Assembly (NCBI RefSeq): GCF_001270745.1
Contig: NZ_LFXL01000027.1
Location: forward strand, 62,001-126,000
Source: Jiangella muralis
Lineage (GTDB): Bacteria; Actinomycetota; Actinomycetes; Jiangellales; Jiangellaceae
Direction of reading: 5' to 3'
Length of the DNA: 64,000 nucleotides
Shown: positions 1-64,000 of the stretch, one piece after another
How positions within the stretch are numbered: position 1 is the stretch's first letter
How the letters are laid out: each line of letters opens with the position of its first letter
The notes under the pieces: model-generated
What the model was told of the DNA's origin: nothing
Database searches by the model: none
The model's input: the letters and a program-made list of their open reading frames with translations, nothing else
Made by a program: the position numbers and the translations under genes

Positions 1-674
1 ACGGCGATCGTGGGGCGCGGCTTGCCGGCCGCTGCCGACAGCTCCTCGATCGTCTCGACCCGCTTCTTCAGCGTGGCCATCGCGATGCGGCCGGGCATCC
101 AGCCGTCGCAGAACTCCACCGCGAGCCGGGCCGAGCGCGGTGTGGCGCCGCAGTACCAGAACGGGATGCGCCCGCCCAGCGGCTTCGGCTCGATGGTGAT
201 GTCTTCGAAGGAGAAGTTGTCGTCCTTGTAGGAGACCTCGTTCTCGGTGAAGACCCGCTTGAGGATCTCCGCGTTGGAGCGGACCAGCTCGACGCGGTCG
301 CGGTCACCCCAGCCGATGGCCTCGAACTCGTGGTCGAACGTGCCGGCGCCGAAGCCGAGGATCAGCCGGTCGGCGCCCAGCAGGTGCGACATGGTGCCGG
401 CCATCAGCGCGGTGGTCAGCGGGTGCCGGAACGGGATCAGCGAGCCGGTGCCCAGCTGGATCCGCTCGGTGACGGCGCCGATCGCGGTGAGCGTGGTCAG
501 CGCGTCGTAGAAGGTGCGGTTCGGCTTCTCCATCTCGCCGTGCGGCTCGAACACGAGGTGGTCGCGCACCCACACGGAGTCGAAACCGAGTTCCTCGGCC
601 CGCTGGGAGCCGCGCAGCAGCTTGTCGCGGTCGGCCTGCTCACCGAAATGCGGCAGCAACAGTCCATATTTCAT
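1..674 (-). CDS. LLM-class flavin/F420-dependent oxidoreductase, 3' end cut off
   Basis: The reading frame starts at the ATG at 674 (MKYGLLLPHFGEQ) and runs off the left edge after about 224 codons, so the C-terminal third is missing. The N-terminal strand with LLLPHFG, the VWVRDHL segment, the GTGSLIPFRHP loop and the LILGFGAG motif are typical of the luciferase-like TIM-barrel family. Members use reduced FMN or F420; actinobacterial ones are mostly F420-dependent, but the cofactor cannot be decided here. It is the third gene of an operon, 24 bp after the amidohydrolase. That context suggests oxidation of an N-containing or cyclic compound, as RutA does in pyrimidine degradation. This pathway link is an inference. 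Confidence 0.85.
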   Translation of the reverse strand, partial: MKYGLLLPHFGEQADRDKLLRGSQRAEELGFDSVWVRDHLVFEPHGEMEKPNRTFYDALTTLTAIGAVTERIQLGTGSLIPFRHPLTTALMAGTMSHLLGADRLILGFGAGTFDHEFEAIGWGDRDRVELVRSNAEILKRVFTENEVSYKDDNFSFEDITIEPKPLGGRIPFWYCGATPRSARLAVEFCDGWMPGRIAMATLKKRVETIEELSAAAGKPRPTIA

Positions 675-698
675 TCGTGACGTCCTTCGCGGGTCGGG

Positions 699-2087
699 TT
701 ACGCAGCGGGGTGGGCGGTGGCGAGCCGGCCGTGGCCGGGCTTCCCGACGACGGCGCCGTCGGCGAACACGTCCGTACCGCGGACGAGAGTGCGTTCGAA
801 CCGGACGCCGAGGCTCCGGCCGTCGTACGGCGTCCACCCGATGCGGGAGAGGACGTCATCGTTCGTGATGGTCCACGGGCTGTCGAGGTTCGCGACGACC
901 AGGTCGGCGTCGTAGCCGACGGCGATGCGGCCCTTCCGGCCGGTGAGGCCGAACGCGTCGGCCGGGCGGCGGGCGGCGGCCTCGACGGCGCGCTCCAGCG
1001 GGAGCTTGCCCTGGCGGACCGCGTCGAGCAGCAGCGGGTAGTAGTACTGGATGCCCGGCGTGCCGGTGTGGGAGCTCCACATCTTCGTCCAGCCGATCTC
1101 CTTCTCCTCGCGCGTGTGCGGCGCGTGGTCGGAGGAGATCATGTCGATGGTGCCGTCGAGCAGGCCCTCCCACACGGCCGCCCGGTGGTTGTCGGGCACC
1201 CAGTACGACAGCACGTACGGGCCCTGCGTCTCGACGTCGCTCCACGTCGACAGGAACAGCGCCCAGTGGTTCACCTCGCCGGTGACGTCCACGCCGCGGG
1301 CCTTGGCCCGGCGGACCGCGTCGATGGAGCGGGCGGTCTGCATGTGCGCGATGTGGATGGGGCAGCCCGACGCCTCGGACAGCCGCAGCACCACGTCGAT
1401 GGCGGTGTCCCAGATGACGCCGTCGCGGGCCGCGTAGGCGCTGGCGTAGCCCTGCGGGGTGTTGTCGCCGCGGGCCAGCACCTCGCCCTCGATGTAGTCC
1501 ATCAGCGCCTGGTCGTGCGGGTGGATGATGAACCGCTTCCCGGTGGGCTTGATCCGGTCCATCATCTGCAGCAGGTGGCCGTGGTCGTGCATGCCGGTGC
1601 CGGCCGGGTGCGGGTAGGTGCGGCCGGTGTCGACCACCATGTAGATCTTGTAGGCGTTGATGCCGGCCTCGGCCATCGACGCGATGTCGTCGAAGTTCGT
1701 CGGCGCCGGGTTGTGGTTGTAGTCGACGATCGACTTCTCCGCGTACAGCGCCATGACCTCGTCGAGCGTCTTGCGGTCGGTCGTCGGCGGGTCCAGGTTC
1801 GGCATGCCGAAGATCGTCGTGACGCCGCCCACCGCAGCCTGTTCGGTGGTGGTGATGATGTCTTCCTTGTGCGTGTACCCGGGCTCGCGGGTGTGCACGT
1901 GGACGTCGACCATGCCGGGCAGCACCAGCCGGCCGGTGGCGTCGACGACGGTCGCGTCGTCGCCGATGGCGGTGCCGGGCGAGACCAGCCCGGCGATGGT
2001 GCCGTCGGCGCCGATCAGGACGTCGGCGCGGATCGTGCCGTCCGGAGTGACGACGTCGCCTCCGCTGATCCGGGTCGTCACTGCCAT
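699..2087 (-). CDS. Dihydroorotase/allantoinase/hydantoinase-like cyclic amidohydrolase
   Basis: This 462-residue protein is a metal-dependent amidohydrolase with a TIM barrel, expected to open cyclic amide rings (dihydroorotate, hydantoin or allantoin). Visible metal-site features are the HVH pair at residues 63 and 65 followed by TREPG, Lys147 in AYKIYM (the candidate carbamylated lysine), His189, the HIAH segment around residues 245-248, and Asp320 in SSDHAPH. Length fits dihydroorotases and allantoinases. It starts 1 bp after the upstream hydrolase gene and is followed by an LLM oxidoreductase. The absence of other pyrimidine biosynthesis genes argues for a catabolic role rather than for PyrC. 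The exact substrate is not readable from the sequence. Confidence 0.85.
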   Translation of the reverse strand: MAVTTRISGGDVVTPDGTIRADVLIGADGTIAGLVSPGTAIGDDATVVDATGRLVLPGMVDVHVHTREPGYTHKEDIITTTEQAAVGGVTTIFGMPNLDPPTTDRKTLDEVMALYAEKSIVDYNHNPAPTNFDDIASMAEAGINAYKIYMVVDTGRTYPHPAGTGMHDHGHLLQMMDRIKPTGKRFIIHPHDQALMDYIEGEVLARGDNTPQGYASAYAARDGVIWDTAIDVVLRLSEASGCPIHIAHMQTARSIDAVRRAKARGVDVTGEVNHWALFLSTWSDVETQGPYVLSYWVPDNHRAAVWEGLLDGTIDMISSDHAPHTREEKEIGWTKMWSSHTGTPGIQYYYPLLLDAVRQGKLPLERAVEAAARRPADAFGLTGRKGRIAVGYDADLVVANLDSPWTITNDDVLSRIGWTPYDGRSLGVRFERTLVRGTDVFADGAVVGKPGHGRLATAHPAA

Positions 2088-2088
2088 G

Positions 2089-3030
2089 TCACTGCCCCTC
2101 CAGGTAGGTAACCGACTCGGCCGGGCCGTCCTGGGTGGTGATGACGACGTCGCCGTTGCTCAGGTAGGTGTCGAACCAGCCCACGATCGCCGGGGTGACC
2201 TTCTCCCAGTACTTGTCGTAGGCCGCGTAGTGCGTGGTGTGCCGCTGCATGATCAGGCTGCGCGGGCCCTTGGCGGCCTCGTAGATCGCGACGGCGTGGT
2301 CGGTCGGCGTGGTGGCGTCGCCCTCGATGCCGATGACCATGAGCGGCGTGGTCAGCGTGCGGGCCGCGGCCAGCGGGTCGTACTCGAGGATCTCGTCGGC
2401 CGCGGCCAGCGAGACTGCGGTCGGGATGCGGCCGTCGACGTCGGCCTTGACCTTCGTGGCCCGCCGCTCCGGCGTCGGGACCATGATCTCCTCGCGCGGG
2501 TGGACCAGCCGTCCCTTGCCCGTGGTGACCCGCTCGCGGCGGTCGTCGTCGAGGCCCTGGAGGAAGTCGAGCCACTCGTACTCCGAGCGCATGCGGTGCA
2601 GCCAGTCGCGTCCGTTCGCGACGGGGAGCTGGCTGACGGCGGCCCGGACGCGGTCGTCGACGGCGGCCAGCAGGACGGCGTTGCCGCCGCCGGTGCCGCC
2701 GGAGCCGAACACGCCGATGCGGTCGGCGTCGACGTCGTCGCGCGTGGTCAGGTAGGTGACGGCGTTGCGCAGGTCCTGCAGCTGGACGGCCGGGGAGAGC
2801 TTCTTCTCACCCTCGGAGTCGCCGAAGCCCCGGTAGTCGAGGATCAGCACGCCGAAGCCCGCGGCGGTGAGCGCCTCGTGGTACCGGACGTACAGCTTGG
2901 CGTCCTTCAGGCCGAGCCAGCCCGGCCCCTGCACGATGGCCCGCAGCGGCCCGTCGGACTGATCCGGCGTGCGCCAGGACGCCGAGATCCGGCTGCCCTC
3001 GCTATAGAAGACGACGTCTTCGCTCCGCAT
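2089..3030 (-). CDS. Alpha/beta-hydrolase family protein with altered nucleophile elbow
   Basis: This 313-residue protein has the alpha/beta-hydrolase layout: an early strand with GPGWLG, a DYRGFGDSEG turn around residues 65-74, the nucleophile-elbow region at residues 105-116 and a late histidine in RHTTHY. It resembles dienelactone hydrolase or acetylxylan esterase relatives. The elbow reads GSGGTGG, so glycine (residue 111) seems to sit where GxSxG proteins carry the catalytic serine. The nucleophile may be a neighbouring Ser or Thr, or the protein may not be a classical esterase. It is the first gene of the operon, with a good ribosome site (GGAGG) before the ATG. Hydrolysis of a ring-opened product is the likely role, by context only. 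Confidence 0.75.
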   Translation of the reverse strand: MRSEDVVFYSEGSRISASWRTPDQSDGPLRAIVQGPGWLGLKDAKLYVRYHEALTAAGFGVLILDYRGFGDSEGEKKLSPAVQLQDLRNAVTYLTTRDDVDADRIGVFGSGGTGGGNAVLLAAVDDRVRAAVSQLPVANGRDWLHRMRSEYEWLDFLQGLDDDRRERVTTGKGRLVHPREEIMVPTPERRATKVKADVDGRIPTAVSLAAADEILEYDPLAAARTLTTPLMVIGIEGDATTPTDHAVAIYEAAKGPRSLIMQRHTTHYAAYDKYWEKVTPAIVGWFDTYLSNGDVVITTQDGPAESVTYLEGQ

Positions 3031-3042
3031 CGAACCTCCATT

Positions 3043-3129
3043 TTGGATAATTGATACAGAGTCTAAAGTGCAGGGCCCTCCTGGGCAAGATGCTGGACCG
3101 CGCTGACGGCTATCTTATGTTGTATCCAA
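3043..3129 (-). promoter_or_regulatory. Candidate operator region upstream of the hydrolase operon
   Basis: Two AT-rich related elements stand out in a very GC-rich gap upstream of the operon: TTGGATAATTGATACA at 3043-3058 and TTGTATCCAA at 3120-3129, the latter the reverse complement of TTGGATACAA. Both carry a TTGGATA/TATCCAA core. GntR- or IclR-type sites often look like this. No regulator gene lies nearby and I cannot fit a confident -35/-10 pair. Confidence 0.3.
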
Positions 3130-3163
3130 CGCCGGGCGGGCTGCCTCGACGGGCATCGGTGTC

Positions 3164-3199
3164 GTTGGCGTCGGGTGACAGGAACGCCAACAGTTGGCG
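3164..3199. repeat. Palindromic repeat, copy 1 (CGCCAAC-A-GTTGGCG)
   Basis: A perfect 7-bp inverted repeat with a 1-nt spacer, CGCCAACAGTTGGCG, lies at 3185-3199. A third half-site GTTGGCG lies at 3164-3170, so two alternative hairpins are possible. The surrounding 41 bp match the element at 45.43-45.47 kb at about 70 percent of positions, including the outer GGGTGACA and GTCAACAC. Confidence 0.5.
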
Positions 3200-3388
3200 C
3201 TCAGGTCAACACGCGCCGGAACATCACCTACGGCCCGGCCGACCCAAGGGAAGCGAGCCCGGCGGACGGCCGACGCCGCAAGCCGGCGACTCACCCAGCC
3301 CGGCAGACCCGGCCGACCCGCGACCGGCCCAGCCCGGCGACACGGCCGGCCGGCGACTGGCCTTGGCCCGACGCCGGCCCGCTGGGGA

Positions 3389-6010
3389 TCAGCTGCGCGA
3401 CTTCGCCCGCGCGGCCCGCTTCTTCGGCGCCGGGCCCTTCGCCCGTTTCTCGGCGATCAGCTCGACCGCCCGCTCGGTGGTGAGCTGCTCGATGTCGGTG
3501 CCCCGCGGCACCGTCACGTTGATCTCGCCGTCGGTGATGTACGGGCCGAACCGGCCGTCCTTGACCACGAGCGGCTTGCCCGACGCGGGGTCGGTGCCCA
3601 GCTCGCGCAGCGGCGGCGTGGCCGCCCGTGCGCCGCGGCGGCCCTTCGGCTGCGCGAACAGCTTCTCGGCCTCCTCGACGGTGACGGTGAACAGCGACGC
3701 CTCGTCGGGAAGCGAGCGGGAGTCGGTGCCCTTCTTGACGTACGGGCCGTAGCGGCCGTTCGTCGCGACGATCTCGGCGCCCTCGGCGTCCTTGCCGACC
3801 ACCCGCGGCAGCGTGAGCAGCTGCAGCGCCTCGTCGAGCGAGACGGTGTCGACCGACATGCTGCTGAACAGCGACGCCGTGGGCGGCCGCTCGTTCTTCG
3901 GCGCGTCGTCGGGCAGCAGCTCGGTGACGTACGGCCCGTACCGGCCGGACTTCGCGACGACGGTGCGCCCGGTGGCCGGGTTCTCGCCCAGCTCGCGGTC
4001 GCCGTTGCCGCGAGCCACCAGTTCGCCGGCCAGCTCGACGGTCAGCTCGTCGGGCGGGAGGTCCTCGGGGATGCTGCCGCGGTTGCCCTCGATGTCCTCG
4101 AGGTACGGCCCGTAGCGGCCGACCCGCACCGTGAAGCCCTCGCCGATGGGGAACGACGAGATCTCGCGGGCGTCGATCTCGCCGAGGTTGTCGGCCAGCT
4201 TCTTCAGGCCGTCGACGCTGTCGTCGCCGTGCCAGAACTGCGCCAGCTCGGCGGCGCGGTCGGCCCGGCCGCCGGCGATCTCGTCGAGGACGTCCTCCAT
4301 CTTGGCGGTGAACTCGTAGTCGACCAGCCGGGTGAAGTGCTCTTCCAGCAACCGGACGACGGCGAAGGCCAGCCAGGCCGGCACCAGCGCGGTGCCGCGC
4401 TTGAACACGTAGCCGCGGTCGAGGATGGTGCGGATGATCGACGCGTACGTGGACGGGCGGCCGATCTCGCGCTCTTCCAGCTCCTTGACCAGCGTGGCCT
4501 CGGTGTAGCGGGCCGGCGGCTTGGTGCTGTGGCCCTCGGGCTCGATGCCGGCGGCCGTCAGTTCCTGGCCCTCGGTGAGGATCGGGAGCCGCCGCTCACG
4601 GTCGTCGAGCTCGGCCTCGGGGTCGTCGGCGCCCTCGACGTAGGCCTTGAGGAAGCCGTGGAAGGTGATGGTGCGACCGGACGCGGTGAACTCGACGGCC
4701 TCGCCGGTGCCCGCCGTGGCGCCGACCCGGACCGTCAGCGTCTCACCCTTGGCGTCGCGCATCTGCGAGGCGACGGTGCGCATCCAGATCAGCTCGTACA
4801 GGCGGTACTCGTCGTCGCGCAGGCCGGTCTCGGCCGGCGTGCGGAAGGACTCGCCGGCCGGGCGGATGGCCTCGTGCGCCTCCTGCGCGTTCTTCACCTT
4901 GCTGGTGTACTTGCGCGGCGCGTCGGGCAGGTACTCGGTGCCGTACAGCTCCGCCACCTGCGCCCGGGCCGCGTTCAGCGCGGAGTCGGACAGCGTGATG
5001 GAGTCGGTACGCATATAGGTGATGAAGCCGTTCTCGTACAGCCGCTGCGCCACCTGCATGGTGCGGGCCGCGCCGTAGCCCAGCTTGCGCGAGGCCTCCT
5101 GCTGCATGGTGGTGGTGCGGAACGGCGCGTACGGCTTGCGGGTGTACGGCTTGGCCTCGACCGAGCGGACGGCGTAGTCGGCGTCGCCGAGCGCGGCGGC
5201 CAGGGCACGGGCGCGCTGCTCGTCGAGCACCACGACGTCGCGACCCTTCACCTCGCCGCGGGCGTCGAAGTCGCGGCCGGTGGCGACCTTGGTGCCGTTG
5301 ACGGTGGCCAGCCGGGCCTCGAACGCGTGCGGGTCGTCGGACGTGCCGGTGTCGAGCGTGGCTGTGAGGTCCCAGTACTCGGCCGAGCGGAACGCCATGC
5401 GCTCACGCTCGCGGTCGACGACGAGGCGCGTCGCCACGCTCTGGACCCGTCCCGCCGACAGGCCCTGCATGACCTTGCGCCACAGCACCGGGGAGACCTG
5501 GTAGCCGTAGAGGCGGTCGACGATGCGCCGGGTCTCCTGGGCGTCGACGAGGTCTTCGTCGATCTCGCGGGGGTTCTGCACGGCGGCCCGGATGGCGTCG
5601 CGGGTGATCTCGTGGAAGACCATGCGGCGGACCGGGACCTTCGGCTTCAGCTCCTCGCGCAGGTGCCACGCGATGGCCTCGCCCTCGCGGTCCTCATCGG
5701 TCGCGAGCAGGAGCTCGTCGGCATCCTTGAGCATGGTCTTGAGCTTCTTGACCTGGTCCTTGGCCCGGCCCGCGGGCACGATGTACAGCGGCTCGAACCC
5801 GCCGTCGACGTCGACGCCGACCGGGTTGCCGTAGCGCTCACGCTCGGCCGCGGGGACCTCGGTCTTCTTCGACGGCAGGTCGCGGATGTGGCCGAACGAC
5901 GACTCCACCATGTAGCCGTCGCCAAGGTAGCCGGCGATGGTCTTGGCCTTCGCCGGCGACTCCACGACGACGAGACGGCGTCGGGCCGTGCCGTTCGTGG
6001 ATCGAGCCAT
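3389..6010 (-). CDS. topA: DNA topoisomerase I (type IA)
   Basis: This 873-residue enzyme relaxes negative supercoils by transient single-strand cleavage. The Toprim domain at the N-terminus shows Glu17 in VVESPAKA and the DEDREGE acid cluster at residues 105-111. The catalytic tyrosine is Tyr332 in FITYMRTDS. The HEAIRP and GRPSTYA motifs of the central domains are present. The C-terminal part carries four repeats of the GRYGPYV/GRFGPYI type and a short Lys/Arg/Ala-rich tail instead of zinc fingers, as in other actinobacteria. The ATG at 6010 is preceded by a GAGGAG ribosome site. It seems to be monocistronic. Confidence 0.97.
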   Translation of the reverse strand: MARSTNGTARRRLVVVESPAKAKTIAGYLGDGYMVESSFGHIRDLPSKKTEVPAAERERYGNPVGVDVDGGFEPLYIVPAGRAKDQVKKLKTMLKDADELLLATDEDREGEAIAWHLREELKPKVPVRRMVFHEITRDAIRAAVQNPREIDEDLVDAQETRRIVDRLYGYQVSPVLWRKVMQGLSAGRVQSVATRLVVDRERERMAFRSAEYWDLTATLDTGTSDDPHAFEARLATVNGTKVATGRDFDARGEVKGRDVVVLDEQRARALAAALGDADYAVRSVEAKPYTRKPYAPFRTTTMQQEASRKLGYGAARTMQVAQRLYENGFITYMRTDSITLSDSALNAARAQVAELYGTEYLPDAPRKYTSKVKNAQEAHEAIRPAGESFRTPAETGLRDDEYRLYELIWMRTVASQMRDAKGETLTVRVGATAGTGEAVEFTASGRTITFHGFLKAYVEGADDPEAELDDRERRLPILTEGQELTAAGIEPEGHSTKPPARYTEATLVKELEEREIGRPSTYASIIRTILDRGYVFKRGTALVPAWLAFAVVRLLEEHFTRLVDYEFTAKMEDVLDEIAGGRADRAAELAQFWHGDDSVDGLKKLADNLGEIDAREISSFPIGEGFTVRVGRYGPYLEDIEGNRGSIPEDLPPDELTVELAGELVARGNGDRELGENPATGRTVVAKSGRYGPYVTELLPDDAPKNERPPTASLFSSMSVDTVSLDEALQLLTLPRVVGKDAEGAEIVATNGRYGPYVKKGTDSRSLPDEASLFTVTVEEAEKLFAQPKGRRGARAATPPLRELGTDPASGKPLVVKDGRFGPYITDGEINVTVPRGTDIEQLTTERAVELIAEKRAKGPAPKKRAARAKSRS

Positions 6011-6170
6011 GAATGCTCCTCACTCCCCGGGCACGGTGAACCGACCCCTTCGGTTCACGAACACTCCCCTGCGACAACGCACGGTATCCGACGTTGTTCC
6101 CGAGACGCGAAGAGGATAACCAGACGGCGATCCCGGCCGCCAATGATCAACACCCCCGTCTGCTGCGACA

Positions 6171-6875
6171 TCAGGCCGTCCGGAGGCGCGCGCCGAACAC
6201 CGCGGAGCCGACCCGGACCAGTGTCGCACCTTCCGCGACGGCGGCCTCCAGATCACCGCTCATCCCCATGGAGAGGACCGGCAGCCCGGCCCCGATGACG
6301 TCGGCGGCACGGTCGCGCAGCACCCGCAGGTCGCGGTACGACGCGCGGACCGCGGCGTCGTCCGGCGACTGCAGCCCGACCGTCATCAGCCCGCGAACCC
6401 GCAGGCGATCGCGGGTAGCGACGTCCTTGACCACGGCGACCGCCTCGTCCGGCGCGACGCCGGACTTGCTGGCCTCGCCGGACGTGTTGACCTGCACCAG
6501 CACGTCGAGCGTCCGGTCGAGCGCCTCGAGCCGGCGCTGCAGCCGGTCGGCCAGCTCGACGCCGTCGACCGTCTGCACGCAGCTGACGTAGCGCAGCACC
6601 TGGTTGACCTTGTTCGACTGCAGGTGGCCGATGAAATGCCGCTCGCACGGCAGCCCGGACAGTTCGGCGTCCTTCGCCGCCAGCTCCTGGACCCGGTTCT
6701 CGCCGATCAGGCGGGCTCCGGCCGCGACGGCGACGGCGATGCGATCGGCCGGCTGCGTCTTCGTGGCCAGCAGCACCTCGACCTGGTCCGGCGCCCGCCC
6801 GGCCGCCGCGCATGCGGCGTCGACCCGTTCCCGCACTGCCGCCAGATTGGCCCGGATGTCCGCGTCGGCCGCCAT
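6171..6875 (-). CDS. YggS/PLPBP family pyridoxal-phosphate homeostasis protein
   Basis: The protein has 234 residues, the usual family length, and forms an alanine-racemase-like TIM barrel that binds PLP but has no known catalytic reaction. The PLP lysine is Lys39 in LLATKTQ. The IGENRVQE, HFIGHLQSNK and SMGMSGDLEAAV motifs are all present. In actinobacteria the family member usually sits in the ftsZ-sepF division cluster. Here it lies between topA and a membrane protein gene, so a second copy may exist elsewhere. A GGAAGGGG ribosome site precedes the ATG. The start is divergent from the next gene, with 35 bp between them. Confidence 0.92.
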   Translation of the reverse strand: MAADADIRANLAAVRERVDAACAAAGRAPDQVEVLLATKTQPADRIAVAVAAGARLIGENRVQELAAKDAELSGLPCERHFIGHLQSNKVNQVLRYVSCVQTVDGVELADRLQRRLEALDRTLDVLVQVNTSGEASKSGVAPDEAVAVVKDVATRDRLRVRGLMTVGLQSPDDAAVRASYRDLRVLRDRAADVIGAGLPVLSMGMSGDLEAAVAEGATLVRVGSAVFGARLRTA

Positions 6876-6897
6876 CGATCCCCTTCCAGGTCGCCTT

Positions 6898-6903
6898 TAG
6901 AGT
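6898..6903 (+). promoter_or_regulatory. -10 box TAGAGT of a probable leaderless transcript
   Basis: TAGAGT ends 7 bp before the GTG at 6911 and there is no Shine-Dalgarno sequence. Transcription should start at or next to the start codon. No good -35 box is visible. Confidence 0.45.
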
Positions 6904-6910
6904 CTCAGTC

Positions 6911-7768
6911 GTGACGGTACTGGTCGGCTGGATCCTCGCACTCGGGATGGTCGTCGTGGTGCCGCTCGGGCTGCGCCTGATCGACGACGACCGGCGGCGG
7001 CTCGGACCGGTCGGCCAGGTGTGGCCGTTCGCCGGGCTGCTCGGCGGGCTGTCCCTGCTGTTCGACCGCGGCAACGCCTTCGCCAACGTGCTGGCCTGCT
7101 GCTACGCGGCCGTGGCGGCGTGGCTCGCGGTGCTGGCGCTGCTGCGGCTGCTGCGCCGGCGGTCGCTGGCGCCGGTCGAGATCGCGGTGCTGACGGCGAT
7201 GGTCGCGCCGGCCGTGGCGGCCAGCTCGCTGATCGCGGAGCGCGGCGGCTGGGAGCTGCTCGGCTTCGGTATGACGACGCAGCTGCTGACGGTGGCGCAC
7301 TTCCACTACGCCGGGTTCGCGGCGGCGCTCGTGGCCGGGCTGACCGCGAGCCGCGCGCCGTCACCGTCGTCGTCGGTGGCCGCGGTGACGGTGCCCGTGG
7401 GGATCGGCCTGGTGTTCCTCGGCTACTTCGCCGGTGACGGCGTGGAGCTGGCCGGCGCCGTCGTGCTGACGGCCGGCATGTGGCTGCTCGGCTGGACCGG
7501 GTGGCGCGACGTGGCGGGGGCGGCGCGGGACCGGCTCACGCGGGCGCTGTTCGGCGTCAGCGCCGCCGTGCTCGCGGTGACGATGCTGCTGGCGCTCAGC
7601 TGGGCCGCGGGCCACGTGTGGGACGCCGTCCCGCACCTGTCGCTGACCTGGATGGCCGCGACCCACGGCCTGGCGAACGCGCTCGGCTTCGCGCTGTGCG
7701 GGCTGCTCGCGTGGTGCCGGGTTCAGCGGGCGGGCGACACCCCCTCGACGAAGCTCATGTCCGGGTAG
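6911..7768 (+). CDS. YndJ-like integral membrane protein
   Basis: The protein has about 285 residues and is almost entirely hydrophobic, with roughly eight predicted membrane helices. The AHFHYAGF and [11 protein letters not shown] segments inside helices match my recollection of the YndJ family, whose function is unknown; the spaced histidines suggest a metal or haem site. The start is placed at GTG 6911 ([12 protein letters not shown]), because the longer frame upstream overlaps the divergent YggS gene and lacks membrane character. The last 46 bp overlap the 3' end of the aldo/keto reductase gene on the other strand. The family assignment is from memory of motifs and moderately sure. Confidence 0.65.
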
Positions 7769-8715
7769 CGGTCGCCGGTCGGCACGATCGCGTCGAGCAG
7801 CTCCAGCTCGGCGGCGGTCAGCGTGACGTCCAGCGCGGCGACGTTCTCCTCCAGGTAGCGGTGCCGCTTCGTGCCCGGGATCGGCACGACGTCGTCGCCC
7901 CGCGCCAGCGCCCAGGCCAGCGCCAGCTGGCTGGCCGTCGCGCCCTTCCCGGCGGCCAGCTCGCGCACCGTCTCGACCAGCTCGAGGTTGCGCTGGAACG
8001 CCTCGCCCTGGAACCGCGGGCTGTGCCGCCGGTAGTCGCCGTCGGTGAAGTCGTCCGGCGAGGTGATCGCGCCGGTGAGGAAGCCGCGGCCGAGCGGGCT
8101 GTACGGCACCAGGCCGATGCCGAGCTCGCGGCAGGTGCCGACGATGTCGCCCTCGACGTCGCGGCTCCACAGCGACCACTCCGACTGCAGCGCGGCGATC
8201 GGGTGAACGGCATGTGCCCGGCGGATCGACTCGGCGGCGGCCTCGGACAACCCGAGGTAGCGCACCTTGCCGGCCCGGACCAGCTCGGCCATCGTGCCGA
8301 TGGTGTCCTCGATCGGCGTCTTCGGGTCGACCCGGTGCAGGTAGTAGAGGTCGACGTGGTCGACGCCGAGGCGGCGCAGCGACCCGTCGATGGACGCGCG
8401 CACGTAGGCCGGGCTCGCGTCGAAGCCGCGCGCGAGCGGGTCGGCGGGGTCGAGGACGATGCCGAACTTGGTCGCCAGCACGACCTCGTCGCGGCGGCCG
8501 GCGATGGCCCGGCCGACCAGCTCCTCGTTGACGTAGGGGCCGTACACGTCGGCGGTGTCGAGGAAGGTGACGCCGAGATCGAGCGCACGGTGGATGGTGG
8601 CGATCGACTCGATGTCGTCGCCTGGGCCGTAGGACTGGCTCATGCCCATGCAGCCGAGGCCGAGGGCGGACACCGTCAGGCCGGACCGGCCGAGGGCGCG
8701 TTGGGGTAGGGACAT
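7723..8715 (-). CDS. Aldo/keto reductase
   Basis: This 330-residue NADPH-dependent oxidoreductase has a TIM-barrel fold. Catalytic residues are visible: Asp53 and Tyr58 in DTADVYGP, Lys83 in ATKFGIV and His127 in YYLHRVD. The cofactor-binding segments LGLSEA and PIPGTKRH are also present. It belongs to the AKR13/YajO-like bacterial group that reduces aldehydes and ketones; the substrate is unknown. It begins 38 bp after a MerR regulator gene on the same strand, so the two are probably co-transcribed. Related pairs often respond to reactive aldehydes. The ribosome site is GAGGAG. Confidence 0.93.
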
Positions 8716-8753
8716 GGTGCTCCTCGCGTTGCTGTGTATCGGGTGCTGTGCGG

Positions 8754-9131
8754 CTACGGGGCCGCGCTGCCGCCGTACTTGGCGATCTTGAAGTCGACAA
8801 CGTCGAGCGCGATGCGCAGCGCCTCCATCCGGACCCGCACCGCCTCCCGGTGCTCGACCAGCAGCGCCAGCCGTTCCGGCTCAGTAGCCGGGCCGAGCGC
8901 GGCCAGCTCGAAGTAGCGCTGGATGTCGCGGATCGGCATGTCGAGCTGGCGCAGCCGGGTGATGAACACGACCCGGTCGACGTCGTCGGGGGTGTAGTGC
9001 CGCCGCCCGGCGCTGTCGCGAGGGACGTCGAGCAGGCCGGCGCGCTCGTAGTAGCGCAGTGTGTGGGCCGTCACGCCGGTGCGCTCGGCCACCTCGGAGA
9101 TGGTCTCGGACGGTGCGGTGAGCGTCGTCAC
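8754..9131 (-). CDS. MerR family transcriptional regulator
   Basis: This 125-residue protein carries an N-terminal winged helix-turn-helix ([20 protein letters not shown]) and a following coiled coil (residues about 75-110). No cysteine cluster is present, so it is more likely a sensor of organic or aldehyde stress than of metals. It lies upstream of the aldo/keto reductase gene in the same direction and probably controls that operon. The GTG start at 9131 has no Shine-Dalgarno sequence. The promoter shows the 19-bp spacer typical of MerR-activated promoters and places the transcription start at the start codon. Confidence 0.93.
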
Positions 9132-9138
9132 GTCATCG

Positions 9139-9169
9139 ACGGTAGGGCTTCGAGTGCACTCGAAGTCAA
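9139..9169 (-). promoter_or_regulatory. MerR-type promoter with 19-bp spacer and central palindrome
   Basis: On the minus strand a TTGACT -35 box (9169-9164) and a TACCGT -10 box (9144-9139) are separated by 19 bp. The perfect palindrome CTTCGAGTGCACTCGAAG (9148-9165) lies between them. This is the arrangement MerR proteins act on by untwisting DNA. The -10 box ends 7 bp before the GTG of the merR gene. Confidence 0.75.
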
Positions 9170-9170
9170 G

Positions 9171-9902
9171 TCACTCGTAGCCGAACGTCTGCGTCCAGTA
9201 CGGTCCGCCGGAGCTGTCCGCCGCGCCGACGCCGATCGCCTCGAAGTCGCAGTTCAGGATGTTCGCCCGATGACCGTCGCTGTCCATCCAGCCGTCGACG
9301 ACGGCTTCGGCGGACTGATAGCCCCACGCGATGTTCTCGCCGCCCCAGCTGTCGTAGCCGGCCCGTTCCGCCCGCTCGCCCGGCCCGACGCCCTCCGGCG
9401 TCTCGTGGTCGAAGTAGTCGCGCTCGGCCATGTCGTCGCTGTGCGCGAGGGCGGCCTCGTGCAGCCGGTCGTCGGCGCGCAGCGGGCCGCAGCCCTCGTC
9501 GGCGCGGATCTCGTTGGTGCGGTCGACGACCTCCTGCTCCCGCTCGGACATGCCCTCGGGGTCCGGCTCGTCCGGCGGATTCGGCGTGCCGGGGTTGGTC
9601 GGCTCCGGCTCGGCCGGCTCCTCCGGTTCGGGCTGCTCGGTCTCCGGCGGCTCGGGCTCCGGCTCCTCGGTCTCCTGGGGCTCCGGGGTCGGCGTCGGAG
9701 TGGGCGTGGGTGTCGGGGTCGGCGTCGCGGACGGTGTGGGCGTCGGGCTGGGCGTCTGGGCGGGCGGCGAGGACGACTCCTGCGGGACCAGCTCGGCGCT
9801 CTCCGTCCGCGGGATCGCCATCGGCTCGTCGCCGCAGCCGGACGTCACCAGGACGGCGATGGCGGCGGCGCAGGCCGCGATGCTCGCCCGCCTCGGCAGC
9901 AT
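9171..9902 (-). CDS. CAP-domain (SCP/PR-1-like) lipoprotein
   Basis: The protein has about 243 residues. It starts with a basic region and hydrophobic stretch ending in the lipobox VTSGC, so it should be a membrane-anchored exported lipoprotein. An extended Pro/Thr/Glu linker follows, with about ten PT steps and then E/P-rich sequence. The C-terminal CAP domain shows NEIRADEGCGPL, HSDDMAERDYFDHETPEG, GENIAWG and DGHRANILNCDF, with conserved His and Glu of the CAP cavity. Such proteins are common in Gram-positive cell envelopes and their biochemical role is uncertain. I place the start at ATG 9902 because GGAGG lies just before it; the ATG at 9932 is in frame. Confidence 0.88.
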   Translation of the reverse strand: MLPRRASIAACAAAIAVLVTSGCGDEPMAIPRTESAELVPQESSSPPAQTPSPTPTPSATPTPTPTPTPTPTPEPQETEEPEPEPPETEQPEPEEPAEPEPTNPGTPNPPDEPDPEGMSEREQEVVDRTNEIRADEGCGPLRADDRLHEAALAHSDDMAERDYFDHETPEGVGPGERAERAGYDSWGGENIAWGYQSAEAVVDGWMDSDGHRANILNCDFEAIGVGAADSSGGPYWTQTFGYE

Positions 9903-9907
9903 GCCCG

Positions 9908-9928
9908 CCTCCGTCCACTTGACGGAGG
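9908..9928 (-). promoter_or_regulatory. Hairpin covering the ribosome binding site of the CAP lipoprotein gene
   Basis: CCTCCGTC (9908-9915) and GACGGAGG (9921-9928) form a perfect 8-bp stem with a 5-nt loop. On the minus-strand transcript the GGAGG that precedes the ATG at 9902 lies in the 3' arm and would be paired. This could mask translation until the stem opens. Confidence 0.5.
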
Positions 9929-9983
9929 GCATTCTTGCCCCGCCCCGGAGTGTCCGAAACCTCCTGGTTCTCCGGCCCGGCGG

Positions 9984-11276
9984 TCAGTCGCAGGGGCGGT
10001 CCGCGCTGACGGCGTAGGTGCGGGCCGTGCCCTCGCTGCGCAACAGCTCGAGGGCGGCGAGGAGACGGTCGACGTCGGCGGCGGCGGAGCCGAGGCCGAA
10101 GCTGGCCCGCAGCGCGCCGTCCTCTGCGCCCAGCCGGCCGAGCAGCGGATGCGCGCAGAACCGGCCGTCGCGTACCCCGATGGCGTGCTCGGCGGACAGG
10201 TACTCGGCCACCTGCCGCGCGGAGTAGCCGTCGACGGTGAACGCGACGACGCCGACGGCGGAGCCGCTGTCCGGCCACAGCCGCAGCGTCCGCACGCCGT
10301 CGATGCGGTCCAGCCCGGCCAGCAGCCGCCGGCGCAGCGCCGACTCGTGCACCTCGACGCAGCCCTCGGGCAGCGCCGCGACCGCCTCGCAGGCGGCGGC
10401 CAGCGCGGCCGCCCCGATGACGTTCGGCGAGCCGCCCTCGTGCCGGGCCGGGGCCGGCGCCCACTGCGTCGCCGTCGTCGTGACCTCGCGGACGGCGCCG
10501 CCGCCGGCGAGATACGGCGGGGCGGCGTCGAGCCAGTCGCGCCGCCCGACCAGCACGCCGGCGCCGAACGGTGCGTACAGCTTGTGCCCGGAGAACGCGA
10601 CGTAGTCCAGCTCGCCGGCCACGATGTCGATGCGCCGGTGCGGGGCGAGCTGCGCGGCGTCGACGGCGATCCGCGCGCCGTTGCGATGCGCCAGCCCGGC
10701 CAGGGCACCGAGCGGCAGCTGCTCGCCCGTCACGTTCGAGGCGCCGGTGACGGCGAGCAGCGCGGCCGGGCGCCGGGCCAGCTCAACCTGGAGCCGGCTC
10801 AGCGTCTGCGCCAGCGTCGGCGCGGCCTCGACGATCCGGTGCGGGCCGCGCTGCCAGGGCAGCAGGTTGGCGTGGTGCTCGAGGTCGAGGACCACCACCT
10901 CGCCGCCCTCGGGCACGCAGCCGGCCAGCAGGTTCAGCGCGTCGGTGGTGTTGCGGACGAACACCACGACGTCGTCCTCGCGGGCGCCGACGAACCCGGC
11001 GACGGTGGCGCGGGCGTCCTCATACCGCTGCGTCGACAGCTGCGACGGGTACCCGGCGCCGCGGTGCACGCTTGCGTACGTCGGCAGGATCTCGGCGACG
11101 TGGTCGGCGACGGCGCGCAGTGCGGGCGCGCTGGCCGCGTAGTCGAGGTTGACGTAGCGGGCGTCGCCGCCACCGGCCAGCGGCGCCCGCAAGTCGGCGC
11201 CGACGACCGGGAGCAGTGGCTGCGTCGGCGCGGCGGGGAGCTGGGTGGTGGTGCGAGGCAGGTCGGTCACGGTCAC
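9984..11276 (-). CDS. Class V aminotransferase, SufS-like cysteine desulfurase
   Basis: This 430-residue PLP enzyme has the fold and motifs of group II cysteine desulfurases. Asp206 (AVDAAQLAPH) and the PLP lysine Lys232 (FSGHKLYAPFG) are clear. RHEGGSPNVIGAAAL matches the RFEAGTPN region of SufS, and Cys374 in GRFCAHPLL aligns with the catalytic cysteine of the HHCAQP motif. It would remove sulfur from cysteine or a related amino acid. There are no suf genes beside it, so it is unlikely to be the housekeeping Fe-S enzyme. The GTG start at 11276 has a GGAGGA ribosome site. A SAM-IV-like riboswitch precedes it, which ties it to methionine/SAM and sulfur metabolism. Confidence 0.88.
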   Translation of the reverse strand: MTVTDLPRTTTQLPAAPTQPLLPVVGADLRAPLAGGGDARYVNLDYAASAPALRAVADHVAEILPTYASVHRGAGYPSQLSTQRYEDARATVAGFVGAREDDVVVFVRNTTDALNLLAGCVPEGGEVVVLDLEHHANLLPWQRGPHRIVEAAPTLAQTLSRLQVELARRPAALLAVTGASNVTGEQLPLGALAGLAHRNGARIAVDAAQLAPHRRIDIVAGELDYVAFSGHKLYAPFGAGVLVGRRDWLDAAPPYLAGGGAVREVTTTATQWAPAPARHEGGSPNVIGAAALAAACEAVAALPEGCVEVHESALRRRLLAGLDRIDGVRTLRLWPDSGSAVGVVAFTVDGYSARQVAEYLSAEHAIGVRDGRFCAHPLLGRLGAEDGALRASFGLGSAAADVDRLLAALELLRSEGTARTYAVSADRPCD

Positions 11277-11281
11277 GGCGT

Positions 11282-11313
11282 TCCTCCGGGTCGAGGGACC
11301 CGGGGCCGGGTCC
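11282..11313 (-). promoter_or_regulatory. Probable expression platform with mutually exclusive hairpins at the ribosome site
   Basis: Between the riboswitch aptamer and the GTG, two overlapping stems compete on the minus strand. One is GGACCCGG/CCGGGTCC (11296-11313). The other is CCGGGTC/GACCCGG (11286-11303), which runs into the GGAGGA ribosome site (11282-11287). Switching between them could control translation. This is an inference from base pairing. Confidence 0.5.
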
Positions 11314-11338
11314 GCGCTTGCCGGCTCGGTGCCGAGGC

Positions 11339-11421
11339 GGCCAGGTCGTCACCCGGGGCACCCCACCGCGCGGAGGGTTGCCGGCCAGCGAGCCGGGGCT
11401 TGGCGCTGGCGCTCATGACCT
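11339..11421 (-). ncRNA. SAM-IV-like riboswitch (SAM clan aptamer)
   Basis: The minus strand carries conserved blocks of the actinobacterial SAM-IV class in the right order. These are GGTCATGAGCGCCAGCG, then CCAAGCCCCGGC, then GCTGGCCGGCAACCCTCC, then GGTGGGGTGCCCCGGGTGA and a closing GACCTGG that pairs back to GGTC. The 5' and 3' ends form the P1 stem (GGTC/GACC). It lies about 60 nt upstream of the SufS-like gene and should turn it off when S-adenosylmethionine is high. SAM-IV is known from actinomycete sulfur-metabolism genes. A covariance-model match would settle the subclass (SAM-IV versus SAM-I/IV variant). Confidence 0.85.
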
Positions 11422-11567
11422 TTCGACCGCAAGCCTAACGGCCCTCCCCTTGATCGTCCACTCCTTGAACGAAATCGTCTCGGTAGTTGAGAACCTGGTC
11501 CAGTTCGCCGCGGTCCTGGCCGACGCGGCAGAATGCCGGGGACGTCCTGCCGAGAGAGTGGAACCAC

Positions 11568-13925
<2,358 letters not shown>

Positions 13926-13954
13926 CAGCACGTCGATGGTTGGCACTGCCCACT

Positions 13955-13972
13955 GCATCACCGCAGGTCAAG
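13955..13972 (+). repeat. Dispersed intergenic motif, copy A (GCATCRCCRCAGGTCAAG)
   Basis: An 18-bp motif just after tex matches a second copy at 18883-18900 at 16 of 18 positions and a third, weaker copy at 50585-50602. All three lie at the 3' end of genes. No inverted repeat is evident in the motif itself. Confidence 0.35.
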
Positions 13973-14202
13973 TCGGCTGATTGGACCGAACCACGCCCTT
14001 GCCCATGCGCCCGGGCAGGGTCTAGCGTCGCCCGCGGAGGGACCGGCGCAGGGGGCACGAGGAGCCGGTGTTCCCACCCGGCCCGGGGGGCATGAGATTC
14101 CACGCACGAGCACGAGCACCACCGATGCGATCCACGATCGATCCGCAGTGCTCACTCCGCAGCACGACCGTGGAACTCCCATGACATCCAACGGGGGATG
14201 AC

Positions 14203-14688
14203 ATGAAACGCATCATCATCATCCTGGTGGCCGTATTCGGGCTGCTCGGATTCGCCAGCACACCGGCCGTCGCCCAGAGCGGCCACTTCATCGAGGGCGG
14301 CGGCAACGCCCCCGAGTGTGTCGACATCGGCACCCAGGTGACCTGCGACGGCAAGGTCGCCGGCCTCGGCGGCACCACCTTCGAGATCACCGTTGAGGCG
14401 ACCGGAATCGCCGAGGTCGTCTGCTTCAACCCGGCCGGCCACCGCGCCCCCGGGCAGGACACCGAAGTGACCGTGTCCGGCACGACGACACCGCTGCCGA
14501 CGCCGCGCAACGGGCAGTTCGTGTTCAGCATCACCAGCGACGACCCGGAGCCACTGCCGCCGACGCCCACCTGCCCGAACGCGCAGTGGACGCCCGACAT
14601 CGTCGACGTCGCCTTCACCGAGGCCACGCTGACGCTGCTCGAGGACGGCGTGGTCTCCGACGTGGTGACCGTGCCAGTCACGTCGTGA
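14203..14688 (+). CDS. Small secreted protein of unknown function
   Basis: This 161-residue protein starts with a clear signal peptide (MKRIIIILVAVFGLLGFAS) with probable cleavage after AVA, before QSGHF. The mature part is Thr/Val/Pro-rich with four cysteines, likely two disulfides, and looks like a single beta-sandwich domain. I do not recognise a family. The ATG has a GGGGGA ribosome site. It stands alone between tex and a convergent membrane protein gene and is followed by a strong terminator. Confidence 0.75.
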   Translation: MKRIIIILVAVFGLLGFASTPAVAQSGHFIEGGGNAPECVDIGTQVTCDGKVAGLGGTTFEITVEATGIAEVVCFNPAGHRAPGQDTEVTVSGTTTPLPTPRNGQFVFSITSDDPEPLPPTPTCPNAQWTPDIVDVAFTEATLTLLEDGVVSDVVTVPVTS

Positions 14689-14712
14689 CGTAACAGTTCG
14701 ATCGACCAGCCA

Positions 14713-14738
14713 GGGGTCGGGCCCGCAGGCCCGGCCCC
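14713..14738. terminator. Bidirectional terminator hairpin
   Basis: An 11-bp stem (GGGGTCGGGCC / GGCCCGGCCCC, one G-U pair) with loop CGCA lies between the convergent genes ending at 14688 and 14751. CCTTCTC follows on the plus strand. Confidence 0.8.
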
Positions 14739-14750
14739 CTTCTCACGCCG

Positions 14751-15329
14751 TCATGGAGTGGTGCCGAGCTTGGGGTCGAATGCCGTCACCCAGAACACCC
14801 GGTGCTCGACGTCGTAGTCGTGGATCATCGCGGTGTTGCCGGGCCGCAGCTCCTCGATGCCGTCGTGGCGCACCTCGATGACGACGGGGGCGCCGTCGGG
14901 GCCGGTGACCTCGGCCTGGCCGGCGTCGGGGCCGACCTCGCCGGTGCGCACCACGCAGATGGTGCCGACCAGCCGGGCCGGGTCGGCCGGACGTCCGGGG
15001 CGGAACAGCCGGCGGATCGGCCGGGCCAGCAGCGCCGTCCCCAGCCCGGCGGCCACCAGCGCGACCACCGCGATCACGATGGACGCCGGCAGCCCCGGCG
15101 GGTGCGCCGCGACGTCGCCGGTGTGGATGAGCGTGCCGGCCAGCGTCGCCAGCCAGGCGAACACGAGGAACACCGACCCGGTGACGTTCAGCGGCACGCC
15201 GTCGCCGGCCCCGGGCGCGCTGCCGCCGACCATGATGAGCAGCCAGTAGACGACCACGGCGACGGTGAGGAACGTGAACGGCACCACCGGGAACGTCATG
15301 GCAGCGTCGAAGAGATCGTTGATCGCCAC
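14751..15329 (-). CDS. YqiJ/NfeD-like membrane protein with C-terminal OB-fold
   Basis: The 192-residue protein has three hydrophobic helices (residues about 14-34, 51-68 and 83-102) followed by a soluble domain of about 75 residues. That domain has alternating beta strands (VGTICVVRTGEVG, GAPVVIEVRHDGIEELRPGNTAMIHDYD), as in the OB-fold of YqiJ/NfeD-type proteins. These usually pair with a flotillin (YqiK) encoded next door, but none is present here. Its role in membrane organisation is therefore only a family-based guess. The gene is monocistronic and convergent with the small secreted protein gene. Confidence 0.7.
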   Translation of the reverse strand: MAINDLFDAAMTFPVVPFTFLTVAVVVYWLLIMVGGSAPGAGDGVPLNVTGSVFLVFAWLATLAGTLIHTGDVAAHPPGLPASIVIAVVALVAAGLGTALLARPIRRLFRPGRPADPARLVGTICVVRTGEVGPDAGQAEVTGPDGAPVVIEVRHDGIEELRPGNTAMIHDYDVEHRVFWVTAFDPKLGTTP

Positions 15330-15414
15330 CGTCCAGCCTTCCGAACGCGCAGGTGGTCGACGCGAAGCATAACGCCGCGACCGCCCACCGCACCGGGGAT
15401 TTCCGGTAGGTGAC

Positions 15415-15420
15415 TAGGGT
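15415..15420 (+). promoter_or_regulatory. -10 box TAGGGT of a probable leaderless transcript
   Basis: TAGGGT ends 6 bp before the GTG at 15427, and there is no Shine-Dalgarno sequence in front of that codon. Confidence 0.45.
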
Positions 15421-15426
15421 CGGCTG

Positions 15427-16491
15427 GTGCGCGCGATGGTCTACACGAGGTTCCGCGACCGCCCGGTCGTCCGCGACGTCGCCGAGCCGGTCTGCCCGCC
15501 CGGCGGCGCCGTCATCCGGGTCGAGGCGACCGGGCTGTGCCGCAGCGATTGGCACGGCTGGATGGGCCACGACGACGACATCACCGTGCCGCACGTGCCG
15601 GGGCACGAGCTGGCCGGCGTGCTCGCGGAGGTCGGGCCGGACACCCCGGACCAAGGCTGGCGGCCGGGCGAGCGCGTCACCGTCCCGTTCGTCTGCGCGT
15701 GCGGCACGTGCGAGCAGTGCCGGGCCGGTCACCACCAGGTCTGCGAGCGGCAGACGCAGCCGGGCTTCACCCACTGGGGCTCGTTCGCCGAGTACGTGGC
15801 GATCGAACACGCCGCCGTCAACCTCGTCCGGCTGCCCGACGCGGTCGGCTTCGCCACGGCGGCCGGGCTGGGCTGCCGGTTCGCCACGGCTTACCGAGCG
15901 GTCGTGCAGCAGGGCCGGGTCGCACCCGGCGAGTGGGTCGCGGTGCACGGCTGCGGCGGGCTGGGACTGTCCGCCGTCATGATCGCGGCGGCGCACGGCG
16001 CGCGGGTGGTCGCCGTCGACGTCGCCGCGCCGGCACTGGAGCTGGCCCGGAGCGTGGGCGCCGCGGTCACGGTCGACGCCAGCGACGGGACCGACGTGGT
16101 GGCCGCGGTCCGCGACGCGACCGGCGGCGGGGCGCACCTGTCGCTCGACGCACTCGGCAGCACCACGACGTTCCAGAACTCGGTACGCGGGCTGCGGCGC
16201 CGCGGGCGGCACGTCCAGGCCGGGCTGCTGCTCGCCGAGCACGCGACGCAGGCGGTGGCGATGGGCCCGGTGGTCGGGACCGAACTGGAACTGCTCGGCA
16301 GTCACGGCATGGCCGCCCACCACTACCCGGCGATGCTGGCCGAGATCGCCGCCGGCACGCTGCGGCCGGAGCTGCTGCTCGGCCGCGAGCTGACCCTCGA
16401 GGACGGCGTCGACGCGCTGCTGGCGATGTCGGACGGATCGCCGACCGGGGTGACGATCCTCCGGCCGAACGGACCTGCCGCCAGCCCCTGA
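15427..16491 (+). CDS. Zinc-dependent alcohol dehydrogenase family protein
   Basis: This 354-residue medium-chain dehydrogenase has catalytic zinc ligands in GLCRSDWHGW (Cys) and the PGHELAG His/Glu pair. A structural-zinc cysteine set lies in CACGTCEQCRAGHHQVC, and a Rossmann motif VHGCGGLGLSA follows. The substrate is not evident; it resembles NAD-dependent alcohol or polyol dehydrogenases. GTG 15427 and ATG 15436 are both possible starts. I prefer GTG because a TAGGGT -10 box lies 6 bp before it. The gene stands alone. Confidence 0.92.
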   Translation: MRAMVYTRFRDRPVVRDVAEPVCPPGGAVIRVEATGLCRSDWHGWMGHDDDITVPHVPGHELAGVLAEVGPDTPDQGWRPGERVTVPFVCACGTCEQCRAGHHQVCERQTQPGFTHWGSFAEYVAIEHAAVNLVRLPDAVGFATAAGLGCRFATAYRAVVQQGRVAPGEWVAVHGCGGLGLSAVMIAAAHGARVVAVDVAAPALELARSVGAAVTVDASDGTDVVAAVRDATGGGAHLSLDALGSTTTFQNSVRGLRRRGRHVQAGLLLAEHATQAVAMGPVVGTELELLGSHGMAAHHYPAMLAEIAAGTLRPELLLGRELTLEDGVDALLAMSDGSPTGVTILRPNGPAASP

Positions 16492-16541
16492 AGCGGTGGC
16501 AGCCGACCGCAAGGTCTGACGCAGTCCCGAAGAACAGTGGT

Positions 16542-17378
16542 ATGACTGTCTCCATGACCCGGAGACGCCACGCGGTCATCGCCGCCACCGTCATGTTCGC
16601 CGCCAGCTCCGTCACCGCCGCCGCGCCGGTGGGCGCCACCGATGCGCGCGTCCCGGAGCCCACCATCGCCACCGGCCTGGGCTTCGACACCTGCACCGCG
16701 CCGTCGGTCGCCGCGCTCGACGCGTGGTGGGGCACGTCGCCCTACACCACCGTCAACATCTACTTCGGCGGCGTCAACCGCGGCTGCCGCCAGCCGAACC
16801 TGACGCCGTCGTGGGTGCAGACGGTCAGCGGCATGGGCTGGGGCCTGCTGCCCACGTACATGGGCCACCAGCCGATCTGCATGCTCGGCTCGAAGGAGCA
16901 CCGGTTCACCGAGGCCGACGCCACCGCCATCGGCACCGCGAACGCGCAGGACGCCGTCGCGCAGGCGCAGCACCTCGGACTGCTGCCGGGCAGCGCGCTG
17001 TACGCCGACGTCGAGCACTACGACCGCCGCGACACCTCGTGCGTCACCGCGGTCCGCCGCTACGTCTCCGCCTGGACGACGACGCTGCACGACGCCGGCT
17101 ACCTGGCCGGGGTGTACGTGCACCAGGACTCCGGCCTGCGCGACCTCTCCGCCGTCTACGACTCCCCAGACTACGCCCGCCCGGACGCCGTCTGGATGGC
17201 GCGCTGGGACGGCAACCCCGCACTCACCGGGTGGCCGACCGCGCCGGACAGCCAGTGGGCCAACCACCAGCGGGCGAAGCAGTACCTCGGCGACCACAAC
17301 GAGACGCACGGCGGCGTCACGCTCAACATCGACAGCGACTCGCTCGACGCGCCCATCGCCACGGTCGCAGGTCGGTAA
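16542..17378 (+). CDS. Secreted glycoside-hydrolase-like (DUF1906/Rv2525c-like) protein
   Basis: The protein has about 278 residues with an N-terminal signal peptide ending near ATDA. The remainder is a TIM-barrel domain of the DUF1906/Rv2525c type: GLGFDTCTAPSV, VNIYFGGVNRGC, LYADVEHYD, YLAGVYVHQDSG, WMARWDGN, and THGGVTLNIDSDSLD at the end. These proteins look like glycosidases acting on the cell wall, but catalysis is unproven. The Asp/Glu pair in DVEHYD is the likely active-site strand. The next gene encodes a close paralogue, so this is a tandem duplication. ATG 16554 is an alternative start. Confidence 0.85.
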   Translation: MTVSMTRRRHAVIAATVMFAASSVTAAAPVGATDARVPEPTIATGLGFDTCTAPSVAALDAWWGTSPYTTVNIYFGGVNRGCRQPNLTPSWVQTVSGMGWGLLPTYMGHQPICMLGSKEHRFTEADATAIGTANAQDAVAQAQHLGLLPGSALYADVEHYDRRDTSCVTAVRRYVSAWTTTLHDAGYLAGVYVHQDSGLRDLSAVYDSPDYARPDAVWMARWDGNPALTGWPTAPDSQWANHQRAKQYLGDHNETHGGVTLNIDSDSLDAPIATVAGR

Positions 17379-17508
17379 CGCCGCCCGAAACCCCTGTTCA
17401 ACGGCGGTTTTCGAGAGCACACTGGTTCCCTCCTCCCGTGGGGACTCGCCGCCGCCTGGGACCTCGCGGCCGGCTTCTGGCCCAGACCGGAGGACAGGGG
17501 GGTCCACC

Positions 17509-18834
17509 ATGAGCCGCTGGTCGGGCACAGTCAGCAGGGCGGCCGCTGGCGCCGTCGGCGCGGCGCTGGTCGTCGCCGCGCTCAGCACGCCGGCCGAGGG
17601 GTATCCGGCCACGCCGGGGAACTACCCGAGCGGGTCGTCGGCCACCGTCGCCACCGGGCGGGGCTTCGACACCTGCACCGCGCCGTCGCTGGCCGCGCTG
17701 CAGGCCTGGCGCGCGTCGCCGTTCCGCACCGTCAACATCTACTTCGGCGGCGTGAACCGGGGCTGCACGCAGCCCAACCTCACCGCGGCGTGGGTCCGCG
17801 GCGCGACGGCGGCCGGCTGGCGGCTGCTGCCCACCTACTTCGGCCGGCAGCCGTTCTGCCTGCTCGGCACCAAGCCGCACCGGTACACGTCCGGGACGGC
17901 GGGCTCGTACGGGATCTCGGACGCGCAGGACGCCGTCGCCCAGGCGCGAGCGCTCGGGCTGCTGCCGGGCAGCGCCCTCTACGCCGACGTCGAGCACTTC
18001 GACCGCACGAACGCCGACTGCGTGCTCGCGGTCCGCCGGTATGTCTCGGCCTGGACCGTGACCGTCCACCAGGCCGGCTACCTGGCCGGCGTCTACGTGC
18101 ACCAGGACTCCGGCCTGCCGACGCTGTCCGGCTCGTACGGCTCGGCCAGCTGGGCCCGGCCGGACGCCGTCTGGATGGCGCGCTGGGACGGCAACTCCGC
18201 GCTCACCGGCTGGCCCACCGCACCCAACACCCAGTGGGCCAACCACCAGCGGGCCAAGCAGTACCGCGGCGACCACACCGAGACGCACGGCGGCGTCACG
18301 CTGAACATCGACAGCGACGCGCTCGACGCCCCGGTCGCGACCGTCGCCCAGACGTTCCGCGTCACCAGCGCGACGGCGCTCAACGCGCGCACCGGGCCGT
18401 CGACGGCCTACCCCGTCGCCCGCAGCATCGCACCCGGAGCGTCCGTCGCGGTGGTGTGCCAAGGGCACGGCCAGCGGGTCGGCAGCAGCGGCGTGTGGGA
18501 CCGGCTCACCGACGGCGCGTGGGTGGCCGACTACTACGTCTCGACGCCGTCGAGCACCACATTCTCCAGCTCGCTGCCCAAGTGCACGTACCCCGGCCAG
18601 GTGACGAGCACGACGCCGCTGACCGCGCGGGGCGGGCCGGGCACGAACTACGCCGCCGCCGGCGCCGCACTGCAGCCCGGAGCCCTCGCATACGTCATGT
18701 GCCAGTCGGTCGGCTCGCTGGTCGGGACCAGCCGGGTCTGGAACCGGATGGACGACGGGCGCTGGGTCAGCGACTACTTCGTGGGCAACCAGTCCTCCCA
18801 CACCTGGAGCGCGCCGGTGCCGCGCTGCCCGTGA
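17509..18834 (+). CDS. Secreted glycoside-hydrolase-like protein with two SH3-type repeats
   Basis: The protein has 441 residues with a signal peptide (residues 1-30). Its DUF1906-like TIM barrel (about residues 40-285) is nearly the same as that of the preceding gene: VNIYFGGVNRGC, LYADVEHFD, WMARWDGN, THGGVTLNIDSD. Two bacterial SH3-like modules of about 70 residues follow, starting TALNARTGPSTAYPVA and TPLTARGGPGTNYAAA. Each ends with a W-V-x-D-Y-Y/F motif and contains one cysteine pair. The SH3 modules probably bind cell-wall peptide. The paralogue lacks them, so they were gained or lost after duplication. GGAGGACAGGGGGG precedes the ATG. Confidence 0.87.
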   Translation: MSRWSGTVSRAAAGAVGAALVVAALSTPAEGYPATPGNYPSGSSATVATGRGFDTCTAPSLAALQAWRASPFRTVNIYFGGVNRGCTQPNLTAAWVRGATAAGWRLLPTYFGRQPFCLLGTKPHRYTSGTAGSYGISDAQDAVAQARALGLLPGSALYADVEHFDRTNADCVLAVRRYVSAWTVTVHQAGYLAGVYVHQDSGLPTLSGSYGSASWARPDAVWMARWDGNSALTGWPTAPNTQWANHQRAKQYRGDHTETHGGVTLNIDSDALDAPVATVAQTFRVTSATALNARTGPSTAYPVARSIAPGASVAVVCQGHGQRVGSSGVWDRLTDGAWVADYYVSTPSSTTFSSSLPKCTYPGQVTSTTPLTARGGPGTNYAAAGAALQPGALAYVMCQSVGSLVGTSRVWNRMDDGRWVSDYFVGNQSSHTWSAPVPRCP

Positions 18835-18882
18835 GCCGACGCGCGCTCCCGCCTGGCGCTGCGGGCCGCCTACCACGCCGGG

Positions 18883-18900
18883 GCATCGCCACAGGTCAAG
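18883..18900 (+). repeat. Dispersed intergenic motif, copy B
   Basis: GCATCGCCACAGGTCAAG, 49 bp after the SH3-containing gene, matches the copy at 13955-13972 at 16 of 18 positions. Confidence 0.35.
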
Positions 18901-18905
18901 GACCC

Positions 18906-19009
18906 GTGCACGCCGGCTGGTGCTCTGCCGTCACATCTGACCGCAGACCTCCATCGCGCGATCGCGCTCTGCCACCACATCTGACGGCAGAGCACCAGGC
19001 GGCGTGCAC
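18906..19009. repeat. Long imperfect inverted repeat with 42-bp arms
   Basis: The arms at 18906-18947 and 18968-19009 begin and end with GTGCACGCCG and CGGCGTGCAC. They share GGTGCTCTGCCGTCA in the stem and differ at about seven positions. The 20-bp centre contains the palindrome ATCGCGCGAT. It could fold into a large cruciform or RNA hairpin. No ORF is present inside, so it may be a miniature element or a processing/terminator structure. Confidence 0.75.
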
Positions 19010-19068
19010 CCCTGTCGACCGCGCGAAAGGCCCGAGCGCCGGCGCCTGACCGCACGCCGCCCCAGCAC

Positions 19069-19192
19069 GCCGCTTCGTCACCTGATCCACCCCTGGAAAA
19101 CGATCAGGTGACCAAACCGCGCCCACGAACAGCGCAACGTCACCTGATCAACTCCAGCATGCGGACACGAAACGATCAGGTGACGAAGCGGC
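19069..19192. repeat. Nested palindrome array with four GTCACCTGATC units
   Basis: GTCACCTGATC occurs at 19077-19087 and 19139-19149 on the plus strand, and as its reverse complement at 19102-19112 and 19174-19184. This gives two hairpins with 11-bp stems. The outermost arms extend to a perfect 19-bp inverted repeat (19069-19087 with 19174-19192). This resembles REP/BIME-type elements. Confidence 0.75.
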
Positions 19193-19508
19193 CGCCAGAA
19201 GGGGCGCTAGGTCACCCGACCGTTTCCGACGAACGGGACCGACCGCCACCCCGGCCGGCCCCGCTCGCTCCCCCGTCAGCCGATCAGGCCCCCCGCCCCC
19301 GACCGGCGACGCGTGACCACCAGCGCCGTCCCGCCGACGATGATCAGTCGTCATCGCCACCCGGAGGCGGCGTGCCCGGCGTCTCCGGCGGCGTCGGCGG
19401 GTCGAGCGGGTCGACCGGGGCGCAGACACGGGCCGGATCGGGCGGCGCACGTCCGGCCCTGCCTCTACGCTGCTGCCAGGTGTTCGACGTGACAGGAAGG
19501 TCTGACCC

Positions 19509-19691
19509 ATGGCAGGCAAGTTCGAGCTCTACAAGGACAAGTCCGACCAGTACCGCTTCCGCCTGAAGGCCGGCAACGGCGAGGTCATCGCCGTCGGCGA
19601 GGCGTACAGCAGCAAGAGCGGCGCGCTCAACGGCATCGACTCCATCAAGCGCAACGCCGCCGAGGCGGAGATCGACGACCAGACCGGCTGA
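19509..19691 (+). CDS. YegP-like DUF1508 protein
   Basis: This 60-residue protein is a single DUF1508 unit. It has KFELYKDKSDQYRFRLKAGN, then GEVIAVGEAYSSK and SALNGIDSIKRNA, the hallmark pattern of the family. The function is unknown; homologues are small cytoplasmic beta-alpha proteins often doubled in enterobacteria. CAGGAAGG lies upstream of the ATG. It is followed by a terminator and is probably a single-gene unit. Confidence 0.93.
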   Translation: MAGKFELYKDKSDQYRFRLKAGNGEVIAVGEAYSSKSGALNGIDSIKRNAAEAEIDDQTG

Positions 19692-19706
19692 CGTCCGGCC
19701 GTCCGC

Positions 19707-19740
19707 GAGCCCCGGTTCCGCCACGCGCGGGCCGGGGCTC
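19707..19740 (+). terminator. Terminator hairpin after the YegP-like gene
   Basis: GAGCCCCGG (19707-19715) pairs with CCGGGGCTC (19732-19740). The stem is 9 bp with a 16-nt loop; no T tract follows. Confidence 0.65.
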
Positions 19741-19748
19741 CGCTCGTC

Positions 19749-19754
19749 TAGGGT
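19749..19754 (+). promoter_or_regulatory. -10 box TAGGGT before the VOC gene
   Basis: TAGGGT ends 8 bp before the ATG at 19763, so the transcript may be leaderless. A G-rich stretch between them could also serve as a weak ribosome site. Confidence 0.4.
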
Positions 19755-19762
19755 GGGGGCGC

Positions 19763-20140
19763 ATGGCCGCCCTGCGCGAGATCGTCGTCGACTGCGGGCA
19801 CGCGCCGAGCCTGGCCCGGTTCTGGGCCGCGGTGCTCGACGACTACGACGTCCTGCCCTACGACGACGCCGAGGTCGAGCGGCTGGCGGCGCTCGGGCTC
19901 ACCCCCGAGACCGACCCGACGGTGGCCGTCGGCGGCCCCGGCCCGACGCTGTTCTTCCAGCAGGTGCCCGAGCGCAAGACGGTGAAGAACCGCGTACACC
20001 TCGAGGTCGAGGCGGCCGACCGGCAGGCCGAGGTCGACCGGCTGCTCGCCCTCGGGGCCAGTGTGCACAGCGTCCACGAGCGGTGGACCACGATGCTCGA
20101 CCCCGAGGGCAACGAGTTCTGCGTGACCGACGCCGGCTAG
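19763..20140 (+). CDS. VOC superfamily (glyoxalase-like) protein
   Basis: This 125-residue protein has one pair of beta-alpha-beta-beta-beta units. IVVDCGHAPSLARFWAAVLD opens the first, and VHLEVEAADRQAEVDRLLALGA with MLDPEGNEFCVTDAG forms the second. The final DPEGNEFCV is the usual glyoxalase/dioxygenase strand with its metal-site glutamate. The substrate is unknown. The stop codon TAG shares the palindrome CTAG with the stop codon of the convergent permease gene. Confidence 0.88.
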   Translation: MAALREIVVDCGHAPSLARFWAAVLDDYDVLPYDDAEVERLAALGLTPETDPTVAVGGPGPTLFFQQVPERKTVKNRVHLEVEAADRQAEVDRLLALGASVHSVHERWTTMLDPEGNEFCVTDAG

Positions 20141-22383
20141 TCCGCCGTCGCCGCGGCCTGGGCGGCCCGCTGCCGCAGCACCTGCCAGGCCGGCAGCAGC
20201 GTCGCCGCCAGCGTCAGGCCCAGCGCGACCGCCACCACGCCCAGATAGATCAGCGGCGACCCCGACGGCGTCAGCTGATCGGCCCGCGCGAGGCTGAACG
20301 GGACCAGCGTCGCGACCGAGGCGAGGGTGCCGAGCGTGATGCCGACGGCCGCCACCAGCACGCCCTCGGCGCCGACCATGCGCAGCACCTGGGACCGGGT
20401 CGCGCCGGTGAGCCGCTGCAGCCCGAACTCGCGCCGCCGTGCGCCGGTGCTGGCCGACAGCACGTTGATCACCGAGATCGCGGCGTACGCGACGATCATG
20501 AGGACGATGGTGTAGTTGGCGAAGGCGAGCGTCTGCTGCTGGTCGCCGTACTCGTCGAACAGCGCGGCACGGTCGGCGACGGCCAGCCCGGGCGTCGCGG
20601 CGGCCAGATCGCGCAGCTCGGCGACGACGGCGGACGCGGCGCCGTCGTCCGCGGCGACGAGGATCTCGTGCGCCCCGCCGGCGGTCGTGTGCGCCGCCAG
20701 CAGGTCCGCCGGCAGCAGCAGCGTGTCGTAGTCGTCGGCGGCGTCGAAGGTCGCGGCCACCCGGACCGTCGCCGTCGCGCCGTCGCCGAGCCGCAGCGTC
20801 AGCTCGTCACCGAGGCCCACCCCGAGCGACCGCGCGTGGTCGGCGTCCAGCGCGACGGTGTCGCCGGTGAGGCCGGTGAGGGCGCCGTCCACCGTCGTGA
20901 CCGGGGTGGTCGCCTCCGCGCCGGCAGCGGTGACGCCCTGCAGCGTCCAGCCCTCGTCGCTCTGTGAGCCGTCGCGCGGCGCCTCGACGAAGCCGGTGCT
21001 GCGGACCAGCTGGGAGGCGCCGGCGACGCCGGGCAGTGCGGCGATGCGGTCCACCAGCGCCGCGTCGGCGGGCGCGGACGACGTGACGACGGCGTCGGCG
21101 ACCAGCCCGGCGGTGAACGCGTCGCGGTTGACCGCGTCCTCGGTGGACTGCAGGTAGAGCGTGCCGGTGGCGATGCCGGTGAGCATGATGATCGGGGTGA
21201 CGACGGCGGCCGTGCGGGCCGTGCGGCCGCGGGCGTTGAGCACGGCCAGGTGCCCGGGGACGCCGGCCACGGCCCGGACCGGCCACTGCAGCAGCGCGGT
21301 CATGGCGCGGGTCAGCACCGGGCTGAGCAGCGCCAGCCCGATCGCCCACAGGATCACCGCCGGGCCCGCCGTGCTGGTCGTCAGCGGCCCGCTCATCACC
21401 GTCATCGTGACGACGCCCAGCGCGATGCCGCCGCTCAGCGTCAGCAGGCCGAACACCCAGCGCCACGCGCCCATCGTCCGGTGCTCCAGTGCGGCCTCGG
21501 CCAGCGCCTGGGTGGGCCGGACGGCGGCCGCCCGGCGCCCGGCGACCAGCGCGCCGCCGACCGCCGCGATCAGCGCCGCGCCGACCGCCGTCACCATCGG
21601 GATCCAGCCCTGCCGGAACTCCACCCCGGCGGGCACGACGCCGGCGTCGGTCATCCGCTCGAACAGGAACCGGCCCAGGTAGTGGCCCGGCACCAGGGCG
21701 ATCCCGGTCGCGACCACCGACAGCAGCAGCGTCTCGCCGAGCACCATGCGGCGCAGCTGGCCGGGCGTGCCGCCGACCGCGCGCAGCAGCGCCAGTTCAC
21801 GGCCGCGCTGCTGGATGGACAGCGCCAGCATCGAGGCGACGCCGAACATCGAGACCATGATCGCCCAGCCGCCGAAGACTCCCGCCAGCGAGATGAGGTC
21901 CACGCTGCTGGCCCGCGCCTCGGGCAGCTCGGCCAGGCCACGCGCGTCGCCGGTGAGCGTCGTCGTGGCGGTGCCGTCGAGCGCGGCGGCGATCCGCTCG
22001 CGCAGCTCACCGGCGCCCACGCCGGGCGTGGCCGTCACCGCGATCGCGTCGACCGTGCCGGACGGCGCCGGCTCGTCCAGCACCCGCCCCTCGGCCGCGG
22101 CCACGCCGTCGACCGCGGCGACCGTCGCGACCAGCTCGTCGTCGACGCGCACCCGCTCGGGCAGCACCACGGACTCGTCGGTGCCGGGAATGTCGTAACG
22201 CTGCTCCCCCGCGACGACAACGTCCGCGCCGGCCAGCTGCTGCGGCGGCACCGCCGTGCGGATGCCGGTCTCCATCAGCCCGCCGCAGGCCATCACCATC
22301 GCGGTGCCGAGCACCATCGCCACGAACGCCGCCACGAAGGCGCCCATGCGATACCGCAGGGTCCGCACCGCCAGACCGAACAT
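20137..22383 (-). CDS. FtsX/MacB-type ABC transporter permease
   Basis: The protein has 748 residues with an N-terminal membrane helix and large extracytoplasmic domains. Two FtsX-type membrane domains are visible: one around residues 170-290 (GREL followed by LLRAVGGTPGQLRRMV) and one at the C-terminus (GARRREFGLQRLTGATRSQVLRMVG). This architecture is shared by permeases that work in lipoprotein or antimicrobial-peptide handling. They need an ABC ATPase, usually encoded directly upstream. None is present here, so the partner must be encoded elsewhere. A palindrome sits immediately before the ATG. The gene ends 4 bp inside the convergent VOC gene. Confidence 0.9.
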   Translation of the reverse strand: MFGLAVRTLRYRMGAFVAAFVAMVLGTAMVMACGGLMETGIRTAVPPQQLAGADVVVAGEQRYDIPGTDESVVLPERVRVDDELVATVAAVDGVAAAEGRVLDEPAPSGTVDAIAVTATPGVGAGELRERIAAALDGTATTTLTGDARGLAELPEARASSVDLISLAGVFGGWAIMVSMFGVASMLALSIQQRGRELALLRAVGGTPGQLRRMVLGETLLLSVVATGIALVPGHYLGRFLFERMTDAGVVPAGVEFRQGWIPMVTAVGAALIAAVGGALVAGRRAAAVRPTQALAEAALEHRTMGAWRWVFGLLTLSGGIALGVVTMTVMSGPLTTSTAGPAVILWAIGLALLSPVLTRAMTALLQWPVRAVAGVPGHLAVLNARGRTARTAAVVTPIIMLTGIATGTLYLQSTEDAVNRDAFTAGLVADAVVTSSAPADAALVDRIAALPGVAGASQLVRSTGFVEAPRDGSQSDEGWTLQGVTAAGAEATTPVTTVDGALTGLTGDTVALDADHARSLGVGLGDELTLRLGDGATATVRVAATFDAADDYDTLLLPADLLAAHTTAGGAHEILVAADDGAASAVVAELRDLAAATPGLAVADRAALFDEYGDQQQTLAFANYTIVLMIVAYAAISVINVLSASTGARRREFGLQRLTGATRSQVLRMVGAEGVLVAAVGITLGTLASVATLVPFSLARADQLTPSGSPLIYLGVVAVALGLTLAATLLPAWQVLRQRAAQAAATAD

Positions 22384-22391
22384 CGGTTGCT

Positions 22392-22427
22392 CCCGAGAAC
22401 ACGTCGCACCTGGTGCGCGACCTCGGG
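22392..22427 (-). promoter_or_regulatory. Candidate operator before the FtsX permease gene
   Basis: The core palindrome GCACC-T-GGTGC (22406-22416) is enclosed by the outer inverted repeat CCCGAG/CTCGGG (22392-22397, 22422-22427). It begins 9 bp from the start codon. It could be an operator or a leader hairpin. Confidence 0.4.
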
Positions 22428-22500
22428 TTCGACGCTACGGAGCGGGCGGCGTCGGTCCCATGGCGCTGACCGGCGGCTTCAGCCGGGGGCCAGCCCCACC

Positions 22501-23067
22501 TCAGATTCTGTGGCGGGCCCGCCAGTCGGCCCGGAGCAGGCCCATGAGCACGGCGTCGACGCGCTCGCCGTCCCAGAGCAGCGCCCCGCGCTCCCGTCCC
22601 TCGACGACGAACCCGCACTTCTCGTACGAGCGCTGCGCCCGCGGGTTGAACGCGTACACCTCGAGGCCCACGCGATACACGCCCACCTCCTCGAACAGGT
22701 AGGCGAGCATCAGCTCGATCGCCTCGGGCCCGAGCCCACGGCCGCGGTGGCTCTCGACGAGGTCGATGCGGAAGCCGGCGGTCTCGTTGTCGGCGTCGAC
22801 CTCATTGACGGCCAGCCCGCCGACGTACTCGCCGGTGGCGGTGTCCTCGAAGGCCCAGTCGAGGCGGTCGTACTGGTCGGCGCGGCTGGCGCAGTACGCG
22901 TCGATGGCCGCGCGGGTGAACGTCTGGTGGGTGCCGGTGAGGCGGTTGAACTCGGCGTCCTGCAGCGACGCGAACACCGCCTCGGCGTGCTGGGGGCCGA
23001 GCGGGACCAGCCGGATGCGCGGGCCGGTGAGCGTGGGGGTGGCAGCGAGTGCCCCAGCGTTGATCAC
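22501..23067 (-). CDS. GNAT family N-acetyltransferase (RimJ/RimL type)
   Basis: The 188-residue protein has the RimJ/RimL acetyltransferase pattern. It opens with LTGPRIRLVPLGPQHAEAVF; EYVGGLAVNEVDADNETAGFRIDL is the central sheet. SHRGRGLGPEAIELMLAYLFEEVG is the acetyl-CoA-binding helix region with its R/QxxGxG/A-like loop. VYAFNPRAQRSYEKCGFVVEGRER is the typical C-terminal motif. It probably acetylates a small molecule or an N-terminal residue. The start is GTG 23067. It lies 117 bp upstream of the permease gene on the same strand. Confidence 0.9.
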   Translation of the reverse strand: MINAGALAATPTLTGPRIRLVPLGPQHAEAVFASLQDAEFNRLTGTHQTFTRAAIDAYCASRADQYDRLDWAFEDTATGEYVGGLAVNEVDADNETAGFRIDLVESHRGRGLGPEAIELMLAYLFEEVGVYRVGLEVYAFNPRAQRSYEKCGFVVEGRERGALLWDGERVDAVLMGLLRADWRARHRI

Positions 23068-23137
23068 GCGCCCTGTCTACCTGGCGCCATGGGGCGCGGC
23101 AACGCATTTACGCAACACGTTTACACTGGGGACAGGC

Positions 23138-23172
23138 GAAGGCCCCTCGGAGTAAGGGTCCGAGGGGCCTTC
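23138..23172. terminator. 13-bp terminator-like hairpin, copy 1 of a repeated element
   Basis: GAAGGCCCCTCGG pairs with CCGAGGGGCCTTC around loop AGTAAGGGT. The same hairpin with one compensated base pair occurs at 27275-27309. Confidence 0.8.
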
Positions 23173-23524
23173 TCAGTCGACCAGAACCATCGCGTCCGGA
23201 TGAACCGGCCGGATGCTCGCCCCCTCCGATGACGGCGGCTCGAACGGCGGTCTCGCGGTCGCCCGCGTGCTCCACTGCCCTTCCGGTCTGCCGTCCGGCT
23301 CCGTCAGCCGCCCCGCCCATCGGGGTGCGGTCCGCCGGGTTGCCCCGACGTGGCGAACTGCCGTTCTCCGTCCGGCCCGCCCTCGACTACCTTCGGTGCC
23401 TTTGGCCAGGTCACCCCGGCTGTCCGGCTCCGATCTCGTCGATGACGATGGAGCATTTCTAGTCCTGTCGAGGGGGTCGCACAAGAGGGTTCGGCGAACA
23501 TTTCCGGGCCGGGCCGTCGCCCAC

Positions 23525-23595
23525 AAGGATGTCCACAAGAGGCTGAGCGTGGCCCACCGGTTTCCCACACCCCTGTGCACAGAATCTGTGGACAA
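23525..23595. other. Cluster of DnaA-box-like sequences
   Basis: TGTGGACAA (23587-23595) is the exact complement of the actinobacterial DnaA box TTGTCCACA and abuts the stop codon of the solenoid gene. TGTCCACA at 23530-23537 and weaker TTCCCACAC and CTGTGCACAG sequences lie within 70 bp. There is no dnaA, dnaN or rpmH nearby, so this is not the usual replication origin. Confidence 0.45.
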
Positions 23596-26500
23596 CTACC
23601 GGCGATTCAGCACCCGGGTGACGGCGGCGACGACGGTCGTGGCGAGCACGGCGCCGCTGAAGACGAGCCCGTAGGCCACCACGAGGTCCGGGCCACGCGG
23701 GTCCCAGGCGGCGTCCTGGCCCAGGCTGAGGATCGGGATCAGCAGGTCGAGCGTGTAGCCGAACGGGTTGAACGTCGGGTGGACGTTCACCTCGACCGGG
23801 TCCAGCGTCTTGTCCCAGAAGTAGGCGGTCCCGAACACCAGCAGGCCGACGAACCAGATGGCGGCCAGGCCGGGCCGGTAGCCGAAGCCGACGGTGAGGT
23901 CCTGCAGGTAGCCCCAGCCCTTCATCAGCGACTGGCCGAATGAGGACGTGCGCAGCAGGTCGCGGCGGTGCCGCAGCCGGGCCAGCAGGACGGTGCGCGC
24001 TGCGGCGTCGTCGCCGGAGCGGCGGTAGTGGCTGGCCAGCTGCTCGTACACCTGGTGCTGGTAGCCGGTGGGGTCGCGGCGCAGCCACGCCAGCGCGGTG
24101 TCGGTGTCGGCGTCGCCGGGGTCGTCGAAGGTGAGGCCGGACAGCATGACCATCGAGGTGTCGGTGGGGTCCATGACCAGCGTGCGGACCTCGGACCCGC
24201 GCAGGTCGACGGCGATCTCGCCGGCCGGCAGCTCCACGGTGCCGGCCTGCAACTCGGAGAGGTCGATCAGCGCCCGCAGCCCGGTGGCCGTGGCGGCGAC
24301 GCTGAGGTCGTTCATCAGGATCCGCCGGTCCACCTCGGCCTCGTGCAACGAGACCAGCGGCCGCTCCTGCTCGGTTCCGGCCGCACGGGAGTCGGCGGCG
24401 TGCTCCTGGCTGATCGTCACCTGCTCGCACGACAGCTCGCCGATGTGCGCGCGGTCCAGCCGCACCTCGCCGACGATGATCAGCGGGCCGTTGCCGGTGG
24501 AGCGGCGCGAGCCCAGCTCGACCGCGCCGGACACCCGCAGGTTCGGCGCGAACACCGCGGTGCGGCCCGGGTTCGTCAGCGTCGTGCGGCCGCGGACCAG
24601 CAGCCGGCCGGCCACCACCGCCTCGGCCAGCGAGACCTGCCCGGTCAGCTCGACATCACGGCACTCCAGGTTGCCCTCGACCTTGAGCCCGGAGGCCGCG
24701 ACGATCTCCCCGACGGCGACCCGGCCGTCGGCCCGTTCGCCGACCTCGCCGTGTACCGCCGTCAGCATGACGCTGAAGCCCACCTCGGCCCGTCGCAGCG
24801 CGAGGCCACCGGTCAGCTGCGCGTCGCGGACGAGGAACGAGCCGCCGATCTCGACCTGCGCGGCGTCGACGGCGAGCCGGCCCGGGTGGTGATAGCGGCC
24901 GCCGTCGACGAGGAGGTCGCCGCCGACCCGGGACCGCGCGACGATGACGGCGCCGTCGACGTCCAGCTCGGTCAGCCGGAACACCCCGCAGCCGACCTCG
25001 GGCAGCAGCAGCGCGGTCTGCCCGGGTGCGACGAACCGCGCGCGCCGCAGGCTCAGCCCGGCCGAGAACGTCGACCCGGTGAGCCGCAGCGCGCCGTTGA
25101 ACACCCCGCCGTCGACGAGGAAGTCGTCGGACGTCGTCTGGATCGCGCTGAAGACGATCGCCCCATCGGCCGACCCGACGCCGTGCCCGGCCAGCGTCGA
25201 GCCGCTGAGCACGAACCGGCGGCGCACGTGCGCCTGGTCGAACGAGACGGTGCCCTCGATCTCGGCCCGCTCGAACGAGACCTTGCCGCCCACCTGCATG
25301 CCGGTGCCGTCGAGCGCGCGGTGGTCGGGCCGGCGCAGCACGGCGCCGTCGAACACGACGTCGCCGCCGACCTTGCCGTCGCGCAGCACCAGGCCGCCGT
25401 CGGCCCAGAACCCGCCGAGGTCGGACGAGTACGGGTCGTCGCCGACGACGAGGTCGCCGCGGACCTCCATGCGCGGCGCGATGAGCGCGTTGCCGTCGGG
25501 GTTGTAGATCTGTGCGCCGGTCAGCACGACGCTGTCGGCGACCGCCGCGGTGAGCCGGACGGCGCCGTCGCAGACCATGCCGCGGGCGGTGAACCGGCCG
25601 TCGACCCGCAGGCCGATGGCGTCGACGCCCATGCCGGACGCCTCGATGTAGGCGCCGCGCAGCAGCACGTCGCTGCGCACCCGGGCCTGGAACAGCCGCA
25701 GCTGGCCCTGCACCCGGACGCCGTCCATGGCCAGGCTCTTGCCGAGGTCGGCGTGGGCGAGGTCGATGTCGCCGCGGCAGCGGAACCGCCGCCCGAGCAC
25801 CAGCCGCTCGCCGATGACGGCCCGCGACGCGGCCAGCGCGCGGTAGCCGCCGTCGAGGCTGGCGCCGGTGAGGAAGACCGCCGCGCCGACCCGGATGCCC
25901 TTGATGTTCAGTCCGCCCTTGGCGGACAGCCGCTCGAGGTTGAGGTCGCGCCGGACGGTCGCGGACTGCAGGCTCACGGCCCAGGAGTCGTCCGGGTTGG
26001 TGACCCGGGTGCCGACGAGGCGGACCGACGTCGCCTCCAGCTCGTCCAGCATGACCCGGCCGACCAGCCGGGCGCGGTCGGCCACCAGCGAGCCGACCGC
26101 GGCGCCGATGCCGACCATCGCGTACCCGCCGGGGTTGCTGATCTCGACGCCGCGCAGCGCGAGGGTGTCGCGGACGACGCCGCGCGGGATCAGCATGCGG
26201 CCGAGGATGCGCGCGCCGTTCTCGACCTCCAGCCGGTCGGCCTCGATGTCGCTGGCCACCAGGGCGTCGCCGCCGGGGTTGGCCAGCACCGCGCCGTCGA
26301 ACACGACGCTGCCGGCTACCGTCGCGTGGCCGAGGTCGACGGTGCCGCTGCAGCGCAGGCCGTTGCCCTGCACGCCGCCCGCGACCAGCCGGCGGGCGTC
26401 CAGCGCGACGCCGTGCCGGTTGCGCAGGACAGCGTCGGTGAGGTCGAGCTTCCCGGCGACGGTCGCACCGGACAGCACGATCGGCCCGCGGACCCGGGCA

Positions 26501-27114
26501 CCGACCAGGCCCAGTCCGCCGTCGACCCGCAGCCGCTCGGCATCGATGGCCTCGCCGGACGCCGCGAACAGCCGCGCGCGGGTGAGCAGGAGGTCGCCAC
26601 CGACGCTGAGGTTGCGGGCGTGGAACAGCGTCGAGCGGCCCTGGAACCGGCTGTCCTCGAACGACGCCGACCGGTGCACGCGGGTGTCGACCATGCTGAC
26701 CGAGCCGACGAGGCACTCGCGCACGGCCAGCGCGTTCTGCACGTCGACGGATTCGGTGCGCAGGTCCGGCACCCGGCAGCGGACCAGCTCGACGCCGGCC
26801 GCCGTCAGCTCGGCGAGCGCGAGGATGTCGTCGATCCAGCACATGTCCAGCCGCAGCGGCCGCTCCAGTCGCCCGTCGCGCAGCTGCAGGCCGCCGGTGA
26901 TGCGGGCGCCGGTCAGCCGGACGGCGGCGCCGGGCACGCCGCCGGCGTCGCGCAGCAGCTCGTCGACGATGCGGGCGCGGACGGTGCGCGACTCGTCCCA
27001 CGCGTCGGCGGACTCGACGGAGCGCGGATCGATGTCGCGGCCGAGGTCCGCCTCGCCGCCGCGAGCCACGGCGGACCGCAGCACCGACTCGGCGCGGCTG
27101 AGCCTGTCGCGCAC
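23596..27114 (-). CDS. Giant beta-solenoid repeat protein with C-terminal membrane segments
   Basis: The protein has about 1172 residues from GTG 27114, chosen for the GGGAGG ribosome site 4 bp upstream; TTG 27135 is in frame. Most of it is a continuous array of short beta-strand repeats of the form G-x-L-x-L-x-x-A-x-L/V, about 20 residues each. The turn motif NP-G/D-x-x-A recurs (NPGGDAL, NPGGYAM, NPDGNAL, NPGRTAV). This predicts a long right-handed beta-solenoid related to pentapeptide/bactofilin-like folds. Near residue 1030 a helical YEQLASHYRRSGDDAAARTVLL segment begins, followed by two membrane helices (about 1080-1100 and 1144-1166). Some homologues carry the label membrane-associated oxidoreductase, but no redox motif is visible. 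Function unknown. Confidence 0.88.
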   Translation of the reverse strand: MRDRLSRAESVLRSAVARGGEADLGRDIDPRSVESADAWDESRTVRARIVDELLRDAGGVPGAAVRLTGARITGGLQLRDGRLERPLRLDMCWIDDILALAELTAAGVELVRCRVPDLRTESVDVQNALAVRECLVGSVSMVDTRVHRSASFEDSRFQGRSTLFHARNLSVGGDLLLTRARLFAASGEAIDAERLRVDGGLGLVGARVRGPIVLSGATVAGKLDLTDAVLRNRHGVALDARRLVAGGVQGNGLRCSGTVDLGHATVAGSVVFDGAVLANPGGDALVASDIEADRLEVENGARILGRMLIPRGVVRDTLALRGVEISNPGGYAMVGIGAAVGSLVADRARLVGRVMLDELEATSVRLVGTRVTNPDDSWAVSLQSATVRRDLNLERLSAKGGLNIKGIRVGAAVFLTGASLDGGYRALAASRAVIGERLVLGRRFRCRGDIDLAHADLGKSLAMDGVRVQGQLRLFQARVRSDVLLRGAYIEASGMGVDAIGLRVDGRFTARGMVCDGAVRLTAAVADSVVLTGAQIYNPDGNALIAPRMEVRGDLVVGDDPYSSDLGGFWADGGLVLRDGKVGGDVVFDGAVLRRPDHRALDGTGMQVGGKVSFERAEIEGTVSFDQAHVRRRFVLSGSTLAGHGVGSADGAIVFSAIQTTSDDFLVDGGVFNGALRLTGSTFSAGLSLRRARFVAPGQTALLLPEVGCGVFRLTELDVDGAVIVARSRVGGDLLVDGGRYHHPGRLAVDAAQVEIGGSFLVRDAQLTGGLALRRAEVGFSVMLTAVHGEVGERADGRVAVGEIVAASGLKVEGNLECRDVELTGQVSLAEAVVAGRLLVRGRTTLTNPGRTAVFAPNLRVSGAVELGSRRSTGNGPLIIVGEVRLDRAHIGELSCEQVTISQEHAADSRAAGTEQERPLVSLHEAEVDRRILMNDLSVAATATGLRALIDLSELQAGTVELPAGEIAVDLRGSEVRTLVMDPTDTSMVMLSGLTFDDPGDADTDTALAWLRRDPTGYQHQVYEQLASHYRRSGDDAAARTVLLARLRHRRDLLRTSSFGQSLMKGWGYLQDLTVGFGYRPGLAAIWFVGLLVFGTAYFWDKTLDPVEVNVHPTFNPFGYTLDLLIPILSLGQDAAWDPRGPDLVVAYGLVFSGAVLATTVVAAVTRVLNRR

Positions 27115-27274
27115 TCTGCCTCCCGGTCCGGCCAAATCTCATCCCCGCCGTTGTCGGTGATCAATGTAACGGCAACGGCAAAGCGGTTGGATGCGGACGG
27201 ACCAACTCGAACCGATCGCGGCGATACGCCGTGTCGTGACGCGGTAGTCATCCGCGGATGCGATAGAAATCGCA

Positions 27275-27309
27275 GAAGACCCCTCGGAGTAAGGGCCCGA
27301 GGGGTCTTC
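27275..27309. terminator. 13-bp terminator-like hairpin, copy 2 of a repeated element
   Basis: GAAGACCCCTCGG pairs with CCGAGGGGTCTTC around loop AGTAAGGGC. Compared with copy 1, a G-C pair has become A-T in both arms, so pairing is conserved. Confidence 0.8.
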
Positions 27310-27344
27310 ACCTGCACCGACGTGGCAGCGTACGCGCCGATACC

Positions 27345-27382
27345 CGGCGTGACCCACAGGTTGTGGATCAGTTGTGGAAAGC
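27345..27382. other. DnaA-box-like sequences, right side of the solenoid gene
   Basis: TGTGGATCA (27362-27370) and TGTGGAAAG (27372-27380) each match the reverse complement of the DnaA box at 7 of 9 positions. They follow the second hairpin, mirroring the combination of hairpin and boxes on the left side. Confidence 0.3.
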
Positions 27383-27416
27383 CGCGCCGAACCGTGACAA
27401 ACAGCTCCGCGGGCTG

Positions 27417-28202
27417 TCAACCCGCCGCCACCGCCTGCAGGCCGAACCCGCTGGGCGCCTCCAGTGTCAGCCGGTCGCTGGTGATGGCGACCCGGACGTC
27501 GCCGTCGAGCGCGGCCAGCACGACGCCTTGGACGTACTGCGCCGCGCCCTCGCAGGCCAGCTCCGTCATCGCGAGATCGGTCACCGTGAGCGCGTCGCCG
27601 TCGATCATGACGGTGCCGCTGAGGTCGTTGCAGCCGGTGTTGCCGCTCAGGACGTCGCCGTCGATATGCAGGAACGCCGTGACGCCGACCGGCACGGACG
27701 ACGCCGTCTGGCCGTCGGAGAGGCCGTCGACGTTCCACTGCCGGCCGGTCAGCTCGACCGGCGGGTCCAGCACGTCGCGGTCGGTCAGCGACACGCCCCG
27801 GTCGTCGGCGGTGAGCACGAGAACGCCGTCGTCGCCCAGCTCCCAGGCGGGCTCGGCGGCCAGCAGCTCGCCGACCCACTCGTCGGACGCCATGACCTCG
27901 GGCTCGCAGCCCATCGCCGTCATGCCGAGGTCGGCGGCGGTGATGCGGCCGCCGGCCAGCTCGACCGGGCCGTTCGTGCTGTTGCAGCCGGCGGTGGCGA
28001 GCAGCCGGCCGTCGTCGGTGAAGGTGAGCGTCAGCGGGCCGCCGCCGGGGATGCCGACGTTCTCGGTGGAGACGAACGTGCGGCCGGCCAGCGCGGCGCC
28101 CGCGCCGGAACCACCCGCGGCGTCACCCGTGGCGGTGTCGCCGCAGGCGGCCGGCGTCAGCAGGACGCCCAGCAGGCCGAGGCCGGCCGCTGGGCGTCGC
28201 AT
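27417..28202 (-). CDS. Lipoprotein with two META (HslJ-like) domains
   Basis: The 261-residue protein starts with a signal peptide and lipobox TPAAC. Two META domains follow: about residues 38-145 with TAGCNSTNGPVEL, and about 150-255 with GNTGCNDLSGTVMIDG. Each carries the characteristic GCN-x-x-x-G turn and a second cysteine (GCEPE, ACEGA). HslJ-type META proteins are envelope proteins linked to stress or drug resistance, without a known reaction. The gene starts 1 bp after the preceding META gene, so the two form an operon. The stop codon lies beyond the second DnaA-box-like cluster. Confidence 0.9.
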   Translation of the reverse strand: MRRPAAGLGLLGVLLTPAACGDTATGDAAGGSGAGAALAGRTFVSTENVGIPGGGPLTLTFTDDGRLLATAGCNSTNGPVELAGGRITAADLGMTAMGCEPEVMASDEWVGELLAAEPAWELGDDGVLVLTADDRGVSLTDRDVLDPPVELTGRQWNVDGLSDGQTASSVPVGVTAFLHIDGDVLSGNTGCNDLSGTVMIDGDALTVTDLAMTELACEGAAQYVQGVVLAALDGDVRVAITSDRLTLEAPSGFGLQAVAAG

Positions 28203-28203
28203 G

Positions 28204-28698
28204 TCACAGATCGGTCGACGGGGCGTCGGATGCCTGCATGGTCAGCGACTCACCCTCGGCGTTGGTGATGGTCAGAGCGTCGCCGGACACCTCGACGGTG
28301 ACCTCGCCGCTGAGCACCGCCAGCATCGAGTTGTCGATCTGGCCGAGGTCGCCGGAGCAGCCGCGACGGGTGGAGATGAGCGGCTGGAAGGTGATGCTGG
28401 AGTCGCTCACCTCGGCCGACCCACTAAAGCCGTTGCAGCCCGTGGAGCCGGTGACGTCGCCGTTCTCGCCGATCTCGAAGTAGGCCTGCGGGTCGGCCGG
28501 GCCCGCGATCGTCGCGCCGGCGGCCTGCAGTTCCTCGAGCACCCACCGGCTGCCGACGATCGGCACGGCCGGTTCGGTGGAGCCGTCGGAGCCGGAGTCG
28601 CCAGGGACGGCGGTGGTGTCGTCGCCGCTGTCGTTACCGCCGCAGGCCGCCAACAGGGCGATGCCGGCGACCGCAGCGAGGGTTCCTAGTCGTCGCAT
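28204..28698 (-). CDS. Lipoprotein with a single META (HslJ-like) domain
   Basis: The 164-residue protein has lipobox LLAAC after an 18-residue signal sequence. A Gly/Asp/Ser linker follows, then one META domain with [26 protein letters not shown] and RGCSGDLG. It probably arose by duplication together with the two-domain protein encoded directly downstream. It is first in the operon. The upstream region is shared with the divergent acyl-CoA dehydrogenase gene. Confidence 0.9.
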
Positions 28699-28746
28699 GT
28701 CAGTGAGACGGACGCGGGGCCATCGCCGTTCCTGGGTTGCGCGAAG

Positions 28747-28783
28747 TTACCGACAAGTAGCACCATGGGGTTACCGGCTGGTA
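28747..28783 (+). promoter_or_regulatory. Two TetR-type operator-like repeats before the acyl-CoA dehydrogenase gene
   Basis: TTACCGACAAGTA (28747-28759) and TTACCGGCTGGTA (28771-28783) lie 24 bp apart centre to centre. The second is close to a palindrome (TACC...GGTA). TetR-family regulators of fatty-acid oxidation bind sites of this kind. No regulator gene is adjacent. Confidence 0.5.
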
Positions 28784-28806
28784 GCAAGAGGCTGACGGAG
28801 GAAGCG

Positions 28807-30666
28807 ATGAGCCACTACAGGTCCAATCTGCGCGACATCGAGTTCGCGCTGTTCGACGTGTTCGGCAGCGACGCGCAGTTGGGCAGCGGGCGCTACGAGG
28901 AGTTCGACGCCGACACGGTGCGCAGCATCCTGTCCGAGGTCGACCGCATGAGCCGCGAGGACCTCGCCGCGTCGTACGCCGACTCCGACCGCACACCGCC
29001 GGTCTTCGACCCCGCCGCCCACACCGTCACCGTCCCCGACGCGTTTCGGAAGAGCTTCGACACCCTGATGGACTCCGAGCTGTGGCGCTTCGCGCTGCCC
29101 GAGGGCCTGGGCGGCACGCCGCTGCCGCCCTCGGTGTTCTGGGGCGCCGCCGAGCTGATCCTCGGCTCCAACGCCGCCGCCTGGATGTACGCGTCCGGCC
29201 CGTCGTTCGCGAGCGTCATCTGGCGCAACGGCACCGAGGCGCAGAAGCGCATCGCCGAGATCATGATCGACCGCCGCTGGGCCGCCACCATGGTGCTCAC
29301 CGAGCCAGACGCCGGGTCCGACGTCGGCGCCGGCACCACCAAGGCGCTGCCGCAGCCGGACGGCAGCTGGCACATCGAGGGCGTGAAGCGGTTCATCACG
29401 TCCGGCGAGCACGACATGAGCGAGAACATCGTCCACCTCGTGCTGGCCCGGCCGGTCGGCGTCGAGGGCGCCGGCGGCCCCGGCACCAAGGGGCTGTCGC
29501 TGTTCGTCGTCCCGAAGATCCGGTTCGACCCCGAGACCGGCGAGCTGGGCGAGCGCAACGGCGTCTACGCCACCAACGTCGAGAAGAAGATGGGCCTCAA
29601 GGTCTCGACCACCTGCGAGCTGACGTTCGGCGACGGCGAACCGGCGACCGGCTGGCTGCTCGGCGACGTCCACGACGGCATCGCGCAGATGTTCCAGGTC
29701 ATCGAGTACGCCCGCATGATGGTCGGCACGAAGGCCATCGCCACCCTCTCGTCCGGCTACCTCAACGCGCTCGACTACGCCAAGGAGCGGGTCCAGGGCG
29801 CCGACCTCACCCGGGCCACCGACAAGGCGGCGCCGCGCGTCACCATCACCCACCACCCCGACGTCCGCCGCTCGCTGATGACGCAGAAGGCGTACGCCGA
29901 GGGCATGCGGGCGCTGGTGCTCTACACCGCCACCATGCAGGACGCCGTCGCGGCCGCGGCGGCACGGGGCGAGACCGACGCGAACGCCGAGCGGATCAAC
30001 GACCTGCTGCTGCCGATCGTCAAGGGGTACGGGTCGGAGCGGTCGTGGGTGCTGCTGGGCTCGGAGTCGCTGCAGACCTTCGGCGGCTCGGGCTTCCTGC
30101 AGGACTACCCGCTGGAGCAGTACGTCCGCGACGCCAAGATCGACACCCTGTACGAGGGCACCACAGCCATCCAGGGCCAGGACTTCTTCTTCCGCAAGAT
30201 CGTCCGCGACAACGGGCAGGCCCTCGGCTGGCTGTCGCAGCAGATCCAGCAGACCGTCGACGACGAGCTGGGCGGCGGGCGGCTGAAGGTCGAGCGGGAG
30301 CTGCTGGCCAAGGCACTGGCCGACGTCCAGGGCATCCTCGGCACCATGGTCGGCTTCCTGATGTCCGCCGACGAGCGCACCGAGGGCGGCGACGTCCGCA
30401 ACGTCTACAAGGTCGGCCAGAACACCACCCGGCTGCTGCTGGCCGCCGGCGACCTCGTCGTGGCCTGGCTGCTGCTGCGTCAGGCCGCCGTGGCGCTCAC
30501 CAGGCTCGACGGCGACGTCTCGGCCAAGGACCAGGCGTTCTACGACGGCAAGGTGGCGGCCGCGCAGTTCTTCGCCCGGCAGGTGCTGCCGCGGCTGGCG
30601 GCCGAGCGGGCCGTCGCCGAGGCCACCGACAACGCGCTGATGGACCTCGACGAGGCCGCCTTCTGA
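28807..30666 (+). CDS. Acyl-CoA dehydrogenase, FadE5-like long form
   Basis: The protein has about 619 residues, much longer than short-chain enzymes, as in the mycobacterial FadE5 group that oxidises a broad range of acyl-CoAs. It starts [20 protein letters not shown], a typical FadE5 beginning. FAD-binding segments [17 protein letters not shown] and [10 protein letters not shown] are clear. The catalytic base is Glu450 in [14 protein letters not shown]. The C-terminal extension is helical and ends LMDLDEAAF. The start ATG 28807 follows a GACGGAGGAAGC ribosome site. The electrons go to an electron-transfer flavoprotein not encoded here. Confidence 0.95.
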
Positions 30667-30702
30667 CCCGTCGCCCGCGCGGCTGACCGCCGCCCCGCAC
30701 GT

Positions 30703-30739
30703 CGGCCCTCGGACCGCACCACCCACGGTCCGGGGGCCG
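30703..30739 (+). terminator. Terminator hairpin after the acyl-CoA dehydrogenase gene
   Basis: CGGCCCTCGGACCG pairs with CGGTCCGGGGGCCG (14 bp, one T-G wobble) around a 9-nt loop. No T tract follows. Confidence 0.75.
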
Positions 30740-30759
30740 TCGCCATGCCGGGCGCACCT

Positions 30760-30813
30760 TGGCAAGTAGATTTGCCATTATCTCTTGACTGGCAAACCTT
30801 CTTGCCGAATGCT
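30760..30813 (+). promoter_or_regulatory. Promoter with two TGGCAA-N6-TTGCC operators
   Basis: TGGCAA-N6-TTGCCA lies at 30760-30777 and TGGCAA-N6-TTGCCG at 30790-30807, spaced 30 bp (three helical turns). A TTGACT -35 box (30785-30790) and AATGCT -10 box (30808-30813) have a 17-bp spacer that the second operator fills completely. That implies repression. The -10 box ends 6 bp before the ATG. Confidence 0.75.
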
Positions 30814-30819
30814 GTCCCC

Positions 30820-31653
30820 ATGACGCTTCAGGAGCGCCTCGCCGAGCACGCCGGCCGCCTGACCCAGGCCGACCGGCAGCTGCTCGAGGTCGTCCTGTCG
30901 CATCCGACGGAGGCCGCGTTCCTGCCGGCCGGCGAGGTCGCCGCGCGGGCGGGTGTCCATCAGGCCACCGCCACCAAGCTGGCCCAGAAGCTGGGCTATC
31001 CCGGTTACCCGGCGCTGCGTGAGGCGCTCCAGCACGACCTGCTGGGCGGCGCCACGCCGGCCGAACGGGTCCGCCGCCGCCTCGAGCACGCCGGCACCGG
31101 CGGGCCGCTGGAGTCGTTGATCGCCGACGAGATCGCGGCGCTGCACGACCTGCCCCGGCACGTGGCGCAGGACGCCGTCGACGCCGCCGCCAGGCTGATC
31201 CTGCGGGCCGGTCACGTCTACATCTACGGCCGTGGCAACGCCACGGTCCTGGTCGAGCTCCTGCACCGCCGGCTGCGCCGGTACGGCCTGCGCTCGACAC
31301 CGCTGCCGACCTCCGGCCGGGACCTCGCCGAACACCTGGTCGGCCTGCGCGAGGGCGACGTGGTCGTGGCCTTCGCCTTCCTGAACCCACCTCGCCACCT
31401 GTCCGCCGTGCTGGGTCGCGCGCGTTCGGCCGGATCAGGCTCGCTGCTGATCACCGACACCCTCACGACGCTCGATGAGCGCCCGGACCACGTCCTCGCC
31501 GCGCCGCGCGGCTCCGGGCGCGAGTTCCAGTCGCTCACCGTGCCCATGGCGGTCACCAACGCACTGATCCTCACCCTCGCCCGGCTGGAACCCGACCGCA
31601 CGCTCCAGGCCCTGGAAGACCTCCGGTCTCTGCTGGACCGCCTGGACGGGTGA
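30820..31653 (+). CDS. MurR/RpiR family transcriptional regulator
   Basis: This 277-residue protein has an N-terminal RpiR helix-turn-helix (residues about 1-75, AGEVAARAGVHQATATKLAQKLG) and a C-terminal SIS sugar-phosphate-binding domain (VYIYGRGNATVLVELLHRRL, LREGDVVVAFAFLNP, SLLITDTLTTLDE). RpiR proteins sense phosphorylated sugars. It is first in an operon with an ABC importer and a histidine phosphatase. Two operators in its own promoter suggest autorepression. ATG 30820 has no ribosome site, and the -10 box is 6 bp away. Confidence 0.93.
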   Translation: MTLQERLAEHAGRLTQADRQLLEVVLSHPTEAAFLPAGEVAARAGVHQATATKLAQKLGYPGYPALREALQHDLLGGATPAERVRRRLEHAGTGGPLESLIADEIAALHDLPRHVAQDAVDAAARLILRAGHVYIYGRGNATVLVELLHRRLRRYGLRSTPLPTSGRDLAEHLVGLREGDVVVAFAFLNPPRHLSAVLGRARSAGSGSLLITDTLTTLDERPDHVLAAPRGSGREFQSLTVPMAVTNALILTLARLEPDRTLQALEDLRSLLDRLDG

Positions 31654-31681
31654 CCACCGGCACGTCCCATCAGGAGCAACG

Positions 31682-32848
31682 ATGCCCCGCACCCGCATGG
31701 CCCTGATCGTCGCCACCCCACTCGCCCTGGCCCTCACCGCCTGCGGAGGCGGCACCCCCGACTCCGCCGAACCCGCCGCGCCGGCCACCGCCGACGCCCT
31801 CGACGACGCCTCGGCCGACGAGCTGTACGAGCAGGCCCAGGAGGAGGGCAGCGTCGTCGTCTACTCCTTCACGTCGCGGATCGCCGAGGTCGAGACCGCG
31901 TTCGAGGCCGCCTATCCCGGTGTCGACCTGATCGGCAACGACATCTCCGCGACCGAGCAGATCGCCCGCATCAAGGCCGAGGCCCAGGCCGGGACGCCCG
32001 GCGCCGACGTCGCCTACCTGTCCGACGCGCCCGTCGTCCTGACCGAGCTGGTCGAGGCGGGGCTGCTGCACGGCTACGTCCCGCCGCGCCTGGACGACAC
32101 CGTCCCCGACCGGTACCGCGAGCCGCTGCTGGCCCAGCGGCTGTCCACCAAGGTGCTTATGTACAACGAGGACGCCCATCCGGACGGACCGCCGGTCGGC
32201 AACCTCTGGGAGCTCACCCAGCCGGAGTGGACCGGCCGCGTCGTCATGGTCGACCCCGCGGTGCGCGGCGACTACCTCGACCTCGCGACCGAGCTGACGC
32301 TCCGGTCGGACGACATGGCCGCCGCCTACCAGGAGCTCACCGGCACCGAGCTGGAGCTCGACGACGGCGTGCCCGACGCCGGCAGCCAGTGGCTCAAGGA
32401 CCTCTACGAGAACGACGTGGTCCTGGTCGACGACACCGACAACGTCAACGCCGCGGTCGGCCAGATCGGCCAGGACGCCCCGCCGGTCGGCTTCACCTCG
32501 TACTCCGACCGGCGCGACAACGCGGACGAGGGGTGGGCGCTGCAGGTGGCGACGGACGTCGCACCGGCCAACGGCATCGCCTTCCCGGCGCTGCTCGGCA
32601 TCGTCGACGGCGCCGAGCACCCGGCCGCGGCCCGGCTGCTGATCGACTTCCTGATGGGCGACGACACCGAGACCGGCGGCGCCGGCTTCGAGCCGTTCTA
32701 CGTCGCCGGCGACTATCCCGTCCGCACCGACGTCGTCCCGCCCGCCGACGCGGTCGCGCTGGACGACCTCGGCGCCTGGATCATCGACCCGGCGGCCGTG
32801 GCCGAACGCCGCGCCGAGGTCGCCGACTTCCTGCTCACGCTCGGCTGA
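31682..32848 (+). CDS. ABC transporter substrate-binding lipoprotein (FbpA/AfuA-like)
   Basis: The protein has 388 residues with lipobox LTAC. The mature part is a class II periplasmic-type binding protein with GSVVVYSFTSRIAEVETAFEAAYPGV at the start, then IARIKAEAQAGTPGADVAYLSD, KVLMYNED and LWELTQPEWTGRVVMVDP. This pattern is shared by ferric-iron, 2-aminoethylphosphonate and some organophosphate transporters, so the ligand is not clear. The RpiR regulator and phosphatase in the same operon favour a phosphorylated compound over iron. It follows the regulator by 28 bp, with CAGGAGC as ribosome site. Confidence 0.85.
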   Translation: MPRTRMALIVATPLALALTACGGGTPDSAEPAAPATADALDDASADELYEQAQEEGSVVVYSFTSRIAEVETAFEAAYPGVDLIGNDISATEQIARIKAEAQAGTPGADVAYLSDAPVVLTELVEAGLLHGYVPPRLDDTVPDRYREPLLAQRLSTKVLMYNEDAHPDGPPVGNLWELTQPEWTGRVVMVDPAVRGDYLDLATELTLRSDDMAAAYQELTGTELELDDGVPDAGSQWLKDLYENDVVLVDDTDNVNAAVGQIGQDAPPVGFTSYSDRRDNADEGWALQVATDVAPANGIAFPALLGIVDGAEHPAAARLLIDFLMGDDTETGGAGFEPFYVAGDYPVRTDVVPPADAVALDDLGAWIIDPAAVAERRAEVADFLLTLG

Positions 32849-32850
32849 CC

Positions 32851-34656
32851 GTGGCGGTCACATCGCGGCCGCCCGCCCCGCCCGGGCCGCCGCGCCCGAG
32901 CGGGCGAGGCGGAGCGGGCGGGCGGGTCGGTCGCGGGCTGACCCTGCTGCGGTCGCCGATCGTGCTGCTCGGCGCGGTCACGGCGCTCGTCCTCGCCGTG
33001 CTGGTGGTGGCGCCGCTGGCCGGTCTCGTGGCCACCACGCTGCGCCCCGACGGGCTGACGGCCTGGGGCGACGTCGTGGCCAGCCCGCTGTCGCGCAACC
33101 TGTTCTACGAGCCCCTGACGAACTCGCTGGTCATCGGGTTCGCCACCGCCGCCGGTTCGATGCTCCTGGGTGGTGGCCTGGCCTGGCTGGTCGTCATGAC
33201 CGACGTCCGGTTCAAGAAGACCATCGGCCTGCTGGCGGCGATCCCGTTCGCCCTGCCCAGCTTCGCGCTGGCGCTGGCGTGGGAGACGGTCTTCCGCAAC
33301 GACCGGATCGGCGGGCGGGTCGGCCTCCTGCACGGGATGGGCCTCGACATCCCGGACTGGCTCGCCTGGGGGGCGCTGCCGATCAGCGCCACCCTCATCG
33401 CCCACTACTACTCGCTCACCTTCGTCCTGGTGGCCGCCGCGCTGGCCGGGGTCAAGGGTGACCTGCTGGAGGCCGGCGAGGTGGCCGGCGCCAGCCGCGC
33501 CCGCGTCGCGGTGTCGATCGCGCTGCCGGTGGTGATGCCGGCGCTGGTGTCGTCCGCGCTGCTGGCCTTCGCCGAAGGCGTCAGCAACTTCGCCAGCCCG
33601 GCCCTGCTCGGGCTGCCGGTGCGCTACCAGACGCTGTCGACGCGCCTGTACGGCTCCATCTCGACCGGGCAGGTCGAGCGCGGCTACGTGCTGAGCCTGC
33701 TGCTGATCGCCGTGGCGGCGATCGTGCTGTTCCTGAGCACGCGGCTGGTGGGCGGGCGACGCTCGTACGCCACCATCACCGGCAAGGGCGGACGGCGCCG
33801 CACGCTGGAGCTGGGCCGGTACCGCCCGGCGGCGACCGGCGTCGCGCTGACCGCCGTGGCACTGACGACCGTGCTGCCGGCCGCCGTGCTGCTGCTGTCC
33901 AGTTTCGCCCGGCGCACCAACTCCTTCACCGACGGGTTCACGCTGCACTTCTGGACCGGCGCGTCCGATCCGGCGTTCGCCCAGGGACAGCGCGGCGTAC
34001 TGCGCAACCCGCAGGTGATCGAGGCCGCCGCCACCACCGTCCTGCTCGGGCTGGCGGTCGCCGCGGCCGCGACCGTGCTGGGCCTGGCCGTCGGCTACGT
34101 CGTCACGCGGTTGCGCGGCGCGCCACTGGTCACCCAGGCGCTGACACTGCTGTCGTTCCTGCCCTTCCTCATCCCGGGCATCGCGCTGGGTGCCGCGTTC
34201 ATCGCCCAGTTCGGCCGCCCGATCGGGCCGCTGCCGGCGCTCTACGGCACGTTCGCCATCCTGGTCATCGCGGGCGCGGCCTACACGCTGCCGTTCGCGG
34301 CGCAGTCCGGCCGCACGTCGGTCGGGCAGATCTCCGGCGAGCTGGAGGAGTCCGCCGTCATGGCCGGCGCGGGCATGACCCGCCGGCTCGGCCGCATCGT
34401 GGTCCCGCTGGCGGCCCGCGGCCTGCTGGCCGGCGGCGTCCTCGTCTTCGTCAAGATGGTCCGCGACCTCTCGCTGGTCGTCCTGCTGGTGACCCCCGCG
34501 ACGCCGCTGCTGTCGGTCGTCACGTACCGCTACGCCTCCGAGGGCTTCGCCCAGTTCGCCAACGCCATCACCGTCATCATCGCCGCCATCTCGGTCGGCG
34601 CGACCGTGCTCGCCCGCCGCCTGCAAGGGGCGGCCCAACCCTGGGTGGAACGATGA
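32851..34656 (+). CDS. Two-domain ABC transporter permease (FbpB/ThiP-like)
   Basis: The protein has about 601 residues and two fused permease halves, each with a cytoplasmic EAA loop (LEAGEVAGASRARVAVSIALPVVMP and LEESAVMAGAGMTRRLGRIVVPLAAR). About twelve membrane helices are visible. A Pro/Gly/Arg-rich cytoplasmic N-terminus of about 30 residues precedes the first helix. GTG 32851 is 2 bp after the binding-protein stop codon. The last four bases overlap the ATPase gene (ATGA). Full-length fused permeases of this kind accompany FbpA-type binding proteins. Confidence 0.92.
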   Translation: MAVTSRPPAPPGPPRPSGRGGAGGRVGRGLTLLRSPIVLLGAVTALVLAVLVVAPLAGLVATTLRPDGLTAWGDVVASPLSRNLFYEPLTNSLVIGFATAAGSMLLGGGLAWLVVMTDVRFKKTIGLLAAIPFALPSFALALAWETVFRNDRIGGRVGLLHGMGLDIPDWLAWGALPISATLIAHYYSLTFVLVAAALAGVKGDLLEAGEVAGASRARVAVSIALPVVMPALVSSALLAFAEGVSNFASPALLGLPVRYQTLSTRLYGSISTGQVERGYVLSLLLIAVAAIVLFLSTRLVGGRRSYATITGKGGRRRTLELGRYRPAATGVALTAVALTTVLPAAVLLLSSFARRTNSFTDGFTLHFWTGASDPAFAQGQRGVLRNPQVIEAAATTVLLGLAVAAAATVLGLAVGYVVTRLRGAPLVTQALTLLSFLPFLIPGIALGAAFIAQFGRPIGPLPALYGTFAILVIAGAAYTLPFAAQSGRTSVGQISGELEESAVMAGAGMTRRLGRIVVPLAARGLLAGGVLVFVKMVRDLSLVVLLVTPATPLLSVVTYRYASEGFAQFANAITVIIAAISVGATVLARRLQGAAQPWVER

Positions 34657-35777
34657 ACCACGCGCTGCGCTCCGACTCGCCACCGGACACCGAGGCCGGC
34701 CCGGCCACCGGCCCGGCGATCGAACTCATCGGCCTGCGCCGCGACTACGGCGACACCGCCGCCGTCGACGGCATCGACCTGTCCGTGCCGGTCGGCTCGT
34801 TCCTCGTACTGCTCGGCCCGTCCGGCTGCGGCAAGACCACGACGCTGCGGATGCTCGCCGGCCTGGAGAGCCCCACCGGCGGCGAGATCAGGCTCGGCGG
34901 CCGCACCGTCGCCAGCGGGCAGCGCGGCGTCACCGTCCCGCCGGGCCGGCGCGGCGCCGGCCTGGTGTTCCAGAGCTACGCGCTGTGGCCGCACATGACC
35001 GTCCGCCGCAACGTCGAATGGCCGCTGAAGATCGCCAAGCTGGACAAGACGAGGCGGACCGCGCGAGCCACCGACGTCCTGCGCCTGCTCGACATCGCCG
35101 AGCTGGCCGGACGCTATCCCGGCGAGATCTCCGGCGGCCAGCAGCAACGGGTCGCCATCGCCCGCATGCTGGCGCCGGAGCCGGCCATCCTGCTGTTCGA
35201 CGAGCCGCTGTCCAACCTGGACGCCAAGCTGCGGGTCGAGACCCGGGCCGAGCTGCTGCGCATCCACCGGGCCACCGGCGCCACCAGCGTCTACGTCACC
35301 CACGACCAGGTCGAGGCGATGACGATGGCCACCCACGTGGCGCTGATGCGGCACGGCCGGATCGAGCAGTTCGGGTCGCCGGCCGACCTGCTGCGCCGGC
35401 CGGCCAGCGCGTTCGTCGCGGCGTTCGTCGGCACCCCGCCGGCCAACGTCCTGGCCGCGGTCGTCACCCGTGGCCGTTTCCACCGCGACGGCGTCGACCT
35501 CGGGCCGAGCCCGCTGCCGGACGGGACGGACGTGCGGCTGATGTACCGGGCCGAGTCGCTCACGCTGGACCCGGCCGGCGCCCTGGAGATCGAGGTCATC
35601 GAGTCCAGCCCGCTGGCCGGGCGCTGGCTGCTGTCCGGCACCAGCGGCGACGACCGCGTCACCGTCGTCGAGGACGACGAGCCGGAGCCGGTCCTCGGCA
35701 GCCCGGCGCGGGTGCGCGTGCCGGACCGCCCGGACGCGGTCTTCGACGCCGACGGTGCGCGGATGGACGCCGCATGA
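34653..35777 (+). CDS. ABC transporter ATP-binding protein (FbpC/PotA-like)
   Basis: The protein has 374 residues. Walker A is GPSGCGKTTTLR, the Q loop VFQSYALWPH, the signature ISGGQQQRVAIAR, Walker B ILLFDEPLSNLD and the switch histidine VTHDQ. A C-terminal TOBE-type domain begins after about residue 255 (DGTDVRLMYRAESL). The gene overlaps the permease gene and the phosphatase gene by 4 bp each (ATGA), so the products are made together. Confidence 0.95.
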   Translation: MNHALRSDSPPDTEAGPATGPAIELIGLRRDYGDTAAVDGIDLSVPVGSFLVLLGPSGCGKTTTLRMLAGLESPTGGEIRLGGRTVASGQRGVTVPPGRRGAGLVFQSYALWPHMTVRRNVEWPLKIAKLDKTRRTARATDVLRLLDIAELAGRYPGEISGGQQQRVAIARMLAPEPAILLFDEPLSNLDAKLRVETRAELLRIHRATGATSVYVTHDQVEAMTMATHVALMRHGRIEQFGSPADLLRRPASAFVAAFVGTPPANVLAAVVTRGRFHRDGVDLGPSPLPDGTDVRLMYRAESLTLDPAGALEIEVIESSPLAGRWLLSGTSGDDRVTVVEDDEPEPVLGSPARVRVPDRPDAVFDADGARMDAA

Positions 35778-36373
35778 CGCTGCTGCTGCTGGTCCGCCAC
35801 GGCGAGACCGACTGGAACGCCGAGCGCCGGCTGCAGGGCCGCGAGGACCGTCCGCTGTCGGCGCGCGGACGCGGCCAGGCCAGGGCGCTCGCGCCGTACG
35901 TGGCGCGCTACCGGCCCGACCACGTCACGTGCTCGCCGCTGCTGCGCACCCGGCAGACGGCGCACCTGCTCGGCGTCACCGTCAGCGGCCTGGATCCGCG
36001 CTGGCAGGAGGCCGACCTCGGCAGCTGGACCGGGCGGACCCGCGAGGAGCTGGTCGCCACCGGCGACGGCGGCTACGCCGCGTGGCGCGCCGGGTCCTAC
36101 CAGCCGCCCGGGGCGGAGCCGCTGACGGCGCTGCGGCTGCGGGTGGCCGCGGCGATCGACGACCTCGCCATCGGCGGCGGGGTGCACCTCGTCGTGACGC
36201 ATGGCGGTCCGATCCGGGCCGCCTGCCACCTGCTGGTGGCGCTCGAGCCGGCCGCGCTGGTGCCGGTGCCGCCGGGCAGCCTGACCGTCTTCGACCTCGG
36301 CGGCCCGCGGCCGCGGCTGCGCGCCTTCAACGTCGCACCCGGCCCGGAGGAGGTCGGCGACAGCACCGACTGA
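35774..36373 (+). CDS. Histidine phosphatase family protein
   Basis: The 199-residue protein belongs to the phosphoglycerate-mutase-like branch. It has the catalytic [17 protein letters not shown] (His in RHG), a second arginine in [11 protein letters not shown], the acid in [13 protein letters not shown] and the second catalytic histidine in [11 protein letters not shown]. It is last in the importer operon, overlapping the ATPase gene by 4 bp. A role in dephosphorylating the imported compound is a context-based guess. General phosphatase activity is well supported. Confidence 0.92.
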
Positions 36374-36387
36374 CGTCCCCGTGCCGG

Positions 36388-36430
36388 TTGACCGCGCCTC
36401 CGCACTCCTCCTATTCTGGAATGCAGATAG
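36388..36430 (+). promoter_or_regulatory. Promoter of malate synthase with overlapping regulator motif
   Basis: TTGACC (36388-36393) and TATTCT (36412-36417) are 18 bp apart, the best sigma-70-like promoter in the window. The motif ATTCTGGAATGCAGATAG (36413-36430) covers the -10 box and start site. It resembles the element at 39750-39764 before iclR. Confidence 0.7.
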
Positions 36431-36467
36431 CAGTTTCCGAATGGTGGAATTCTGGAGGAGCGCGACA

Positions 36468-38063
36468 ATGGCGGGTATCGAGGTCACCGGTCCGATGCAC
36501 GAGCGGTTCGACGAGGTGCTCACGCCGGCCGCGCTGGCGCTGATCGAGCGGCTGCACCGCGAGCTGAACCCGCGCCGGCTCGAGCTGCTGCGCCGTCGCG
36601 CCGAGCGGACCGCCGCCATCGCCGCCGGCGCGGACCTCGACTTCCTCACCGAGACCAAGGACGTCCGCGAGGACGACTCGTGGCGGGTCGCGCCGCCGGC
36701 GCCGGGCCTGGAGGACCGCCGGGTCGAGATCACCGGTCCCACCGACCGCAAGATGACCATCAACGCGCTCAACTCCGGCGCCAAGGTGTGGCTGGCCGAC
36801 CAGGAGGACGCCAACACGCCGCTGTGGGAGAACGTCGTCCAGGGCCAGCTCAACCTGAGCGACGCCATCGACGGCACGATCGAGTTCACCAACCCCGACG
36901 GCAAGCACTACGCGCTGCGCACCGACCAGCCGCTGGCCACCATCGTCGTCCGGCCCCGCGGCTGGCACCTGCCCGAGAAGCACATCACCGTCGACGGCGA
37001 GCCGACGTCGGGCAGCCTCGTCGACTTCGCGCTGTACCTCGCCACCAGCGGACAGAAGCAGCTCGACCGCGGCCAGGGGCCCTATTTCTATCTGCCGAAG
37101 ATGGAGAGCCACCTCGAGGCGCGGCTGTGGAACGACGCGTTCGTCATCGGCCAGGAGGCGCTGGGCATCCCGCGCGGCACCATCCGCGCGACCGTCCTCA
37201 TCGAGACCTACCCGGCGGCGTTCGAGATGGAGGAGATCCTCTACGAACTGCGCGAGCACTCCGCCGGCCTCAACGCCGGCCGCTGGGACTACATGTTCAG
37301 CGTCATCAAGACGCACCGCACCCGCGGCACCGACTTCGTCCTGCCCGACCGCAACTCCGTCACCATGACGGTCCCGTTCATGCGCGCCTACACGGAGCTG
37401 CTGGTGCGCACCTGCCACAAGCGCGGGGCACACGCCATCGGCGGCATGGCGGCGTTCATCCCCAGCCGCGACCCCGAGGTCAACGCGGCGGCATTCGCGA
37501 AGGTCGAGGACGACAAGACGCGCGAGGCCGGCGACGGCTTCGACGGCTCGTGGGTGGCACACCCGGGCATGGTCGAGGTCTGCCGCGAGGCGTTCACCGC
37601 CGTCCTCGGCGACCGGCCGAACCAGATCTCCCGCACCCGCGACGACGTCCACGTCACCGCCGCCCAACTCCTCGACGTCGCGTCGACCCCGGGCGCGGTG
37701 ACGGAGGCCGGCCTGCGCAGCAACATCTCCGTCGGCATCCAGTACCTCGCGGCCTGGCTGGGCGGCCTCGGCGCCGTCGGCATCAACAACCTCATGGAGG
37801 ACGCCGCGACCGCCGAGATCAGCCGCAGCCAGGTCTGGCAATGGCTGCACAACGGCGTCGAACTCGCCGACGGCCAGCAGGTCACCCGCGAACTGGTCGA
37901 GCGGCTGATCGACGAAGAGTGCACAACCATCGAGCAGCGCGTCGGCGCCGACGCCTTCGCCGGCGGCCACTGGGCCGAGGCGAGGGCCACCTTCACCGAC
38001 CTGGCCCTCGCCGACGACTACACCGACTTCCTCACCCTGCCCGCCTACGAGCGCATGCCCTGA
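36468..38063 (+). CDS. aceB: Malate synthase A
   Basis: The 531-residue enzyme condenses glyoxylate with acetyl-CoA to malate, the second step of the glyoxylate shunt. It has the A-type length and motifs [71 protein letters not shown] and the late [15 protein letters not shown]. The glutamate in VLIETYPA and arginine in [11 protein letters not shown] are catalytic or substrate-binding positions of the family. GGAGGAG lies 7 bp before the ATG. Isocitrate lyase is not in the window. Glyoxylate may instead come from the glycolate oxidase genes 2.5 kb downstream. Confidence 0.96.
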
Positions 38064-38072
38064 TCGCGTCCG

Positions 38073-38173
38073 TTCGAATTGCAAAACGCGAGACCCGCCG
38101 TCCGGATGTGCTGGCCGGTGGGTTTCGGTCTCGTTCGGGCGGGTTGGGTGCCGTGACTTCGAATTGCAGAACG
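38073..38173. repeat. Two direct repeats TTCGAATTGCARAACG downstream of aceB
   Basis: TTCGAATTGCAAAACG (38073-38088) and TTCGAATTGCAGAACG (38158-38173) differ by one base and lie 85 bp apart. Their reverse complement (TTYTGCAATTC) resembles the elements at the aceB and iclR promoters, so they may be binding sites of the IclR regulator. Confidence 0.5.
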
Positions 38174-38190
38174 TCACGGAAAACGTGACG
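38172..38190. terminator. Short hairpin after aceB
   Basis: CGTCACG and CGTGACG form a perfect 7-bp stem with loop GAAAA. Confidence 0.5.
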
Positions 38191-38286
38191 GTTCGCGACT
38201 CGAGGCCGTTCGGCTGCTTGCGCGTTGCGGAGACGCCCGGGAGGTTGACCACGGCGGGCCTGCCAGTGGTCGCGCGTTGATTCTGG

Positions 38287-38334
38287 ATGGTTGAGGGATC
38301 CGGGTACCCCTGGCTACTTGGATCCCTCAACCAT
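38287..38334. terminator. Strong bidirectional terminator between aceB and malic enzyme genes
   Basis: ATGGTTGAGGGATCC (38287-38301) pairs perfectly with GGATCCCTCAACCAT (38320-38334), a 15-bp stem with an 18-nt loop that contains GGGTACCC. It ends 7 bp before the malic enzyme stop codon. Confidence 0.85.
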
Positions 38335-38341
38335 TCGGCGG

Positions 38342-39733
38342 TCAGGCGCTCGACTGGGCCGCGTGCTTGACGGCCGCGGCGACGGCGGGGGCGACCTCGG
38401 GGTCGAACACCGACGGCACGATGTAGCTGGCGTTCACCTGCTCCGGGCCGACGGCCTCGGCGATGGCGCGGGCGGCGGCCAGCATGACGGCGTCGGTGAT
38501 GCGGTGCGCACCGGCGTCGAGCATGCCGCGGAAGAAGCCGGGGAAGGCGAGCACGTTGTTGATCTGGTTCGGGAAGTCCGACCGGCCGGTCGCGACGACG
38601 GCGGCGTGCTCGCGCGCCGCGATGGGGTCGACCTCGGGGTCGGGGTTGGCCAGCGCGAACACGATGGCGTCCGGCGCCATGGTGGCGACGTCCTCGCCGG
38701 TGAGCAGGTTCGGGCCGGAGACGCCGATGAAGACGTCGGCGCCGGCCAGCACCTCGCGCAGCGAGCCGGTCGCAGCGCGCGGGTTGGTGTTCTGCGCGAT
38801 CCAGCGGCGGAATTCGTCGCGGCCCTCGCCGTTCTCGGCGTGGACGGCGCCGCGGCGGTCGCAGGCGACGATGTCGGTGACGCCTTGGGCGGCGAGCAGC
38901 CGGATGATCGCGTGCCCGGCCGCGCCGACGCCGCTGACGACGACGCGGACGGAGTCCAGCGACTTCCCGACGACGCGCAGCGCGTTGTAGAGCGCGGCCA
39001 GCACGACGATGGCGGTGCCGTGCTGGTCGTCGTGGAAGACGGGGATGTCGAGCAGCTCGCGCAGCCGGGCCTCGATCTCGAAGCAGCGCGGCGCGGAGAT
39101 GTCCTCCAGGTTGATGCCGCCGTAGACCGGGGCGAGCGCCTTGACGATCGAGACGATCTCGTCGGTGTCCTGGGTGTCGAGGCAGACCGGCCAGGCGTCG
39201 ACGCCGCCGAACTGCTTGAACAGCGCCGCCTTGCCCTCCATGACGGGCAGCGCGGCGGCCGGGCCGATGTTGCCCAGCCCGAGCACAGCCGACCCGTCGG
39301 TGACGACGGCGACGGTGTTGCGCTTGATGGTGAGCCGACGGGCGTCCTCGGGATTCTCGGCGATGGCCAGGCACACCCGGGCGACGCCGGGGGTGTAGGC
39401 GCGGGAGAGGTCGTCGCGGTGCTTGAGCGGGACCTTCGGGTTGACCTCGAGCTTGCCGCCGAGGTGGATGAGGAAGGTCCGGTCGCTCACCTTCCGGACG
39501 GTGACGCCGGCGACCTGCGTCAGCGCCTTGGTGATCGATTCGGCGTGGTCGGAGTCGACGGCGTCGCAGGTGACGTCGACGACCAGGCGGTCGGCGAACG
39601 ACTCGACGACGTCGAGGGCGGTCAGCGCGCCCCCGGCCGCGCTGACGGCGGCGGCCAGGCCGCTGGTGGCCGTCGACGAGGACGGCGCCTCGACGCGGAC
39701 CGTGATCGCGTATCCCGGGCTGGGCGTTGCCAT
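38342..39733 (-). CDS. NAD(P)-dependent malic enzyme with N-terminal ACT-like domain
   Basis: The protein has about 463 residues and decarboxylates malate to pyruvate. The first 80 residues have an ACT-like fold ([28 protein letters not shown]), probably an allosteric amino-acid or effector site. The malic domain follows with [21 protein letters not shown] and [13 protein letters not shown], and then the metal site [14 protein letters not shown]. The NAD(P)-binding domain has [20 protein letters not shown] 39733 is preferred since GGAGAGG lies just upstream. The gene is convergent with aceB and divergent from iclR. Confidence 0.94.
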
Positions 39734-39749
39734 GCGGTACCTCTCCAAA

Positions 39750-39773
39750 ATTCTGTATTGCGGACGTTAGTAT
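39750..39773 (+). promoter_or_regulatory. Promoter element and IclR-like motif between malic enzyme and iclR genes
   Basis: ATTCTGTATTGCGGA (39750-39764) matches the aceB promoter motif at 12 of 15 positions. TAGTAT (39768-39773) is a -10 box ending 7 bp before the GTG of iclR, pointing to a leaderless transcript. The motif also lies just upstream of the malic enzyme ribosome site, so it could control both directions. Confidence 0.55.
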
Positions 39774-39780
39774 CTGCTGT

Positions 39781-40557
39781 GTGGAAACCGAGTCGTCGCG
39801 GGCTCGCTCGGGTGGCGTGCAGTCGGTCGAGCGCGCGTTCGGCCTGCTCGAAACCATGGCCGACCACGGCGGCAGCATGGGGTTGTCCCAGCTGGCCACG
39901 GCCGCTCAACTGCCACTGCCGACCATCCACCGCATCGTCCGTACGCTCGTCGACCTCGGCTACCTGCGTCAGGAGCCGTCGCGACGATACGCCCTCGGGC
40001 CGCGCCTGATCAGGCTCGGCGAGAGCTCCTCGACCATGCTCAGCACGTGGGCACGGCCGCAGCTCACTCACCTGGTCGACGAGCTGGGCGAGTCGGCGAA
40101 CCTCGCGATGCTCGACGGTGACCAGATCGTATACGTGGCACAGGTGCCGTCGCGCCATTCCATGCGGATGTTCACCGAGGTCGGCCGCCGGGTCTGGCCG
40201 CACTGCACCGCCGTCGGCAAGGCCGTGCTGGCCACGCTGCCGGAGCGGACGGTGCGCGAGATGCTGCAGCGCACCGGCATGCCGCAGCAGACCGAGCACA
40301 CCATCACCGACGCGGCGGTGTTCGGCCGCGAGCTCGCGCTGACGGCGGACCGCGGTTACGCCGTCGACGACGGCGAGCAGGAGATCGGCGTGCGCTGTGT
40401 CGCGGTCGCGGTGCCGGACGCGCCGTCGAAGCTGGGCCTGTCCATCTCCGGTCCGTCGTCGCGGGTCACCGACGACCTCGTCACCCGCGCCGTCCCGCTG
40501 CTGACCAAGGCCGCCCGCGACCTCTCCGCGGAGCTGTACGGGCAGAGCCGGGCCTGA
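39781..40557 (+). CDS. IclR family transcriptional regulator
   Basis: The protein has 258 residues. The N-terminal winged helix (VQSVERAFGLLETMADHGG, LSQLATAAQLPLPTIHRIVRTLVDLGYL) is followed by the IclR effector domain (LVDELGESANLAMLDGDQIVYVAQV, TAVGKAVLATLPE, YAVDDGEQEIGVRCVAVAV). IclR proteins respond to small acids such as glyoxylate or pyruvate. Its location between malic enzyme, malate synthase and glycolate oxidase genes suggests control of this C2 module. The GTG start lacks a ribosome site. Its stop codon lies 5 bp from the convergent glcF stop codon. Confidence 0.94.
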   Translation: METESSRARSGGVQSVERAFGLLETMADHGGSMGLSQLATAAQLPLPTIHRIVRTLVDLGYLRQEPSRRYALGPRLIRLGESSSTMLSTWARPQLTHLVDELGESANLAMLDGDQIVYVAQVPSRHSMRMFTEVGRRVWPHCTAVGKAVLATLPERTVREMLQRTGMPQQTEHTITDAAVFGRELALTADRGYAVDDGEQEIGVRCVAVAVPDAPSKLGLSISGPSSRVTDDLVTRAVPLLTKAARDLSAELYGQSRA

Positions 40558-40562
40558 CGCGG

Positions 40563-41882
40563 TCATCGTCGCGCCCGCTCCAGCGGGACGCCGCGGATCG
40601 ACGCGTCCAGGATCTCGATCGGGTGCACGAGCGGGAGGTCCGCGCTGAGGAAGCGGCGCACCTGCAGCAGGCAGCCGGCGTTCGCGGTGGCGACGACGTC
40701 GGGCTCGGCCGCCTCGATGTTCGCGGCCTTGCGCCGGCCCAGCTCCTCGGCGGTACGCGGCTGGACCAGGTTGTAGATGCCGGCCGACCCGCAGCAGATC
40801 TCCGCGTCCGGGATGTCGGTGAGCTCGATCCCGGGGACGGCGCGCAGCAGGTCGCGCGGCTGCCGGCGGATCCGTTGCGCGTTCGCCAGGTGGCAGGCGT
40901 CGTGGTAGGCGACCTTGGCGCGGACGGGGTGCCTGGGCGCCCGCGGCTCCAGCTCGGCCAGCAGTTCGTTGACGTCGCGGACGGACGCGGCGAAGCGCGC
41001 GGCCCGCTCGGCGTAGGCGGGGTCGTCGGCCAGCAGGCGGTCGTACTCCTTCATCGACGAGCCACAACCGGCGACGTTGACGACCACGACATCGGCCCGC
41101 GCCGTCTCGAAGGTGTCGATCAGCCGCCGGGCCCGGGCCGCGGCGTCGTCCTCGAGTCCGGCGTGCAGGTTCAGCGCGCCGCAGCACCGCTGGCCCGGCG
41201 GCACGACGACCTCGCAGCCCTCGGCCGCCAGCACCCGCGCCGTCGCCGCGTTGACGTCGCCGAACAGCACCCGCTGGGCGCAGCCCTCCAGCAGCGCGAC
41301 CCGCAGCCGCCGCTCCCCCACAGCCGGGACGATCGGCGGCGGCCGGCGGAACAGCGATCGGACCGGCACCGGCGGCAGCAGGTCCTCGGCGGCGCGCAGC
41401 TCGGCCGGCAGCCGGTCCACGAGGCCGAGCCGGTGCGCCAGCGCCCGCAGCCCCAGCCGCCGGTACAGGACGCCGAGCAGCGCGGCGGCCCGCATCCGCG
41501 CGGGGTACGGGAACACCGCGAAGATCGCCCGGCGCACCAGCCGCTCCCGGCGCGTGCGCGGGACGTGCCGCTCCAGCTGCGGCCGGGTCGCCGCCAGCAG
41601 CAGGTCGTACTGGACGCCGGACGGGCAGGCCGGCACGCAGGCCAGGCAGCCCAGGCAGGAGTCGATGTGCCCGGCCAGGGTGCGGTCCAGCGGGATCTCG
41701 CCGCGCTGGGCGAGGTCGATCAGGTAGATCCGGCCGCGCGGCGAGTCCATCTCCTCGCCGTCGACCGCGTACGTCGGGCAGGTGGGCAGGCAGAACCCGC
41801 AGTGCACGCAGTCGTCCAGCAGCTCACGCCGCGGCGGGTGGTGCGCGTCGAACGAGCCGGTGTCCCCCGGAATCAGAACCAT
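40563..41882 (-). CDS. glcF: Glycolate oxidase iron-sulfur subunit
   Basis: The 439-residue protein has two 4Fe-4S motifs (CVHCGFCLPTCP from Cys25 and CLGCLACVPACP). Two CCG domains follow (CCGALNLHAG and CCGSAGIYN), which carry electrons onward to the respiratory chain, probably via menaquinone. It is the third gene of glcDEF. Its ATG at 41882 lies 10 bp inside the end of glcE, so translation is coupled. The frame continues open far upstream of 41882, but that part reads across glcE and is not real. Confidence 0.94.
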   Translation of the reverse strand: MVLIPGDTGSFDAHHPPRRELLDDCVHCGFCLPTCPTYAVDGEEMDSPRGRIYLIDLAQRGEIPLDRTLAGHIDSCLGCLACVPACPSGVQYDLLLAATRPQLERHVPRTRRERLVRRAIFAVFPYPARMRAAALLGVLYRRLGLRALAHRLGLVDRLPAELRAAEDLLPPVPVRSLFRRPPPIVPAVGERRLRVALLEGCAQRVLFGDVNAATARVLAAEGCEVVVPPGQRCCGALNLHAGLEDDAAARARRLIDTFETARADVVVVNVAGCGSSMKEYDRLLADDPAYAERAARFAASVRDVNELLAELEPRAPRHPVRAKVAYHDACHLANAQRIRRQPRDLLRAVPGIELTDIPDAEICCGSAGIYNLVQPRTAEELGRRKAANIEAAEPDVVATANAGCLLQVRRFLSADLPLVHPIEILDASIRGVPLERARR

Positions 41883-43000
41883 GGCGCGAACCTCCCCCGG
41901 CCGAGCCGGTCGTCGGGGTCGAAGGCGCGCTTGACCGCGCGCAGCACGGCGACGGCGGGCGGCGGCTCGCCCCACGCGGGCAGCTCGGCGCGCAGGCCGT
42001 CGGTCCACCGGCAGACGGTGACGGCCGGCTGCTCGGTGCGCAGCGCGGTGACGACGGCGGCGTGCGCGGCCGCGGACCCACCGCGCAGCCGGACGGTGTG
42101 CGCGCCGGCGAACGGGCTGCTGGTCATCGCGGCGTCGACGGCGTGCGCGGCGGCCTCGCGGGCCACCAGCGCGGCCAGCTCCGGCGTGCGGTCCGGGGCC
42201 GTGCCGAGGCGGACGACGGTGTCGCCGTCGTCGCCGCTCACGAGGTCGGCGACGACGGACCAGGCGTCGGCCGGGGCGTCGGTCGCATCGGAACCGGCGA
42301 GGGCGCGAGCCCGCCGCAGCCGGTCCTCGACGCCACCGGACGTGCCGTCGAACCGGGCCAGCAGCGTGCCATCGCACCACTCGACCGCCACAGGCTCCAG
42401 CGACCCGTGGATCAACCGCCCGCCGAGGTCGAACGCCGTGGCCGCGTCGCACGGGACCGCCAGCGTCGCCGTCGCCGCCGGACGCGGACGCACCCGCAGC
42501 ACCACCTCCGCCAGTACGCCGAGGGTGCCGAGCGAGCCGTGGAACAGCTTGGCGAGGTCGTAGCCGGCGACGTTCTTGATGACGTAGCCGCCGGAACGCG
42601 CCACCGTGGCGTCGGCCAGCACCACCGTCACGCCGATGACGCTGTCGCGCAGGCTGCCGAACGTGTGCCGCACCGGGCCGGCGTCGGCCGTCGCCACCAG
42701 GCCGCCGACGGTGCCCGCGCGGGCGGGGTCGAGCGCCACCCACTGGTCGTGCTCGGCCAGCGTCTCCTGCAGCGTCGCGAACGGCATGCCGGCCTGCACG
42801 GCCACCGTCAGGTCCGTCGGGTTGCAGCTGATCAGGCCGCTCATCGCGGTGGTGTCGAGGACGGCGTCATGCACTGGCTCGCCGCCCCACGCCGTCGCGC
42901 TGCCGGTCCCGGCGACGGCCAGCCGCTCGCCCGCGCTGTCGACGAGCGCGTCGCGGAGCTCGGCCAGGGTCGCCGGCCGGTACGTCGTCGCGGTGCTCAT
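41873..43000 (-). CDS. glcE: Glycolate oxidase FAD-binding subunit
   Basis: The 375-residue protein has a PCMH-type FAD-binding domain: LAVAGTGSATAWGG, the LVATADAGPVRHTFGSLRDSVIGVTVVLADA segment and VIKNVAGYDLAKLFHGSLGTLGVL. The C-terminus has the small cap domain and ends FDPDDRLGRGRFAPWF, as GlcE proteins do. It works with GlcD and GlcF to oxidise glycolate to glyoxylate. The start ATG 43000 overlaps the end of glcD by 4 bp (ATGA). Confidence 0.93.
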   Translation of the reverse strand: MSTATTYRPATLAELRDALVDSAGERLAVAGTGSATAWGGEPVHDAVLDTTAMSGLISCNPTDLTVAVQAGMPFATLQETLAEHDQWVALDPARAGTVGGLVATADAGPVRHTFGSLRDSVIGVTVVLADATVARSGGYVIKNVAGYDLAKLFHGSLGTLGVLAEVVLRVRPRPAATATLAVPCDAATAFDLGGRLIHGSLEPVAVEWCDGTLLARFDGTSGGVEDRLRRARALAGSDATDAPADAWSVVADLVSGDDGDTVVRLGTAPDRTPELAALVAREAAAHAVDAAMTSSPFAGAHTVRLRGGSAAAHAAVVTALRTEQPAVTVCRWTDGLRAELPAWGEPPPAVAVLRAVKRAFDPDDRLGRGRFAPWF

Positions 43001-44439
43001 AGCCGTTCGATCACCCCGGCCTCCTCCAGCGGGTGCGGCCGGTACTTGCCGGGTCGCTCGCCGCACAGCCGCGGCGTCGGGAACACCTTGCCGGGGTTGC
43101 ACAGGCCGTCCGGGTCGAACGCCGTCCGCAGCCGGAGCATGGTCGCGAGATCGTCCTCGCCGAACATCCGCGGCATCGAGCAGGCCTTGTCGGCGCCGAT
43201 GCCGTGCTCGCCGGACAGCGACCCGCCCAGCTCGACGCACAACTCGGCGATCTCGGTGGACAGTCGTTCGGCACGGTCGTGCTCGCCGTCGGCCTCGCTG
43301 TAGAGGACCAGCGGGTGCAGGTTGCCGTCACCGGCGTGGAAGACGTTCGCGACCCGGATGCCGGCGTCGTCGGCCATCGCGGCGATGCGGCCGAGTACCT
43401 CGGCCAGCCGGCCGCGCGGCACGACGCCGTCCTGGACGAAGTAGTCGGGGCTGATACGCCCGACGGCGGCGAACGCGGCCTTGCGCCCCGTCCAGATCAG
43501 CCTCCGCTGCTCGGCGTCGGCGGCCACCATGATCTTGGTGCAGCCGTGCTCGCGGCAGATCTCCTGGACCTCGTCGAACTGCTCGGCGACGTCGTCGGGC
43601 GGGCCGTCCAGCTCGACCACCAGCGCGGCGACGGTGTCGGGGGTGTAGACGCTCTCGGTGGAGGCGGCGACGGCCTGGATGGCGAGGTTGTCGAGCATCT
43701 CGACCGCCGCCGGCACGATGCCCGCCGCGATGATGCCGGTGACGGCGTCGCCCGCGCCCGCCACCGTCGCGAAGTCGGCCACCATCGTGCGGACGGCGGC
43801 CGGCTTGGCCAGCAGCCGCACGGTCACCTGCGTGACGATGCCGAGCGTGCCCTCGGAGCCGATGAACGCGCCGAGCAGGTCGTAGCCGGGCAGCTGCGCG
43901 GAGTCGCCGCCGAGCGTGGTGACGGTGCCGTCGGCGAGCACGACCTCGGCGGCCAGCACATGGTTGACGGTGAAGCCGTACTTCAGGCAGTGCGCGCCGC
44001 CGGAGTTCTCGGCGACGTTGCCGCCGATGGTGCAGACCTGCTGGCTGGACGGGTCCGGCGCGTAGTAGAGCCCATACGGCGCCGCGGCCTTGCTGATGTC
44101 GAGGTTCGTGACGCCCGGCTCGACGACGGCGCGCAGGTTGACCGGGTCGACCTCGACGACGCGGCGCAGCTTCTGCAGCGAGATGACGATGCCGTCGGCC
44201 ACCGGCAGCGCGCCGCCGGACAGCCCCGTCCCCGCGCCACGGGCGACGAACGGGACGCCGTGCCGGGCGCACACGCGGACGGCCGCGGCCACCTCGGCGG
44301 CGGACCGCGGCAGCACCACCATGGCCGGCTGGACGCGGTAGCCGGTGAGGCCGTCGCACTCGTACGTGCGCAGCCGGGCCGGGTCGGTGATGACGTTCGC
44401 GCGGCCCAGCGCCTCGGTCAGCTCGGCCGACCAGCTCAT
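42997..44439 (-). CDS. glcD: Glycolate oxidase catalytic FAD subunit
   Basis: The 480-residue protein is an FAD-linked oxidase of the GlcD/LldD2 type. FAD-binding segments are PFVARGAGTGLSGGALP, DPSSQQVCTIGGNVAENSGGAHCLKYG and FIGSEGTLGIVTQVTVRLL. The C-terminal cap has VFHAGDGNLHPLV and GSLSGEHGIGADK with the conserved histidines. It should oxidise glycolate (perhaps D-lactate) at the membrane. ATG 44439 (MSWSAELTEAL) is chosen because homology starts there; TTG 44511 is in frame. It heads glcDEF and is divergent from a GntR regulator gene. Confidence 0.94.
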   Translation of the reverse strand: MSWSAELTEALGRANVITDPARLRTYECDGLTGYRVQPAMVVLPRSAAEVAAAVRVCARHGVPFVARGAGTGLSGGALPVADGIVISLQKLRRVVEVDPVNLRAVVEPGVTNLDISKAAAPYGLYYAPDPSSQQVCTIGGNVAENSGGAHCLKYGFTVNHVLAAEVVLADGTVTTLGGDSAQLPGYDLLGAFIGSEGTLGIVTQVTVRLLAKPAAVRTMVADFATVAGAGDAVTGIIAAGIVPAAVEMLDNLAIQAVAASTESVYTPDTVAALVVELDGPPDDVAEQFDEVQEICREHGCTKIMVAADAEQRRLIWTGRKAAFAAVGRISPDYFVQDGVVPRGRLAEVLGRIAAMADDAGIRVANVFHAGDGNLHPLVLYSEADGEHDRAERLSTEIAELCVELGGSLSGEHGIGADKACSMPRMFGEDDLATMLRLRTAFDPDGLCNPGKVFPTPRLCGERPGKYRPHPLEEAGVIERL

Positions 44440-44477
44440 ATTCCGCGATCCGGAAGAGAACACCTCACCATACGGAT

Positions 44478-44507
44478 ACCCTAGATCCGGTCGCGCGGAG
44501 TGGTCAA
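44478..44507 (-). promoter_or_regulatory. Promoter of glcDEF
   Basis: On the minus strand, TTGACC (44507-44502) and TAGGGT (44483-44478) are separated by 18 bp. They would give a 5' leader of about 30 nt before the ATG at 44439. GGTATCC and GTATGGTG nearby could be part of a GntR site. Confidence 0.6.
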
Positions 44508-44694
44508 CCAACTCCGCCGGGGCTCGTTCCGCCGCCGGCCCGGCCCTATAGGATCACGTCGGCGTTTCCTGGCGATTGCCGGCCGGTAACGCCGCTGGGA
44601 CCGCGGCTGATCTGCAGAGTTCTCCACTCACGACCCTCTGGCCAACTCGACCGATCGGATAGGATCTCGCTGTTCGCGCGGAGGGAGTCGCATC

Positions 44695-45381
44695 GTGTCC
44701 ACGGGCGCCGTCACCACCGGCATCGCCGTCCTCGCACCGCTGAATCGCACGCACCGCGCCGGACGCACCGCGCCGCACATCCGCGACCTGCTGGAAGAGG
44801 CCATCCTGCAGGGCGTGCTGCCACCCGGCGCGCACCTCAACGCCGACGGCCTGGCCAAGCAGCTCGGCATCAGCCACATCCCGGTCCGCGAGGCCCTGCG
44901 CGCCCTCGGCGTCGACGGCTGGATCGAGTTCCGGCCGCACCAGGGCGCGTTCGTCCGCGCCCGCAGCGAGCAGGAGCTGGCCGACCTGTTCGAGAGCCGC
45001 ACGTTCCTCGAGGCGCAGGTCGCGACGCTGGCGGCCGAGCGGCGCACCGGCGAGCAGCTGGCCATCCTCGACGACATCCTCGCCCGGCAGCGGCAGTCCT
45101 CCGACCCGATCGAGCTGGCCCGCATCAACGCCGAGTTCCACAGCGCCATGGCCGACTGCTCGCAGAACACCCTCATGGCCGGGTTCGTCCGCACGCTGAG
45201 CATGCGGGCCCGGTTCTACTTCTCCACCGTCGCGCCGCGGCGGCAGGACGGCTCGCGACGCCAGCACGAGGCTCTGGTCGACGCGATCCGGCGCCGCGAC
45301 AGCGCGGCGGCCGGCCGGCTGGCCCGCGACCACGTCGCCGCCACCCGCCGCGACGTCCGCGCCGAGCTACTCACGCCCTGA
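44695..45381 (+). CDS. GntR family (FadR/FCD) transcriptional regulator
   Basis: The 228-residue protein has an N-terminal winged helix (IRDLLEEAILQGVLPPGAHLNADGLAKQLGISHIPVREALRAL) and a C-terminal FCD helical domain (LFESRTFLEAQVATLAAE, ARINAEFHSAMADCSQN, RQHEALVDAIRRRDSAAA). FCD proteins bind carboxylic acids with a metal held by Asp/His residues. The gene is divergent from glcDEF, as glcC is in other bacteria, so it probably senses glycolate. The start GTG 44695 has a GGAGGGA ribosome site. Confidence 0.93.
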   Translation: MSTGAVTTGIAVLAPLNRTHRAGRTAPHIRDLLEEAILQGVLPPGAHLNADGLAKQLGISHIPVREALRALGVDGWIEFRPHQGAFVRARSEQELADLFESRTFLEAQVATLAAERRTGEQLAILDDILARQRQSSDPIELARINAEFHSAMADCSQNTLMAGFVRTLSMRARFYFSTVAPRRQDGSRRQHEALVDAIRRRDSAAAGRLARDHVAATRRDVRAELLTP

Positions 45382-45434
45382 CGCCCGGTCTCGGCGCCGG
45401 CTCAGCTCCCGCGAGGAGGTCGGGTCCACATGGG

Positions 45435-45467
45435 TGACACCAGCGCCAACCGTTGGCACCGGTGTCA
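45435..45467. repeat. Palindromic repeat, copy 2
   Basis: This 33-bp near-perfect palindrome has TGACACC and GGTGTCA as outer arms and GCCAAC-C-GTTGGC as centre, with two mismatches per arm. Centre and outer blocks match the element near 3.18 kb. Confidence 0.6.
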
Positions 45468-45504
45468 ACACCCTCGACACGATCCATGACGCGCCGAGGC
45501 AGGG

Positions 45505-45546
45505 CGCACCAGGGCCACGACGACGCGCCGTCGTGGCCCTGGTGCG
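45505..45546. terminator. Bidirectional terminator with 18-bp perfect stem
   Basis: CGCACCAGGGCCACGACG (45505-45522) pairs perfectly with CGTCGTGGCCCTGGTGCG (45529-45546) around loop ACGCGC. It lies between the convergent gntR and helicase genes. Confidence 0.85.
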
Positions 45547-45601
45547 GGCCACGACGGCGCGTGGTGTCGTGCTGGTGCTGCAGGTGTGGTGCTGGCGGCG
45601 G

Positions 45602-47137
45602 TCAGTCGCGGCGGCGACCGTAGCTCGGCCGGCCGCGGCCGGCGCCGGCGCCCTTGTAGGGACGGCCCGAGCCGGAGCGGTTCGGGCGGCCGCCGTTACC
45701 GGTCGACCGCGGCCGCTCGCGCTCCGGCGCCATGGCCGGGGCGTCGGCCAGCGCCGTCGGGGTGATGGGGCCGTCGACGGAGCGGGCGTCGACGTTCTTG
45801 GCGGTGACGCCGGCGCGGCGGAACAGCTCGCCGAGGCCGCGCACCTGCCGCGGGGTGGCGACGGTGACGACGGCGCCGGTGGCGCCGGCGCGGGCCGTGC
45901 GGCCGGACCGGTGCAGGTACGACTTCGGCTCGCCGGCCGGGTCGAAGTGCACGACCATGCCGACGCCGTCGACGTGGATGCCGCGAGCCGCGACATCGGT
46001 GGCGACGACCACCTTGGCCCGGCCGGAGCGGAACCGGTCGAGGTTGCGCTCGCGGACCCGCTGCGACAGGTCGCCGTGGAGGTCGACGGCGGCGACGCCG
46101 GCGTCCTCGAGGTCCTCGGCCAGCCTGGTGGCGCCGTCCTTGGTGCGGGTGAAGACGATGCTGCGCGGATTGGCCCGCATCAGCTCGGTCATGACCTCGA
46201 GCTTGTTGTACGGGCCGACCACGAGCACGTGGTGGTCCATGGTCGTGACGGAGCCGGCGTCGGGGTCGACCTCATGCTTGGCCGGGGCGTTCAGGTGCCG
46301 CCGGACCAGCTTGTCGACGTCACCGTCGAGCGTGGCCGACAGCAGCATCCGCTGCCCGCCCTCGGGCGTGGCCGAGAGCAGCTCGTCGACCACCGGGAAG
46401 AAGCCGAGGTCGCACAGGTGGTCGGCCTCGTCGAGCGTGACGACCTCGACGTCGTCGAGCTTGCAGACGCCCTTCTCGATGAGGTCGCTGAGCCGGCCCG
46501 GGGTGGCGACGACGATGTCGGCGCCGCGGTCGAGCCGGCGGATCTGCCGGTCGTACGGCGCGCCGCCGTAGACGGTGACCATGCGCAGCCGCAGCGCCTC
46601 GGCCAGCGGCTCGAGCGCGGTGGTGACCTGGCCGGCCAGCTCGCGGGTCGGCACGACGATCAGCGCGCGCGGGCGGTTCGGCTCGCTGCGCTTGCCGTCG
46701 AGCCGGGTGAGGATGGGCAGGCCGAACGCCAGCGTCTTGCCCGAGCCGGTCTTGGCGCGGCCGAGCACGTCGTGGCCGGCCAGGGCGTCGGGGATGACCG
46801 CCGCCTGGACCGGGGTCGGCTCGACGATGCCGTCGACGCCGAGGATCTTCACGACGCGGTCGGGCACACCCATGGTGGAGAAGGCCGAGCCGGCCGGGTC
46901 GAACGCCTCGATGGCGGCCCTGCGGGCGGGGTCGAAGGAGCGGCGGTCGTTGGGGCGGCCGCCCTGGCGGCGGTCGCCACGGAACGGACGGCGGCCGTAG
47001 GGGCGGCCACCCTCGCGGCCGTCGCCGTCGCGGCGGAACCCGCCCTCACGCCGGTGGCCGCCGTCGCGGCGCTCGGGCCGCTGGCGGTAGGGACGGGAGT
47101 CGGTGCCGGACGTGCCGGCAGGATCGTACGAAGTCAC
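45602..47137 (-). CDS. DEAD-box RNA helicase
   Basis: The protein has about 511 residues. The two RecA-like domains show the Q motif region (VEPTPVQAAVIP), motif I AKTGSGKT, Ia PTRELAGQ, Ib TPGRL, II DEAD, III SAT, IV IVFTRTK, V VATDVAARGIH and VI HRSGRTARAG. Both ends are low-complexity and basic: an Arg/Gly/Asp-rich N-terminus of about 60 residues and an RGRPSYGRRRD tail, typical of helicases for structured RNA. GTG 47137 (MTSYDPAGTSG) is my start; the longer frame to 47269 lacks family resemblance. The leader appears to be about 170 nt long and contains a hairpin. Confidence 0.95.
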   Translation of the reverse strand: MTSYDPAGTSGTDSRPYRQRPERRDGGHRREGGFRRDGDGREGGRPYGRRPFRGDRRQGGRPNDRRSFDPARRAAIEAFDPAGSAFSTMGVPDRVVKILGVDGIVEPTPVQAAVIPDALAGHDVLGRAKTGSGKTLAFGLPILTRLDGKRSEPNRPRALIVVPTRELAGQVTTALEPLAEALRLRMVTVYGGAPYDRQIRRLDRGADIVVATPGRLSDLIEKGVCKLDDVEVVTLDEADHLCDLGFFPVVDELLSATPEGGQRMLLSATLDGDVDKLVRRHLNAPAKHEVDPDAGSVTTMDHHVLVVGPYNKLEVMTELMRANPRSIVFTRTKDGATRLAEDLEDAGVAAVDLHGDLSQRVRERNLDRFRSGRAKVVVATDVAARGIHVDGVGMVVHFDPAGEPKSYLHRSGRTARAGATGAVVTVATPRQVRGLGELFRRAGVTAKNVDARSVDGPITPTALADAPAMAPERERPRSTGNGGRPNRSGSGRPYKGAGAGRGRPSYGRRRD

Positions 47138-47274
47138 TGTGCTCCGAATCGGTAGAGCGCGAGCACGCACCCCCAGCACGTCCGCAAACGGGCGGACGCA
47201 CGGTGAGCCTTCGAGGGCGCGGGGTACCCGACTCTCCCTCGACGTTCCACCGTCACAGAATTCGGGCACAAATC

Positions 47275-47299
47275 AGGCCTCGCTTCGAACACGAGGCCT
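47275..47299 (-). promoter_or_regulatory. Leader hairpin of the helicase gene
   Basis: AGGCCTCG and CGAGGCCT form a perfect 8-bp stem with a 9-nt loop, followed on the minus strand by GATTTGTG. A TAGACT -10-like box lies just upstream (47317-47312). The hairpin would sit near the 5' end of a leader of about 170 nt and may influence expression. Confidence 0.4.
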
Positions 47300-47409
47300 T
47301 GGCTTGCGTTCAGTCTACCGGTTCCGGCCCCGCCGGACACCTCGGACGACGGAGACGCTCATCACCCTGCCCAGGAATGCCACCGGCCGCTCGGCACGTT
47401 GCTCGGCAC

Positions 47410-47829
47410 ATGAGCGATGATTCCCTCCGCAAGCTCCTCGCCGCGCAGCGCCTGGGCGTGCTGGCGACCGTGAAGCGAGACGGCCGGCCGCAGGTGTCCG
47501 TGGTGACCTACATCTACGACCTCGGCCCCGACCTCGTCCGCGTCTCGACCCGCGACCCGCTGGCCAAGACCCGTAACCTGCGCCGCGATCCCCGGGTGAC
47601 CCTGCAGGTGACCGGCCCGGACGGCGGATCGTGGGCGGCCGCGGAGGGCATGGCGCAGCTCAGCGCGGTGGCCCGCGACCCACACGACGACACCGTCGAG
47701 GCGCTGGTCGAGCACTACCGGGACGCCCGCGGCGAGCACCCCGACTGGGACGACTTCCGCGCCGCGATGGTCCGCGACGAGCGGCTGCTGCTGCGGCTGC
47801 CGGTCGACCACGTCTACGGCTGGGCCTGA
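47410..47829 (+). CDS. PPOX-class (pyridoxamine oxidase-like) F420-dependent protein
   Basis: The 139-residue protein has the split-barrel flavin/F420-binding fold. It starts DSLRKLLAAQRLGVLATVKRDGRPQVSVVTYIYD and continues TRDPLAKTRNLRRDPRVTLQVTGP, typical of actinobacterial F420-dependent PPOX proteins such as Rv1155-like enzymes. The substrate is unknown. No ribosome site is visible before ATG 47410. Its 3' end overlaps the convergent PH-domain gene by 16 bp. It is divergent from the helicase gene. Confidence 0.88.
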   Translation: MSDDSLRKLLAAQRLGVLATVKRDGRPQVSVVTYIYDLGPDLVRVSTRDPLAKTRNLRRDPRVTLQVTGPDGGSWAAAEGMAQLSAVARDPHDDTVEALVEHYRDARGEHPDWDDFRAAMVRDERLLLRLPVDHVYGWA

Positions 47830-49412
47830 ACCCGCGCCGGCTCCGCGGCGGCGTCGTCCCTGGCCGGGGCCGACGCCGCCGCCATGAACTCGGTGAGCAG
47901 GCCGGGCACCGCGCGATCGGCGAGGTCGACGGCCTCGGCGGACTCGACGTCGACCGCCTGGTAGGCGCCGTACCCGGCCGCCGTCGTCACCTCGACCGTC
48001 GCCAGCCGGAGCCGCCGCTGTAGCAGCGACTGCCGGAACGTCACGCCGACGACGGCCCGGCTCTGCAACGCCGAGGTGGTGCGGCTCCAGGCGCCGGACC
48101 GGGTGACGAGATAGCCGTCGGCGACGGTGTGCCCGAGCGAGCGGTACGCCACCGCGGCCAGCGCCAGCGTGATCGGCAGCAGCCCGAGCCCGGCCAGCCA
48201 CACGCGGTCGTGCATCGCGTCGATCAGCGTCGTCAGCCAGGCCAGCAGGCCGGTGACGCTCGCCGTGACGATGAGCGCCCAGCCGACCCGGCGGCGCAGC
48301 GCGCGGAGCGGGTGCTGGCGCAGCGGCCGGTCCAGCGGGCTGCGGTCGGTGCCGAGCACCTGCGCGGCCACCCGGCGGGCGACGTCGATGGGCCCGCGCG
48401 GCAGGATCTGCGCCGACGGCGTCATGCTCATCATCGTCAGGCCGGTGGCGATGACGGAGGTGTCGGCCATGCCCATCCACCGCCACAGCAGCGGCTCGTC
48501 GATCGACACCCCGCGCAGCCGGTTGTCGTCGCGGTTGACCTCCCGCGTCTTGAACAGCCCCTGGCTGGTGCGCAGGACGGTGCCGCGGTCGCCGGGGACC
48601 CGGACCAGCACGAACCGCCAGTTCTCGGCGAAGAAGTTGATCGCCAGGCCGACGACGCCGATGACGCCGACCGTCGCCACCGCGATGGCGACGGTCCACC
48701 CGGTGCCGACCGCGTCCCAGTCGGCGAGGCCCTCGACGAAGCCACGCAGGTCGAGGCCGAACATCCGCAGCGCCCAGTACGTGCCCCACAGCAGGCCGGC
48801 CGCCATGAAGAACGCCCAGACGCTGAACACGTTGTAGAAGACCCAGGACCGCTGCAGCCGGGCGTACACCTGCTCGTCCCGCGGCGCCGGCGCGGGCTCC
48901 GCCTCGGCCGCGTCGGTGCGCTCGACCGGCCCGCCGTAGAGCAGTTCCTGCCGCAGCCGTTCGGCGATCTCTACCCGGACGGCGTCGAGGGTCAGCGCCG
49001 ACTCACCGGTTGCGCTGTGCTGACCGGCCCCGACGGTGACGACGCGCAGCCCGGTCAGCCGGTGCCGGAACTTCGCCGACGTGTCGACGCTGCGGATGCG
49101 GTCGCGGCGGATGGACCGGTGCTGGCGGACCAGCAGTCCGGTGCGCCGCTCGACGTGCTCGTCGGTGATGCGGTAGCGCGTCTTCACCCAGCGCAGCAGG
49201 TCGGCCAGGCCGCCGAGCACGCCGACCGCGGTGGCGACCAGGATCGGGCCCATGGTGCCCCAGCTGAGCTCGGCGCCGAAGAACGCGATGGCGACGCCGG
49301 CCGGCACCATCGAGAGCACCGTCTTCGCGGTGTCGACCCAGACGACGCGGGTGTCGAGCCGTTGCCACGGGACGCCGGACTCCGGGGCCGGCTCGTCCGG
49401 CTCGGTGGTCAT
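47814..49412 (-). CDS. PH-domain (YdbT/DUF304-like) membrane protein, large
   Basis: The 532-residue protein has paired hydrophobic helices followed by bacterial PH-like (bPH2) domains. The first PH unit is RYRITDEHVERRTGLLVRQHRSIRRDRIRSVDTSAKFRHRLTGLRVVTVG. The second is around FVLVRVPGDRGTVLRTSQGLFKTREVNRDDNRLRGVSIDEPLL. The third is DGYLVTRSGAWSRTTSALQSRAVVGV. This matches the YdbT family, which accompanies a small YdbS partner and helps protect the membrane. ATG 49412 overlaps the partner gene by 4 bp. Confidence 0.88.
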   Translation of the reverse strand: MTTEPDEPAPESGVPWQRLDTRVVWVDTAKTVLSMVPAGVAIAFFGAELSWGTMGPILVATAVGVLGGLADLLRWVKTRYRITDEHVERRTGLLVRQHRSIRRDRIRSVDTSAKFRHRLTGLRVVTVGAGQHSATGESALTLDAVRVEIAERLRQELLYGGPVERTDAAEAEPAPAPRDEQVYARLQRSWVFYNVFSVWAFFMAAGLLWGTYWALRMFGLDLRGFVEGLADWDAVGTGWTVAIAVATVGVIGVVGLAINFFAENWRFVLVRVPGDRGTVLRTSQGLFKTREVNRDDNRLRGVSIDEPLLWRWMGMADTSVIATGLTMMSMTPSAQILPRGPIDVARRVAAQVLGTDRSPLDRPLRQHPLRALRRRVGWALIVTASVTGLLAWLTTLIDAMHDRVWLAGLGLLPITLALAAVAYRSLGHTVADGYLVTRSGAWSRTTSALQSRAVVGVTFRQSLLQRRLRLATVEVTTAAGYGAYQAVDVESAEAVDLADRAVPGLLTEFMAAASAPARDDAAAEPARVQAQP

Positions 49413-49903
49413 GTCGCGTCGCCGGGGGTGCGCTGGGTGATCGTCGCCAGCCGCGCCGCCACCTCGGCGGCGACGGTGGCGTCCAGGCCGGGCACCTTGA
49501 TCGGCCCGCGCGAGGACGCCGTGGTGACCTCCAGGGTGGCCAGCTTCAGCGCCTGCTCGAGCGGCCCGCGAGTGGTGTCGACGGTCTGGATGCGGGAGAT
49601 CGGCGCGACCCGCCACTCGCGGACGATCCAGCCGGTGGCCGCGTAGACGGCGTCGTCGGTGACCTCCCAGCGGTGCACGGCGTACCGCCAGAGCGGCATC
49701 ACCAGCGTGACGACGGCGCCCCAGACGGCGACGACCACGAGGATCGGGCCGAGCCAGGACCGTGCGCCGTCGACGATCAGGTAGGCCGCGAGCAGCAGGC
49801 CGGCCAGGACGCCGAAGCCGATGACCGACTGCAGCACCCACAGGCCGATGGCGCGGCGCTCGACCCGGTGCTCGGGCGGGCGCAGGTCGATGGGCTCAGG
49901 CAC
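49409..49903 (-). CDS. PH-domain (YdbS-like) membrane protein, small
   Basis: The 164-residue protein has two membrane helices (about 21-42 and 50-70) and one bPH2 domain (RWEVTDDAVYAATGWIVREWRVAPISRIQTVDTTRGPLEQALKLATLEVTTAS). It is the small partner of the YdbS/YdbT pair. It overlaps the TetR gene by 8 bp and the large PH gene by 4 bp, so tetR-ydbS-ydbT form one transcription unit. Confidence 0.9.
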   Translation of the reverse strand: MPEPIDLRPPEHRVERRAIGLWVLQSVIGFGVLAGLLLAAYLIVDGARSWLGPILVVVAVWGAVVTLVMPLWRYAVHRWEVTDDAVYAATGWIVREWRVAPISRIQTVDTTRGPLEQALKLATLEVTTASSRGPIKVPGLDATVAAEVAARLATITQRTPGDAT

Positions 49904-50540
49904 GGGTGATCCGGCTCAGCCGGGACCGGCGGACGGCGATGTCGTAGGTCATGGACAGCTCCTTCGCGTAGGCGGCGACGTCGGTGCCGGGACGGGCGAA
50001 CAGCTCGGCGGGGATGGCCTCGATGCTGCCGAGCAGGGTGACCGCCATGAGCCGGGGCGAGAAGTCGCGGAACTCGCCGTGCTCCTGGCCCTCGCGCAGC
50101 ATCTGCTCGAGCTGGCCGACGGACTGCTCGCGCTGCGACCGTGCCAGCTCGCCGTTCTCCTGCCCGCCGATGCCGGCCAGCACCTGACCGAGCGCGAGCA
50201 CGTGCGCGCGGTGGGAGTCGCAGAACAGCACGAAGCCCTCGATCAGCCGCTGCAGCGCCTCGCGGTAGGTGCCGGCGTCGCCGATGTGCTCGGTGAGCCA
50301 GCCGTCCATGAGCGCGTTGACGTCTGCGACCACCTGCTGGAACAGCTCGGCCTTGTGGCCGAAGTGGTACGAGATGAGGCCGGCGCTGATGCCGGCGTGT
50401 TCGGCGATGCGGGCGAACGACGCCTTGGCGTAGCCGACGTCGGCCAGCGTCTCGATGGCGGCCTGGACGATCTGGCCGCGGCGGGCGGCCTCGATGAAGG
50501 ACCGGGATTTCTGGTCGGTCGCTCCATTTCTTGGTCGCAT
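49896..50540 (-). CDS. TetR family transcriptional regulator
   Basis: The protein has about 214 residues. The helix-turn-helix is in RRGQIVQAAIETLADVGYAKASFARIAEHAGISAGLISYHFGHK; the C-terminal ligand domain is helical with VLFCDSHRAHVLALGQVLAG. It is translationally coupled to the two PH-domain genes. ATG 50540 lies inside a perfect palindrome, the likely autoregulatory operator. The start has no ribosome site and a TAGAAT -10 box 7 bp upstream. Confidence 0.92.
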   Translation of the reverse strand: MRPRNGATDQKSRSFIEAARRGQIVQAAIETLADVGYAKASFARIAEHAGISAGLISYHFGHKAELFQQVVADVNALMDGWLTEHIGDAGTYREALQRLIEGFVLFCDSHRAHVLALGQVLAGIGGQENGELARSQREQSVGQLEQMLREGQEHGEFRDFSPRLMAVTLLGSIEAIPAELFARPGTDVAAYAKELSMTYDIAVRRSRLSRITRA

Positions 50541-50553
50541 GACCAAGATTCTA
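50529..50553 (-). promoter_or_regulatory. TetR operator spanning the start codon, with -10 box
   Basis: TCTTGGTC-GCAT-GACCAAGA (50529-50548) is a perfect inverted repeat with 8-bp arms. The start codon lies in its centre. The -10 box TAGAAT (50553-50548) overlaps one end. Binding would block transcription initiation directly. Confidence 0.75.
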
Positions 50554-50584
50554 GCCACAGCTTCAGACATCCGGAAGGGTGTGT

Positions 50585-50602
50585 GCGTCGCCGCAGGTCA
50601 GC
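50585..50602. repeat. Dispersed intergenic motif, copy C (weak)
   Basis: GCGTCGCCGCAGGTCAGC matches copies A and B in the central GTCGCCGCAGGTCA part. It overlaps the stop codon of the thioredoxin-NHL gene, so chance cannot be excluded. Confidence 0.25.
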
Positions 50603-52427
50603 CTGACAGCACGAGCTCGATGCGGCTGCTGCCGCCGTCGGCGACGCGGACCGGGATGCCCCAGTCCTGCTGGTGGATGTGGCACGCGGCGTTCTCGCCG
50701 CCGTCGTCGCAGGACGCGGCCATGGCGGCGACGTGCAGCACGCCGTCGCCGCCGGGCGCGACCGTCAGCCGGCGGGTGAGCGCGGTGTCGCGGCCCTCGC
50801 CGCCGGTCAGCAGCGGCGCGGGCGTCGACGACACCGTCAGGCGTGTGGCCGGGCCGTACCGCTCGTCCAGCTTCTGGCCGGGCGGCGGGTCGAACACGAC
50901 CACCAGTTCGACGTCGCCCGGCGCGACGTCGAGGGGCGGGCGCTGGGTGCGGTGCGCCGAGCCGGACGCCGTCGCCGCCGAGCCGAGCGGGACGCGGGTG
51001 AGGCGGTGCGCGGCCGACTCGACCACCACCAGGAAGTCGCCGTCGACGACCCCGCCGCTCGGCTCGCGCAGGCCCGTGGCGAGCGTGCTCAGCTCGCCCG
51101 TCGCGGGGTCGTAGCGGCGGACGGCGTTGTTGTAGGTGTCGCTGACGGCCACCGAGCCGTCCGGCAGCGCCGTGACACCGAGCGGATGCTGCAGCAGCGC
51201 CTCGCCGGCCGGGCCGTCGCGGAAACCGAAGTCGAACAGCCCGGTGCCGACGACGGACTCGACGACGCCGTCGTGGACCGCGCGCAGCGCCGATGTCTCG
51301 GAGTCGGCCAGCCAGAGCGTACGGTCCGCCGTCACCGTCAGCCCCGACGTCTGCGCGAACCAGGCGTCGCGCAGCTTGCCGTCGACCAGCCCCTCGTTCG
51401 TGGTGCCGGCCAGCACTTGGATGGACGGCTCCTTCGGGTCGAACGCCCAGAGCTGGTGGATGCCGGCCATCGCGACGACGACGGTGGTGCCGGCCGGCGA
51501 CCAGGCGACGTCCCACGGCGACGACATCGGGACGGCGCGCGGGTCGCCGCTGACGTCGTCGCCGTTGGGGTCGCCCTGCATCCACGGCGTGCCGGTGCCG
51601 GCGATGGTCGTGACGTGGCCGTCGGCTAGCCGGACGCCGCGCAGCACGTGGTTGACGGTGTCGGCGACGATCACCTCGTACCCGGTCCACGAGTGGAACT
51701 CCGGCGGCAGCAGGGTGAGGCCCTGCGGCTCGCTGAACCGCGCCTCGCCCGGCCCGCCGTCGACGAGGCCACGCTCGCCGGTGCCGATGCGCCGGACCAC
51801 CGTCTCGAGGTCGTCGGCCAGCTCGACCAGGCTGTGGTTGCCGCTGTCGCTGACCAGGAACGTACCTCCCGGCAGCGCGACGACCTTGCCCGGGAACCGC
51901 AAGGTCGTCGGCTCCGGCTCGGGCGGGACGTACGGGCCGTCGCCGCGGCGCAGCGTGCCCTTGGCCTCGTGCACCGGGATCAGCTCGTCGAGGATCGCCG
52001 TGAGCGCGTGCGCGTGCCCCTCACCGGAGAACTGCGCCGCGATGTACCCCTCCGGGTCCACCAGCGTCAGCGTCGGCCACGCCCGGACGGCGTAGTTCTG
52101 CCACGTCGTCAGCTCCGGGTCGTCGAGCACCGGGTGGTGCACCCCGTACCGCTGTACCGCCGCGACGACCGCCTCGTGGCCGGCCTCGTGCACGAACTTC
52201 GGCGAGTGCACCCCCACCACCGTCAGCACGTCGCCGTACCGCTCCTCCAGCGGCCGCAGCTCGTCGAGCACGTGCAGGCAGTTCACGCAGCAGAAGGTCC
52301 AGAAGTCGAGCAGAACCCAGCGACCGCGCAGTTCGGCGAGGCTGAGGTCCGCGCCCCCGGTGTTGAGCCAGCCGCCGCGACCCACCAGCTCAGGAGCGCG
52401 GACCCGGGCCCGTCCAGTCGATGCCAT
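50598..52427 (-). CDS. Thioredoxin-like protein with NHL repeat beta-propeller
   Basis: The 609-residue protein begins with a thioredoxin fold (VLLDFWTFCCVNCLHVLDEL; redox motif Cys47-Val-Asn-Cys50). It continues as a six-bladed NHL-type propeller with repeats such as VALPGGTFLVSDSGNHSLVE, YEVIVADTVNHVLRGV and VTALPDGSVAVSDTYNNAVRRY. The last about 100 residues form a beta-rich domain with a CDDGGENAACHIHQQDW segment. It resembles the NHL domain-containing thioredoxin family of unknown substrate. No signal peptide is present, so it is cytoplasmic. It follows the S9 peptidase gene by 23 bp on the same strand. Confidence 0.92.
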   Translation of the reverse strand: MASTGRARVRAPELVGRGGWLNTGGADLSLAELRGRWVLLDFWTFCCVNCLHVLDELRPLEERYGDVLTVVGVHSPKFVHEAGHEAVVAAVQRYGVHHPVLDDPELTTWQNYAVRAWPTLTLVDPEGYIAAQFSGEGHAHALTAILDELIPVHEAKGTLRRGDGPYVPPEPEPTTLRFPGKVVALPGGTFLVSDSGNHSLVELADDLETVVRRIGTGERGLVDGGPGEARFSEPQGLTLLPPEFHSWTGYEVIVADTVNHVLRGVRLADGHVTTIAGTGTPWMQGDPNGDDVSGDPRAVPMSSPWDVAWSPAGTTVVVAMAGIHQLWAFDPKEPSIQVLAGTTNEGLVDGKLRDAWFAQTSGLTVTADRTLWLADSETSALRAVHDGVVESVVGTGLFDFGFRDGPAGEALLQHPLGVTALPDGSVAVSDTYNNAVRRYDPATGELSTLATGLREPSGGVVDGDFLVVVESAAHRLTRVPLGSAATASGSAHRTQRPPLDVAPGDVELVVVFDPPPGQKLDERYGPATRLTVSSTPAPLLTGGEGRDTALTRRLTVAPGGDGVLHVAAMAASCDDGGENAACHIHQQDWGIPVRVADGGSSRIELVLSG

Positions 52428-52450
52428 GGGTCAATTCTGCGCGCGTGCCG

Positions 52451-54523
52451 TCAGGTGAGGATCGCCGGCGTCTCCCAGTCCTTGCCCAGCACGTTGTGGC
52501 CGAGGAAGGCGAACACCGTCTGGTACCAGATCTTCGCGTGCTGCGGCGTGAGGATCCAGTGGTTCTCGTCGGGGAAGTAGAGGAACTTGTGCGGCAGGTC
52601 GCCGTCCTCGCCCTCGGCCCGGGAGGCGATCTCGAACCAGAGCCGCAGCGCCTCGCCGATCGGGACCCGGTAGTCGCGGTCGCCGTGGATGACGAGCATG
52701 GGCGTGGTGATGGAGTCGACGTGGTGGTGCGGCGAGTTCGCCGCGGCCATCTCGGCCGACATCTCCTTGAGCCAGTAGAAGGCGGCGTCGGTGGTCGGGC
52801 CGAACTGGTCGAGGGCCCAGAGGCTGGCGTGGGTGACGATGGCGTCGAAACGGTCGGTGTTGCCGGCCACCCAGTTGGCCATGTAGCCGCCGAACGAGCC
52901 GCCCATGGCGGCGGTGCGGGTGTCGTCGATGTCGTCGCGGGCGACGGCGGTGTCGGTGATGGCCATGAGGTCGGTGAACGGGGCCTTGCCCCAGGCGCCC
53001 CAGCCGCGGCGGATGAAGTCGAGGCCGTAGCCGGTCGACAGGGCCGGGTCGGGCAGCAGGACCGCGTAGCCCTGGGCGACCGCGAGCCACGGGTTCCACC
53101 GCCACGACCACGCGTTCCACGACCCGAGCGGGCCGCCGTGGATCCACAGCAGCAGCGGCGCCGGGCTGGTCGCCGACGCGCCGTCGGGCAGCGCCAGCCA
53201 GGCCCGGACGCGTACGCCGTCGGCGGCGGTGGTGTCGACCTCGGTGAGGGTGCCGGGCAGCTCGGGGACGGGCGCGGGCGCCGGCAGCGGCTGGGAGTCC
53301 TGCCGGGCGGCGGTCGCGGACAGCCGGACCGGGCGCGGCGGCTCGAGGTACGACGTGCGCAGCGCGTAGAGGGTCTGGCCGTCAGGCGAGACGACGAGGT
53401 CGGAGTAGGCGTAGTCGTCGGCGGTGATACGGGTGATCTCGCCGCCGGCGAGGTCGGCCCGGAAGATCGGCGACCGGCCGTCGTCGTCGGACACGAACAG
53501 GATGGCCGTGCCGTCGGGCGTCCACACCGGGGCGCCCGGCCAGCGGTCCCAGTCGGCGGTGAGCGACCGGGTGGCGCCGTCGGCGACGGTGATGATCACC
53601 AGTTCCTGGTCGACCGGCTCGTCCGGCGTGGAGCGACGGCCCTTGACGGCCGCGACGCTGGCGCCGTCGGGCGCGAACCTCGGCGCCTCGAAGTCGAAGT
53701 CGGCGTCGTCGGCCAGCAGCCGCCGCTCGCCCGTGGCGACGTCGATCAGCGCCAGCGAATTGCGGTACCCGCCGAGCTCGGGCACGTTCCACACCGTGAC
53801 GACGGTGCTGCCGTCGGCACTGACGTCGTAGTCGGCGGCGTCGAGCGACCGGCCGGCGTCGGGGGTGAGGTCGCGCAGCTCGACCGCGGGGTCGTCCAGC
53901 GGGGACTCGCCGTCGCGCAGCGCGCCGGCGAACAGCCGCGGCGCGTCGGGCCCGAGGTCGTGGTCCCAGAAACGCACCGGGTAGCGCTCGTGCAGGATCG
54001 CGGTGACCTTCTTCTCCTTGCGCTCCTTGCGCCGCTTCTCCTCGGACTCGGCATCGGTCGACGAGGGGAAGGTGCTGGAGGCGACCACGACGGTTCCGGA
54101 CTCGCGGGCGACGACCACGCCGCCGACACCACCGGGCCGCTTGGCGACGACGCGCGCCTCGCCGCCCTCGGCCGAGAGCAGCCACAACAGCGGAACGGAG
54201 TCGTCGGCAGAGTCTCCGGAGGCGGACGGGTCGGGGCGCGCGGAGCCGAACAGCAGCGAGCCGTCGGGCAGGAACGCGGCGCCGCTCTCGCCCTTGGCGC
54301 TGCGGGTCAGCCGGCGGGCCGGACGCTCGCCGGCGGGGTCGACCTCCCACAGCGCGGTGACGTACCTCGTGCTCTCGGGGTTCAGCGTCGACACCGAGGT
54401 CACCAGGCGGCTGCCGTCGGGTGACAGCGCCAGCCCGCCGGTGCGTGGCAGCGCCACATAGGCGTCCAGGTCGTGGAACGGGGTGGGTGGGAGGTCCGGG
54501 GTCTCCGGCGTGGTCTCTGTCAC
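52451..54523 (-). CDS. S9 family (prolyl oligopeptidase-like) peptidase
   Basis: The 690-residue protein has a seven-bladed propeller in the first 420 residues (repeats like LALSPDGSRLVTSVS, PVWTPDGTAILFVSDDDG) and a C-terminal alpha/beta-hydrolase domain. The catalytic serine is Ser543 in GGSFGGYMA. The acid is in VIHGDRDYRVP and the histidine is His655 in DENHWI. This fits acylaminoacyl-peptidase or dipeptidyl peptidase relatives that cut short peptides. A Lys/Glu-rich stretch (EEKRRKERKEKK) sits in the propeller. GTG 54523 has no ribosome site; GATAGGT lies just upstream, so it may be leaderless. Confidence 0.94.
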   Translation of the reverse strand: MTETTPETPDLPPTPFHDLDAYVALPRTGGLALSPDGSRLVTSVSTLNPESTRYVTALWEVDPAGERPARRLTRSAKGESGAAFLPDGSLLFGSARPDPSASGDSADDSVPLLWLLSAEGGEARVVAKRPGGVGGVVVARESGTVVVASSTFPSSTDAESEEKRRKERKEKKVTAILHERYPVRFWDHDLGPDAPRLFAGALRDGESPLDDPAVELRDLTPDAGRSLDAADYDVSADGSTVVTVWNVPELGGYRNSLALIDVATGERRLLADDADFDFEAPRFAPDGASVAAVKGRRSTPDEPVDQELVIITVADGATRSLTADWDRWPGAPVWTPDGTAILFVSDDDGRSPIFRADLAGGEITRITADDYAYSDLVVSPDGQTLYALRTSYLEPPRPVRLSATAARQDSQPLPAPAPVPELPGTLTEVDTTAADGVRVRAWLALPDGASATSPAPLLLWIHGGPLGSWNAWSWRWNPWLAVAQGYAVLLPDPALSTGYGLDFIRRGWGAWGKAPFTDLMAITDTAVARDDIDDTRTAAMGGSFGGYMANWVAGNTDRFDAIVTHASLWALDQFGPTTDAAFYWLKEMSAEMAAANSPHHHVDSITTPMLVIHGDRDYRVPIGEALRLWFEIASRAEGEDGDLPHKFLYFPDENHWILTPQHAKIWYQTVFAFLGHNVLGKDWETPAILT

Positions 54524-54563
54524 GGTTTCTTACCTATCACGGGAACGAGGCGTCCTGACAGGT

Positions 54564-55577
54564 CTACCTACGTAGCGGCGGGGCGGTGCTCGTGCGGACG
54601 ATCAGGCGGGTCGGGACGGTGGTGACCGTCGGCTCGGTGTCGATTCCCGAGCGCAGCCGCTCGACCAGCGCCGTCGCCGCCAGCCGGCCCTCCTCGCGGA
54701 CGTTCTGCGCGACCGTGCACAGGCCGAACAGCCAGGACAGGTCGTGGTCGTCGACGCCGACGACGGAGAGGTCCTCAGGCACCCGGACGCCGTCGTGGCG
54801 GGCGGCGTACATGATGCCCATCGCGACCTCGTCGGAGACCGCGAACAGCGCGGTCGGCCGGACGCCGCGGGCGGCCAGCTCCTCGTACGCGGCGATGCCG
54901 GCCTCGACGGTGAACTTGGCCGGCACCGTGAGCCGCGGGTCCGGCTCGATGCCGGCCTCGCGGAGCACCTCGGCGTAGCCGAGCCGGCGGTCCGGCGAGA
55001 CCGGGAAGCCGAGGTGGTCGTCGGGGTCGCCGCCGGCGAAGCCGATGCTGCGGTGGCCCAGCTCGACCAGGTGCCGGGTCGCCTGCCGGCCCACCTCGAC
55101 GTCGTCGACGCGGACGGTCGGGATGCCCGGCACGATCGGCCCGACCACCATGACCGGACGGTGCATGGTGTGCAGCGCGGCGACCTCGTCGGCATCCAGT
55201 GGCAGGCTCAGGATGAGCAGGCCGTCGGCCCGCTTGCGCAGCAGCTGGGTGTCGAAGACCTTGCGCCGGTTGGTCTCGACCTCGGACAGGTCGTAGCGCA
55301 GGACGTCGTAGCCGTGCTGCGCCAGCACCTCCTGCGCGCCCTCGAGGACGGCGGTGAAGTACCAGCCGCGGGCCACCGGCGACACGACGGCGACGGCGCC
55401 CGTGCGGCCGGTGGGCAGGCCGGCCGCGCTGGGCGACGCGACGTAGCCCAGCTCGGCCGCGATGTCCTGCACGAGCTGCCGGGTGGCGGCGGACACCCCC
55501 GGCAACCCGCGCAGTGCCCGCGACACCGTCGCCACCGAGACCCCGGCCCTGGCGGCGACGTCGACGATTCCAGTCAT
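54564..55577 (-). CDS. LacI family transcriptional regulator
   Basis: The 337-residue protein has the LacI helix-turn-helix (IVDVAARAGVSVATVSRALRG) with the hinge segment and a periplasmic-binding-protein-like sugar domain (GAVAVVSPVARGWYFTAVLEGAQEVL, KRADGLLILSLPLD, RPTALFAVSDEVAMGIMYAARHDG, DLSVVGVDDHDLSWLFGLCTVAQ). It is last in the sugar transporter operon, 34 bp after the second permease gene. It most likely controls the operon through the perfect palindrome upstream of the binding-protein gene. Confidence 0.94.
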   Translation of the reverse strand: MTGIVDVAARAGVSVATVSRALRGLPGVSAATRQLVQDIAAELGYVASPSAAGLPTGRTGAVAVVSPVARGWYFTAVLEGAQEVLAQHGYDVLRYDLSEVETNRRKVFDTQLLRKRADGLLILSLPLDADEVAALHTMHRPVMVVGPIVPGIPTVRVDDVEVGRQATRHLVELGHRSIGFAGGDPDDHLGFPVSPDRRLGYAEVLREAGIEPDPRLTVPAKFTVEAGIAAYEELAARGVRPTALFAVSDEVAMGIMYAARHDGVRVPEDLSVVGVDDHDLSWLFGLCTVAQNVREEGRLAATALVERLRSGIDTEPTVTTVPTRLIVRTSTAPPLRR

Positions 55578-55611
55578 CGCTGAGTTCTCTCGGCCGCGGA
55601 ATGGTCCAGGG

Positions 55612-56526
55612 TCACCCCTTGACGCTACCCGCGAGCAATCCTCGGACGAAGTAGCGCTGGAGGAACAGGAACACGATCACCGGGACCACGATCGACACGA
55701 AGGCACCCGCCGACAACAGGTGCCAGGTGCTGCCCCGGCTGCCGACCAGCTCGGCCAGCCGCGCGGTCAGCGGCTGGATGTCCTGGGCGCCCGTCGCCAT
55801 GGTGATCGCCACCAGCAGGTCGTTCCAGACCCAGAGGAACTGGAAGATCGCGATCGCGGCGATCGCCGGCGTGACCAGCGGCAGCATGATCCGCAGGAAG
55901 ATCGTCACGTGACCGGCGCCGTCGACCCGGGCCGCCTCCATCAGTTCGCCCGGCACCTCCCGCATGAAGTTGTGCAGCAGGAAGATCGCCAGCGGCAGCG
56001 CGAAGATCGTGTGCGAGATCCACAGCGGCCAGAATGTCCCGTTGAGATCCGCGTTCACGAACATCCGCAGCAGCGGGATCAGCGCCACCTGCAGCGGCAC
56101 GATCTGCAGCGCGAACACCGCGACGAACAGCGTGTCGCGGAACGGGAACTTCATCCACGCGAACGAGTACGACGCCAGGCAGGCGATGGAGATCGGGATG
56201 ATCACCGACGGGATCGTGATCACCAGTGAGTTGATGAAGTACGTCGACAGCGACGTCCCGCCGTACAGCACCTCGTCGTAGTTGGCCAGCGTCAGCTGCG
56301 GGTCGGAGAACCAGGTCCACCAGCCGGACGTCCGGATGTCCTTCTCCGGCCGGAACGACGTCAGCAGCAGGCCGAACGTGGGAATCGTCCACAGCACCGC
56401 GATGACCAGCGCGAACAACGAGGCCCAGCGCGACGTCAGCCGCTTGCGGGTCCGGCCGGTGAGCGTCGCCGGCTCGACCTCGGCCAGCTCCTCCTGAAAT
56501 GCGGGGGTCGGAATCGCCGCGGTCAT
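55612..56526 (-). CDS. Carbohydrate ABC transporter permease (AglG/MalG-like)
   Basis: The 304-residue protein has six membrane helices after a cytoplasmic N-terminus. The EAA loop is MREVPGELMEAARVDGAGHVTIFLRIMLPLVTPAI. TFGLLLTSFRPEKDIRTSGWW fits the alpha-glucoside/oligosaccharide branch. It overlaps the first permease gene by 4 bp. The start ATG 56526 is coupled to that gene. Confidence 0.93.
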   Translation of the reverse strand: MTAAIPTPAFQEELAEVEPATLTGRTRKRLTSRWASLFALVIAVLWTIPTFGLLLTSFRPEKDIRTSGWWTWFSDPQLTLANYDEVLYGGTSLSTYFINSLVITIPSVIIPISIACLASYSFAWMKFPFRDTLFVAVFALQIVPLQVALIPLLRMFVNADLNGTFWPLWISHTIFALPLAIFLLHNFMREVPGELMEAARVDGAGHVTIFLRIMLPLVTPAIAAIAIFQFLWVWNDLLVAITMATGAQDIQPLTARLAELVGSRGSTWHLLSAGAFVSIVVPVIVFLFLQRYFVRGLLAGSVKG

Positions 56527-57488
56527 CGCAGGTCCGCCTTTCGCAGCTGTCGGATGTTGTAGGCCACGATCGGGATCACCAGGATGAACAGCAGGACGGC
56601 CAGCGCGGACGCCAGCCCCGTGTCACCCAGCTGGAAGCCCTGCGTGTAGAACTCGTTCGCCACGACGCTGGTGTCGAACTGCCCGCCGGTCATCGTGCGG
56701 ACGATGTCGAACACCTTGAGCGTGCCGATCGAGATCGTCGTCAGCACCACGACCAGCGCGGGCCGGATGCTCGGCACGGTGATGTAGCGGAACATCCGCA
56801 CACCGGTCAGCCCGTCCAGTTGAGCGGCCTCGGTGATGTCCGACGGGATCGCCTTGATGGCCGCCGACAGGATCGTCATGGCGAACCCGGCCTGCACCCA
56901 CACCAGGATGACGATGAGGAAGATCGTGTTCAGCGGTGAGTCGACGAGGAACTGCCGAGGTTCCAGGCCCACCCACACCAGCAGCTGGTTGAGCAGGCCG
57001 ACCTGGTCGATGTTCTGCTGGTCCGGCCGGTACTCGTAGACGTAGCGCCAGATGATCGACGCGCCGACCAGCGAGATGGCCATGGGCAGGAAGATGACCG
57101 ACTTGGCGGCCGACTCGATCCGGCTGCGGTCGACCATGACCGCGTAGACCAACCCGATGAAGGTCGCCACGATCGGCGCCAGGATCACCCACACCGCCGT
57201 GTTGCGGAGCACGATCAGCATGTCGGAGTTGGTGAAGATCTCGGTGAAGTTGTCGAGACCGATGAACTCATCACCGGTCCGGTCGAAGAGCGACTGGTAC
57301 GTCGTGCGGATGCCGGGATAGATCAGCCCCACGCCGAGCAGCAGCAGCGCCGGCAGCACGAACGCCAGCGACTGCCACACGTCGGCCCGCCGCCGGGTCC
57401 GGCCCACGAGCAGCAGGATCAGACCCATCACCCCGACGAACAGCGCCACGGCCAGCGCCATCTGCCCGAACTTCTCGAAGTTGTTCAC
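56523..57488 (-). CDS. Carbohydrate ABC transporter permease (AglF/MalF-like)
   Basis: The 321-residue protein has about eight membrane helices, the extra N-terminal ones as in AglF. YPGIRTTYQSLFDRTGDEFIGLDNFTEIF and the EAA loop IKAIPSDITEAAQLDGLTGVRMFRYITVPSIRPALVVV are typical. It starts at GTG 57488, 91 bp after the binding-protein stop codon. A hairpin lies in that gap. No ATPase gene is present, so a shared MsiK-type ATPase is likely. Confidence 0.93.
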   Translation of the reverse strand: MNNFEKFGQMALAVALFVGVMGLILLLVGRTRRRADVWQSLAFVLPALLLLGVGLIYPGIRTTYQSLFDRTGDEFIGLDNFTEIFTNSDMLIVLRNTAVWVILAPIVATFIGLVYAVMVDRSRIESAAKSVIFLPMAISLVGASIIWRYVYEYRPDQQNIDQVGLLNQLLVWVGLEPRQFLVDSPLNTIFLIVILVWVQAGFAMTILSAAIKAIPSDITEAAQLDGLTGVRMFRYITVPSIRPALVVVLTTISIGTLKVFDIVRTMTGGQFDTSVVANEFYTQGFQLGDTGLASALAVLLFILVIPIVAYNIRQLRKADLR

Positions 57489-57533
57489 GTGTCACCACCT
57501 TGATGCGAAGGAGGGGCACCGGGGAAGGCACAA

Positions 57534-57565
57534 GCGGGCGGGCTACGCAGCCGCAGCCCGCCCGC
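57534..57565 (-). terminator. Intercistronic hairpin between binding-protein and permease genes
   Basis: GCGGGCGGGCT (57534-57544) pairs perfectly with AGCCCGCCCGC (57555-57565) around a 10-nt loop. Such a stem can lower or stabilise expression so that the binding protein is made in excess. Confidence 0.65.
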
Positions 57566-57579
57566 CTACGCCTGACCCC

Positions 57580-58944
57580 TTACGGCCAGGCTGCCTCGAT
57601 GGCGTCGACGGTCTCCTGCGTCTCGGCGCCGATGACCCAGTCGACCATGCCGGTCCAGAACGCGACGGTCCCGACCTCGGCCGGCATCAGGTCCGACGCG
57701 TCGAACCGGAACACCGCCTCCTCGTCCTGGATGATCTCGGCCGACAGCTGGTCTACCGGGCTGTCGTACGCGTCGACCGGGACGGTGCGGTTGGGCGACA
57801 CGTAGTTGCCATTGGCGGCCCGCTGAGCGTGCCAGTGGTCGCTGGACAGGTACGTCTGGAAGGCCTGGACCTCCGGACGCTCCGTGAACGCCGCCGCGAA
57901 CTCGCCGGCGCCGAGTACCGGGTTGCCGTGCTCGGGGTCGATGCCCGGCAGGTAGAAGGCGTACACGTCGCCGTCCTCGGCCACCTCGACGCCCTCGCCC
58001 CAGTTGGACTGGTAGAACGACGCCTGGTGGTGCATCCAGCAGTTGCCGTCGAGGATCGGCAGGCCACCGTCCTCGAACCGGGTGGTGGCGATGCTGGCCG
58101 GGTCACCCAGACCACCGTTCACGAACTCGTCGTTCTTGAGGATCTCGCCGACCGTGTCGAACGCCTCGACGACCTGCGGGTCGTTGAACGGGATCTCGTG
58201 CTTGTACCACTGGTCGTAGACGTCCGGGCCGGCCGTGCGGAGCATGACCTCCTCGACCCAGTCGGTGCCCGGCCAGCCGGTGGCGTCGCCGGAGCCGAAG
58301 CCGGCACACCACGGAATCCCGCCGTCGGCCACGATCTGGTCCGACAACGCCATCATGTCGTCCCACGTCTCCGGGATCTCGTAGCCGGCGTCGGCGAACG
58401 CAGACGGCGAGTACCAGACGAACGACTTCACGTTCCCGCTGAACGGGGTGCCGTAGTAGGTCCCGTCGACCGTGCCGTACTCGATCCAGGACGGGTCGAA
58501 CGACGCCTCGACCAGGGTCCGGGCCTCGTCCGGCACCGGGATGACGGCGTCGTAGTCGCGCACGAGCGTGGCCAGCAGACCGGGCTGCGGGATGATCGCC
58601 AGGTCGGGCGGCGAACCGCCCTGGATGCGGATCGGCAGCTGGGCCTCGAACTCGTCGGAGCCCTCATAGGTCACGGTCAGTCCGGTGCATTCCTCGAACG
58701 CGTCGAAGGACGCCTCGAGCGGCTCGTTCTCCGGCGCGACGATCGTGCTGTAGACGGTGACCTCGGTACCTTCGAGATCGCCGTACTCCTCCGCGAACGC
58801 GCAGTCGCCACCGCCTCCGCTCGTTTCGCCGCCGCCCGCGGTGTCGTCGTCGCCGTCGTCGCCCCCGCACGCGGCCAGGACGAGCGAGACGCTCGCAGCG
58901 AGGCCGACAGCCGCCCAGCCCTTGCGGGCGCTGCTCATCGCCAT
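57580..58944 (-). CDS. Carbohydrate ABC transporter substrate-binding lipoprotein (AglE-like)
   Basis: The protein has about 454 residues with lipobox VLAAC and a Gly/Asp/Thr-rich linker. The binding-protein core has VTVYSTIVAPENEPLEASFDAFEECTGLTVTYEGSDEF, GGSPPDLAIIPQPGLLATLV and SPSAFADAGYEIPETWDDMMAL. It resembles AglE-type alpha-glucoside binding proteins. ATG 58944 follows a GGAGGGAG ribosome site at 8 nt, which decides against the longer frame to 59037. It is first in the operon agl-type E-F-G-lacI. Confidence 0.9.
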   Translation of the reverse strand: MAMSSARKGWAAVGLAASVSLVLAACGGDDGDDDTAGGGETSGGGGDCAFAEEYGDLEGTEVTVYSTIVAPENEPLEASFDAFEECTGLTVTYEGSDEFEAQLPIRIQGGSPPDLAIIPQPGLLATLVRDYDAVIPVPDEARTLVEASFDPSWIEYGTVDGTYYGTPFSGNVKSFVWYSPSAFADAGYEIPETWDDMMALSDQIVADGGIPWCAGFGSGDATGWPGTDWVEEVMLRTAGPDVYDQWYKHEIPFNDPQVVEAFDTVGEILKNDEFVNGGLGDPASIATTRFEDGGLPILDGNCWMHHQASFYQSNWGEGVEVAEDGDVYAFYLPGIDPEHGNPVLGAGEFAAAFTERPEVQAFQTYLSSDHWHAQRAANGNYVSPNRTVPVDAYDSPVDQLSAEIIQDEEAVFRFDASDLMPAEVGTVAFWTGMVDWVIGAETQETVDAIEAAWP

Positions 58945-59009
58945 GTCTTTGTCTCCCTCCCAGAAGGGATTCGGTCCGAGCACCTGCCGCTCGGATCTCA
59001 GTGCCTGAA

Positions 59010-59023
59010 CGAAAACGTTTTCG
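59010..59023 (-). promoter_or_regulatory. LacI-family operator
   Basis: CGAAAACGTTTTCG is a perfect 14-bp palindrome with the CG centre and A/T flanks typical of LacI/GalR operators. It is 66 bp upstream of the binding-protein start codon. A TTGCAT sequence 8 bp away may be the -35 box. Confidence 0.8.
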
Positions 59024-59113
59024 CTCGAAAAATGCAAGAGCCCATCGGCAACTTCGCCGTAACGATTACGTCACGCCTCCCGGCGGGTATGACGCGTCAC
59101 ACACTCGACGGTG

Positions 59114-60793
59114 TCAGGAGTGCCGCCGTGCGGCGACCACCCGGAACCGCGAGGCCACGAACGCGGCGTCGGTGAGGCTCGCGTTGGCGGCGGGGTTGGC
59201 GCCGGTCCCGTGGAAGTCGGAGAACGCGGCCGACTGGTTGACGAAGACGCCGCCGGTGAGGTTGATCGACAGCGGCACGCCGGCCTCGACGGCGGCCTGT
59301 TCGGCGGCGTCCAGCACGGCCGGGTCGGTGGAGTAGACCGACGCCGTCATGCCGCCGTGCTCGCGGACGGACGCCGCGAAGCGGTCCAGCGCCTGGGCGG
59401 TGGAGTCGGCGGCGATGAGGAACGAGACCGGGCCGAAGCACTCGGCCGAGTAGCGGTCCTCGTCGGCGATGTCGACGGCGACGAGGGCGGGCGTGCGGAC
59501 GGTGGCGTCGGGCCAGGCCGGGTGCTGGATCGGGCGAGCGGCGAGGACGACATCGGTGTCGCCGGCCGTGGCGTCGACGCGATCGCGGACGCCGTCGTTG
59601 ACCACGGCGCCGAGGATCTCGACCGCGCGGGCGTCGTCGCCGAGCAGCTTGTCGATGGCGCCGGCCAGCGCCTGGCCGAACCCGTCGAAGGTCACCGTGC
59701 CCTGGTCGGTGCGGATGCCGTCGCGCGGGACGAACACGTTCTGCGGCGCCGTGCACATCTGCCCGGTGTAGAGGCTGAGCGAGAACGCGAGGTTGTTCAC
59801 CAGGCCCTGGAGGTCGTCGGTGGAGTCGACGACGACGGTGTTCAGCCCGGCCTTCTCGGTGAACACGACGGCCTGGCGGGCGTGCTGCTCCAGCCAGTCG
59901 CCGAACGCCGTGGAGCCGGTGAAGTCGATGACCCGCACCTCGGGCCGGACGGCGAGCACCGCGGCCAGCCGGTCGGCCGGGTCCTCGGCGGCCAGCGTGA
60001 CGAGGTCGGGGTCGAAGCCGTACTCCTCGAGCACCTCGCGGATCGTCCGCACGGTGATGGCCAGCGGCAGGACGGCGTTCGGGTGCGGCTTGACGACGAC
60101 GGCGTTGCCGGTGGCCAGCGACGCGAACAGGCCGGGCCAGGAGTTCCAGGTCGGGAACGTGTTGCAGCCGACGACCAGCGCGACGCCGCGGGGCACCACG
60201 TGGAAGGTCTTCGTCATGCGCAGCGGCTCGCCCTTGGCCGGCTTCTCCCACAGCACCTCGCCGGGAATGCGGGCCTGCTCGGCGTGCGCATACGCGACCG
60301 CCTCCAGCGCGCGGTCCAGCGCGTGCGCGCCGCCGGCCTGAAAGGCCATGACGAACGCCTGGCCGGAGGTGTGCATGACCGCCTGGGCCAGCTCGAAGAT
60401 GCGCCCGTGCAGCCGCGACAGCACCTCGAGGCAGATCGCCGCGCGGCCGTCGGCGCCGGCGTCGCGCCAGGCCGGGATGGCCGCCTGGGCCGCGCCCAGC
60501 AGCGTCGACACCGCCTCGTCGGTGGCCGGCACCCGCGGGTAGCGGACGCCGAGATCGGGCCCGAACGGGCTGGTCTCGGTGGCGACGGTGCCGGTGGCGC
60601 CGGGCGTGCGCAGCGGGAAGTCGGCGCCGAGGTGCGCCTCGTGCGCGGCCTGGCCCTCGGCGGCGGCGGTCTCGCCGTACACTCGCGGGCTCGGCGACTC
60701 CGGGTAGGCGGAGAAGAACGTCCGCTCGCCGATGGCGGTCTCGGCCCGGCCGAGGAGGTCGCGGTGCCGATCGATCAGACTGCCCAGCGACAT
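59114..60793 (-). CDS. paaN: Phenylacetic acid degradation protein PaaN (aldehyde dehydrogenase family)
   Basis: The 559-residue protein is an aldehyde dehydrogenase-like enzyme of the PaaN/PaaZ N-terminal type, expected to oxidise the ring-opened semialdehyde of the phenylacetyl-CoA pathway. It lacks the MaoC hydratase domain of full PaaZ. The catalytic cysteine is Cys347 in YTGQMCTAPQNVF. NAD-binding segments are VVGCNTFPTWNSWPGLF and DFTGSTAFGDWL, and TEKAGLN carries a glutamate. ATG 60793 is chosen because GGAGG lies 6 bp upstream. The gene is divergent from the PaaH-PaaI fusion gene. Confidence 0.9.
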   Translation of the reverse strand: MSLGSLIDRHRDLLGRAETAIGERTFFSAYPESPSPRVYGETAAAEGQAAHEAHLGADFPLRTPGATGTVATETSPFGPDLGVRYPRVPATDEAVSTLLGAAQAAIPAWRDAGADGRAAICLEVLSRLHGRIFELAQAVMHTSGQAFVMAFQAGGAHALDRALEAVAYAHAEQARIPGEVLWEKPAKGEPLRMTKTFHVVPRGVALVVGCNTFPTWNSWPGLFASLATGNAVVVKPHPNAVLPLAITVRTIREVLEEYGFDPDLVTLAAEDPADRLAAVLAVRPEVRVIDFTGSTAFGDWLEQHARQAVVFTEKAGLNTVVVDSTDDLQGLVNNLAFSLSLYTGQMCTAPQNVFVPRDGIRTDQGTVTFDGFGQALAGAIDKLLGDDARAVEILGAVVNDGVRDRVDATAGDTDVVLAARPIQHPAWPDATVRTPALVAVDIADEDRYSAECFGPVSFLIAADSTAQALDRFAASVREHGGMTASVYSTDPAVLDAAEQAAVEAGVPLSINLTGGVFVNQSAAFSDFHGTGANPAANASLTDAAFVASRFRVVAARRHS

Positions 60794-60810
60794 CGCGGAC
60801 CTCCACAGCA

Positions 60811-60849
60811 TGTGACAAACTATCGTCCAGTTGGCTCTACTCTGTCACA
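60811..60849. promoter_or_regulatory. Candidate regulator sites between paaN and the paaH-paaI fusion gene
   Basis: AACTATCGTCCAGTT (60818-60832), with AACT/AGTT arms, lies inside a wider inverted repeat TGTGACA/TGTCACA (60811-60817, 60843-60849). A TetR-type PaaR would be the expected regulator, but its gene is not in the window. Confidence 0.45.
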
Positions 60850-60887
60850 GTGACCGCCGGTCGTCCATGAGGGGAGACACTCGAAGC

Positions 60888-62779
60888 ATGGACGCGATCG
60901 CTCGTTCGGTGCCCGTCGGCGTGGTAGGCGCTGGGACCATGGGCGCCGGCATCGCCCAGGTGGCCGCGGCCGCCGGGCACGAGGTGCGGGTCTACGACGC
61001 GGCCGGCGGAGCCGCCGAGGCCGCCGTCGACGCGGTCTTCCAGCGGCTGGCCCGCGCGGTCGACAAGGGCCGGCTGCTCGCCGAGGAGGCCGAGGACGCC
61101 GCGAGCCGGTTGCACGCCGTCGCGACGCTGGAGGATCTCGCCGGCTGCGGCCTGGTCGTCGAGGCGGTCGTCGAGGACCTCGAGGTCAAGCGGGCGCTGT
61201 TCGCCGGGCTGGAGACGGTCTGCGGGCCCGACGCGGTGCTGGCCACGAACACGTCGTCGCTGTCCGTCGACGCCATCGCCGCCGAGCTGGCCCAGGGCGG
61301 CCGGTTCGCCGGGCTGCACTTCTTCAACCCCGCGCCGCTGCTGCCGCTGGTCGAGGTGGTCAGCGCGGCGCACACCGACGCCGCGGTGGCCGACGTCCTG
61401 GTGGCCACGGCGCGGGCCTGGGGCAAGACGCCGGTGCGGGCCGCGTCGACGCCCGGCTTCATCGTCAACCGGGTGGCCCGGCCGTTCTACGGCGAGGCGT
61501 TCCGGCTGCTGGAGTCCGGCCGGGTCGACGCCGCGACGGTCGACGCGCTGCTGCGCGAGTCCGGCGGCTTCCGGATGGGCCCGTTCGAGCTGGCCGACCT
61601 CATCGGCCACGACGTCAACCTCGCGGTCAGCCGGTCGGTGTGGGAGGCGTTCGGCCGCGACCCTCGGTTCACGCCGTCGGTGCTGCAGGAGCGGCTGGTC
61701 GCCGACGGGCGCCTGGGCCGCAAGAGCGGCGGCGGCATCTACGCGGCCGACGAGCCGCCGCCGGCGCCGCCGACCGCCGACCCGGTCACGGACGCGCCAT
61801 CGACGTGGGCCGGAGCCGGCGGGTTCGACCCGTCCACCCGCGGCTGGAGCGTGAGCAGCGACGACGTCGAGCTGCGACCGGCCGACGGCCGCACCGCCGC
61901 GCAGCACACCGGCGGCGGGCCGCGCACCGTCGTGCTGGTGGACCTCGCGCTGGACGGGTCGCCGGCACGGGTGGGCATCGCCGCGCCCGAGCACGCGCCG
62001 AAGGAGCACGTCGAGGCCGCGATCGGGTTCCTGCAGGGCCACGGCTTCGCCGTGACGATCCTGCCGGACCTCCCCGGCCTGGTGGTGGCCCGCACGGTGG
62101 CGACGCTGGCCGCCGCGGCCGCCGACGCCGTCGACTCCGGGGTCGCGACCGCCGATGACGTCGACACCGCGATGCGCCTCGGCACCAACTACCCGCGCGG
62201 GCCGTACGAGTGGGGCGCCGCCCTCGGCTGGGACTGGGTCGCCGGCGTGCTGGACGCGCTGGCCGCCGCTGCCGACGACCCGGGCCGGTACCGGGTCTCG
62301 GCGCGGCTGCGCGACCGCGCCGAGACCGGCGCGCCGGGCACCGAGGACGAACGGCGCGACGACCTCGCCCGGCGGGCCGCCGCGGCGATGTGGGCCGCCG
62401 ACGCCGCGTCGCAGGCGCTGGGGATGACGGTCGAGCAGGTCTCGCCCGGCCACGCGGTGGTGAGCATGCGGGTCCGGCCGGACATGGTCAACGGTCACGG
62501 CGTGTGCCACGGTGGCCTGGTGTTCGCGCTGGCCGACAGCGCGTTCGCGGTGGCCTGCAACACGCACAACCGGCGCACGGTCGCGTACGGCGCCGACGTC
62601 ACGTTCATCGCGCCGGCACACGAGGGCGACCAGCTGCTCGCCGTCGCCGGAGAACGGCACCGGGGCGGGCGCAACGGCATCTACGACGTCACCGTGTACC
62701 GCGACGGCGCGACCATCGCGGAGTTCCGCGGCCGGTCGCGGGAGATCCCCGGCACGCTGGTGCCCCACGAGGAGGACAC

Positions 62780-62783
<4 letters not shown>
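60888..62783 (+). CDS. Fusion of 3-hydroxyacyl-CoA dehydrogenase (PaaH) and hotdog thioesterase (PaaI)
   Basis: The protein has about 631 residues. Residues 1-480 are a PaaH-type 3-hydroxyacyl-CoA dehydrogenase: NAD motif [14 protein letters not shown] at about 10-23, [45 protein letters not shown], and a second C-terminal helical domain with [13 protein letters not shown]. Residues about 491-625 are a complete hotdog PaaI-type thioesterase: [25 protein letters not shown] and [18 protein letters not shown]. The frame is continuous, so the fusion is real in this sequence. ATG 60888 follows GAGGGGAGA. The next gene overlaps by 4 bp. Confidence 0.93.
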
Positions 62784-63979
<1,196 letters not shown>

Positions 63980-64000
63980 CGCTCAGGACCAGACGAGGGC

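Follow-up and report, generated by a model that had tools for sequence, protein, structure and literature searches.

A conserved structured RNA gene behind a DnaA-box-like array, next to a gene for a beta-solenoid membrane protein, in Jiangella

The locus described here is best read as two independent genes, one for a large beta-solenoid membrane protein and one for an RNA of about 310 nt, together with a duplicated terminator, where the RNA would be linked to DnaA and act in trans; taken as a whole, we regard this reading as likely. The locus lies in a window of 64,000 nt, by which we mean the whole stretch of DNA analyzed (Jiangella muralis, assembly GCF_001270745.1, contig NZ_LFXL01000027.1, positions 62,001-126,000, forward strand). 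Comparison between genomes shows a separate gene for a conserved RNA with a common predicted fold between the solenoid gene and a GNAT acetyltransferase gene. This RNA gene was previously unlisted and matches no family of Rfam 15, in good agreement with a preliminary description of this DNA, which had expected something undescribed here. Its carriers are soil bacteria that belong to several families. The literature searched, chiefly papers outside subscription journals, contains no earlier description of the RNA. The features of the locus are as follows, in window coordinates.

22501-23067, minus strand: GNAT acetyltransferase gene (Pfam Acetyltransf_3, 7.8e-19), downstream of hairpin A
23138-23172, minus strand: hairpin A, resembling a terminator and forming the RNA's 3' end, with loop CCCUUAC (pairing alignment, helix 15)
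23138-23450, minus strand: non-coding structured RNA of about 310 nt with an estimated 5' end (covariation; models R1 and R2)
23456-23484, minus strand: putative RNA promoter TTGTGC-N17-TAGAAA (conserved in the aligned units)
23517-23595, minus strand: five-site DnaA-box-like array of fixed spacing (offsets before the RNA start; spacing common to four families)
23596-27114, minus strand: gene for the 1172-aa beta-solenoid membrane protein (open reading frame; GTG start 27114, ribosome-binding site GGGAGG, stop 23596)
23599-23874, minus strand: predicted two-helix pore-like module, residues 1081-1172, with the loop YTLDLLIPILSLGQD at the filter position (homologue-based model, NaK match)
24115-26922, minus strand: predicted beta-solenoid, residues ~65-1000 (AlphaFold2 secondary structure; VIA matches)
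27163-27168, minus strand: candidate -10 of the solenoid gene, conserved TACATT (alignment)
27275-27309, minus strand: hairpin B, second copy of hairpin A, located 3' of the META genes and 5' of the solenoid gene
27350-27381, minus strand: second DnaA-box-like cluster TTTCCACAACTGATCCACAACCTGTGGGTCA (alignment; nearly invariant in most Jiangella genomes)
27417-28202, minus strand: META-domain protein gene (Pfam META, 2.6e-34), upstream of hairpin B
28204-28698, minus strand: second META-domain protein gene (Pfam META, 1.3e-23)

An alignment reaching from the solenoid stop codon to hairpin A reveals the layout of the RNA unit: the boxes, the promoter-like TTGTGC-N17-TAGAAA, about 310 nt of RNA, and hairpin A. 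Insertions and deletions in its conserved blocks ignore codons. The RNA would be transcribed from this promoter, which is sigma-A-like.

Evidence for a conserved fold comes from compensatory pairing. In an alignment of 17 Jiangellaceae sequences built without reference to structure, 91.5% of cells are paired, and both sides have changed in 48 of 105 pairs, compared with 16.2 in shuffled alignments (0 of 500 reached the observed count) and 13-21 in slid controls. With three members from other families included, 32 of 45 pairs are changed on both sides versus 15.8, and with eight such members 35 of 45 versus 21.9, the alignments in question (A9 and A11) being fitted to a covariance model. The predicted fold is composed of three domains with GNRA-capped hairpins and is closed by hairpin A. 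The GNRA-type loops of several hairpins vary between GCAA, GAAA, GUGA, and GAGA. Against Rfam 15, both Jiangellaceae and other-family members gave matches at chance level only, none at gathering score.

Two covariance models were used to follow the RNA through a sample of 394 genomes of the class, from which the families f38, f20, f6, and f33 are taken. R1 is composed of 13 Jiangellaceae sequences, while R2 includes three members from other families and, being built partly from them, gives inflated scores for these members. In a scan of the window, the RNA scores 150.5 bits and the best chance match 18 bits. Of 22 Jiangellaceae genomes, 17 gave a match to the RNA, as did genomes of the families f38, f20, and f6. 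For the other families, the unbiased matches are those of R1, with 2.2e-6, 5.2e-6, and 3.7e-4 per genome, rough values inasmuch as the calibration of both models was short. R2 added members in G351, G120, G061, and G026, with promoter and terminator present; f33 (29.2 bits) and the unit of G067 were recognized by the terminator, and the membership of L107 and L109 rests mainly on anatomy. Members from other families carry promoter and terminator, and most of them the same box array; the three matched by R1 share the anatomy of the unit, with a terminator loop, CUCAUAC, that parallels the CCCUUAC of Jiangella. Further R1 matches (L247-L250) are partial alignments only and were judged to be chance; in L247, promoter and terminator are absent. 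Seven viral matches to the terminator motif come without the RNA and apparently lie in coding sequence. A single genome, G078, carries two RNA units (contigs C34 and C163; L244 and L109), one with a DnaA-box array behind a gene with a transhydrogenase PntB-like end, the second divergent and recognized mainly by promoter and terminator.

Judged by this distribution, the RNA gene is independent of the solenoid gene. In other families, the neighboring genes differ and the solenoid gene is absent from the vicinity. Three Phytoactinopolyspora genomes carry the unit of boxes, RNA, and hairpin behind a META gene rather than the solenoid gene, and hence the hairpin belongs to the neighboring RNA gene. 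Conversely, three genomes of the Phytoactinopolyspora group (G012, G019, and G020) keep the solenoid gene without an RNA match. Nor is the RNA tied to solenoid homologues elsewhere: the loci outside Jiangellaceae score at most 20.6 bits, which is chance level, and none is convincing.

The second conserved element of the unit is the array. In the window, three sites with at most one mismatch from TTNTCCACA lie within the 220 nt before the RNA, where 0.06 are expected, and most RNA units have two to four such sites in this interval (0.06-0.20 expected). In Jiangellaceae, f38, G078, and G067 alike, the boxes start 77, 90, 103, 135, and 147 nt before the RNA start, give or take some 2-3 nt. All five boxes at one mismatch or less occur in no unit, and the units of G061 and G026 have no box at this threshold; the RNA can thus do without the array. 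Between the first box and the promoter, the alignment of fourteen units has hardly any gaps, and its information lies mostly in the boxes and in the -35 and -10 elements. The array upstream of the RNA therewith holds several near-consensus boxes that exceed chance and are conserved in position. Over the whole 64 kb, 12 DnaA-box-like sites stand against 10.4 expected; with no enrichment at this scale, the signal consists in clustering and conservation. A genome-wide scan with an ill-suited palindromic DnaA-box pattern returned nothing. The DnaA-box-like clusters that had been proposed for both flanks of the solenoid gene are indeed present, at 23517-23595 and 27350-27381, the latter fitting the DnaA-box consensus less well than the former.

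Several box sites read TTGTGCACA or TTGTCCACC and so depart from the actinobacterial consensus, as would be the case if the boxes were bound by a regulator unconnected with DnaA. Against such a regulator stand the perfect TTGTCCACA or TTATCCACA sites at fixed positions in the array, and DnaA arrays commonly show mixed orientation; we regard this explanation as rather unlikely, the best placed of those to be weighed here.

Even if DnaA is the binding protein, the array might primarily serve the titration or reactivation of DnaA, in the manner of datA or DARS, with the RNA being secondary. The spacing of the boxes, which is fixed across families, is consistent with this, and the array is not oriC: in G003, where a contig begins with dnaA (known by its C-terminal sequence), the RNA unit lies about 217 kb away. 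The datA and DARS elements of Escherichia coli are likewise groups of DnaA boxes of fixed arrangement outside oriC. Our putative DnaA-binding array differs from them in spacing and hosts, and we know of no structured RNA gene behind datA or DARS. Since the RNA is conserved with a promoter of its own and boxes are missing from some RNA units, an element of this kind with a merely secondary RNA appears unlikely to us. Modulation of the RNA promoter by the array is the preferred reading.

Concerning the RNA itself, the closest known system is Ms1 (scr3559, MTS2823), the core RNA polymerase-binding RNA of Actinobacteria, also a stand-alone structured RNA of about 230-300 nt. That our RNA is Ms1 itself, in a Jiangellaceae version moved to a new place, is suggested by a similar length and promoter type, by the listing of Jiangella in the Ms1 paper (PMC9130861), and by the poor conservation in Jiangella of the HAD-downstream intergenic region, which is the Ms1 site in Streptomyces. 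In the own genome (contig C16), this region corresponds to L088, 6128-6480; within Jiangellaceae it is poorly conserved, and it does not resemble the Ms1 region of the Streptomyces type. However, R2 finds no match, with E up to 1, at the HAD-linked loci of other Actinobacteria (L215-L220) and of Jiangella (L088). The Streptomyces-type Ms1 sequence is unlike our RNA, and the terminator differs as well. So do the gene neighbors: no HAD gene lies near the RNA units, such that the Ms1-type position between a HAD hydrolase and an 'oxidoreductase' gene is not found, and the flanks are formed by the solenoid gene and GNAT, by META, or by unrelated genes. One HAD match, L083, proved to be a glutaredoxin/Rex locus and was discarded. 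We consider identity with Ms1 improbable; as Ms1 is weakly conserved, the RNA may still be its functional analogue or kin. CoRP of Corynebacterium glutamicum, 516 nt long and located between tRNA genes (PMC11077062), is likewise encoded between genes in an actinobacterium and measures a few hundred nucleotides. By its described length and position, CoRP differs from our RNA.

Hairpins A and B have the same orientation and a common stem core and loop. With three mismatches allowed they are the sole two copies in the 7.27-Mb genome, while none is expected in the window. A widespread repeat can be ruled out, since the exact core occurs in 15 of 297 genomes of the class, all of them Jiangellaceae and most with two copies per genome. 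The matching hairpins that the preliminary description had seen on both sides of the gene are therefore real and specific to the locus. Its order of hairpin followed by boxes applies to the plus strand; in the local direction of the genes, the boxes come first and the hairpin follows. Beside hairpin B, a covariance-model search found no RNA match, even with filters off. Hairpin B is probably a second terminator, most simply derived by local duplication.

Both hairpins lie downstream of minus-strand genes, which would also be expected if they merely terminated transcription and the conserved stretch from the solenoid stop to hairpin A were no more than an untranslated region. This is very improbable, since the RNA follows a META gene in Phytoactinopolyspora and unrelated genes in other families, with its own promoter-like sequence in every such context.

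Finally, the two flanks match in sequence and orientation and have no further copy in the genome, in keeping with the idea that the solenoid gene travelled as one unit, a mobile cassette marked by hairpins and boxes. The neighborhood, as identified by Pfam and synteny comparison, comprises META, GNAT, acyl-CoA dehydrogenase, FtsX-type permease, and RpiR-type regulator genes. Its order, a divergent acyl-CoA dehydrogenase gene, META gene(s), solenoid gene, and GNAT gene, is the same in 12 of 12 Jiangella genomes, including that of the window, and in two Haloactinopolyspora genomes; in Phytoactinopolyspora, the dehydrogenase gene directly adjoins the solenoid gene, followed by the META gene. Given this conserved position, the lack of a precise empty site among the same 12 Jiangella and two Haloactinopolyspora genomes, and RNA units elsewhere without the solenoid gene, a mobile cassette is hardly credible, and the reading as two genes with a duplicated terminator is retained.

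Some further features of the window were observed outside this locus. A long palindrome with two 52-nt arms, 83% complementary and without spacer, contains CTCTGCCGTCACATCTGAC-like repeats (18906-19009). Tandem paralogues at 16645-18209 encode similar NIYFGGVNRGC proteins; a 300-nt block recurs there 979 bases away with 80% identity. A 94-nt tRNA-Ala(ggc) reported by ARAGORN at 45845-45938 lies amid long open frames and is possibly spurious.

The protein encoded by the solenoid gene was modeled with AlphaFold2 from 24 sequences (mean pLDDT 88.9). The model shows a near-unbroken beta-solenoid at residues ~65-1000, then helices, and then two membrane helices, as also indicated by hydropathy. The earlier picture of a beta-solenoid membrane protein of about 1170 residues agrees with this prediction, which yielded a solenoid and no enzyme fold. 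The VIA matches of the full model in structural alignment are parallel beta-helix proteins, with Z reaching 24.9 across some 300 residues; at the level of the model, these matches indicate the fold and no function. Enzyme-bearing beta-helices also rank high among the PDB matches, a likeness that is one of shared fold only. Among Pfam profiles, Pentapeptide_3 is matched (8.6e-15, 55.1 bits, cut-off 27), and Bactofilin PF04519 stays below its cut-off (20.6 versus 27.9). An oxidoreductase label, which according to the preliminary description is attached to some homologues, had been noted there as being without support in the motifs; neither a dehydrogenase profile among Pfam profiles nor an enzyme fold in the AlphaFold2 model was found.

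The homologue search returned 544 matching stretches, of which the 80 listed belong to Streptomyces, Actinomadura, Nonomuraea, and others; among these listed matches, the proteins are mostly 400-700 aa long with a strongly conserved C-terminus. The family is thus common in Actinobacteria, and the 1172-aa protein is one of its long members. The protein shares beta-solenoid repeats with the pentapeptide-repeat proteins QnrB1, MfpA, and AlbG and with bactofilins, but is about five times longer, membrane-anchored, and provided with a C-terminal two-transmembrane-helix (2TM) module. In Jiangella ureilytica (L123 / L016), the gene is split into two frames near residue 883 by a frameshift or an assembly error.

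The C-terminus was modeled separately from 40 homologues (pLDDT 76.8). This predicted model has the TM1-pore helix-TM2 fold of a K+ channel pore domain. It matches the NaK channel with Z 10.5 and an rmsd of 2.2 over 80 residues, which makes 2TM pore modules the best class; KirBac and MthK follow with Z near 8-9, and HalA, the ion-channel effector of Hailong defence (PDB 9nyi), with Z 9.0 and an rmsd of 3.9 (175/190 residues). Foldseek E-values of the C-terminal model are weak (0.4 or more), and HalA appears in the top Foldseek rows of the full model, too. Unlike HalA, the solenoid protein has LGQ[DE] at the filter position and gives no match to PADLOC profiles, nor do two homologues and four neighbors; a HalB-like nucleotidyltransferase partner is absent among the neighbors scanned. 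The TVGYG selectivity filter of K+ channels is absent, and column counts of homologues give [DSN][LF]GQ[DE] at this position. Hence, the C-terminus resembles a 2TM K+-channel pore in its modeled fold, and the membrane anchor may be pore-like or formerly pore-like. A terminus of this kind speaks against an enzyme, and the solenoid part of the membrane-anchored protein would probably sense or gate. The protein may act as a membrane needle or scaffold; the K+-channel-pore-like C-terminus of the model favors a solenoid-gated or vestigial pore over that role. For a family of hundreds of loci, labeled as oxidoreductase in places, this provides a channel-like reading that is open to test.

Returning to the RNA, array and promoter may form one conserved switch through which DnaA availability would determine how much of this folded RNA, acting in trans, is present. 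Most likely, DnaA occupancy of the five-box array modulates the RNA promoter, such that the rate of RNA synthesis would follow the replication state, and the RNA would act in trans by binding a protein. Alternatively, the array could titrate DnaA, and the RNA would report or tune this titration. That we are dealing with a new class of actinobacterial regulatory RNA, in which DnaA sets the RNA level or transcription resets DnaA, is a tentative proposal for which the odds are, in our estimate, somewhat short of even. To our knowledge, few stand-alone structured RNAs of Actinobacteria are known, and none behind an ordered DnaA-box array has been reported as far as our literature searches reached. 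With its fixed row of DnaA-box-like sites, the switch may tie production of the RNA to the copying of the chromosome. If DnaA does control the RNA, this would provide a testable link from replication initiation to RNA-based regulation in bacteria among which antibiotic producers are found.
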